Of a stretch of 33,164 bases of DNA, positions 1 to 33,164 are shown in pieces. The first letter of the stretch is position 1, and every line of letters starts with the position of its first letter. The stretch lies in contig VXOP01000416.1 in the NCBI GenBank assembly GCA_009839975.1, positions 3,988-37,151 on the forward strand. Direction: 5' to 3'. Under the pieces are notes generated by a model that did not search any database, was not told where the DNA came from, and worked only from the letters and a program-made list of their open reading frames with translations. The DNA comes from Candidatus Poribacteria bacterium (GTDB lineage: Bacteria > Poribacteria > WGA-4E > WGA-3G). The translations under genes and the position numbers were made by a program.

Positions 1-63
1 TTACACATGCAAGATAATATTCCCGAAGTGCAGAACTTACGCATCCCGATGAATGAATTTTAA
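1..63 (+). CDS. 3' end of an unidentified upstream gene (partial)
   Basis: Frame 1 is open from the first base to a TAA at 61-63 and ends in ...LRIPMNEF. Only about 20 codons are visible, too few to identify a family. It is probably the C-terminus of the gene before the ATP synthase operon. The promoter at 87-115 follows closely and no terminator hairpin lies between them. It could also be chance open frame. Confidence 0.35.
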   Translation, partial: LHMQDNIPEVQNLRIPMNEF

Positions 64-86
64 CTGAAGAAATTGTGTCAAAATTT

Positions 87-115
87 TTGCATTAACCCGA
101 ATCTTGTAGTATAAT
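87..115 (+). promoter_or_regulatory. sigma70-like promoter of the ATP synthase operon
   Basis: TTGCAT (87-92) and a perfect TATAAT (110-115) are separated by 17 nt. Transcription would start near 122 and give a leader of about 58 nt before the first gene. It is the only strong promoter seen ahead of the 11-gene operon. Confidence 0.65.
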
Positions 116-179
116 TTATAGCGTTGCTTAGAGAGGAGATAAGTCCCAACACCATTTTCGTAATATCGGAGTAAACGTC

Positions 180-494
180 ATGGTACTGATACCTTTTCCT
201 TTTAATAAACGACGGTTAGACCAGTTCAAACATGAAAATGTAGGGATGTTTGACCTCGCGTCAATTGGGATAACACTTGCTCTTGCTATTGTTATCGGTT
301 ATTTTGGTGGTAAGTGGATCGGTGGTAAATTAGGCAACGCCGATTTAGGATCAATCATCGGATTTGTACTCGGAGTCGCAGCTGGATTTATGGAGATGTT
401 CCGCTCAATAGCGCGATGGAACCGAAAAATGGAACGCATGGAAAAACAACGGCGTGAGGCTGCACAACAAGCACAAGAAGATATAAGAGAATAG
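180..494 (+). CDS. atpZ: AtpZ/AtpI-family protein, first gene of the ATP synthase operon
   Basis: This is a 104-residue protein of the AtpZ type, small two-helix membrane proteins encoded ahead of atpB and thought to help assembly of F-type ATP synthase or Mg2+/Ca2+ supply. Two membrane segments are visible (about 26-48, containing IGYFGGKWIG, and about 56-76), followed by a basic, Gln/Glu-rich, coiled-coil-like tail. GGAG at 168-171 supports the start at 180; an internal Met (MFDLASIG) lies where shorter AtpZ proteins begin. The core is clearly similar to the C-terminal third of the next gene (MFDIASYG...IGYFIGRWIG), so the two are paralogous. Family and position are clear; the exact role is inferred. 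Confidence 0.75.
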   Translation: MVLIPFPFNKRRLDQFKHENVGMFDLASIGITLALAIVIGYFGGKWIGGKLGNADLGSIIGFVLGVAAGFMEMFRSIARWNRKMERMEKQRREAAQQAQEDIRE

Positions 495-562
495 TTCTTA
501 AAAAACGGGAAAAGGAGAAATAAAATTCGTAAATTATTGTGACAGCAAAGGAGTTGTTCATA

Positions 563-1231
563 ATGCGGACTGTTTTGGATTTTAATGACCGGTCTATCCT
601 GAATATTTATCTGTTTATATTGTTTCTTACAATAACTGTTATATTGGAAGCATGGATGACAGGTCAAGCTTCTACACTCCCGATTTTTCTGGTTGGATGT
701 ACTATTGGGTTCAGTCTATTCTGGGTTATTGAATTCGCAGCTCAGCGGGTTGTGCTTACTGGAAAAACAAACCAAACAAAGAACTTACCACGAATGATTT
801 TTCTCGGTAGGTATACAGTTCTCGGAGGACTACTTTATTTCTTATTCAATTTCTTGTTTACTTCAGTCGGCATCATACTTGGCCTCTTAACATGCTTCAC
901 AATTTGCATAAGTTTCTTCGTAGGCAACTGGTTCAATAGCAAATCAAGTAACGCAAAAAGTGTTGCGAATGTAAAGATGTTCGACATCGCTTCGTACGGG
1001 TTAAACACTGTTCTCGCCTTTTGTATCGGTTATTTCATAGGTAGGTGGATCGGAAGGAATCTTGACGAGGTAGAAAGCGGTGAAAATTATGGGTTAGTTC
1101 TTGGAATCGTTGTTGCCATAATTGAGTCGTTGCGAATGGGTAAAAAACGTCGCTTAGCTGAGCAACAAGTACAAGAAAATAAAGAGGAAAATATCCTATT
1201 GAGAATGGAAAACGATCCTCCGATATCTTGA
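563..1231 (+). CDS. AtpI-AtpZ fusion protein
   Basis: This 222-residue membrane protein has two parts. Residues 1-125 form a four-helix AtpI-like domain (helices about 13-32, 40-60, 83-100, 102-121; IGFSLFWVIEF). Residues 139-222 repeat the AtpZ-like sequence of the preceding gene (MFDIASYG, IGYFIGRWIG, then a charged tail). The N-terminal domain is paralogous to the following gene, which has IGLSLFWSIEF at the matching place. The start at 563 is chosen because AAAGGAG (547-553) lies 9 nt upstream; an in-frame GTG at 539 has no such site. It probably assists F0 assembly like AtpI, inferred from family and context. The fusion is unusual. Confidence 0.7.
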   Translation: MRTVLDFNDRSILNIYLFILFLTITVILEAWMTGQASTLPIFLVGCTIGFSLFWVIEFAAQRVVLTGKTNQTKNLPRMIFLGRYTVLGGLLYFLFNFLFTSVGIILGLLTCFTICISFFVGNWFNSKSSNAKSVANVKMFDIASYGLNTVLAFCIGYFIGRWIGRNLDEVESGENYGLVLGIVVAIIESLRMGKKRRLAEQQVQENKEENILLRMENDPPIS

Positions 1232-1251
1232 CAAAGGAGACACCTAACTAA

Positions 1252-1659
1252 ATGGGTCCCACACTTGAATTTGGTGACCGGTTTATCAAACACGTCTATA
1301 TTCTAACAATCTGCCTTACCGTTGCGATAGCCGTAGTATTGTTAATCTTCAGACGGAATGCGACCCCCAGTTTCCTTATCGGTAGTGCGATTGGTCTCAG
1401 TCTGTTCTGGTCAATTGAGTTCATGATTCGCAGGTTGATTCGTCCCGGGAAAACGCAGAAAACAAAGTATCTTCTCGGTTTTATCGCGCTTAGTAAATAT
1501 ACATTACTCGGTGTGCTTATGTTTTTCCTGTTCAGAATGGAATGGTTGGATATTTATGCCTTCGGCGGTGGGATCGTTTTAGTTCAAGGGGCAATCATCA
1601 TAAAAGCAGTTGGTCTGATGGTCACTATTCTCAGAAACAGAGACCCCGACCAACCTTAA
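1252..1659 (+). CDS. atpI: AtpI-like ATP synthase assembly protein
   Basis: This is a 135-residue four-helix membrane protein like AtpI (helices about 14-33, 40-62, 75-95, 102-127). AtpI proteins are non-essential helpers of c-ring assembly. It aligns over its first 95 residues with the N-terminal half of the preceding fusion protein: LEFGDR against LDFNDR, IGLSLFWSIEF against IGFSLFWVIEF, SKYTLLGVLMFFLF against GRYTVLGGLLYFLF. AAGGAG at 1234-1239 is 12 nt from the ATG. The gene starts 20 nt after its neighbour and lies just before atpB, the usual place for atpI. Confidence 0.7.
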   Translation: MGPTLEFGDRFIKHVYILTICLTVAIAVVLLIFRRNATPSFLIGSAIGLSLFWSIEFMIRRLIRPGKTQKTKYLLGFIALSKYTLLGVLMFFLFRMEWLDIYAFGGGIVLVQGAIIIKAVGLMVTILRNRDPDQP

Positions 1660-1709
1660 AAAACATCACACGTCTTTTTAAAAACTGGAAGTATTTACAG
1701 CAAGAAAAT

Positions 1710-2540
1710 ATGAAAAAAATATCGTATATCTGCTTGGTCATTGGATTCTGCGTCTTATCAGTGCCAGGGGCATTTGCAGCTGATGACCATAGTTCCCGAA
1801 GTTTGCTCTATTCAATATCACGGATTTTGCCTGATAACATTGTCCCTGAACCTGATAAGTGGCACCAACCGGATCTCATTCCCAATACGTATTTTGCGGT
1901 AGTCATTTTAGTTGTACTTTTCATTATTGCGACAAGGAAGTTGAAACGGGTTCCCGAAGGAAGAGGACAAACATTGTTAGAGATGTTTGTCGGGGGTATC
2001 ATGGATTTCTTCGGTGGGATCCTCGGGGACCACGGCAAGAAATATGTTCCGTTTGTCGGTTCATTTTTTATTTTCATTCTTACCCTTAACTATCTCGGAA
2101 TCATTCCGGGACTTCAACCACCAACAGCAGATTTGAACACAACGCTTGCACTCGGTATAACGGCTATCATAGGTGTTCAAATCATCGCTATTAAAGAAAT
2201 CGGGTTCATCGGTTATCTGAAACACTTAGCAGGGAACCCTCCATGGTTAGGCGTTTTGATGTTCCCACTTGAAGTTATTGCGCAGTTATCCCGGGCAGGT
2301 TCACTTGCAGTTCGACTTTTTGGGAATATTTTTGGTGAAAAATCAGTCGTTATTCAACTTACTGCACTTGGGATAGTCTCCATCGGCTCTTTCTATCTTC
2401 CGATACCCGTTCAGGTGCCGATGCTCTTTTTTGCTTTATTCGCAGGTTTTTTACAGGCATTCGTATTTACCATCTTAACATCTATCTATATTGTACTGTT
2501 CATTGAACACGATGATGAAGCGCATGAAGCGCATCATTAA
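1710..2540 (+). CDS. atpB: F0F1 ATP synthase subunit a
   Basis: Subunit a forms the ion half-channels against the c-ring. The protein is 276 residues from the chosen ATG. The essential helix-4 arginine is R202 in SLAVRLFGNIFG, and the last helix carries FLQAFVFTILTSIYI. Residues 1-23 look like a cleavable Sec signal peptide ending ...GAFA before ADD, as known for subunit a in several deep-branching phyla. Starting at 1710 puts this peptide at the N-terminus. The reading frame stays open upstream to 1542, but that stretch overlaps atpI and has no family similarity. The ribosome binding site is weak. Confidence 0.95.
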   Translation: MKKISYICLVIGFCVLSVPGAFAADDHSSRSLLYSISRILPDNIVPEPDKWHQPDLIPNTYFAVVILVVLFIIATRKLKRVPEGRGQTLLEMFVGGIMDFFGGILGDHGKKYVPFVGSFFIFILTLNYLGIIPGLQPPTADLNTTLALGITAIIGVQIIAIKEIGFIGYLKHLAGNPPWLGVLMFPLEVIAQLSRAGSLAVRLFGNIFGEKSVVIQLTALGIVSIGSFYLPIPVQVPMLFFALFAGFLQAFVFTILTSIYIVLFIEHDDEAHEAHH

Positions 2541-2548
2541 ATTTCTGC

Positions 2549-2570
2549 GGGACAAACGTCATTTTGTCCC
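2549..2570 (+). promoter_or_regulatory. hairpin in the atpB-atpE gap
   Basis: GGGACAAA (2549-2556) and TTTGTCCC (2563-2570) form a perfect 8-bp stem with a 6-nt loop, followed by TTTCTGT. The T tract is too poor for a confident terminator. A partial attenuator or RNA-processing/stability element just ahead of atpE is more likely, since seven further operon genes follow. Confidence 0.55.
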
Positions 2571-2594
2571 TTTCTGTCCAAGGAGGACATTTTT

Positions 2595-2897
2595 ATGATT
2601 TACTTAGCAGTATTGGCGTTTGGTGTAACGTTGGGTTTGCCAATCGCTGTCATTTTTGCTTCAAGAGCACAGGGAAGTGCAACAAGCACCGCTCTTGAAG
2701 GTATTGCTCGTCAACCTGAGTCAGCCGCTAAAATTCAGACTGCAATGATTATCGGTTTGGCACTCATCGAATCGCTTATCATCTATGCACTCTTAATGTT
2801 CTTTATGTTGTATGGAAAACTTCCTGAAGGTGAAATCCTCCAGAATATGATTGATGCATCAACAAAAAGTAGTCAGACCGAAACTGCTGGCGAATAA
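2595..2897 (+). CDS. atpE: F0F1 ATP synthase subunit c
   Basis: This is the ring-forming subunit of F0, 100 residues with two helices joined by the polar loop ARQPE (38-42). The ion-binding carboxylate is E59 in LALIESLIIYALL. Against the Ilyobacter c subunit, Q26, E59, S60 and Y64 fall on the Na+-ligand positions Q32, E65, S66 and Y70. The usual GxGxGxGxG packing motif of helix 1 is mostly lost (V19, F21, S23, A25, G27) and R24 lies next to Q26. AGGAGG at 2581-2586, 8 nt before the ATG, is the strongest ribosome binding site of the operon, as expected for a subunit needed in about 8-17 copies. Hairpins flank the gene. Confidence 0.95.
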   Translation: MIYLAVLAFGVTLGLPIAVIFASRAQGSATSTALEGIARQPESAAKIQTAMIIGLALIESLIIYALLMFFMLYGKLPEGEILQNMIDASTKSSQTETAGE

Positions 2898-2910
2898 CAA
2901 CGAACATCAC

Positions 2911-2957
2911 CCTAAACTTTTTGGGGCATGCAGGATATTGTCCCAAGAAAGTTTAGG
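2911..2957 (+). promoter_or_regulatory. hairpin in the atpE-atpF gap
   Basis: CCTAAACTTT (2911-2920) pairs perfectly with AAAGTTTAGG (2948-2957). Inside it TTGGG (2921-2925) pairs with CCCAA (2942-2946), leaving one bulged G. No T-run follows, so it is not a Rho-independent terminator. A stable stem directly 3' of atpE could block exonucleases and raise c-subunit mRNA relative to downstream genes (inference). Confidence 0.6.
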
Positions 2958-2980
2958 ATAACGGTACTATAGGGAATACA

Positions 2981-3568
2981 ATGAGAAGAAAAATATTCGT
3001 CTGTTGTCTCATTCTGATGGGTAGCTGCCTTATCAACGTATTTGCTGCAGATACTCCCGATGATGGCGGTGGATTATTGAGTCTACTCGGTATTAATCCA
3101 CAAGTCATTCTCAGTCAGATTCCTGCATTTCTAATCGTGCTTTTGGTACTCTGGAAGTTTGTTTTCGGTAAAGTCGGAGGAATGTTGGACGAACGTCGAA
3201 CTGAAATTACGACGCAGTTAGAACAGTTGAAAACTGACCGAGAGGAATTAGATCGTCTCACCGTTGAAACACGGCAACGTTTAGGTGATATTGAAAATGA
3301 GGCGCAAGCCAAAATTCAAGCGGCGATTGATCAAGGGAACAGTGAACGGCAGCAGATCGTCGCACAAGCACGGCAGGAAGCTGAAGATGAAATCACACGC
3401 GCACGCGCAGAAATTCAACGCGAGAAAGACGATGCAATCTTAGAACTACGCGGTGTTGTCGCTGAACTCGCTGTTGATGCAGCCAGCAAAATCATTCGGG
3501 CAGAACTCAATACAGAGAGACATCAGAGTATTATTGACGCTTCTATTGGCAGATTGTCAGCAGAATAG
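2981..3568 (+). CDS. atpF: F0F1 ATP synthase subunit b
   Basis: This is the peripheral-stalk subunit, 195 residues. A hydrophobic N-terminus (about 5-22, ...INVFA before AD) looks like a signal peptide. A true membrane helix follows at about 42-63, then GGMLDERRTEI and a long charged coiled coil (70-170) that dimerises and reaches the delta subunit. The family usually has about 155-170 residues, and the extra length is the signal peptide. It starts 83 nt after atpE with a weak AGGG site, consistent with lower expression than c. The rest of subunit b is canonical. Confidence 0.93.
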   Translation: MRRKIFVCCLILMGSCLINVFAADTPDDGGGLLSLLGINPQVILSQIPAFLIVLLVLWKFVFGKVGGMLDERRTEITTQLEQLKTDREELDRLTVETRQRLGDIENEAQAKIQAAIDQGNSERQQIVAQARQEAEDEITRARAEIQREKDDAILELRGVVAELAVDAASKIIRAELNTERHQSIIDASIGRLSAE

Positions 3569-3615
3569 GTATCAGTGTTTGCATGTCTAACATCTTATTG
3601 ATAGCAATCCGAGTT

Positions 3616-3643
3616 AACTGAAAACTGACAACTGAAAACTATG
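3616..3643 (+). repeat. heptamer repeat tract before atpH
   Basis: Four consecutive 7-mers occur: AACTGAA, AACTGAC, AACTGAA, AACTATG. They resemble the short tandemly repeated heptamers (STRR) known from cyanobacterial intergenic regions. A degenerate tract of the same period lies before atpA. Confidence 0.6.
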
Positions 3644-3658
3644 ATAAGGTAAAAAACT

Positions 3659-4198
3659 ATGAGAGACATTCGGGTGGCAAAACCTTATGCTCGTGCTTTA
3701 TACGAAGTGGCTATTGAACAGAATGCTTTGGATGTTATTACCGTTGATGTTGAAACGTTTCAAAAACTGATTGAACAGTCTGAGGAATTGAACCAGTTCA
3801 TAAATACGCCGCTGTTGTCACCTCAATTTAAAAGCGACACATTTCAGCAGCTTTTCTCTGAATCAATGAATCCGCTGATGATTAACTTCTTTAAACTGCT
3901 TGCCTTAAGACAACGTGAACGTTACCTTGTCACAATACTGGATGTCTTCACGGCAATTGTTGATGAAGCGGCTGGAAGGGTTGTCGCCAAAGTAACCACA
4001 GTTGTGCCGCTTACACAAAACCAAGAGCAACAACTCATTCAGCAATTAAGTACATATTCAGGTAAACAGGTGCGATTGGAAACCGAAACCGATGAAGAAA
4101 TTCAGGGAGGGTTTGTGGTTAAATTAGGCGACACCGTTTTTGATGCAAGTGTCACAACACAACTTCAACGTTTGAAACGGCAACTTGCAAAAGGGTAA
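3659..4198 (+). CDS. atpH: F0F1 ATP synthase subunit delta
   Basis: Delta (OSCP-like) links the top of the alpha3beta3 head to the b stalk. The 179 residues are a normal length. The N-terminus VAKPYARALYEVA and the C-terminal signature GGFVVKLGDTVFDASV are typical. A helical N-terminal domain covers about 1-105. It lies 90 nt after atpF, behind a heptamer repeat tract that may affect translation or simply fill space; GATAAGG at 3644-3650 can serve as the ribosome binding site. Confidence 0.93.
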   Translation: MRDIRVAKPYARALYEVAIEQNALDVITVDVETFQKLIEQSEELNQFINTPLLSPQFKSDTFQQLFSESMNPLMINFFKLLALRQRERYLVTILDVFTAIVDEAAGRVVAKVTTVVPLTQNQEQQLIQQLSTYSGKQVRLETETDEEIQGGFVVKLGDTVFDASVTTQLQRLKRQLAKG

Positions 4199-4220
4199 TA
4201 GTTATTACAAGGAATCTCTT

Positions 4221-4248
4221 AACTGAGAACCGAAGACCGATAACTACT
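4221..4248 (+). repeat. degenerate heptamer tract before atpA
   Basis: AACTGAG, AACCGAA, GACCGAT and AACTACT follow each other with a 7-nt period, a decayed form of the tract before atpH. It ends 19 nt before the atpA start. Confidence 0.45.
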
Positions 4249-4267
4249 TCTCACAGAGGATTAAAAT

Positions 4268-5875
4268 ATGGCAAGAGAAGTCCGACCGGACGAAATATCA
4301 AATATACTAAAACAACAGCTGCAACAGTTCGATCAGGACGTGGATGTCTATGATTCCGGCACTGTTCTGGAGGTAGGTGATGGTATCGCACGGGTGCATG
4401 GACTCGCCAACGCAATGGCGAGTGAAATGATTGAATTCCCAAACGATATTTACGGGATCGCTTTTAACCTTGAAGAAGACAACGTCGGTTGTGTGCTGTT
4501 CGGTGAAGACCAACTCATACATGAAGGTGATACAGTAAGACGAACAGGTAGATTGGCAGAAGTTCCCGTCGGTGAAGCTCTTCTCGGACGGATGGTTGAT
4601 GCGCTCGGTGAACCTATTGATGGTTTAGGTGAAATCAACACAGTGCACCGACTTCCCGTGGAACAGAAAGGGTTAGGTATCGTTCAACGTCAACCTGTGA
4701 GTGAACCGCTCTACACCGGCTTGAAGGCTATTGACAGTCTAACACCTATCGGTAGAGGTCAACGTGAACTGATTATCGGTGACCGCAGAACTGGCAAAAC
4801 CGCAATAGCAATTGATGCTATTCTGAGCCAGAGGAACACTGATGTCTACTGCATCTATGTTGCGATTGGGCAAAAAGGGTCTACACTTGCACAAGTTGCC
4901 AATACCCTTCGTGAACACAATGCGATGGAATATACGACAATTGTTTCAGCACCAGCAAGTGCGCCGTCTCCGCTACAATATCTCGCGCCTTATTCAGGCA
5001 CATCCATGGCAGAATACTATCGGGATAACGGCAAACACGCGCTCATCATATACGATGACTTGACAAAACACGCGTGGGCATACCGACAGATGTCCCTACT
5101 TTCCCGTAGACCGCCAGGCCGTGAAGCGTATCCCGGTGATGTCTTCTATCTGCACTCACGTCTATTAGAACGTGCAGCAAAACTGAGTGACGATCTTGGA
5201 GGTGGTTCCCTTACGGCATTACCGATTATTGAGATCTTTGAAGGTGATTTGACGACTTACATCCCAACAAATGTTATTTCCATTACCGATGGACAAATAT
5301 ACCTTACAACGGACCTATTTAACCAAGGTGTGAGACCCGCTATTGATGTTGGCACATCTGTTTCGCGTGTGGGTGGTGATGCACAGGTCAAAGCCATGAA
5401 ATCAGACGAAGTTGCTGGAACACTAAAGCTTGACCTTGCCAGTTTCCGAGAGGTAGCAGCGTTTGCACAGTTCGGATCGGATTTGGATGCGTTAACAAGA
5501 TCACAATTGGATCGTGGCGAGCGACTCGTGGAACTGTTAAAACAACCACAATATGAACCGATGCCTGTAGAAAGAGAAGTTGCCTCTATCTTTTGTGGTA
5601 CAAACGGCTATTTAGACGATGTTCCTGAGTCTGAAGTCGCGCGATTTGAGTCTGAATTCCTACAATACCTTGACAGGAATCATGCAGAGCTCCTCTCAGA
5701 AATTGCTGAAACGGGTCTGTTAGGTGATGAAGCACTTGAGGCATTACATGCTGCGGTCAAAGCATTTAAGGAAAATTGGAGCAATACACCAGCAGAACAA
5801 CCGAAAACCGAGGAAGTACCAGCAGATGAACCCGCCGCAGAGGAAACAGCGGAAACTCACACAGAAGGTGAATGA
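4268..5875 (+). CDS. atpA: F0F1 ATP synthase subunit alpha
   Basis: This is the non-catalytic nucleotide-binding subunit of F1, 535 residues. The Walker A motif GDRRTGKT is at 171-178. The block [19 protein letters not shown] and then [20 protein letters not shown] are canonical. The family signature [14 protein letters not shown] (357-370) supplies the arginine finger R367 to the catalytic site on beta. The protein ends in an unusual acidic, Pro/Glu/Ala-rich tail of about 30 residues (from about 506), beyond the normal alpha C-terminus. Its stop TGA overlaps the atpG start as ATGA, so the two are probably translationally coupled. Confidence 0.97.
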
Positions 5876-6756
5876 GGATGGCAACATTACGTGAAATTCG
5901 GCGACGGATTGCCAGTGTTAAGAACATTGAGCAGGTTACAGATGCAATGAGCGTTGTTGCTGCAGCACGGCTTCGGCGTGCACAAGAGAATATCTTAGCA
6001 ACGCGTCCCTACGCTGACAAACTGAAAACAATACTCGGTCACCTCATCTCACAGATGGACATAGAGGAAGAAGCGTTGACACATCCTCTGCTTGAAGAAC
6101 GTGAGGTGCAGCATGTCTGTATCATCTCAGTCTCTGGTGATCGCGGACTCTGTGGTAGTTTCAATAGTAACGTCATACGGACAACCACAGAACGTATACA
6201 GCATTACGAAGAAGACGGGGCAGATGTCACACTCATCTGCATCGGCAGACGTACACAAGAACATTTTGAGAGACGCGGTTATGATATAACTGACTCTTAT
6301 ATCAATATCTTCCGTCAGCTTGAATTCCAAATCGCTGTTGATGTTGTCCACGAATTTGAACACCTCTATACTGACAGAATGATTGACAAGGTAGAAGTTA
6401 TCTACAACAACTTCAAGTCTGCTATCCTTCAGACCGTGCTTGTTGAACAACTCCTACCTTTAGAGCCTATAGAACCCGAAGGTGATACGTTATTTTTGGA
6501 TTATGTCTATGAACCGGGGCAGGTAGAACTTTTTGAAATGCTACTCCATAAAGATCTAAACATGCAGATGTGGAAGGTGTTATTAGACTCAAATGCTGCG
6601 GAACAAGCTGCGCGAAGGGCAGCGATGCAAAATGCTACTGAAAAGGCAAGAGAACTTATTGACGAATTAATTTTACAACGTAACAGAGCACGTCAGACAC
6701 AAATCACAACAGAAATATCAGAAATCGTCAGTGGCGCAGCTGCTCTGGAAGGTTAA
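5872..6756 (+). CDS. atpG: F0F1 ATP synthase subunit gamma
   Basis: Gamma is the central rotor shaft. The N-terminal helix [19 protein letters not shown] and the C-terminal helix ending [18 protein letters not shown] are conserved and form the coiled coil inside the head. The Rossmann-like middle begins with [17 protein letters not shown]. Translation could start at 5872 (ATGA overlap with atpA) or at 5878, which gives the commoner MATLREI N-terminus but has no spaced ribosome binding site. The overlap start is kept. The length of 294 residues is normal. Confidence 0.95.
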
Positions 6757-6791
6757 GGTAGTAGGCACGCCCGCGTGTCGTAACTAAATAG

Positions 6792-8213
<1,422 letters not shown>

Positions 8214-8218
8214 ATGAT

Positions 8219-8656
8219 ATGCTAAATAGAAGTTTTCACCTTGAAATACGCACACCAGAAAAAATGATATTTGATGGGGATGTTACAAGCGTAACCGCTC
8301 CTGGAGTTGAAGGTAACTTTCAGATTCTGGCGGGACACATCCCTTTTCTTACAGCATTAGATGTCGGAGAAATCCGTGTTAACGAATCAGCAGACACAGC
8401 ACGTCATCTGGCAACGAGTGGCGGGGTTTTTGAGGTGCTACGGACCGGTGTCACCGTATTGGTTGAAACAGCGGAGTGGGCATCGGATATAGACGTTTCG
8501 CGTGCTGAGAGTGCTCTTACCCGTGCCCAAGAACAACTTACATCAGATGCACCAGACCTGAATCGTCCCCAAGTAGAGGCAGCCTTCGCCCGCGCACAAA
8601 ATCGGATTAAGGTTGCGGGTAATTCAGCGGAGATATCAGACGTTTCAACTCGCTAA
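8219..8656 (+). CDS. atpC: F0F1 ATP synthase subunit epsilon
   Basis: Epsilon binds gamma at the foot of F1 and can inhibit ATP hydrolysis. The 145 residues comprise the N-terminal beta-sandwich (LEIRTPEKMIFDGDVTSVTAPG, GNFQILAGHIPFLTALDVG, LATSGGVFEV) and a helical C-terminus (about 90-130). It begins 5 nt after the atpD stop. It is the last gene of the operon; only 6 nt separate its stop from that of the convergent HicB-like gene and no terminator hairpin was seen. Confidence 0.93.
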   Translation: MLNRSFHLEIRTPEKMIFDGDVTSVTAPGVEGNFQILAGHIPFLTALDVGEIRVNESADTARHLATSGGVFEVLRTGVTVLVETAEWASDIDVSRAESALTRAQEQLTSDAPDLNRPQVEAAFARAQNRIKVAGNSAEISDVSTR

Positions 8657-8662
8657 TCTCTG

Positions 8663-8899
8663 CTAAACAGACCTTAACAATTTTTCGACATTCCATTTAA
8701 TAGTTGGTGGCGGAAGTGCTTCATTTTCTTGGCGCGCAATCTCTATCCACTCATCAACAACCTCACACAACTGACGGTATACCTCAACTTCATCATCACC
8801 ATGGCAGCACGTTCCAATAATTCTTGGGCAGAACCCAATAAAACATTGGTCCTCGTCTGACCATTTCACAATTTTTATATACTTCGCTCTTTCTGTCAT
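8663..8899 (-). CDS. HicB-like antitoxin-family protein
   Basis: This 78-residue protein has the HicB fold pattern: a beta hairpin (YIKIVKWSDEDQCFIGFCPRI), a short loop (GTCCHGDDEVE) and the helix QLCEVVDEWIEIARQ, ending in the proline-rich segment typical of the family. No DNA-binding tail is present. HicB proteins usually neutralise a HicA mRNA interferase, but no HicA frame was found on either side, so it is an orphan or has another partner. It lies on the minus strand downstream of the acetyltransferase gene. Family assignment is by pattern only. Confidence 0.6.
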   Translation of the reverse strand: MTERAKYIKIVKWSDEDQCFIGFCPRIIGTCCHGDDEVEVYRQLCEVVDEWIEIARQENEALPPPTIKWNVEKLLRSV

Positions 8900-9067
8900 A
8901 ATTAAGATACCTCTTCAGAATTTTGATCAATAACGACAGTACGCAAATTTTCGCAAGTTGTATTCGTCCTGCTTGCAATGATGGGATGGGGTACAAAGGT
9001 AAATATCTCTCGTTGGACATCACAAAGAGGTAACTACCGCATGATACAACGTCTTTTCAACACGGTT

Positions 9068-9550
9068 CTACCTTGGTGTCTCAAACTCTTGGACTGGTCC
9101 TTTCTCTTGTTGAACTTCCGTGAAGTTGCCTTTTGTATATTCGTTAATAATCTTTCTCCAAAAAGTCTGTGCAGGTAAATTCTCTGCTTCCTGTTCAATC
9201 GACCATTTACCCGGGAATTTAGTAAAGAGTCGATGAGCAACTTCCATTCCTATTCCTTTTCGCCGATATTTCCTTAGAATGAAGAATTCGGAAAGTATGT
9301 TTATTCGCTCACCGTTTTCTGAATGGATCTGCCTACCTATCGCAAATCCAGCCAATTTTTTGTCAATTTTTACAAAGTAAGCAAAACGTTCAGGTTCTGT
9401 CCAATAGTGGTCGAGATATTTGTAGTTGAACAGTCCATAAGGTCCAACATCCTCTTTATTAAATTCACTATAATCGTGAAAGCAAAACTGCATCAGATTG
9501 CGAAGAACAGGTTTATCATCAAGTGAAATTTGTTCAAGTTCAATGTTCAT
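9068..9550 (-). CDS. GNAT-family N-acetyltransferase
   Basis: This is a 160-residue acetyl-CoA-dependent transferase. The core motif LSEFFILRKYRRKGIGMEVAHRLF (split over 87-109) contains the R/QxxGxG/A acetyl-CoA loop (R96-R97-K98-G99-I100-G101), and the later strand WSIEQEAENLPAQTFWRK is typical. The substrate is unknown. The start at 9550 is chosen because GAGGAG (9561-9566) precedes it by 10 nt. That site lies inside the last codons of the upstream protease-like gene, which stops 7 nt before this start, so translation is probably coupled. Confidence 0.8.
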   Translation of the reverse strand: MNIELEQISLDDKPVLRNLMQFCFHDYSEFNKEDVGPYGLFNYKYLDHYWTEPERFAYFVKIDKKLAGFAIGRQIHSENGERINILSEFFILRKYRRKGIGMEVAHRLFTKFPGKWSIEQEAENLPAQTFWRKIINEYTKGNFTEVQQEKGPVQEFETPR

Positions 9551-9557
9551 ATCTGTT

Positions 9558-11036
9558 CTACTCCTCGAGTTTACGTAGTGCTTTCTCAGCACTAACCTTG
9601 AAACCTGTATCACCCGCTTTTATTGCAAGACGCAATACAATTTGGAAATCCTGCTTCGCTTCCGACCTTTGACCTAAACGCACTTTTGATACTCCACGAT
9701 TGTAGTATGCTTTTATATAATTGGGTTTGAGACGGATAGCAGTGTTGTAATCTGAAATTGCAGCCACGTGTTGTCTCAAACTCTCCTTCGCCGTTCCCCG
9801 ATTGAGATATGCATCCGCAGCATCGGGTTCAAGTCGGATAGCAACATTGAAATCGGTTATCGCAGCGGTGTATTTTCCCAACTTACGCTTCACGACGCCA
9901 CGATTGAGGTATGCAGACGCAAAATCTGGATCAAGTCGAATAGCAGCGTTAAAATCAGAAATCGCAGATGCAAATTGTTCCAACATAGCGTACATAAGTC
10001 CCCGATTGTAGTATGCTGAGGTAAGTTCACGGTCAAATCGAATAGCAGCGTCAAGATCAGAAATCGCATCCGAGAATCGTCCCAATTGTGCTTTCACAAT
10101 GCCACGATTAGAATAAGCACGTGCATAATCGGGTTTGAGTCTGATTGCCACATCATAATCTACTATCGCATCAAAGTGCTGTTCCAAGTTAAACTTCGCA
10201 AGTCCCATATTATGATATGCTTCGGCATCTTCAGGTTGAAGTTGGATTGCCTTGTAATAGTCCGAAATGGCACTCTCATAGTCTCCAATTTTGGACTTTG
10301 CATTCCCCCACAAAATGTAAGTCTCGGCAGAAACAGTCTGTTTTTCTTGTGAAAAAGGTTCTGTTGACTTGGACTGATTCAGCAGTTCTTTGAGATATTT
10401 TGACGGGATAGCATAGTTGAGATTCTGTGCATCCAGAGATCTATGGACAGATACGGACACACCAATAACTTCACCTTTTTTGTTTAGCACAGAACCCCCA
10501 TTGCTTTTAGGAGAAATCGATGCAGTCATCTGGAGACGTTCTTTTGTGTTCTTATCTTTGCGGTTGCTAATAATTCCAGCCGAAAACGTGCCTTTCACTC
10601 CTTTCGGATTGCATGCAACATAGACCGTCTCGCCAATCCGAACTTTATCACTATCGCCGAGAGAAAGCGGATTGACACCAGACACAGTTACCTTAAGAAG
10701 TGCCAGGTCATTTTCTCTGTCAATTGCTGTAACGCCTTCAATATTATATGTTGTGTGCTTACCAACTAACTTAACAGAGCCTTTTGCTGCACCTTTAATC
10801 ACGTGGTAGTTGGTGGCAATAATGTTAGTTTTCACAAAGAATCCGCTGCCAATACCTAATGTCTTGTCGTTTGTATCCTTCATTTCCAAGTAAACAGTCG
10901 ATGCTAACGCTTTTTCAGCAATGTCTTCAGCAGGGAGGGTCGTCTGTGCAGGTGCAGGGTTTATGATATAAAATAGGAGAAGGACGGCGAGAGTGAAACA
11001 GGGAAAAATCAAGGATAATTTATATCCGCGTTTCAT
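9558..11036 (-). CDS. exported trypsin-like protease homologue with TPR repeats, nucleophile position Asn
   Basis: The 492-residue protein starts with a signal peptide or anchor (about 8-28, ending APAQ), then a DegP-type trypsin-like domain (35-220) and about seven TPR repeats (239-485; NRGxxK.LG...AISDxxxAIRL). His (H78 in ATNYHVI) and Asp (D110 in RENDLALL) of the triad are present. The motif normally PGNSGGP reads PKSNGGS (176-182), putting N179 at the nucleophile position with S178 beside it. The enzyme may be inactive or use a shifted serine. AAGGAG at 11045-11050 fixes the start at 11036; the frame stays open further upstream through a toxin-gene relic. Likely envelope scaffold or protease. 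Confidence 0.85.
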   Translation of the reverse strand: MKRGYKLSLIFPCFTLAVLLLFYIINPAPAQTTLPAEDIAEKALASTVYLEMKDTNDKTLGIGSGFFVKTNIIATNYHVIKGAAKGSVKLVGKHTTYNIEGVTAIDRENDLALLKVTVSGVNPLSLGDSDKVRIGETVYVACNPKGVKGTFSAGIISNRKDKNTKERLQMTASISPKSNGGSVLNKKGEVIGVSVSVHRSLDAQNLNYAIPSKYLKELLNQSKSTEPFSQEKQTVSAETYILWGNAKSKIGDYESAISDYYKAIQLQPEDAEAYHNMGLAKFNLEQHFDAIVDYDVAIRLKPDYARAYSNRGIVKAQLGRFSDAISDLDAAIRFDRELTSAYYNRGLMYAMLEQFASAISDFNAAIRLDPDFASAYLNRGVVKRKLGKYTAAITDFNVAIRLEPDAADAYLNRGTAKESLRQHVAAISDYNTAIRLKPNYIKAYYNRGVSKVRLGQRSEAKQDFQIVLRLAIKAGDTGFKVSAEKALRKLEE

Positions 11037-11114
11037 AGAATACTCCTTTTCAATTGGGTCGGAGAAAAGTTGTCTCAGTCTATGAGGTAAATGCTCATCA
11101 AGCAACACGCGCAT
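11037..11114 (-). pseudogene. N-terminal relic of a DUF5615 (PIN-like toxin) gene
   Basis: Beginning at an ATG (11112-11114, minus strand), the frame reads MRVLLDEHLPHRLRQLFSD, the characteristic start of DUF5615 PIN-like proteins, including the first acidic residue of the nuclease site. After about 26 codons it runs in frame into the protease-homologue gene, which has its own ribosome binding site. Only the N-terminus of the roughly 110-residue family remains, so this is probably a leftover of a deleted toxin gene whose promoter now serves the protease gene. Confidence 0.55.
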
Positions 11115-11196
11115 TTTTTCTTTCTTCATTCTGTTCTCTGCCTCATATCTTTTTTGAGAATAATTTGTCATGCAGTTTCAGTTTTTGGTTAACAAT

Positions 11197-11225
11197 ATGA
11201 TAACCTAATCAATGAAGAATGTCAA
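11197..11225 (-). promoter_or_regulatory. sigma70-like promoter, minus strand
   Basis: Read on the minus strand, TTGACA (11220-11225) and TATCAT (11197-11202) are separated by 17 nt. Transcription would run from about 11190 through the DUF5615 relic into the protease homologue and acetyltransferase genes. Confidence 0.6.
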
Positions 11226-11349
11226 GATGTAAAAACGCTTGCTATATACAATTTTTTCAGGTATATTAACCACAACTCATTACCAAACGCACGTCAAAAC
11301 AGATTGCAACATAAACAAATACAACACCTATTATAAAGGAGAACCACCG

Positions 11350-12054
11350 ATGGGAATTGAAAATACACGTCCACTCCCTTATGCGCCGACAGATACTGCG
11401 GATATTGACTACCCCGAATCGGATGGATTACCCATGGCTGAAACCGACCTTCACATAGATGAAATCTACCGTATGCGACAAATCCTTAAAGCACATTTCG
11501 CCGAAAAAACGGATGTCTATGTCTCTGGAAATATTATGATGTACTACGAAGAGGGCGACATTCAATCATCTGTCTCACCCGATATTCTTGTCTCTTTCGG
11601 TATTGGTAAAAAACGCCGCCGTACATATAAAACTTGGCAAGAAGGGAAGTCGCCTGATTTCGTAATGGAGTTCTCAAGTAGACGTACCTGGCGAGATGAT
11701 TTAGATATTAAGAAGGAACTCTACGCCAGAATCGGCATATCAGAATACTTCCTCTATGATGCTGAAAGACGTTATTTGCCATCATACTTAATGGGGTATC
11801 GCCTTGATGATGGGAAATATGTTGATATTCCACAAAATCCTGATGGAGGGTTTTTCTCAGAGACGTTGAACTTGACGTTCCATTTGCATGATGATACTCT
11901 TGACATTTACGATCCGACTGCTGAGCAATGGCTGCTATCAGCAGAGGAAAAAGCCGAACAGGAAGCAGAGGCAAGACAGAAGGCTGAAGAAGAAGTTGAA
12001 AAACTTCAAGAGGAACTAAAACGTCTACAAAACACGCCTACACAGTCAACGTAA
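11350..12054 (+). CDS. Uma2-family (DUF820) PD-(D/E)XK nuclease-like protein
   Basis: This 234-residue protein has the Uma2 restriction-endonuclease-like fold: VSPDILVSFG (D78), then SPDFVMEFSS (E107), RDDLDIKKELYARIGISEYFLYD, and the late hydrophobic strands. The C-terminal 40 residues form a Glu/Lys-rich coiled coil common in this family. Uma2 proteins occur in many copies in cyanobacteria, planctomycetes and relatives, and their biological target is unknown. AAGGAG (11336-11341) 8 nt upstream sets the start; the open frame continues upstream without a ribosome binding site. Its last 17 nt overlap, tail to tail, the end of the PhyH gene on the other strand. Confidence 0.85.
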   Translation: MGIENTRPLPYAPTDTADIDYPESDGLPMAETDLHIDEIYRMRQILKAHFAEKTDVYVSGNIMMYYEEGDIQSSVSPDILVSFGIGKKRRRTYKTWQEGKSPDFVMEFSSRRTWRDDLDIKKELYARIGISEYFLYDAERRYLPSYLMGYRLDDGKYVDIPQNPDGGFFSETLNLTFHLHDDTLDIYDPTAEQWLLSAEEKAEQEAEARQKAEEEVEKLQEELKRLQNTPTQST

Positions 12055-12862
12055 CCTTATCCTGCTTCACAATCTCCTTGATATGTCTATACGGTGCAGA
12101 TTTCACCAATTCCAACGTCTCAGGAGACAAGCGATCTAGAATAGGCTGCGGAAAATTATGCGTTCCAGAAAATTGTGGAAAATATCGCAATACGAGAAAC
12201 CTACGATCTCTATCCTTTGGCTTCCAACGTAAAACGCCGTGCGTTAACAACTCTGAAATAATCACAATATCACCTGCTTTGGGTGTAATATTCACAAAAA
12301 CAGGATCATCAATCGGATCAATACCATCTGTTGCATCAAGCCTTAGCAGCTGCTTCGGACGATCGAATTTACTTTTATGTGAACCGGGGATGACAATGAG
12401 TCCACCATCACCAGGATATACATCGGTAAAATAGGGGAAACAGACAAAGTTATCACAGTAGATATGACCATTGTTAACTTCATACCTTGTACTATACCTT
12501 CCGTAATCATCGCGAGCACAGTGTAGTCCACCCGGATTAACATGCGCGTTCTCTCCCGCTTTCCACAGATCATGTTTATCGTGCTTGAGCGAGCCTCTTC
12601 CAAATCGCGGTTGATTGTCTGTCAATTCCTTGATAATGGGCCACAGTGCAGCGTGCAGCGTCAAACACTCAAGCGATTTATCAAAGGCGAACCCGTGCTG
12701 GTGAAGTCCGCGCTGCTCAAATCCTGGTGGCAATTCATCGGGAGGAGTGCTGATATATCTATCAACTGCCTCAGCAGCCCTTGTTAATGCATCGCCAGTG
12801 ATGACGTTTTTCAGGTGAAGGTAGCCAGTTACATCAAATAGATAACGTTGTTTCGGTGTCAT
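12038..12862 (-). CDS. phytanoyl-CoA dioxygenase (PhyH) family protein 1
   Basis: This is a Fe(II)/2-oxoglutarate oxygenase-fold protein of 274 residues. The N-terminal segment YLFDVTGYLHLKNVI and the core DVYPGDGGLIVIPGSHKSKF (147-166) are typical of PF05721. The likely proximal iron ligand is H114 in GGLHCARDD and the distal one H208 in LLTHGV, with basic residues R217-R221 for 2-oxoglutarate. The first motif reads HxA rather than HxD, like subfamilies with an LHGG motif. GGAG 8 nt ahead fixes the start at 12862 rather than the in-frame ATG 15 nt upstream. The substrate is unknown. Confidence 0.85.
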   Translation of the reverse strand: MTPKQRYLFDVTGYLHLKNVITGDALTRAAEAVDRYISTPPDELPPGFEQRGLHQHGFAFDKSLECLTLHAALWPIIKELTDNQPRFGRGSLKHDKHDLWKAGENAHVNPGGLHCARDDYGRYSTRYEVNNGHIYCDNFVCFPYFTDVYPGDGGLIVIPGSHKSKFDRPKQLLRLDATDGIDPIDDPVFVNITPKAGDIVIISELLTHGVLRWKPKDRDRRFLVLRYFPQFSGTHNFPQPILDRLSPETLELVKSAPYRHIKEIVKQDKVTLTV

Positions 12863-12944
12863 AAATTCATCTCCCATAGACTTGAACTATAAACATATTG
12901 TCCCTAATGACGATTAAATAAATAATCAGGTAATTATGATTTCT

Positions 12945-13084
12945 CCAGGCCGGTAGGTGCGATATCCTTATCGCACCGGATCCTAAGAAAGAACATCGGA
13001 CGAAACAGATTAGGATAAACCTCCTTCATTAAGGTTTTCCGCGCAGGATCCGGTGCGATAAGGATATCGCACCTACCGGCCTGG
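12945..13084. repeat. 140-bp element with perfect 40-bp inverted repeats
   Basis: Arms 12945-12984 and 13045-13084 are exact reverse complements over 40 nt, around a 60-nt centre. Each arm is itself a hairpin: GGTGCGATA and TATCGCACC separated by TCCT. The centre holds TTAGGAT (13010-13016), which can compete for the inner end of the left arm. It lies in the 355-bp gap between two PhyH genes (12863-13217), where nothing else was recognised. No T-run follows, so a dispersed REP/MITE-like element is more likely than a terminator. Confidence 0.85.
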
Positions 13085-13217
13085 GAAAAATAGGTTTTTT
13101 ACCCGTTTAATTATTTAATCTTCATACAGGACTGAAGATGGTCAAACCTATATGAAATTACGATATTACGTTCCGCTTGTGTGAAAAACCATTTCACTTA
13201 GTTATTTAGTATTCTCG

Positions 13218-14111
13218 TTACAATGACATGCTGAACGATTTACCTGTTACATTTCCACTTACATAGGCATCCCGGAATAACGTTTGTCGTTTCGGTGGCA
13301 TTTTTTCAATCAATGCTTGGGGTGGAAGTGAGAGTTTCCATCGTTTGTCAACCGAGTTGTATCCATTGAAAACTGAGACTCGATCAGTGTCAGGATTTTG
13401 CCACGGCTGACCACTGTGTGTAATCGCTTCTGTGAAGAAAATGACAGATCCTGCCGGACAAGAATAGGTGTCCCAAAACTCCCATTCTCTTTTCCGGACG
13501 ACTGCCGGGGCAGTAAACGCAGATTTGTGACTACCGGTGACAAACAAAGTGCCGCCATCCTCTTTGCCAACTGGGTTCAGCTCCCAAACGACGCGCGTCA
13601 ATCCGCTATATGCCTGTCCCGGTAGACATTGGTATTGATGACAGTCCCCTGGCATTCGAAACATACCGTTACCATTATGTGGACCAAACTTACGAGGCGG
13701 ATCGTCAGACGTTGAACGCAACATCAAGAAACTCGTCTCCATCCGAAATCCATAGCACGACTCTGAAGTTAGATAAGGTGATGCCAGAAACTCATTAGCA
13801 AATGCAACAACAACAGGATGATCTATTAGTGCTTCTAAAGGACCGCCATAAGTAGACATAAGGTAGGACGGTGAAACGGTTTCAGGGGCATTCTTCAACT
13901 GATAGCAGAAATCTCGCATCTCCTCAATCTCTGAATCCGTTAGCACTCCCGGTATTAATAACCATCCATCTTTATCAAAGAGATATTTCTGTTCCTGAGT
14001 CAAAGGCACAACAGGTTTGCCATCAGCATTGGTTTTCGTCAGTTCAGATGCTGTGGTTGATAAAGGTCTACCGAGATCTTTGTTAAATCTGACACCGATA
14101 TGGTTTGCCAC
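13218..14111 (-). CDS. phytanoyl-CoA dioxygenase (PhyH) family protein 2
   Basis: This 297-residue member of the PhyH superfamily shows LFDKDGWLLIPGVLTDSEI near 44-62 and the core GKEDGGTLFVTGSHKSAF (182-199). Probable iron ligands are H145 (GPHNGNG) and H232 (ITHSG). The first motif reads HxG, lacking the usual Asp; R244 may bind 2-oxoglutarate. The start is a GTG at 14109-14111 with AAAGGA about 7 nt upstream; the nearby ATG is out of frame. The preceding 40 residues, before TQEQKYLFD, are longer than in its paralogues here. The substrate is unknown. Confidence 0.82.
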   Translation of the reverse strand: MANHIGVRFNKDLGRPLSTTASELTKTNADGKPVVPLTQEQKYLFDKDGWLLIPGVLTDSEIEEMRDFCYQLKNAPETVSPSYLMSTYGGPLEALIDHPVVVAFANEFLASPYLTSESCYGFRMETSFLMLRSTSDDPPRKFGPHNGNGMFRMPGDCHQYQCLPGQAYSGLTRVVWELNPVGKEDGGTLFVTGSHKSAFTAPAVVRKREWEFWDTYSCPAGSVIFFTEAITHSGQPWQNPDTDRVSVFNGYNSVDKRWKLSLPPQALIEKMPPKRQTLFRDAYVSGNVTGKSFSMSL

Positions 14112-14192
14112 TGTCCATTCCTTTCTTCTGTTAAGGTTTTGAAACCCTGATTTTAATTAAAGGGTAATCCACTACAACAAATAGGATACGAT

Positions 14193-15032
14193 TTAACTTT
14201 TATCATCACAGAGTTCAGCAATCATTGCAGCATTTTGACCAATCTGGTCTCCAAATTGCTGATACATACCGAGCAACAGAACGTCGTTAGGTTTAGAATT
14301 CTCTATGGCAAATTTCAATTCTTCACGAATCTGCTGCGGACTTCCGATTGTTCTACCCGCTGCCAGCACTTTGAAAATGAGACACGGTTTTTCTGTCCGT
14401 TGTATCGCCTTAGCCATCTCATCACGGTCTTCACGCGCATAGATTTCACCTAAAGGTGGATAGCCGAATTTCTCGGTGAACTTTTGACTGCCACCGCTTA
14501 GATTATAGAGTGCTGTCATATAATAGTCTATATCCCAGCCTTCATCTTCCGCGATATGCAACAGTTTCGGGTCATGCACCGATAAACCGACAAGACTACC
14601 TGTATCGCGAATCCGTTTGAGTATATCTCGCAACAGATCAAGCTTGCCTTCTCGTAGACAACGTTGTCCAACACCGCCACCGTGAGGTGCCATACCGAAG
14701 GGATTATGTTTTGCATCTTCAAAAACCTGGTCAGGATTGTCATACCACACATAAGCCCAACTAAGGCAGAACCAATGCATCGTGCCGCCAGCATCACGGT
14801 AAAGCTTTAAGTCCGACATGGATCGTTCTGTTACGCTATTCTGCCAACCATTAATTCCTGCTTCCTCCGCTCTTTTGAGTGTCGCAACAACCCGTTCCGG
14901 TGTGTGATATTCTTTCTGATGCTGTGAAAGCAGCTGATTAAAGTGGGAATATCCGTAAATTGGATTATCTCCAATTACCAGTTTGCTGATATGGTGGTTA
15001 CAAAATGAGACTTTCGGTAAGGTCGTTTCCAA
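14193..15032 (-). CDS. uncharacterised AKR-like TIM-barrel protein
   Basis: This 279-residue soluble protein has the alternating strand/helix pattern of a TIM barrel: ISKLVIGDNPIYGYSHF at the start, TLKRAEEAGINGWQN, MHWFCLSWAYVW, GLSVHDPKLLHIA, CLIFKVLAAGR and VLLLGMYQQFGDQI. The opening and the KxLAAGR strand resemble aldo/keto-reductase relatives of unknown function in planctomycetes and Poribacteria. No catalytic tetrad can be assigned with confidence. The start is a TTG at 15030-15032 with a strong GGAGG 7 nt before it. It follows the M42 peptidase gene by 37 nt on the same strand and is probably cotranscribed. Confidence 0.55.
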   Translation of the reverse strand: METTLPKVSFCNHHISKLVIGDNPIYGYSHFNQLLSQHQKEYHTPERVVATLKRAEEAGINGWQNSVTERSMSDLKLYRDAGGTMHWFCLSWAYVWYDNPDQVFEDAKHNPFGMAPHGGGVGQRCLREGKLDLLRDILKRIRDTGSLVGLSVHDPKLLHIAEDEGWDIDYYMTALYNLSGGSQKFTEKFGYPPLGEIYAREDRDEMAKAIQRTEKPCLIFKVLAAGRTIGSPQQIREELKFAIENSKPNDVLLLGMYQQFGDQIGQNAAMIAELCDDKS

Positions 15033-15069
15033 TGTGTTTCCTCCAAACGAAAAGTTGTTTCAAATATGA

Positions 15070-16140
15070 TTACCCGTAGTGGAATTCTTCCAAAACAGAG
15101 GCATCAATTTGTTGGACAAGATGCATCGTTAAATCCAGTGCTGCGTTGTAGTCATCAATGTTGATGATTGAGACATGGCTATGGATGTATCGTGATGGCA
15201 CACCGAGAACAACAGAAGGTACGCCTCTACCGAATACATGGATAGCCCCGCCATCTGTCCCACCAGACTGACGCACACCGAGTTGGTAAGGTATGTCATG
15301 CTGTTTTGCTGTTTCAACCACATAATCAGCGAGTTTCGGATTGACAACCATTGACGAATCAATGATGCGAATTTGTACGCCGTTCCCCAGTTTCCCTTGC
15401 GAATTTCCAACGCTTAGTCCTGGTGTATCGTCACCGGGTGGGCCCTCAAGAACAATAGCCAGATCAGGCTCTACACTTGCAGCCATTGTCTTCGCGCCTC
15501 GCAACCCAATCTCTTCCTGTACACTTCCCGCACCAATTACGGTGTTCGGATGTTCTTCAAGTCGTTGCAGTGCCTCTATTACAAGTGCAACACCGACGCG
15601 ATTATCAAACGCTTTGGCAGTGAGTAACTTCTCATTTTTCAATCGCATAAAGGGTCCATAAGGTGCAATCGGACAACCGGGTAAGATACCGTATTCCTCC
15701 GCTGCCTGTTCCTCACTCTCAGCACCGACATCAATAAAAAGGTCTTTAATTTCTAAGACTTTATCACGTGATCCTGACAATAGGTGCGGAGGTGTGGAAC
15801 CGATCACACCTGGTACTTTACCTGACTTCGTTTTGATATTAACGCGTTGTGCTAATAGTGTATGTCCCCACCAACCACCGAGAGGTAGAAACTTGACGAA
15901 TCCTTTATCCGTGACGTTCGTCACAACGAAACCGATTTCGTCTAAATGTGAATCAAGTACTATTCTCGGTTGTTCTGCAGTTCCAGCGCGTGTGCAGAAA
16001 ATACTCCCCAGTTTGTCGGTTTCTATTGGACCGACATCGGAAACAGCCTCACGAAAAACTTCTCGTACTTCTTCCTCATAACCAGGGATTCCATCTGCTT
16101 GGGTTAATGATTCTAACAATTCTATTGAGGTATCATTCAT
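15070..16140 (-). CDS. M42-family metal-dependent aminopeptidase
   Basis: This 356-residue cytosolic peptidase is of the FrvX/YsdC/PepA (M42) type, which removes N-terminal residues from peptides in a large tetrahedral complex. Dizinc ligands and catalytic residues are recognisable: H65 and D67 in LDSHLDEIGF, D179 in AKAFDNRVG, E209/E210 in SVQEEIGLRGA, E232 in VLEGPPGDDTPG, and H320 in SRYIHSHVS. E232 replaces the Asp more usual in LDVxPA. AAGGA about 10 nt upstream supports the start at 16140; an in-frame extension upstream overlaps the promoter. It probably heads a two-gene unit with the TIM-barrel gene. Confidence 0.92.
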   Translation of the reverse strand: MNDTSIELLESLTQADGIPGYEEEVREVFREAVSDVGPIETDKLGSIFCTRAGTAEQPRIVLDSHLDEIGFVVTNVTDKGFVKFLPLGGWWGHTLLAQRVNIKTKSGKVPGVIGSTPPHLLSGSRDKVLEIKDLFIDVGAESEEQAAEEYGILPGCPIAPYGPFMRLKNEKLLTAKAFDNRVGVALVIEALQRLEEHPNTVIGAGSVQEEIGLRGAKTMAASVEPDLAIVLEGPPGDDTPGLSVGNSQGKLGNGVQIRIIDSSMVVNPKLADYVVETAKQHDIPYQLGVRQSGGTDGGAIHVFGRGVPSVVLGVPSRYIHSHVSIINIDDYNAALDLTMHLVQQIDASVLEEFHYG

Positions 16141-16180
16141 AGTTGTATTTCCTTCTGTATACATGTTATAATTTAGATGA

Positions 16181-16209
16181 ATTATAGCATGACAAACATT
16201 TTCTGCCAA
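16181..16209 (-). promoter_or_regulatory. extended -10 promoter of the M42 peptidase gene
   Basis: On the minus strand TTGGCA (16204-16209) and TATAAT (16181-16186) are 17 nt apart, with TGC directly before the -10 box (extended -10). A start near 16174 gives a leader of about 34 nt. Confidence 0.65.
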
Positions 16210-16250
16210 CTTTTAAGTTGATTTCAAGAACAACACAAGTTTTGTTTCCT

Positions 16251-16348
16251 TATTATCATTAAGTGGCGTTAACGATAATAAGACTTTTCCCTATTATCGT
16301 TAAGTGGCGTTAACGATAATAAGACTTTTCCCTATTATCGTTAAGTGG
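16251..16348 (+). repeat. tandem 41-bp operator-like repeats ahead of the fic gene
   Basis: Two 41-bp units (16251-16291 and 16292-16332, differing at one base) are followed by a third partial unit (16333-16348) ending 6 nt before the fic ATG. Each full unit carries ATTATCGTTAA and its reverse complement around GTGGCG, a typical dimeric repressor site (one mismatch in unit 1). The third unit keeps only TATTATCGTTAAGTGG. The sites overlap the expected promoter and ribosome binding region, so binding would shut the gene off. No clear sigma70 boxes stand out. Confidence 0.75.
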
Positions 16349-16354
16349 ACTAAA

Positions 16355-17539
16355 ATGAATCCAGCAAACTTTAGAAAATCAAATGCGGGTAGATGTATAC
16401 GTAGCATAGGTCAGCACTCATATTGGGCTTATGTTCCCAATCCGCTTCCTCCGAAAATCGAATTGGATTGGGATTTGGTGAATCTGCTCTCAGAAGCAAA
16501 CATTAGACTTGGAGAATTGTCTGGTGCAGGACAACAACTACCAAATCCACACTTATTAATTGGTCCATTTATTCGACGAGAGGCAGTGATGAGTTCAAGA
16601 ATTGAAAACACTCAATCTGGTCTGGACCAACTCTTTTTATTTGAAGCAGATAAAACAGAGGAACCGCAAATACCTGATGTGAAGGAACTTCTCAATTATG
16701 TTAACGCTATGGAATATGGGATAAAAAGACTGGAGAACTTACCAGTAAGTTCAAGGTTACTCTGTGAAATCCACGAGGTCTTAATGAGAGGAGTCCGGGG
16801 TGAACACGCGACACCAGGGCTGCTTCGCACAACGCAAAATTGGATTGGAAAACCCGGATGTACTTTGACAGACGCGACTTTTGTTCCACCACCCGTGCCA
16901 GAGATGAAGGAGTGTTTTTCAGAACTAGAGAAGTATGTCCATTCCAACGCGAAAGAACCTTCTTTAATTCAAAATGCTTTGATTCATTATCAATTTGAGG
17001 CAATTCACCCATTCATTGATGGAAATGGAAGAATCGGCAGAATCCTTATTATTCTCCAGTTAATTGAAAAAGGCGCACTATCACAACCACTACTCTACCT
17101 TTCCGATTTTTTCGAGCGGCATAGAGATACCTACTATGAACTCCTATTGAATGTAAGCCAACAAGGTGATTGGAACTCTTGGCTCACATTTTTCTTACAA
17201 GGTATTTGCCAACAGTCAGAAGATGCCTTAACGACGATTCAAAAGTTACTTGCGTTAAAAGATGAGTATAAGGAAATAGTAATAGAAAAAAGAGTACCAG
17301 CAACAGTAAACCTTTTAATTGAACATCTATTTGGAAGTCCAATTATTTCAATTTCAGAATTGGCGAAGGCATGGGAATCAACATTTCCTAATGTCCAGCG
17401 AGGCGTAGATTACCTTGTCAACAAGGGTAAACTCAGGGAAATGACAGGTCAACAGCGCAACCGTTTATTCGTAGCAGACGAAATTCTTGATATAATCATG
17501 ACTGAAAGAACAAAATCAGTCTTATTAATAGAAGATTAG
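16355..17539 (+). CDS. fic: Fic-family AMP-transferase (class II, with winged-helix C-terminus)
   Basis: This 394-residue protein transfers AMP (or another nucleotide group) to a hydroxyl of a target protein. The catalytic motif HPFIDGNGRIGR is at 218-229. An N-terminal Fic_N-type region contains SSRIEN (80-85), matching the inhibitory motif (S/T)xxxE(G/N), with E84 expected to block the ATP gamma-phosphate. The C-terminus (about 333-385) looks like a winged helix (SISELAKAWESTFPNVQRGVDYLVNKGKL) and may bind DNA. The start at 16355 excludes the frame running back through the repeats. No good ribosome binding site is seen; the transcript may be leaderless. Confidence 0.92.
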   Translation: MNPANFRKSNAGRCIRSIGQHSYWAYVPNPLPPKIELDWDLVNLLSEANIRLGELSGAGQQLPNPHLLIGPFIRREAVMSSRIENTQSGLDQLFLFEADKTEEPQIPDVKELLNYVNAMEYGIKRLENLPVSSRLLCEIHEVLMRGVRGEHATPGLLRTTQNWIGKPGCTLTDATFVPPPVPEMKECFSELEKYVHSNAKEPSLIQNALIHYQFEAIHPFIDGNGRIGRILIILQLIEKGALSQPLLYLSDFFERHRDTYYELLLNVSQQGDWNSWLTFFLQGICQQSEDALTTIQKLLALKDEYKEIVIEKRVPATVNLLIEHLFGSPIISISELAKAWESTFPNVQRGVDYLVNKGKLREMTGQQRNRLFVADEILDIIMTERTKSVLLIED

Positions 17540-17571
17540 ATTATACGAGAATGTGTAAACTCAAATATCAC

Positions 17572-17587
17572 TATTATCGTTAAGTGG
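17572..17587 (+). promoter_or_regulatory. isolated half-site of the fic operator repeat
   Basis: TATTATCGTTAAGTGG is repeated exactly, about 1.2 kb after its copies at 16292 and 16333, and 55 nt before the next gene's start. The inverted half is missing. It places the two small downstream genes under possible control of the same DNA-binding protein. Confidence 0.6.
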
Positions 17588-17641
17588 TAGAAATACTAAC
17601 GGCATCTTATTTGGTACTGATACTTAAGGAGGATGGAAACA

Positions 17642-17941
17642 ATGAGACTTACAAAAACACAAAAACATAACAACGACTGGACGATAGAACAGAAAATAAA
17701 TAAGGAAGAATCCTTATTAGCAATTATTGAAGAGAATTCCCAACTACCGGAAAAAGATCAAGCACGTTATCAGCATCTGCTGGGTAAGTGTAAAAATAAG
17801 ACAATAAACCTTGAAGAACTCGCTGAGTATCAAACACTCTCAAAACAATTGGAAACTCGCAACCTGAAACGGATTGAAGCACTCATAGCATTGGCTCAAA
17901 TCAAAGGAAGACGTTATTTCCGACACATCAAAAAAGAATGA
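17642..17941 (+). CDS. small charged protein of unknown function
   Basis: This 99-residue, mostly helical, highly charged protein is soluble. The middle and end (LPEKDQARYQHLLGKC..INLEELAEYQTLSKQLE..RIEALIALAQIKG) resemble a small family common in cyanobacteria and related genomes, often next to nuclease or toxin genes and possibly antitoxin-like. That resemblance is from memory and untested. The start at 17642 is set by AAGGAGG (17626-17632) 9 nt upstream. It follows fic and an operator half-site, and the next gene starts 4 nt after its stop, so the two form a unit. Confidence 0.6.
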   Translation: MRLTKTQKHNNDWTIEQKINKEESLLAIIEENSQLPEKDQARYQHLLGKCKNKTINLEELAEYQTLSKQLETRNLKRIEALIALAQIKGRRYFRHIKKE

Positions 17942-17945
17942 AGAG

Positions 17946-18230
17946 ATGAACATAAGAGAGACTATTAAAGAGAAAACTCTCAGATTAATTGGATTAATAT
18001 TAATCGTTATCCCACTTATGGCGTGCTATCCCATACTACTTTATATCGGATTGTCCGTAAAAATCGCGACAATCGCTACGGTATGTTTATCAATCATAGC
18101 CTACATTTTGTTAGTTACCCGTATTGAACCGTTATTAGGCAGCATGCTACCGTTCTTGAGTCCCAATACACAGGAAAAACTTACTTGGGAAGAATTGGAA
18201 TTGGGTAGTATTGATCCTCATAAGGCATAA
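17946..18230 (+). CDS. small two-helix membrane protein of unknown function
   Basis: This is a 94-residue protein with a basic N-terminus (MNIRETIKEKTLR) and two hydrophobic helices (about 13-34 and 38-57), then a short polar tail. No family was recognised. It begins 4 nt after the preceding small gene and probably is translated with it; the ribosome binding site is weak (AGAG). A toxin-like or envelope role is possible for a small membrane protein next to a possible antitoxin-like gene, but nothing in the sequence proves it. Confidence 0.5.
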   Translation: MNIRETIKEKTLRLIGLILIVIPLMACYPILLYIGLSVKIATIATVCLSIIAYILLVTRIEPLLGSMLPFLSPNTQEKLTWEELELGSIDPHKA

Positions 18231-18312
18231 GGTCCCAATTCATTTACCACAGTATACGAATTAGATATAGTCAGTTCAAATACCACGATAAGAAATCTCA
18301 AAGGTAACTGGG

Positions 18313-18341
18313 TTCATTCCTAAAAGGAAGACGCCTATTAT
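18313..18341 (+). promoter_or_regulatory. weak candidate promoter of the DUF3179 gene
   Basis: TTCATT (18313-18318) and TATTAT (18336-18341) are 17 nt apart, 50 nt before the start codon. The -35 box is poor. Confidence 0.3.
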
Positions 18342-18390
18342 ACACGGATTTTATTACACATTGAAGCAAGAAAAACTAAGGAATAGCACC

Positions 18391-19554
18391 ATGAAATACT
18401 ACATCCCTTACCTCACATTACTACTCTCTTTTACGCTCTTTGCAAGTGCAGTGGACTACGACAAAGACCCAATCCGAACCCTATTACCTTTTGACGCAAT
18501 CCCTGCCATCACCAAACCACAATTTGTATCTGCTGTTGCGGCACGATTAGATGATGATGCTCCTGTGATTGGCGTAACTTTCAATGGTGAAAGTCATGCC
18601 TACTCACTCTATCTACTAAACGGTCACGAGATCGTCAACGATGTTGTGGGTGGTAAAAAAATAGCAACGACATGGTGACCACTCTGCAACACGGCTATCG
18701 TGTATAGTCGGGAACTTGAGGGTAAAACCTATACCTTCGGTGTCAGCGGAAAACTGTGGCGCGATGCGTTGCTAATGTATGACCATCAAACCCGTTCCCT
18801 CTGGTCACATATCACCGGTGAAGCGATTCAAGGAAAACTCAAAGGCAAGAAATTGAAACCGCTCGTCTCTATGCCACAAATTGCGTGGAAAGCATGGAAA
18901 GAGAACTATCCTGATACAAGAGTACTTTCGGTTAGTTACAGAGGGAAAATGGTAGAGAGTCTAAGTCATGACTCATATCAGAGGTATCATAAAAGCCAAG
19001 ACACAGGTGTGAGTGGAACGGAATACACCGATAAAAGATTACCGAATAAACAGCTTGTCATCGGAGTTCAAGTACAGCGAAAATATGGTGAGGGTGGATT
19101 AGCTGGTCAGGCCGGGGCTGATGGACAAGCAGGGGCTGATGGACAAGCAGGGGCTGATGGAAAACCCGGTGATCCCGGTGCAGTTGACCAATATAGCACA
19201 CAGTATCGCGCCTATCCGCTTACACAATTTACTAAAATCGCTATGATCAACGATACAGTAAACGGAGTGCCTTTGTTAATCTTTCACGACATAGAGTCGT
19301 TTGCAACCGCTGCCTTTAAACGTATAGTAGACAATAAGGTGATTATTTTTACAGCCATAGACGGTCATTTCGCTCAAGATAATTCCGGCACAGAATGGAA
19401 TCTCATTACAGGTAAAGCGACAAAAGGAAAACACAAAGGGAAACGTTTACAACGACTATCCTCCGTCAATATTTACTGGTTCGCGTGGGCACGTTTCTAT
19501 CCTAAAACAACAATTTATAGGAATAATAAATCAAACGTCCATTTTGATTTCTAA
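18391..19554 (+). CDS. exported DUF3179 protein, candidate selenoprotein (in-frame UGA), with collagen-like insert
   Basis: Reading the TGA at 18676-18678 through, the frame encodes 387 residues. Residues 1-20 are a signal peptide (ends LFASA). The DUF3179 domain is clear: IGVTFNGESHAYSLYLLNGHEIVND, then TTW-[UGA]-PLCNTAIVYSRELEGKTYTFGVSGKL, ALLMYDHQTRSLWSHITGEAIQGKL. The UGA (codon 96) stands exactly where relatives have the first Cys of CPLC, giving UPLC if read as selenocysteine. The frame continues 292 codons with no other stop. About ten Gly-X-Y triplets (19096-19185) interrupt the second half. TAAGGAA 7 nt upstream supports the start. Alternatives are a nonsense mutation or sequencing error. 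The biochemical role of DUF3179 is unknown. Confidence 0.75.
18676..18703 (+). promoter_or_regulatory. UGA codon and SECIS-like stem-loop
   Basis: Downstream of the UGA, ACACG (18689-18693) pairs with CGTGT (18699-18703) around the loop GCTAT. The loop begins with G, 16 nt after the UGA, fitting the general bacterial SECIS pattern (short stem, G among the first loop bases, about 16-37 nt away). The stem is short and could occur by chance. Confidence 0.5.
19096..19185 (+). repeat. collagen-like Gly-X-Y region with 18-bp tandem repeat
   Basis: Ten consecutive G-X-Y codon triplets (GLA GQA GAD GQA GAD GQA GAD GKP GDP GAV). The DNA repeats an 18-bp unit encoding GADGQA at 19114-19131 and 19132-19149, with a partial copy to 19161, so slippage can change the length. 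Confidence 0.85.
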
Positions 19555-20399
19555 CGTGCAACGGCTTCAGACCCCAGATTCTCTTGAATCCAGGCGCGTA
19601 AAGGTACATCTTTGTCCCCAGGGGAAGTATATCCCATTCCACCAGTGCTTTTGCCGAGAATCTGTTGACGGATTGGATCAGACTTCTCCATATAATGTTG
19701 CACAGTCATGTCGTCTCGCGGTTGCAACCACCGATAACTATATCCGTAGAAAAGCACTTTGCGCATGATGTCAGAAGTATTACGTCCAACAGCATGCCAT
19801 AACCGCCTATCAAAAAAGACTGCTGTCCCAGGTTTAACATAGACCGGCGTTGCGTTTTCCGGATCTGCTTTATCATCTTCAGGCATTGTAACCTGATTGA
19901 ATTTCTGACTACCCGGAATCACACTGAAATTACCGCGTCCAGGCACCGATGTATCGGTCAAAAAATATGCCACTTTTAAAGAGACCCGTGGTCGTGGTTC
20001 ACCTTCTAATTCAATGTTCAACCTTCCACTATCTTGATGCCATCCGAGTCGTCGCCTTTTCCCATGTTCTTCTGCTGGAAGTGGAGGTAAAGCGATCATG
20101 TGTGAATGGTAAAGTTTGATGTTCCATCCTAAAATACCCCACACCTTTGGAAATGTAGTATGCCAATCCAACAGTTCAATGAAAACATCGTCTCTACCAA
20201 CGAAGTCAAGTAAGTTAAAGCGAGCATCAGGAGGAAGTTCCTCTTTTCCCAAATGTTCAGCACCAATACGGTCAAATGCGTGAATCAATCTGTCAACCAT
20301 ATCCTGGGGTATAGCATCTTCAACAACAAAATAACCGTTTTCTTCAAATGATTGTTGTTCAGATTCGGTCAAACAGTGTTCTAAACATAGTGGATCCAT
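19551..20399 (-). CDS. phytanoyl-CoA dioxygenase (PhyH) family protein 3
   Basis: This 282-residue Fe(II)/2-oxoglutarate dioxygenase has the complete classical set: H121 and D123 in GWHQDSG, distal H202 in RRLWHAVGRN, and R213 for 2-oxoglutarate. NGYFVVEDAIPQDMVDRLI opens the fold and GNFSVIPGSQKF is the core strand. It is closer to catalytically proven PhyH enzymes than the two at 12038 and 13218. The ATG at 20399 is preferred over a GTG 9 nt upstream because AGGTGA lies 5 nt before it. Its stop codon overlaps, on the opposite strand, the stop of the DUF3179 gene. Confidence 0.88.
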   Translation of the reverse strand: MDPLCLEHCLTESEQQSFEENGYFVVEDAIPQDMVDRLIHAFDRIGAEHLGKEELPPDARFNLLDFVGRDDVFIELLDWHTTFPKVWGILGWNIKLYHSHMIALPPLPAEEHGKRRRLGWHQDSGRLNIELEGEPRPRVSLKVAYFLTDTSVPGRGNFSVIPGSQKFNQVTMPEDDKADPENATPVYVKPGTAVFFDRRLWHAVGRNTSDIMRKVLFYGYSYRWLQPRDDMTVQHYMEKSDPIRQQILGKSTGGMGYTSPGDKDVPLRAWIQENLGSEAVAR

Positions 20400-20772
20400 T
20401 TTTCTCACCTATTAATATTAATACGTTGTGCAATATGCAAATAGTGCATAATGCATATTAGAACTAATTAATGAAAAATCACTTAATGATAATTCCAATT
20501 CTGGCATGCGAATCTCCACATAGATGTGTGTTATTGGATTTTATTGTATGCGGTTCTGAGGGGAGTGTCAAGGTTTTTAATCAGAGGCAGAGGGTGTGTA
20601 AAAATCTTGTAGAAACGCATAAGTAAAGAGAGAAGGAAGGTTTTTGTAAGAATATCAAGCCCCAGAGGGGCGAAAGGTGTATAGAAAACGTTGATATTAC
20701 CAGAAGAAGCCCCAGAGGGGCGAAAGGTCTATCAGGCTACGAAATTAAACATCAGATTTAGTCTGATTCTGT
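20400..20772. other. 373-bp gap between PhyH 3 and the CPBP gene
   Basis: No gene is seen. It holds an 8-bp inverted repeat with 12-nt spacer just upstream of PhyH 3 (AATATGCA 20432-20439, TGCATATT 20452-20459), possibly a regulator site, and a pair of direct repeats at 20657 and 20707. The rest shows nothing recognisable. Confidence 0.6.
20657..20728. repeat. two 22-bp repeats with inner palindrome
   Basis: Identical 22-bp copies lie at 20657-20678 and 20707-20728. Each contains GCCCCAGAGGGGC, a 5-bp palindrome with a 3-nt loop, followed by GAAAGGT. They resemble dispersed REP-like sequences; two copies do not make a CRISPR. Confidence 0.75.
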
Positions 20773-21666
20773 TCATTTCAAATACTTAGCATCGGCAAGA
20801 TAGGGAACACGCCAGCTCTTTTTAGGGAAGTTTTTCCAGACTATGTTGATTGCCCAAGGTATAATAATTACAGCAGCTGCCATAAGCCCCAAGGATTCTG
20901 ATTCTTGTAATACAATATGTGCTCCTTGTTGAGGTAATTCTTGAATAGGAATTTGAACGAATTCAATCGTCAATGCAATTAGGTTGTTTGCCATGTGGAT
21001 ACTAATAGGAATTAGGAGTGACTTTGTTCGGATATACAGGATAGATAAAACATAACCGAAAAAGAAAGAATCAATGATATCTGTATGAAGGATACCAAAG
21101 AGGAGGGAGGACATGAAAATTGCTTTAGGTGCACCCCATTTGATATTCCATCTTGTTAACAGAATACCACGTATAAAAAACTCTTCAAATACTGGCGCAA
21201 GTAGGACAATAGTAGTGAAATTTAACAAATTCACAATGAGATTTTCATTACCATCGGAAGGGATAATGGAAACAGATCGATCAATAAACCACCAATTTGC
21301 GAAATCAGGTAGAAGATAGTGTAACGGAACATATTGCAAATAAAAGACTACGATTGAAAAAATTATGAGAGGAAACACCCATAAGATATAGCGTCTAAAT
21401 GTAGACAGCTTTGGACACGTTCCAAATAACTGCTTGCAAGACAAACCCGAACGAAATAGGATGGGAGAAATACAAATAAGAAAAATTACATAAAAGAGCA
21501 AACCTGCCACCGCATCGGGAAGTGAATTTCGCCCATTTTCAGACCATACACGATGAAGTTCAAAATGGATCATACCATATACGAAACCTGTGACAAGGTA
21601 ACATATTACTAAAGTCCTACCTCTCAGTTTTTCAAAAGGAATGAAGGGACGAAGTTCATCTTGCAT
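20773..21666 (-). CDS. CPBP-family intramembrane metalloprotease
   Basis: This 297-residue, multi-helix membrane protein belongs to the CAAX-protease/bacteriocin-processing (Abi, PF02517) family. The three motifs are present: EEFFIRG (E161, E162, R166), FGILHTD (F190, H194) and HMANN (H224, N228), which form the glutamate/histidine active site within the membrane. The family processes prenylated or peptide substrates; the target here is unknown. It starts 12 nt after the SDR stop and is the last gene of the PhyH-SDR-CPBP unit. The ribosome binding site is weak. Confidence 0.88.
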   Translation of the reverse strand: MQDELRPFIPFEKLRGRTLVICYLVTGFVYGMIHFELHRVWSENGRNSLPDAVAGLLFYVIFLICISPILFRSGLSCKQLFGTCPKLSTFRRYILWVFPLIIFSIVVFYLQYVPLHYLLPDFANWWFIDRSVSIIPSDGNENLIVNLLNFTTIVLLAPVFEEFFIRGILLTRWNIKWGAPKAIFMSSLLFGILHTDIIDSFFFGYVLSILYIRTKSLLIPISIHMANNLIALTIEFVQIPIQELPQQGAHIVLQESESLGLMAAAVIIIPWAINIVWKNFPKKSWRVPYLADAKYLK

Positions 21667-21678
21667 TTAACTAATCCA

Positions 21679-22440
21679 TCAACCGTCCAATTCTACGACT
21701 TCACCTGTCATATCACGATGCATCGTCGGACGAATGACCAATTCGGGAATGTTGCTTCGTGGGGGTAGTGTTGCAACGAGAAGGATCGCTGCTGATGTTT
21801 CTGCTACATCTACCATCATGGCGCGTGCGTCAGTGTCCGGCGGAATAGGACGTTTATCCAAAATGGGTGTTGCAACTTCTCCAGGAATTATAACGCTTGC
21901 TCTGATACCCGTATTCCGTAGATCATTGTTGAGAAACTCGGTGAAGTTGATGACTCCTGCCTTCGCTGCACCATAGGCAAACCCACTGAAGGGGCCAGGT
22001 GTAACCGCAGCAAGCGAAGATATATTGATTATCGTTCCCGATTTCGCTTTCAGCATTGTTGGCACAACCGCTTGTGTGCAGAAAAATGTGCCTATTAGAT
22101 TTGAGTCAACTACTGAACGTGTTTCTTCAGGTGTCGTATTGAGGAGTCTACGATTGTGGGAACTGTGTCCAGCATTGTTCACCAGCACATCTATGCGACC
22201 ATATTTCTCATACACATCATCAACCATCTTTTGAACGGCATTGAAATCTGATACATCAAGCGTGTAATATTCAGCCGTTCCACCCATAGTCTTGATTTCT
22301 GATATAGTAGACTCTAATTTTGATTCTGTTCTACCCACGATCACGACGGTTGCACCTTCTCGTGCTATTTTAAGTGCAGCATCACGACCGATTCCGCTAC
22401 CACCCCCCGTTATTATACACACTTGATCCTTTAGTTTCAT
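21679..22440 (-). CDS. short-chain dehydrogenase/reductase
   Basis: This is a classical 253-residue SDR. The cofactor motif TGGGSGIG is at 11-18, NNAG at 88-91, and the catalytic Ser (S141/S142), Tyr (Y156) and Lys (K160 in YGAAK) follow the usual spacing. R37 after the second strand suggests NADP(H). It oxidises or reduces a hydroxyl/carbonyl of unknown substrate. Its ATG overlaps the preceding PhyH stop (ATGA), and its GGAGGTGA ribosome binding site lies inside that gene, so translation is coupled; the pair may act in sequence on one substrate. Confidence 0.92.
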   Translation of the reverse strand: MKLKDQVCIITGGGSGIGRDAALKIAREGATVVIVGRTESKLESTISEIKTMGGTAEYYTLDVSDFNAVQKMVDDVYEKYGRIDVLVNNAGHSSHNRRLLNTTPEETRSVVDSNLIGTFFCTQAVVPTMLKAKSGTIINISSLAAVTPGPFSGFAYGAAKAGVINFTEFLNNDLRNTGIRASVIIPGEVATPILDKRPIPPDTDARAMMVDVAETSAAILLVATLPPRSNIPELVIRPTMHRDMTGEVVELDG

Positions 22441-23273
22441 ACTTCACCTCCATTTGGTAAAATGCGTTTCACTACCGACTTCAGTTCTTTTGAAAATGAT
22501 TCCAGTTCATACTGTTCCTCTGATATTTTATCACGATGTTCATCAAACGGATACCCACCCTTTCCATTTTCATTGAAATAAACGCTCAACTGATACCGTT
22601 GAAAAATGTTCATGCGTGGATAATCCTCTGTCCATGGACTAGCATCGTGAAGCAGATTCGTTGAGAAAACCGCCACATCACCCGCTTGCATCGGTAACGT
22701 AATTGAGGTAGGTGGGTCATGTTTTACAGGTAAATGTTCTGGTGTCTTGAATTGAGATTTATGACTTCCGGGGACAAGGCAAAATCCTGTTCCCGGTGGT
22801 ACATCTACCAATGCCACCCATGTCGCAAGGTGGTTACAATAGACATGTCCCGATGCTGCTTGATAATCGTTATGCGGATTGCGGAACCCTTGTGGGAACT
22901 TAAATCCGCTATCATCACGGTGAAAGTGTTGCGGATAGTCGTGCTTCGTCATCATCGTAAAATTGTTGTGAAAGAGACGCGGCGCGTTCATCATCAAACC
23001 TGCTACAACTCTAATAATATCTGGGTTCATCGCAAGGTCTTGAAATAGCCGATGTCCATATTGAATATGTCCTATATGTGTCTTGCAAGGTTCTTGTCTG
23101 CCGCGATGTAATGGTGGCGGAATGTCGGATTCATCAATCGTTAGCCAATGTCGTAACACCTCTAACATCTCACCAATCTCACCCTTTGAAATTACATTCC
23201 GCAAGACCAAAAAACCGTGTAAATCAAAGTACCACTTTTCCTCTTCAGTTAAAGTGGAATGAATAGTGAACAT
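22437..23273 (-). CDS. phytanoyl-CoA dioxygenase (PhyH) family protein 4
   Basis: This is a 278-residue Fe(II)/2-oxoglutarate dioxygenase. Probable ligands are H118 and D120 in HFHRDDSGF and H209 in NLLHDASPW; R220 may bind 2-oxoglutarate. The core is VALVDVPPGTGFCLVPGSHKSQF (split over 153-175). The ATG at 23273 is chosen because GGAGA in the preceding codons gives a well-placed ribosome binding site; an ATG 12 nt upstream has none. It is the first gene of a minus-strand unit with the SDR and CPBP genes. The substrate is unknown. Confidence 0.87.
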   Translation of the reverse strand: MFTIHSTLTEEEKWYFDLHGFLVLRNVISKGEIGEMLEVLRHWLTIDESDIPPPLHRGRQEPCKTHIGHIQYGHRLFQDLAMNPDIIRVVAGLMMNAPRLFHNNFTMMTKHDYPQHFHRDDSGFKFPQGFRNPHNDYQAASGHVYCNHLATWVALVDVPPGTGFCLVPGSHKSQFKTPEHLPVKHDPPTSITLPMQAGDVAVFSTNLLHDASPWTEDYPRMNIFQRYQLSVYFNENGKGGYPFDEHRDKISEEQYELESFSKELKSVVKRILPNGGEV

Positions 23274-23451
23274 TAATCTCTCCATCGTTGTTGGTTCTGT
23301 TGAATCATAGATTATCAGAATTAGCCAATATTTACAAGTAGTGATATTCAGTTTTATCGTTTCTCTATCATTCCCAAACCCGGCATTTGTACCTTAAAAT
23401 GTTCTTTACACGTTAAACTAATAGGTAAAAACACCTTCAGATTGGAATAAG

Positions 23452-23575
23452 TATAGTAAAGTGAATAATTAATGAAACATTTCATCCCATACAACGATGA
23501 CGAAGACCACCCAGCGTAGGGGCGAGGTGACCTCGCCCGTTGTAAAGTGTTTCATTAATTCTATTGTTCACTATA
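23452..23575. repeat. MITE-like nested palindrome upstream of the PorV-like gene
   Basis: Imperfect terminal inverted repeats of 28 nt (23452-23479 and 23548-23575) match at the outer TATAGT and the inner 13 nt AATTAATGAAACA. Inside lie ACAACG/CGTTGT and a central perfect palindrome, GGGCGAGGT and ACCTCGCCC around one G (23520-23538). The central part (23504-23546) recurs at 31451-31492. It fills much of the 319-bp gap 23274-23592 and ends 18 nt before the next ATG, so it may supply regulatory sequence. Nothing else was seen in that gap. Confidence 0.7.
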
Positions 23576-23592
23576 AAACTTAATGGAGTTAA

Positions 23593-25551
23593 ATGATGCA
23601 ATTAAAAACTCTCGTACTGATTAGTATTATAGCGATGATGTTAGGAAATGTAATGATAGCGGATGGTTCTTCCGGTATAGACCATCGTGATATTTTTGTA
23701 GGTGCAAGCGCACGTGCTGTTGGCATGGGAAGTGCGTTCACAGCCGGTCCATCAACAAATAACGGGTTTTTATGGAATCCATCTTCACTCGGGTATTTGA
23801 ATGGTATAGAGCTGAATCTGGGTAGTGTTCCTTTTTCAGATGCCGTTTCAGGACCGGATCAAGCATTTTCGTTAGCAGTAAGTCCTTACACACTCGGTAT
23901 AACCGATAAAAATGTGGGAAACCTGTCCGTCGCAGCTTGGTTTAATGGATTGAATGGTAACAACAATGTTTCTACGCAGATTGGCCTTTTAGGGTATGGG
24001 TTAGCAATAGGTGATTATGTATCGGCAGGTGCAAATGTGCGCTACTATCAGCGACATATAGCAGATGAAACGCGATTCCTTTGGAGCACAGATGTTGGGA
24101 TGCAGTTTACCTATCCTTTTGAAAGGTTCGGAGAATCTATTACGTTGGGGATGAATCTGGCTGAGTTAAGCAATGGAATCCGATATAGTGATGGCAAACT
24201 GATTGAACCTGTAGAGGAAAGTTTGCCATTAGTTACGCGTTTTGGCATGACGTATCGTCCGGACAGTGCAACTTTGCTATCTACTGATTTTGCTATTCGG
24301 GGACAAAATGACAGAGATTGGGGTGAACGTGTTCGGTTGCACTTTGGAGCAGAAAGATGGGTATTCAATAACCATTTTGGGGTGCGGGTTGGATATACCA
24401 CATTAACCTCGTCTGATGAATTTGGAAATGGACAATGGACACAAGGCATAAGTTTCCGTAATTCTTCTGGACAGTTGGATTATGCACATGTAAGTGGCGG
24501 GGAATTAGAACAGAATCTGCATTGGATTTCTGCAACGTTACGGTGGGGTGGTAGTAAAAAGAATCCCAAGCCAAAAGAAGAGATCCAAAATCAAGTTTTA
24601 GTTAAAGATACAGAACTGCAGGATACTCATGAAACGACTACAACACCAAAGATTGTCATGCCGAAAACACTTGATGTTAATACACAGAACAGATCAAACA
24701 CAGGAGAATTGCAACTAACTGAACAAGCAATCTCGCCAAACAGTGATGGACTTGCTGATTCTACTAAGTTTAGTTTTAGAGTTAAAGCAGACAACAAATG
24801 GGAATTGACACTGAGTGATGCATATACCGAACAGGTATGGAAGCAAACCGGCACCGGTACACCACAACAAGGTGTTACATGGAACGGAATGGGAAGCGAT
24901 GGTAAATTGGTTCCGGATGGAGATTATATGGCACAACTTCACATTGCTGATGCAGAAGGAACATTGCATATCACGAGTAGTAGTAAAGTTACTGTAGACG
25001 TAATCCCTGCAACGGTGGAAATATCTAAGAAAGCACCGGGAACTGTCGGCGTGCAAACGTGGGATATTAACCCTATAGCCAATTGGAAACTTGAGGTATT
25101 CGATGCAAATAACGTTCTGGTTGAAGAGAGCGAAGGTAAAGGCAAACCGCCAGAAACAGTAGTTTTAAACAAAGTGTCACAGTTACCTGAAAGAACATAC
25201 AAATTCGCACTAAGTGTTCAAGACATAGCAGGAAATAAGAACACCAAGCAAACAGATCTCAAATTTGGCAGAGCAACCACTATTAGTGGAAATCAGAATG
25301 TTGCACAAACTCGTAAGTTTACATTGATGGTAGGGTCTTTCTCAGAACGTAGAAATGCCGATATGTTGGCTCAGAATCTACGGAATCTATATCCGAATGA
25401 AACGGTGAAAATCTACACTGTGACAGTGTCTGAAAATACTATGCATCGAGTGACGATTGGAGAATTCACAGAAAGGAAGGACGCAGCACCCCTCAAACAA
25501 CAGATTCACGAATCGCAAGGTGTTGAACCCATATTGATTACACCTAAATAG
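23593..25551 (+). CDS. PorV/PorQ-like outer-membrane protein with FlgD-like and SPOR domains
   Basis: This 652-residue exported protein begins with a signal peptide (about 1-25). Residues 30-320 form a beta-barrel of the PorV/UPF0164 type, with the hallmark GASARAVGMGSAFTA and GFLWNPSSLGYL. After a polar linker, residues 379-460 resemble the FlgD Ig-like domain (ISPNSDGLADSTKFSF, TWNGMGSDGKLVPDGDYMAQL). A second Ig-like stretch follows, and residues 576-652 form a SPOR domain (FTLMVGSFSERRNADMLAQ), which in other proteins binds denuded peptidoglycan. The combination suggests an outer-membrane protein tied to the cell wall. GGAG precedes the tandem ATGs. Confidence 0.85.
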   Translation: MMQLKTLVLISIIAMMLGNVMIADGSSGIDHRDIFVGASARAVGMGSAFTAGPSTNNGFLWNPSSLGYLNGIELNLGSVPFSDAVSGPDQAFSLAVSPYTLGITDKNVGNLSVAAWFNGLNGNNNVSTQIGLLGYGLAIGDYVSAGANVRYYQRHIADETRFLWSTDVGMQFTYPFERFGESITLGMNLAELSNGIRYSDGKLIEPVEESLPLVTRFGMTYRPDSATLLSTDFAIRGQNDRDWGERVRLHFGAERWVFNNHFGVRVGYTTLTSSDEFGNGQWTQGISFRNSSGQLDYAHVSGGELEQNLHWISATLRWGGSKKNPKPKEEIQNQVLVKDTELQDTHETTTTPKIVMPKTLDVNTQNRSNTGELQLTEQAISPNSDGLADSTKFSFRVKADNKWELTLSDAYTEQVWKQTGTGTPQQGVTWNGMGSDGKLVPDGDYMAQLHIADAEGTLHITSSSKVTVDVIPATVEISKKAPGTVGVQTWDINPIANWKLEVFDANNVLVEESEGKGKPPETVVLNKVSQLPERTYKFALSVQDIAGNKNTKQTDLKFGRATTISGNQNVAQTRKFTLMVGSFSERRNADMLAQNLRNLYPNETVKIYTVTVSENTMHRVTIGEFTERKDAAPLKQQIHESQGVEPILITPK

Positions 25552-25567
25552 GTTCTCATTTTTTGTG

Positions 25568-26407
25568 TTACATCTTATAGAATTCCAAAGCATTCTGGTA
25601 GAAGAGTTGATTTTTTTCTGCATCAGATGCATCAGCGACTGCCGAGAGGAGTGCTTCAAACCACTCGGAATAATTCGCAGCTAAGGTGCATACGGGCCAA
25701 TCACTACCAAACATGAGTCGGTTATAACCGAATATCTCAACAAGATGTTGAATGTACGGTTTGAGTTCTGCAGCTGTCCAATTTTCGCTTGCGACTGACA
25801 CAATACCAGATACTTTGCAGTATACATTTTGAAAAGCGGCGAGTTCTTTCATGTGGGTTGCCCACGGTTCGAACTCGTCGTCTTTTATATTCGGACCACC
25901 ACAGTGGTTGATAGCATGCATGATGTTAGGGGTTGCTTTGACTAACGTTATGGCAGCTGGAAGTTGATCATGTTTAGCACAGAGTTCAAATGAAAGGTTA
26001 TACTTTGCTAACAATCTCACACCATTAATCAGTTCGGGGGTTGCGTAGAATTCGTTGTCGGGGTTATGCCATGCCATCCTACGTATACCTACAACAAGAC
26101 TATATGCAGCGAATTTTTCAAGTGTTGTTTCTACATCAGGTTTTTCGAGCGGGGCAGCGGCTGCAATGGCACCTATCATCCCATCTGTTTCAGCAATCTG
26201 TGTTAGCCATTCCACCTCCTTGATAACATCTGTTTCAGCAGGATCACCTTCAACGTGAACCGATTTAACAACGTTAATGTCCGCTATCGCGTTCCGATAG
26301 TCTTGTGACGTGTATTTCTGTTGCAGAAGATCAAATCCATTTAACCAAGGATATTCTAAATTGGATGTATCCCAAAGGTGTTGGTGTGTGTCAATGACTT
26401 TTTGCAT
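25568..26407 (-). CDS. amidohydrolase (COG3618, lactonase-like)
   Basis: This 279-residue TIM-barrel metal hydrolase belongs to the amidohydrolase_2 family (PF04909). VIDTHQHLWD at the N-terminus carries the HxH metal ligands (H8, H10), INHCGGP a later His, and MFGSDWPVC the catalytic Asp. Close relatives hydrolyse sugar lactones such as L-fuconolactone or L-rhamnonolactone; the substrate here cannot be told. The gene ends 16 nt from the convergent PorV-like gene and is alone in its orientation. Confidence 0.88.
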   Translation of the reverse strand: MQKVIDTHQHLWDTSNLEYPWLNGFDLLQQKYTSQDYRNAIADINVVKSVHVEGDPAETDVIKEVEWLTQIAETDGMIGAIAAAAPLEKPDVETTLEKFAAYSLVVGIRRMAWHNPDNEFYATPELINGVRLLAKYNLSFELCAKHDQLPAAITLVKATPNIMHAINHCGGPNIKDDEFEPWATHMKELAAFQNVYCKVSGIVSVASENWTAAELKPYIQHLVEIFGYNRLMFGSDWPVCTLAANYSEWFEALLSAVADASDAEKNQLFYQNALEFYKM

Positions 26408-26508
26408 CCGTGTCCTTCCATTTCTGATAAGTCTGTTTTTCTTCGGGCATTATATCACATAGTCTATGTTTAATACCAATACATTCTCCGTTTTCTACAA
26501 AGAACTCC

Positions 26509-26537
26509 TTGCTATAGCTTAACTTTTGTGCAATAAT
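26509..26537 (+). promoter_or_regulatory. candidate promoter of the vWA gene
   Basis: TTGCTA (26509-26514) and AATAAT (26532-26537) are 17 nt apart in the 189-bp divergent gap, 59 nt before the vWA start codon. Confidence 0.35.
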
Positions 26538-26596
26538 TAGACAGGACGAATGTTGAAATTGTGTGCACTGAAAATCCAGAACAGGTTGTGTGATGT

Positions 26597-27661
26597 ATGA
26601 ATACTAAAACTACAAAAACCATCACCTATGCCCTTATCATTTCTATCGGGGTACATATTCTACTGATTTCCCTCATGATAGGGTTGGACAAGACCAAACC
26701 GATTCTGATTGAAGACTTAACATTCCTTGAAATATCAGAGATACCTAAACAACGTGCCATACGTACCCTAAAGCGAAAAAATATCTCCCCACCCACATTT
26801 ACACCCGTCAAGCAAGAACAAATTGAAAATGTCGTAAGTACCCCTATTACTTCCTTTTCAAAAACCACACAAATAAAACATCATAACCCATCAACACCTT
26901 TACGTGGATTTTCTCTGCCGAAACCACGCACTTTAGGCATGAATAACACAGGTATAAACGCACGAGTGCCATCAGTCAGTGAAGGTATTGCAAGTGGATA
27001 TGGATACGGTCGATTCAAACCACAGTCCGTAGTTCGCAACGTAACACGAAAATCTTTCATGCCACTTATGGATGATACACTTGCAAGTATTGGAGACCTA
27101 CCGCTACCCAACGTCATTTTAGCAAGAATAGGACAGCACATCGTAACAAACCGAACAAAAGATCTCGTTGACATCGTTTTCATCATAGACGGCAGCGGCA
27201 GTATGAAAGATAACATCAATGCTGTCAGAAACCATCTCAATCGAATGACAGACCTATTTGATGTTGCACAACTTGATTTTACCATCGGAATTGTTATCTT
27301 CAGAAACAGTACCGCATATAGTATGTTGGGATGGGATTTTGAAGTTATTCCACAAACACGTTCTGTTCCTAAGATACGAAGAGCACTCACACAAGTGAAG
27401 TGTCGCGGTGGAGAAAAAGCTGTAGATGCCCTGATACGCGCTGCCGATGAAGTTCAGTACAGAAAAAACGCTGATGTTCACTTCATTCTGGTTACGGATG
27501 AATACGTTAGCGGAGACTATTCTGCCAGTGATGTACTAAAAAAAATGAAGGCATGCAACATTAAGGTGGATGTCGTTGGCCTTGATGAGCCTTTCCAAAA
27601 ATTTATTACCCGCACAACCGGAGGGATATGGCTTCCCATCGCAAGTTTAGGCATACATTAG
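26597..27661 (+). CDS. membrane-anchored von Willebrand factor A domain protein
   Basis: This 354-residue protein has one N-terminal membrane helix (about 9-28, TYALIISIGVHILLISLMIGL split across it) and a Pro/Ser/Thr-rich linker to about 165, a layout like TonB-type anchors. A vWA domain follows (193-345) with the metal-ion-dependent adhesion site DGSGS (198-202), and ILVTDEYVSGDY as the later acidic strand. Such proteins usually mediate metal-dependent protein binding at the cell surface or periplasm. It starts opposite the amidohydrolase gene; the glycosyltransferase gene begins 9 nt after it, so both may share a transcript. Confidence 0.82.
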   Translation: MNTKTTKTITYALIISIGVHILLISLMIGLDKTKPILIEDLTFLEISEIPKQRAIRTLKRKNISPPTFTPVKQEQIENVVSTPITSFSKTTQIKHHNPSTPLRGFSLPKPRTLGMNNTGINARVPSVSEGIASGYGYGRFKPQSVVRNVTRKSFMPLMDDTLASIGDLPLPNVILARIGQHIVTNRTKDLVDIVFIIDGSGSMKDNINAVRNHLNRMTDLFDVAQLDFTIGIVIFRNSTAYSMLGWDFEVIPQTRSVPKIRRALTQVKCRGGEKAVDALIRAADEVQYRKNADVHFILVTDEYVSGDYSASDVLKKMKACNIKVDVVGLDEPFQKFITRTTGGIWLPIASLGIH

Positions 27662-27670
27662 CACTTTTGA

Positions 27671-29254
27671 ATGTTTTTTCAAGATTTTCTTCAATCTCTA
27701 CAACAAGAACCCAAAGCATCTGATAGAGCGGATCCACTTGATAAAAAGCACCTTTTCCATGCTTTCTGGTTGACCCTCGTTTTCCTAATCGTGTGCAGCT
27801 ATGGTGCGATTCACCATGAAATGTGGCGCGATGAAATTCAAGCATGGTTATTAGCAAGAGATAGTACATCCATCTTTAATTTATTCGCGAATATGAAATA
27901 TGAGGGGCATCCAGCACTATGGCACCTCTGCTTAATGCCGCTCAGCCGCATCTCTGCTTCCCCCGTGATGATGCAGATATGCCATCTGCTGATTGCAGCA
28001 ACAACTGTATTCCTATTTACACGGTATGCCCCTTTTCATTTACTCATTAAGTTTCTCTTTGTTTTCGGCTACTTTTCCCTATATGAGTATGCAATTGTAG
28101 CAAGGAATTATGCCATTGGCGTATTGCTTATCACCATCTTCTGTGTGCTATATAAAGATCGCTATAAGCGTTTTGTATGGATCGGTTTCATCCTAATTCT
28201 GCTGGCACATACCAGCGTGCATGCCTTAATCGTTACAATTGCAATCGGTACTGCACTCTTATGTGAATTCCTCTACTTTCACTACTACAAAAAGGAAATA
28301 TCTATTGATAGTAGGCAACGTGTGTGGTTAGGATTTGTCCTAATAGGATTCGGTATCCTTACGGCTGTCATTCAACTCAATCCACCGGCAGACAGTGGAT
28401 TCGCGACTGCTTGGAATTTTAAGTTCGATTTTCAACGTGTTAACAACATCGTCAAAATCATCACAAATGCATTCTTACCGCTCCCAAGAGCCACGATGGG
28501 TTTTTGGAATAGTCACCAATTACACAGTTCTGCGTTCTTTCAGTTTATCCGATTACCCCTCTGTTATCTTCTTATATTCTGGTGTATCCTCCGTTTCCTA
28601 AAACGTCCGACTGCTCTAATCATCTATTTAATAGCGACAGTGGGACTGCTGTCATTCTTCTATATCAAGTATGGTGGCAGTATGCGTCATCACGGATTTT
28701 TATTTATTACTTTTGTTTTCACGAGTTGGATATGCAATGCGTGTCCTGAGTTTAGATTCCCTTTTGACAAAGTCAGCACAGTAGCACAGTCGTTCTTCGG
28801 TCCCGTCTTCATCATACTCCTTATATTTCACTTCCTCGGCGGTATAACTGCTCTTACTTCAGATGTTCAGTATGTATTCTCACACGGAAAGAGAACTGCT
28901 GAATACGTAAAAGCACAAGGTATAGAGGATATGATGATGGTCGGGGACACAGATTTTGCTGTCAGTACCGTCGTTGGATATTTAAAAAAGAAGGAGGTAT
29001 TCTATTCAAAAGGTAGCCGATTCGGATCTTTTGTCAGATGGGACAAAGCCAGAACACACGGTGTTTCCAACGAAGAAATCATCAAAGAAGCGATTGTGTT
29101 AAGCACGAAGTATATGCAGGATATACTCATCATCCTGAATCGTGCTTTGGAAGAGGAATTAGTCGCACAGTATCAACTGACTTTATTAACACAATTCACC
29201 GGTTCAACAATAGGCAATGAAGGATTTCATCTTTACATGCTTCAATTACCATAA
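27671..29254 (+). CDS. GT-C-fold membrane glycosyltransferase-like protein
   Basis: This 527-residue membrane protein has about ten or more hydrophobic helices. The first periplasmic loop carries HHEMWRDEIQAWLLARD (48-64); an acidic pair in this loop (D54-E55) is characteristic of GT-C transferases such as PMT/ArnT (GT39 relatives), which use lipid-linked sugars. GHPALWHLCLMPL after it also fits. The C-terminal 120 residues are soluble. No assignment to donor or acceptor is possible. It ends two bases before the transposon target site TTAC at 29257. Confidence 0.7.
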   Translation: MFFQDFLQSLQQEPKASDRADPLDKKHLFHAFWLTLVFLIVCSYGAIHHEMWRDEIQAWLLARDSTSIFNLFANMKYEGHPALWHLCLMPLSRISASPVMMQICHLLIAATTVFLFTRYAPFHLLIKFLFVFGYFSLYEYAIVARNYAIGVLLITIFCVLYKDRYKRFVWIGFILILLAHTSVHALIVTIAIGTALLCEFLYFHYYKKEISIDSRQRVWLGFVLIGFGILTAVIQLNPPADSGFATAWNFKFDFQRVNNIVKIITNAFLPLPRATMGFWNSHQLHSSAFFQFIRLPLCYLLIFWCILRFLKRPTALIIYLIATVGLLSFFYIKYGGSMRHHGFLFITFVFTSWICNACPEFRFPFDKVSTVAQSFFGPVFIILLIFHFLGGITALTSDVQYVFSHGKRTAEYVKAQGIEDMMMVGDTDFAVSTVVGYLKKKEVFYSKGSRFGSFVRWDKARTHGVSNEEIIKEAIVLSTKYMQDILIILNRALEEELVAQYQLTLLTQFTGSTIGNEGFHLYMLQLP

Positions 29255-29335
29255 CTTTACGGGTATTCGGGCGTAAAGCCCAATGCTTTATCTTTGGGAT
29301 ATAAGCCCGCTACCCCTGTTGTTTTGTGAAAGCAT

Positions 29336-29364
29336 TTGACTTTTGCGTCCAAATATGGTATAAT
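29336..29364 (+). promoter_or_regulatory. strong promoter of tnpB
   Basis: TTGACT (29336-29341), 17 nt, TATAAT (29359-29364), with TGG before the -10 box (extended -10). The expected start, about 29371, coincides with the first base of the structured leader. Confidence 0.8.
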
Positions 29365-29370
29365 TATTAG

Positions 29371-29450
29371 ACTGATTCAGTAGTAGATGTCGTTAGCATC
29401 TACTACACCACTAACGATGGGAATCAGGTGCTTTTCAAGGAATCAGTATT
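29371..29450 (+). ncRNA. structured 5' leader of tnpB mRNA
   Basis: The 80-nt leader contains a perfect 10-bp hairpin (29380-29389 with 29397-29406). Its 7-nt loop TCGTTAG (29390-29396) is exactly complementary to CTAACGA (29411-29417). CTGATTC (29372-29378) can pair with either of two GAATCAG copies, 29421-29427 or 29440-29446. The second copy overlaps the ribosome binding site AAGGA (29437-29441), so the two outer pairings would have opposite effects on translation. Structured RNAs upstream of IS605 orfB genes are known; identity with a described motif is untested. Confidence 0.65.
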
Positions 29451-30638
29451 ATGTCCAAGAAGACACATAAGATCGCATTGAATCCGAACAATAAACAGCG
29501 TAAATGGTTTGCACAGCAGTGTGGATATGCTCGCTTTGCATATAATCAAGCGTTAGCAGATTTCAAGAATCATTATGACGCAACAGGTGAATATCTGTCT
29601 GCTGGCAAGTTAGACAAAAGGTTTAACGTCTACAAGAAAGAACATGCGTGGACTGCTGATATGGATCAAGTTGTTTCCTCACAAAGTATCTATAAGCATT
29701 TAGGTGCAGCGATAACGAACTGGAGAAAGAAGATAGCAAGATTTCCAAAGTTTAAGAAAAAAGGTATTAGAGATTCCTTTTCATCTACTAATCAATCAGC
29801 AGAAATAAAAGGCAAGCAGCTTAGACTGCCTAAGATTGGTTGGGTAAAAATGTTTGAAGAGCTTCGTTTTGATGGCAAGATTAGCAGTGTTACTATATCA
29901 AGAACAGCACACCGATGGTTTGCCTCTATCACTGTTGAGACAGAGAACACGATAGCAGTTGATAAGACTTCAACGCACCCTGTTATCGGCATTGATGTGG
30001 GTATAAATACATTGGCAACCTGTTCTGATGGTAGTAAATACGAGAATCCAAGACCCTTGAAACGATATGAAAAGAAGTTAGCAAGGTTTCAACGTAGGTT
30101 AAGCAGACGTGTCCAAGGATCTAAAAACTGGTATAAGCAAAAGGATAAGGTTGCGCGCTTGCATTATCGCATTGCGTGTATTAGAGAAGATGCACACCAG
30201 AAAGCAACAGATATAGTCAATCGTGTATCTGGTATAGGTGTTGAGACCTTGAAAGTGTCTAATATGCTAAAGAACAGAAAGATAGCAAAGGCATTATCTG
30301 ATAGTGCGTTAGGTGGTTTCCTTTCTATGCTGAAAACGAAAGCAGAGGCATGCGGGATAAAACCTAAAGAAGCAGACCAGTTTTTTGCATCAAGTAAGAC
30401 GTGTAGCAGTTGTGGACACAAGAAGGAAGACTTAACACTATCAGATAGAACGTATCATTGCGGTGTATGCGGTATTTCAATAGATAGAGACATCAACGCT
30501 GCAATTAACTTGAGAAATGTCGCGGTAGGGCATACCGAGACACAAAACGCCTGTGGAGACCCTGTCAGACGTCAATCAGACGCAAAGGTCGTTGAAGCAG
30601 GAAAAGTCGTTTGGCAGCAAAAACCGCTACCAATATAA
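29451..30638 (+). CDS. tnpB: TnpB RNA-guided nuclease (IS605 OrfB family)
   Basis: TnpB is an RuvC nuclease guided by an RNA from the right end of its own element, and is the ancestor of Cas12. The 395 residues are full length. RuvC residues are D182 (GIDVGINTLAT), E265 (GVETLKVSNM) and D347 (DRDINAA). The zinc ribbon is C318/C321 (CSSCG) and C337/C340 (CGVCG). All catalytic residues are present, so it should be active. AAGGA 9 nt before the ATG is the ribosome binding site. A strong promoter and a structured leader precede it. Confidence 0.95.
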   Translation: MSKKTHKIALNPNNKQRKWFAQQCGYARFAYNQALADFKNHYDATGEYLSAGKLDKRFNVYKKEHAWTADMDQVVSSQSIYKHLGAAITNWRKKIARFPKFKKKGIRDSFSSTNQSAEIKGKQLRLPKIGWVKMFEELRFDGKISSVTISRTAHRWFASITVETENTIAVDKTSTHPVIGIDVGINTLATCSDGSKYENPRPLKRYEKKLARFQRRLSRRVQGSKNWYKQKDKVARLHYRIACIREDAHQKATDIVNRVSGIGVETLKVSNMLKNRKIAKALSDSALGGFLSMLKTKAEACGIKPKEADQFFASSKTCSSCGHKKEDLTLSDRTYHCGVCGISIDRDINAAINLRNVAVGHTETQNACGDPVRRQSDAKVVEAGKVVWQQKPLPI

Positions 30639-30696
30639 GAACTAAAGAACCCCACTGCTTTAGCTGTGGGAGTATGTCAGCTCCCTATAATTAGCT
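30470..30696 (+). ncRNA. predicted omega RNA (TnpB guide RNA) scaffold and guide
   Basis: By analogy with ISDra2, the scaffold comes from the 3' part of tnpB plus the right end, including the hairpin 30651-30670, and ends at 30680. The first ~16 nt of flanking DNA (30681-30696) would be the guide. The 5' end is not determined from sequence. Confidence 0.4.
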
Positions 30697-30716
30697 AAAT
30701 TTTGTCTAAATCGGAT

Positions 30717-30745
30717 TTGACACTTTTTAAAATTAATGATATAAT
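30717..30745 (+). promoter_or_regulatory. consensus sigma70 promoter after the IS element
   Basis: TTGACA (30717-30722), exactly 17 nt, TATAAT (30740-30745): a perfect consensus. The start near 30752 gives a leader of about 29 nt to the ATG at 30781. Confidence 0.8.
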
Positions 30746-30780
30746 TCAGCAAAAAGTTATATCTTTGATTGATTCAAAAT

Positions 30781-31053
30781 ATGCGTTTTTGTGCATCTTC
30801 ATTCACTTTGTGTAAAACGAGTGTCGTGAAAGAGGCACTGAGCAACTCTGAGTATCCTCCCAGAGGTATTAGGATTAAGGATATTGCGGATGCTTTAGCT
30901 GCTCAATTTGATCTTAGTGATGAACAAGTAGAGACAAAACAGCGGAGAGGTTATAAATTGTGGTTGAATCATGTAAATATTGATGCGAAGGATTTATATT
31001 ATGACTCTAAAATATGCGACACTTTACGCTCTAAGAGAAGGAAACATACGTAA
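30781..31053 (+). CDS. small winged-helix-like ORF (unknown)
   Basis: These 90 residues contain RGIRIKDIADALAAQFDLSDEQ and RRGYKLWLNHVN, similar in pattern to N-terminal winged helices of Mrr-type restriction proteins (DALAxxFxLTxEE...NRVxWA). The end (KICDTLRSKRRKHT) does not continue the pattern, so the domain may be truncated by a frameshift. The start is uncertain: ATG 30781, or GTG 30826. A perfect promoter lies 36 nt upstream. Its last 53 nt overlap the next ORF in another frame. Confidence 0.45.
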   Translation: MRFCASSFTLCKTSVVKEALSNSEYPPRGIRIKDIADALAAQFDLSDEQVETKQRRGYKLWLNHVNIDAKDLYYDSKICDTLRSKRRKHT

Positions 31054-31279
31054 TCTTGGCGATATAGCACTTGAAGTTGGCAGACTAAGAGGTGAACCAG
31101 AAGAGGACTGTAAGCCAGGAGAACGGTTATATCAGGGGAGTTCAGCCCTCTTAAAAGAATGGCGTGATAGATTTGGTTGTGTAGAAAATTATCAGGTCAC
31201 TCCTGATATCAAACGCCCAGGATATTGGAGAATAACAGAAGCAGGTCTAGATTATCTAAAAGCAAATCCAAATCCATAG
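31001..31279 (+). CDS. small winged-helix-like protein (unknown)
   Basis: The protein has 92 residues: TLYALREGNIRNLGDIALEVGRL at the start looks like the first helices of a winged helix, and GYWRITEAGLDYL at the end is a typical wing plus last helix. AAGGA (30988-30992) 8 nt upstream supports the ATG at 31001. It overlaps the previous ORF by 53 nt in another frame. The two could be a coupled pair of one-domain proteins or remains of one two-domain protein. Function unknown; DNA binding is possible. Confidence 0.55.
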   Translation: MTLKYATLYALREGNIRNLGDIALEVGRLRGEPEEDCKPGERLYQGSSALLKEWRDRFGCVENYQVTPDIKRPGYWRITEAGLDYLKANPNP

Positions 31280-31537
31280 GCTTTTAACTTCTTGATAAAA
31301 AGAATCACACGTCTTACAATAAGAGTAGGACTTTAGTATTCTAATCGCACCAATTTAGAACGGAAATATGTATTGTTTACCAAAAACAAACAATACATTC
31401 TCCGCTTTAATCGCACCAATTTGGAATAAGAGACATTTCAGTTTCTGTACAGACCACACCGCGTAGGGCGAGGTTCCCTCGTCCGCTTTAAATCTTAACA
31501 AAAGAATAAAACAACATCATTTTTTTCCATATTTTCC
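31280..31537. other. repeat-rich gap before the def promoter
   Basis: The gap up to def is 383 bp with no gene. TAATCGCACCAATTTRGAA occurs at 31342-31360 and 31408-31426, flanking a hairpin (ATGTATTGTTT 31368-31378, AAACAATACAT 31388-31398). A diverged copy of the GGGCGAGGT palindrome element lies at 31451-31492. Confidence 0.65.
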
Positions 31538-31566
31538 TTGACATAGTCCGTTATTGATGTTAAGAT
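31538..31566 (+). promoter_or_regulatory. promoter of the def-larE unit
   Basis: TTGACA (31538-31543), 17 nt, TAAGAT (31561-31566). Transcription from about 31573 gives a 90-nt leader before def. Confidence 0.6.
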
Positions 31567-31662
31567 ATTTTGAAATCTTTATACTGTCCTACAGAGAATT
31601 GGAATTTTCTCAGTTTATGACATTATAGAAAAGGAAAAGCAAAGCAACCTTCAGAACAAAGT

Positions 31663-32208
31663 ATGGAAGAAATACCACGATTACCAAAAACAGAACCATT
31701 ACAATTGCGCTACTACGGCGACCCTGTCCTGCGAAAAAGAGCTGAACCCGTACAGGAAATTACAGACGTAGAACGGCTACTTGCAGATGATATGTTAGAA
31801 ACGCTCTACACTTCATTCGGAATAGGTCTTGCCGCAACACAGGTCGGTATTCTAAAGCGATTTATCATTGTAGATATAGGCGTAGTGGAAGATGAAGAAG
31901 AATTTGAACCTCTAAAACTATTCAACCCTGAAATAATCAGTGTTGAAGGGGAATGTGTCCTTGAAGAGGGATGTCTAAGTATACCCGATTTACGAGCAGA
32001 GGTGAAAAGACCTGAGCAGATTGTCGTCAACGCAATGAATATAGACGACGAAGATGTTCAGATTGAAGCAGACGGCCTCCTTGCACGCGTAATTCAACAT
32101 GAAATAGACCATCTCAACGGAGTCCTTTTTATTGACAGAATTAGCGGCATAAAAAGACAACTGTTGAGAGACCATTTGAAGATAATACAGCAAGCAGAAA
32201 GACCTTAG
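31663..32208 (+). CDS. def: peptide deformylase
   Basis: This enzyme removes the formyl group from the initiator methionine of new proteins, using a bound Fe2+ or other metal. All three family motifs are present: GIGLAATQVG (53-62), EGCLS (102-106, metal ligand C104) and HEIDH (146-150, metal ligands H146 and H150, catalytic E147). The 181 residues are normal length. No good ribosome binding site precedes the ATG. larE starts 12 nt after the stop, so the two are probably cotranscribed. Confidence 0.96.
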   Translation: MEEIPRLPKTEPLQLRYYGDPVLRKRAEPVQEITDVERLLADDMLETLYTSFGIGLAATQVGILKRFIIVDIGVVEDEEEFEPLKLFNPEIISVEGECVLEEGCLSIPDLRAEVKRPEQIVVNAMNIDDEDVQIEADGLLARVIQHEIDHLNGVLFIDRISGIKRQLLRDHLKIIQQAERP

Positions 32209-32219
32209 GATGTGAACAG

Positions 32220-33053
32220 ATGTTACCCCAACCACTACAAACAAAGGTAGATAGACTCTACGATCAATTACAGGATTATGAAAAGGTTATCGTTGCTTTT
32301 TCTGGCGGCGTTGATAGCACATTCCTCGCAGAAGCCGCACAAAACGCTTTAGGAGAAAACGCACTTGCTGTAACCGCAATTTCCGATTCATATCCAATAA
32401 GAGAAATGCGTGCTGCACAAGATATCGCAAAACAGATCGGAATACAGCTTGAGACTGTTCATACAAAAGAATTAGATTTAGAAGGATACGCAAGCAATCC
32501 TACGAATAGATGTTTTTTCTGTAAAACAGAATTATTTGATAGATTGCTACCCATCGCTGAAAAATATGATGTGGGAACCATTATCTACGGTGCTATCCCT
32601 GATGATGTCGGTGACCACCGCCCGGGAATGGATGCAGCTAAAAAGATGGGAATTCAGGCTCCCCTAATAGATGTCGACTTAACAAAAGCAGAGATACGCG
32701 AAATCTCAAAAGAATGGCAACTACCCACCTGGGATAAACCCGCGTTTGCTTGTCTATCTTCGCGGTTCCCTTACGGGATGCGTATCACAAAGGAACTGCT
32801 CCGACAGGTTGATGCAGCAGAGCAGTTTCTATACGATTTAGGAATACGACAATTCCGAGTCAGACACCACGGTGAACTCGCTCGTATTGAATTGGATGCA
32901 GAGGAAATAAATTTACTTCGTCAGCAAGAAACACGAAACCGAGTCAACCTACATTTTAAACAACTCGGATATGAACACGTCACGCTTGATTTGCAAGGGT
33001 ATCGTTCCGGTAGTCTCAATGAAGGAATAACAAAAATCATCACTGGCTCGTAA
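32220..33053 (+). CDS. larE: LarE-type ATP-dependent sacrificial sulfur transferase
   Basis: LarE supplies sulfur to the nickel-pincer nucleotide cofactor of lactate racemase and related LarA enzymes; in Lactiplantibacillus it gives up the sulfur of its own Cys176. The 277 residues include the PP-loop SGGVDST (28-34), RCFFCK (97-102) and KPAFACLSSRFPYG (173-186), placing C178 at the sacrificial-cysteine position. Some LarE-like proteins bind a [4Fe-4S] cluster instead, using three cysteines; C98, C101 and C178 could be such a set. larB, larC and larA are not in the window. Confidence 0.9.
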   Translation: MLPQPLQTKVDRLYDQLQDYEKVIVAFSGGVDSTFLAEAAQNALGENALAVTAISDSYPIREMRAAQDIAKQIGIQLETVHTKELDLEGYASNPTNRCFFCKTELFDRLLPIAEKYDVGTIIYGAIPDDVGDHRPGMDAAKKMGIQAPLIDVDLTKAEIREISKEWQLPTWDKPAFACLSSRFPYGMRITKELLRQVDAAEQFLYDLGIRQFRVRHHGELARIELDAEEINLLRQQETRNRVNLHFKQLGYEHVTLDLQGYRSGSLNEGITKIITGS

Positions 33054-33072
33054 ATAAACATGGGGTCGTAGG

Positions 33073-33164
33073 ATGACAGACTTATCTGGCGTTTTATCAC
33101 TTATTGCAGCATATCCTGTCCATATTGTGACTTTTTTAGGATGCCTCTTACTTGTCTATTATAC
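33073..33164 (+). CDS. start of a membrane protein (partial, runs off the window)
   Basis: An ATG 19 nt after larE opens a frame that continues to the end of the window. The 30 visible residues are largely hydrophobic (LSLIAAYPVHIVTFLGCLLL), suggesting an N-terminal membrane helix. The family cannot be recognised. Confidence 0.5.
   Translation, partial: MTDLSGVLSLIAAYPVHIVTFLGCLLLVYY

Follow-up and report, generated by a model that had tools for sequence, protein, structure and literature searches.

A predicted exported selenoprotein of the DUF3179 family in Candidatus Poribacteria

A DUF3179 gene of a sponge-associated Candidatus Poribacteria bacterium is crossed by an in-frame TGA, raising the question of whether this codon terminates the protein, marks a damaged gene or is decoded as selenocysteine (Sec). 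The locus lies in a stretch of 33,164 nucleotides (hereafter the window), and an earlier note made from the letters of the window had proposed that UGA replaces the first cysteine of a CPLC motif. The analysis described below supports both the reality of the TGA and its interpretation as a selenoprotein codon, and all the checks run from among those that the note had suggested came out on its side. The gene almost certainly encodes an exported DUF3179 selenoprotein, in which Sec would be inserted at the UGA via SelB and a downstream hairpin, yielding a Sec96-x-x-Cys99 redox centre.

Table 1 Features of the DUF3179 locus (positions in the window)
Feature	Position	Strand	Remarks
DUF3179 selenoprotein gene	18391..19554	+	387 aa including U96, TAA stop; same TGA in relatives
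Likely signal peptide	18391..18450	+	MKYYIPYLTLLLSFTLFASA then V; AxA-type site read from sequence
In-frame UGA, Sec96 of UPLC	18676..18678	+	Aligns with TGA in relatives and with TGC/TGT in Cys homologues
SECIS hairpin	18692..18710	+	Stem CGGCTAT/ATAGTCG, loop CGTGT at 18699-18703; pairing, covariation, frozen synonymous sites
Collagen-like Gly-X-Y linker between DUF3179 halves	19087..19182	+	Low-confidence segment of structure model
C-terminal half	19186..19551	+	Homologous to N-terminal half, without UxxC

The in-frame TGA and the Sec machinery of the host

The TGA at codon 96 is the sole internal stop of the frame and is followed by 291 sense codons and the TAA. As the earlier note had claimed, similarity to DUF3179 (PF11376) flanks the TGA on both sides (E 1.5e-77 over residues 35-231, plus a second stretch), with a score of 261.4 bits against a Pfam gathering cut-off of 27. 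Read-through gives TTW-U-PLC-NTAIVY, placing the C/U-P-L-C motif of the family at its conserved site as UPLC, the UxxC arrangement that had been anticipated. Decay elsewhere in the gene, which the note had named as evidence against its own reading, left no sign: there are no further stops and the frame is kept in relatives. Of the TGA codons in the window, four are flanked by 60 or more open codons on each side; the one at codon 96 is the only one for which a location within a conserved protein was shown. Because the standard code splits the gene into two open reading frames of 105 and 284 codons, it is liable to misannotation in Poribacteria genomes. Rfam gave no match at the site of the TGA and hairpin, and among NCBIfam models no DUF3179 or selenoprotein model matched; weak matches to collagen-like adhesin models covered the linker alone.

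TGA is the normal stop of other recognisable genes in the window, including those for ATP synthase alpha/beta (4268-5875) and a short-chain dehydrogenase (21679-22440), and thus the genetic code is not reassigned, as the note had also held. A search for Sec machinery in the host genome (G000; 4.78 Mb, 454 contigs), which the note had suggested, recovered every component sought. These were a tRNA-Sec with a UCA anticodon (77.7 bits, above the Rfam cut-off; 3317-3406 of its contig), selB some 100 bases upstream on the same contig (1319-3214, 358 bits), selA (592 bits, E 7e-178) and selD (366 bits, E 2e-109). The selD gene (L018, 715-1857 on the minus strand of contig C11) has an in-frame TGA of its own at the active site, VKCAG-U-ASK; it is therefore the Sec form of selenophosphate synthetase and itself a selenoprotein here, a form listed as UxxK in PMC13188914.

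These observations bear on a reading in which the UGA is translated by other means, through general suppression or recoding as Trp or Cys, or works as a regulated stop from which two products, one short and one long, arise. Termination and Sec decoding are in general competitors, an indirect point in favour of this reading. It is made very unlikely by the TGAs that terminate other genes of the window, by the presence of a dedicated set of tRNA-Sec, SelA, SelB and SelD, and by the behaviour of the hairpin in Cys-encoding relatives described below.

A conserved hairpin downstream of the UGA

A hairpin begins 13 nt after the UGA. Its RNA form in the window is 18692-CGGCUAU-CGUGU-AUAGUCG-18710, and across sequences it reads CGGCUAU-CGUGU-AUAGYCG. 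The corresponding codons, +5 to +9 counting from the UGA, read ACG GCT ATC GTG TAT in 61 distinct sequences, with only one synonymous exception where the amino acid is retained. Outside this segment, 82 positions are equally conserved in amino acid, and at none of them does one codon account for at least 98% of sequences. In a set of 44 sequences thinned to less than 90% identity, the mean pairwise synonymous difference was 0.009 at codons +5 to +9 versus 0.56 elsewhere; the next lowest five-codon run stood at 0.41, and 0 of 100,000 resamples were as low as the hairpin segment.

Pairing at these positions follows the UGA. All seven pairs are formed in 52 of 54 TGA haplotypes and six of seven in the other two. 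Among ten Cys haplotypes, the number of pairs is at most four in all except an acidobacterial sequence (L103), which forms six. This association of the hairpin with the UGA, and its disruption in nine of ten Cys haplotypes, argues further against decoding by means other than Sec. When distant Sec forms were added, the hairpin remained 92.9% paired, and three pairs changed on both sides with pairing kept. Compensatory cells changed on both sides numbered 13, whereas shuffles gave 4.0 and none of the 500 came that high, and slid controls of the same alignment were 18-43% paired. RNAalifold recovered the five inner pairs of this helix, and the distance from loop to UGA was constant in all 16 sequences of the covariation alignment.

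The search for a bacterial SECIS that the note had proposed thus ended in a conserved element within the expected geometry. According to PMC13188914, the bSECIS model has an upper stem of 4-16 bp, a loop of 3-9 nt lying 16-37 nt from the UGA, a G as first or second loop base and an energy of -7.5 kcal/mol or lower. The hairpin described here, with a 7-bp stem, a 5-nt loop whose second base is a G with a U after it, and a UGA-to-loop distance of 20 nt, lies inside all of these structural ranges. Its energy differs from that model: the isolated hairpin (22 nt) has -6.8 kcal/mol, and the -7.5 kcal/mol limit is passed only with flanking sequence, longer contexts giving -10 to -14 kcal/mol. A 46-nt context folded no better than shuffles (z -0.33), and minimum free energy alone was accordingly set aside as uninformative.

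The note had itself named a different structure, a 5-bp stem with loop GCTAT. This stem does exist (ACACG-GCTAT-CGTGT, 18689-18703), but it overlaps the conserved hairpin and is mutually exclusive with it. Of 54 TGA haplotypes only 10 have it intact, and no covariation was seen in it; it was rejected as the SECIS.

UGA and Cys forms among relatives

DUF3179 is present in 75 of 85 genomes of the phylum. In two of the 75 the matches are fragments that do not cover the site; among the remaining 73, a copy with one internal TGA was found in 69, a count of genomes with a TGA-containing copy, the codon-96 site itself having been read directly in a subset of loci. In every Poribacteria-type sequence among the loci read directly, the TGA aligned to codon 96. 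Only Cys-type copies were found in four phylum genomes (G005, G009, G010 and G015), and the deep-branching genomes without a full selA (G003, G004, G005 and G010) have no TGA form. At the same site, TGC or TGT occurs in homologues of Vibrio, Ilumatobacter, one acidobacterium and deeper lineages of the phylum, in line with the Cys that the note had expected in relatives and with the alternation of Cys and UGA that it had proposed to look for. Taken together, the sequences make a clear case that Sec decoding in DUF3179 has been kept across most of the phylum Poribacteria.

A sequencing error or a recent nonsense mutation that made a pseudogene would also place a TGA in this frame, and the window comes from a single contig of a metagenome-assembled genome (MAG) in which TGA and TGC are one base apart. 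The same TGA is nevertheless found in dozens of independent, independently assembled genomes down to about 50% protein identity, the frame has no other stops and the synonymous sites downstream are frozen, leaving this explanation with practically no credence.

In a small number of MAGs that carry the TGA gene, selA or tRNA-Sec is missing. Three genomes (G032, G060 and G061) have the gene but neither a complete selA nor a strong match to tRNA-Sec. Two of them are clearly incomplete (73% and 83%), and a gap in the MAG or its binning would explain the missing genes; the third, G061 (L117), is 96% complete, and there such a gap is a possible explanation.

The UGA form also occurs outside the main set, in the acidobacterial loci L102 and L104 and in L101. 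The Sec-type gene of L102 (636-1847, plus strand) encodes UPLAH, that is, Sec without its partner cysteine, and the second Cys of UxxC is therefore not always present. The acidobacterial Cys form L103 (2923-3894, plus strand) is the one that retains six of the seven SECIS pairs downstream, which may reflect a recent change from Sec to Cys. The TGA copy of three phylum genomes (G002, G007 and G008) represents a divergent paralogue (L113, L114 and L115) with the motif AATW-U-HLC and its own covarying hairpin at the same loop position.

The surroundings of the gene did not serve as a clue to DUF3179 function. Genes for a dehydrogenase and a PhyH dioxygenase downstream (21679-23285, minus strand) are conserved neighbours of DUF3179 in many Poribacteria and lie on the opposite strand; in the window they are separated from it by genes for another PhyH protein and a CAAX protease. 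Nothing was shared among the neighbours examined of DUF3179 homologues outside Poribacteria. Elsewhere in the window, a Fic protein (16304-17539, plus strand) closely resembles the SoFic model of PADLOC (E 3e-120) and is a candidate defence or AMPylation gene.

Protein architecture, fold and relation to known families

Export of the DUF3179 protein is likely from its N-terminal sequence, and some relatives (L088, L105) carry a lipobox-like LFAC or LFGC in place of the AxA-type site. The two halves of the protein are homologous (hhalign probability 99.5, E 3e-22). Where the first half has UPLC the second carries HDxxS, which leaves a single candidate redox site. The collagen-like linker between them, found in the window gene and close relatives, holds 2.7 perfect copies of an 18-bp tandem repeat (19114-19161); among relatives it varies in length and is either collagen-like or of a GGDGGRGGDGG type (L053, L055, L097). 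His79 is invariant in 40 sequences.

The conservation of the UGA, the SECIS, the Sec machinery and the domain duplication are strongly supported by sequence comparison. Beyond these, we infer the actual insertion of Sec, the export of the protein and a redox reaction with its substrate. During translation, SelB carrying Sec-tRNA-Sec would bind the hairpin, and selenocysteine would be put in at codon 96 instead of termination. The protein would then exit the cytoplasm via its signal peptide. In the first domain, Sec96-x-x-Cys99 may act as a selenol-thiol redox centre, as its motif suggests, while the second, duplicated domain, in which the pair has been lost, probably serves in structure or binding. 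A selenol-thiol redox centre outside the cytoplasm is the most likely function.

Structure prediction offered a different view of the job of the protein, one that leaves the presence of Sec untouched. AlphaFold2 models of the full-length protein (pLDDT 84, pTM 0.84) and of the first domain (85 and 0.81) both found Rieske ferredoxins as their best PDB matches in Foldseek (e.g. 3gce, 5bok and 2qpz; probability up to 1.00). If the DUF3179 halves are Rieske-ferredoxin-like, the U/CxxC and the invariant His79 might make up a site for a metal or an altered Fe-S centre instead of one for thiol exchange. The leading matches have TM-scores on the target of about 0.5-0.59 and a best E-value of 0.014, with none at or below 0.001. 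A profile comparison with the Rieske proteins of the host genome found no homology (probability 0.7%). When the CxH ... CxxH cluster ligands of Rieske proteins were looked for in DUF3179, only H79, U96 and C99 were present, with no CxH box. A search of solved structures by sequence returned one insignificant match (E 0.33). The weak E-values, the negative profile comparison and the missing CxH box, together with the acidobacterial Sec form UPLAH, which does not have Cys99, make a metal or Fe-S site rather unlikely, and a selenol-thiol centre is preferred. It is similarly doubtful that DUF3179 arose as a duplicated, exported Rieske-like domain whose [2Fe-2S] ligands were lost and whose cluster loop became a Sec-x-x-Cys redox or metal site with His79, bearing Sec in most Poribacteria. 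In comparison with Rieske [2Fe-2S] ferredoxins, the predicted DUF3179 models have these as their nearest solved folds, but the E-values are weak, profile similarity is absent and the CxH...CxxH ligand set is missing; the fold is a weak, first structural lead and no more.

Two reviews already count DUF3179 among selenoprotein families, with a UxxC/T motif (PMC9312934, PMC13188914), and therefore the poribacterial protein is an added member of that family and not a new kind. What the analysis adds is the retention across the phylum, the UHLC-type Sec paralogue in deeper lineages, the internal duplication with one degenerate site, the collagen-like linkers and, weakly, the Rieske ferredoxin fold as a lead. 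SelA and SelB have been noted in bins of sponge symbionts (PMC5649159), and the literature searched contained no paper naming both Poribacteria and selenoprotein. These data thus describe Sec decoding kept in most of a phylum that the searched literature does not tie to selenoproteins. They also delimit its SECIS sharply and give a family of unknown function its first lead on structure.

PMC13188914 (its ref. 60) credits the DUF3179 selenoprotein family to Zhang and Gladyshev 2007, from a symbiont of Olavius algarvensis. Compared with that family by its description there, the poribacterial protein is alike in belonging to PF11376, in carrying Sec within UxxC and in having Cys homologues. By the same description it differs in its host phylum, Poribacteria, in the retention of the UGA in nearly all genomes examined and in the collagen-like linker found in this genus.
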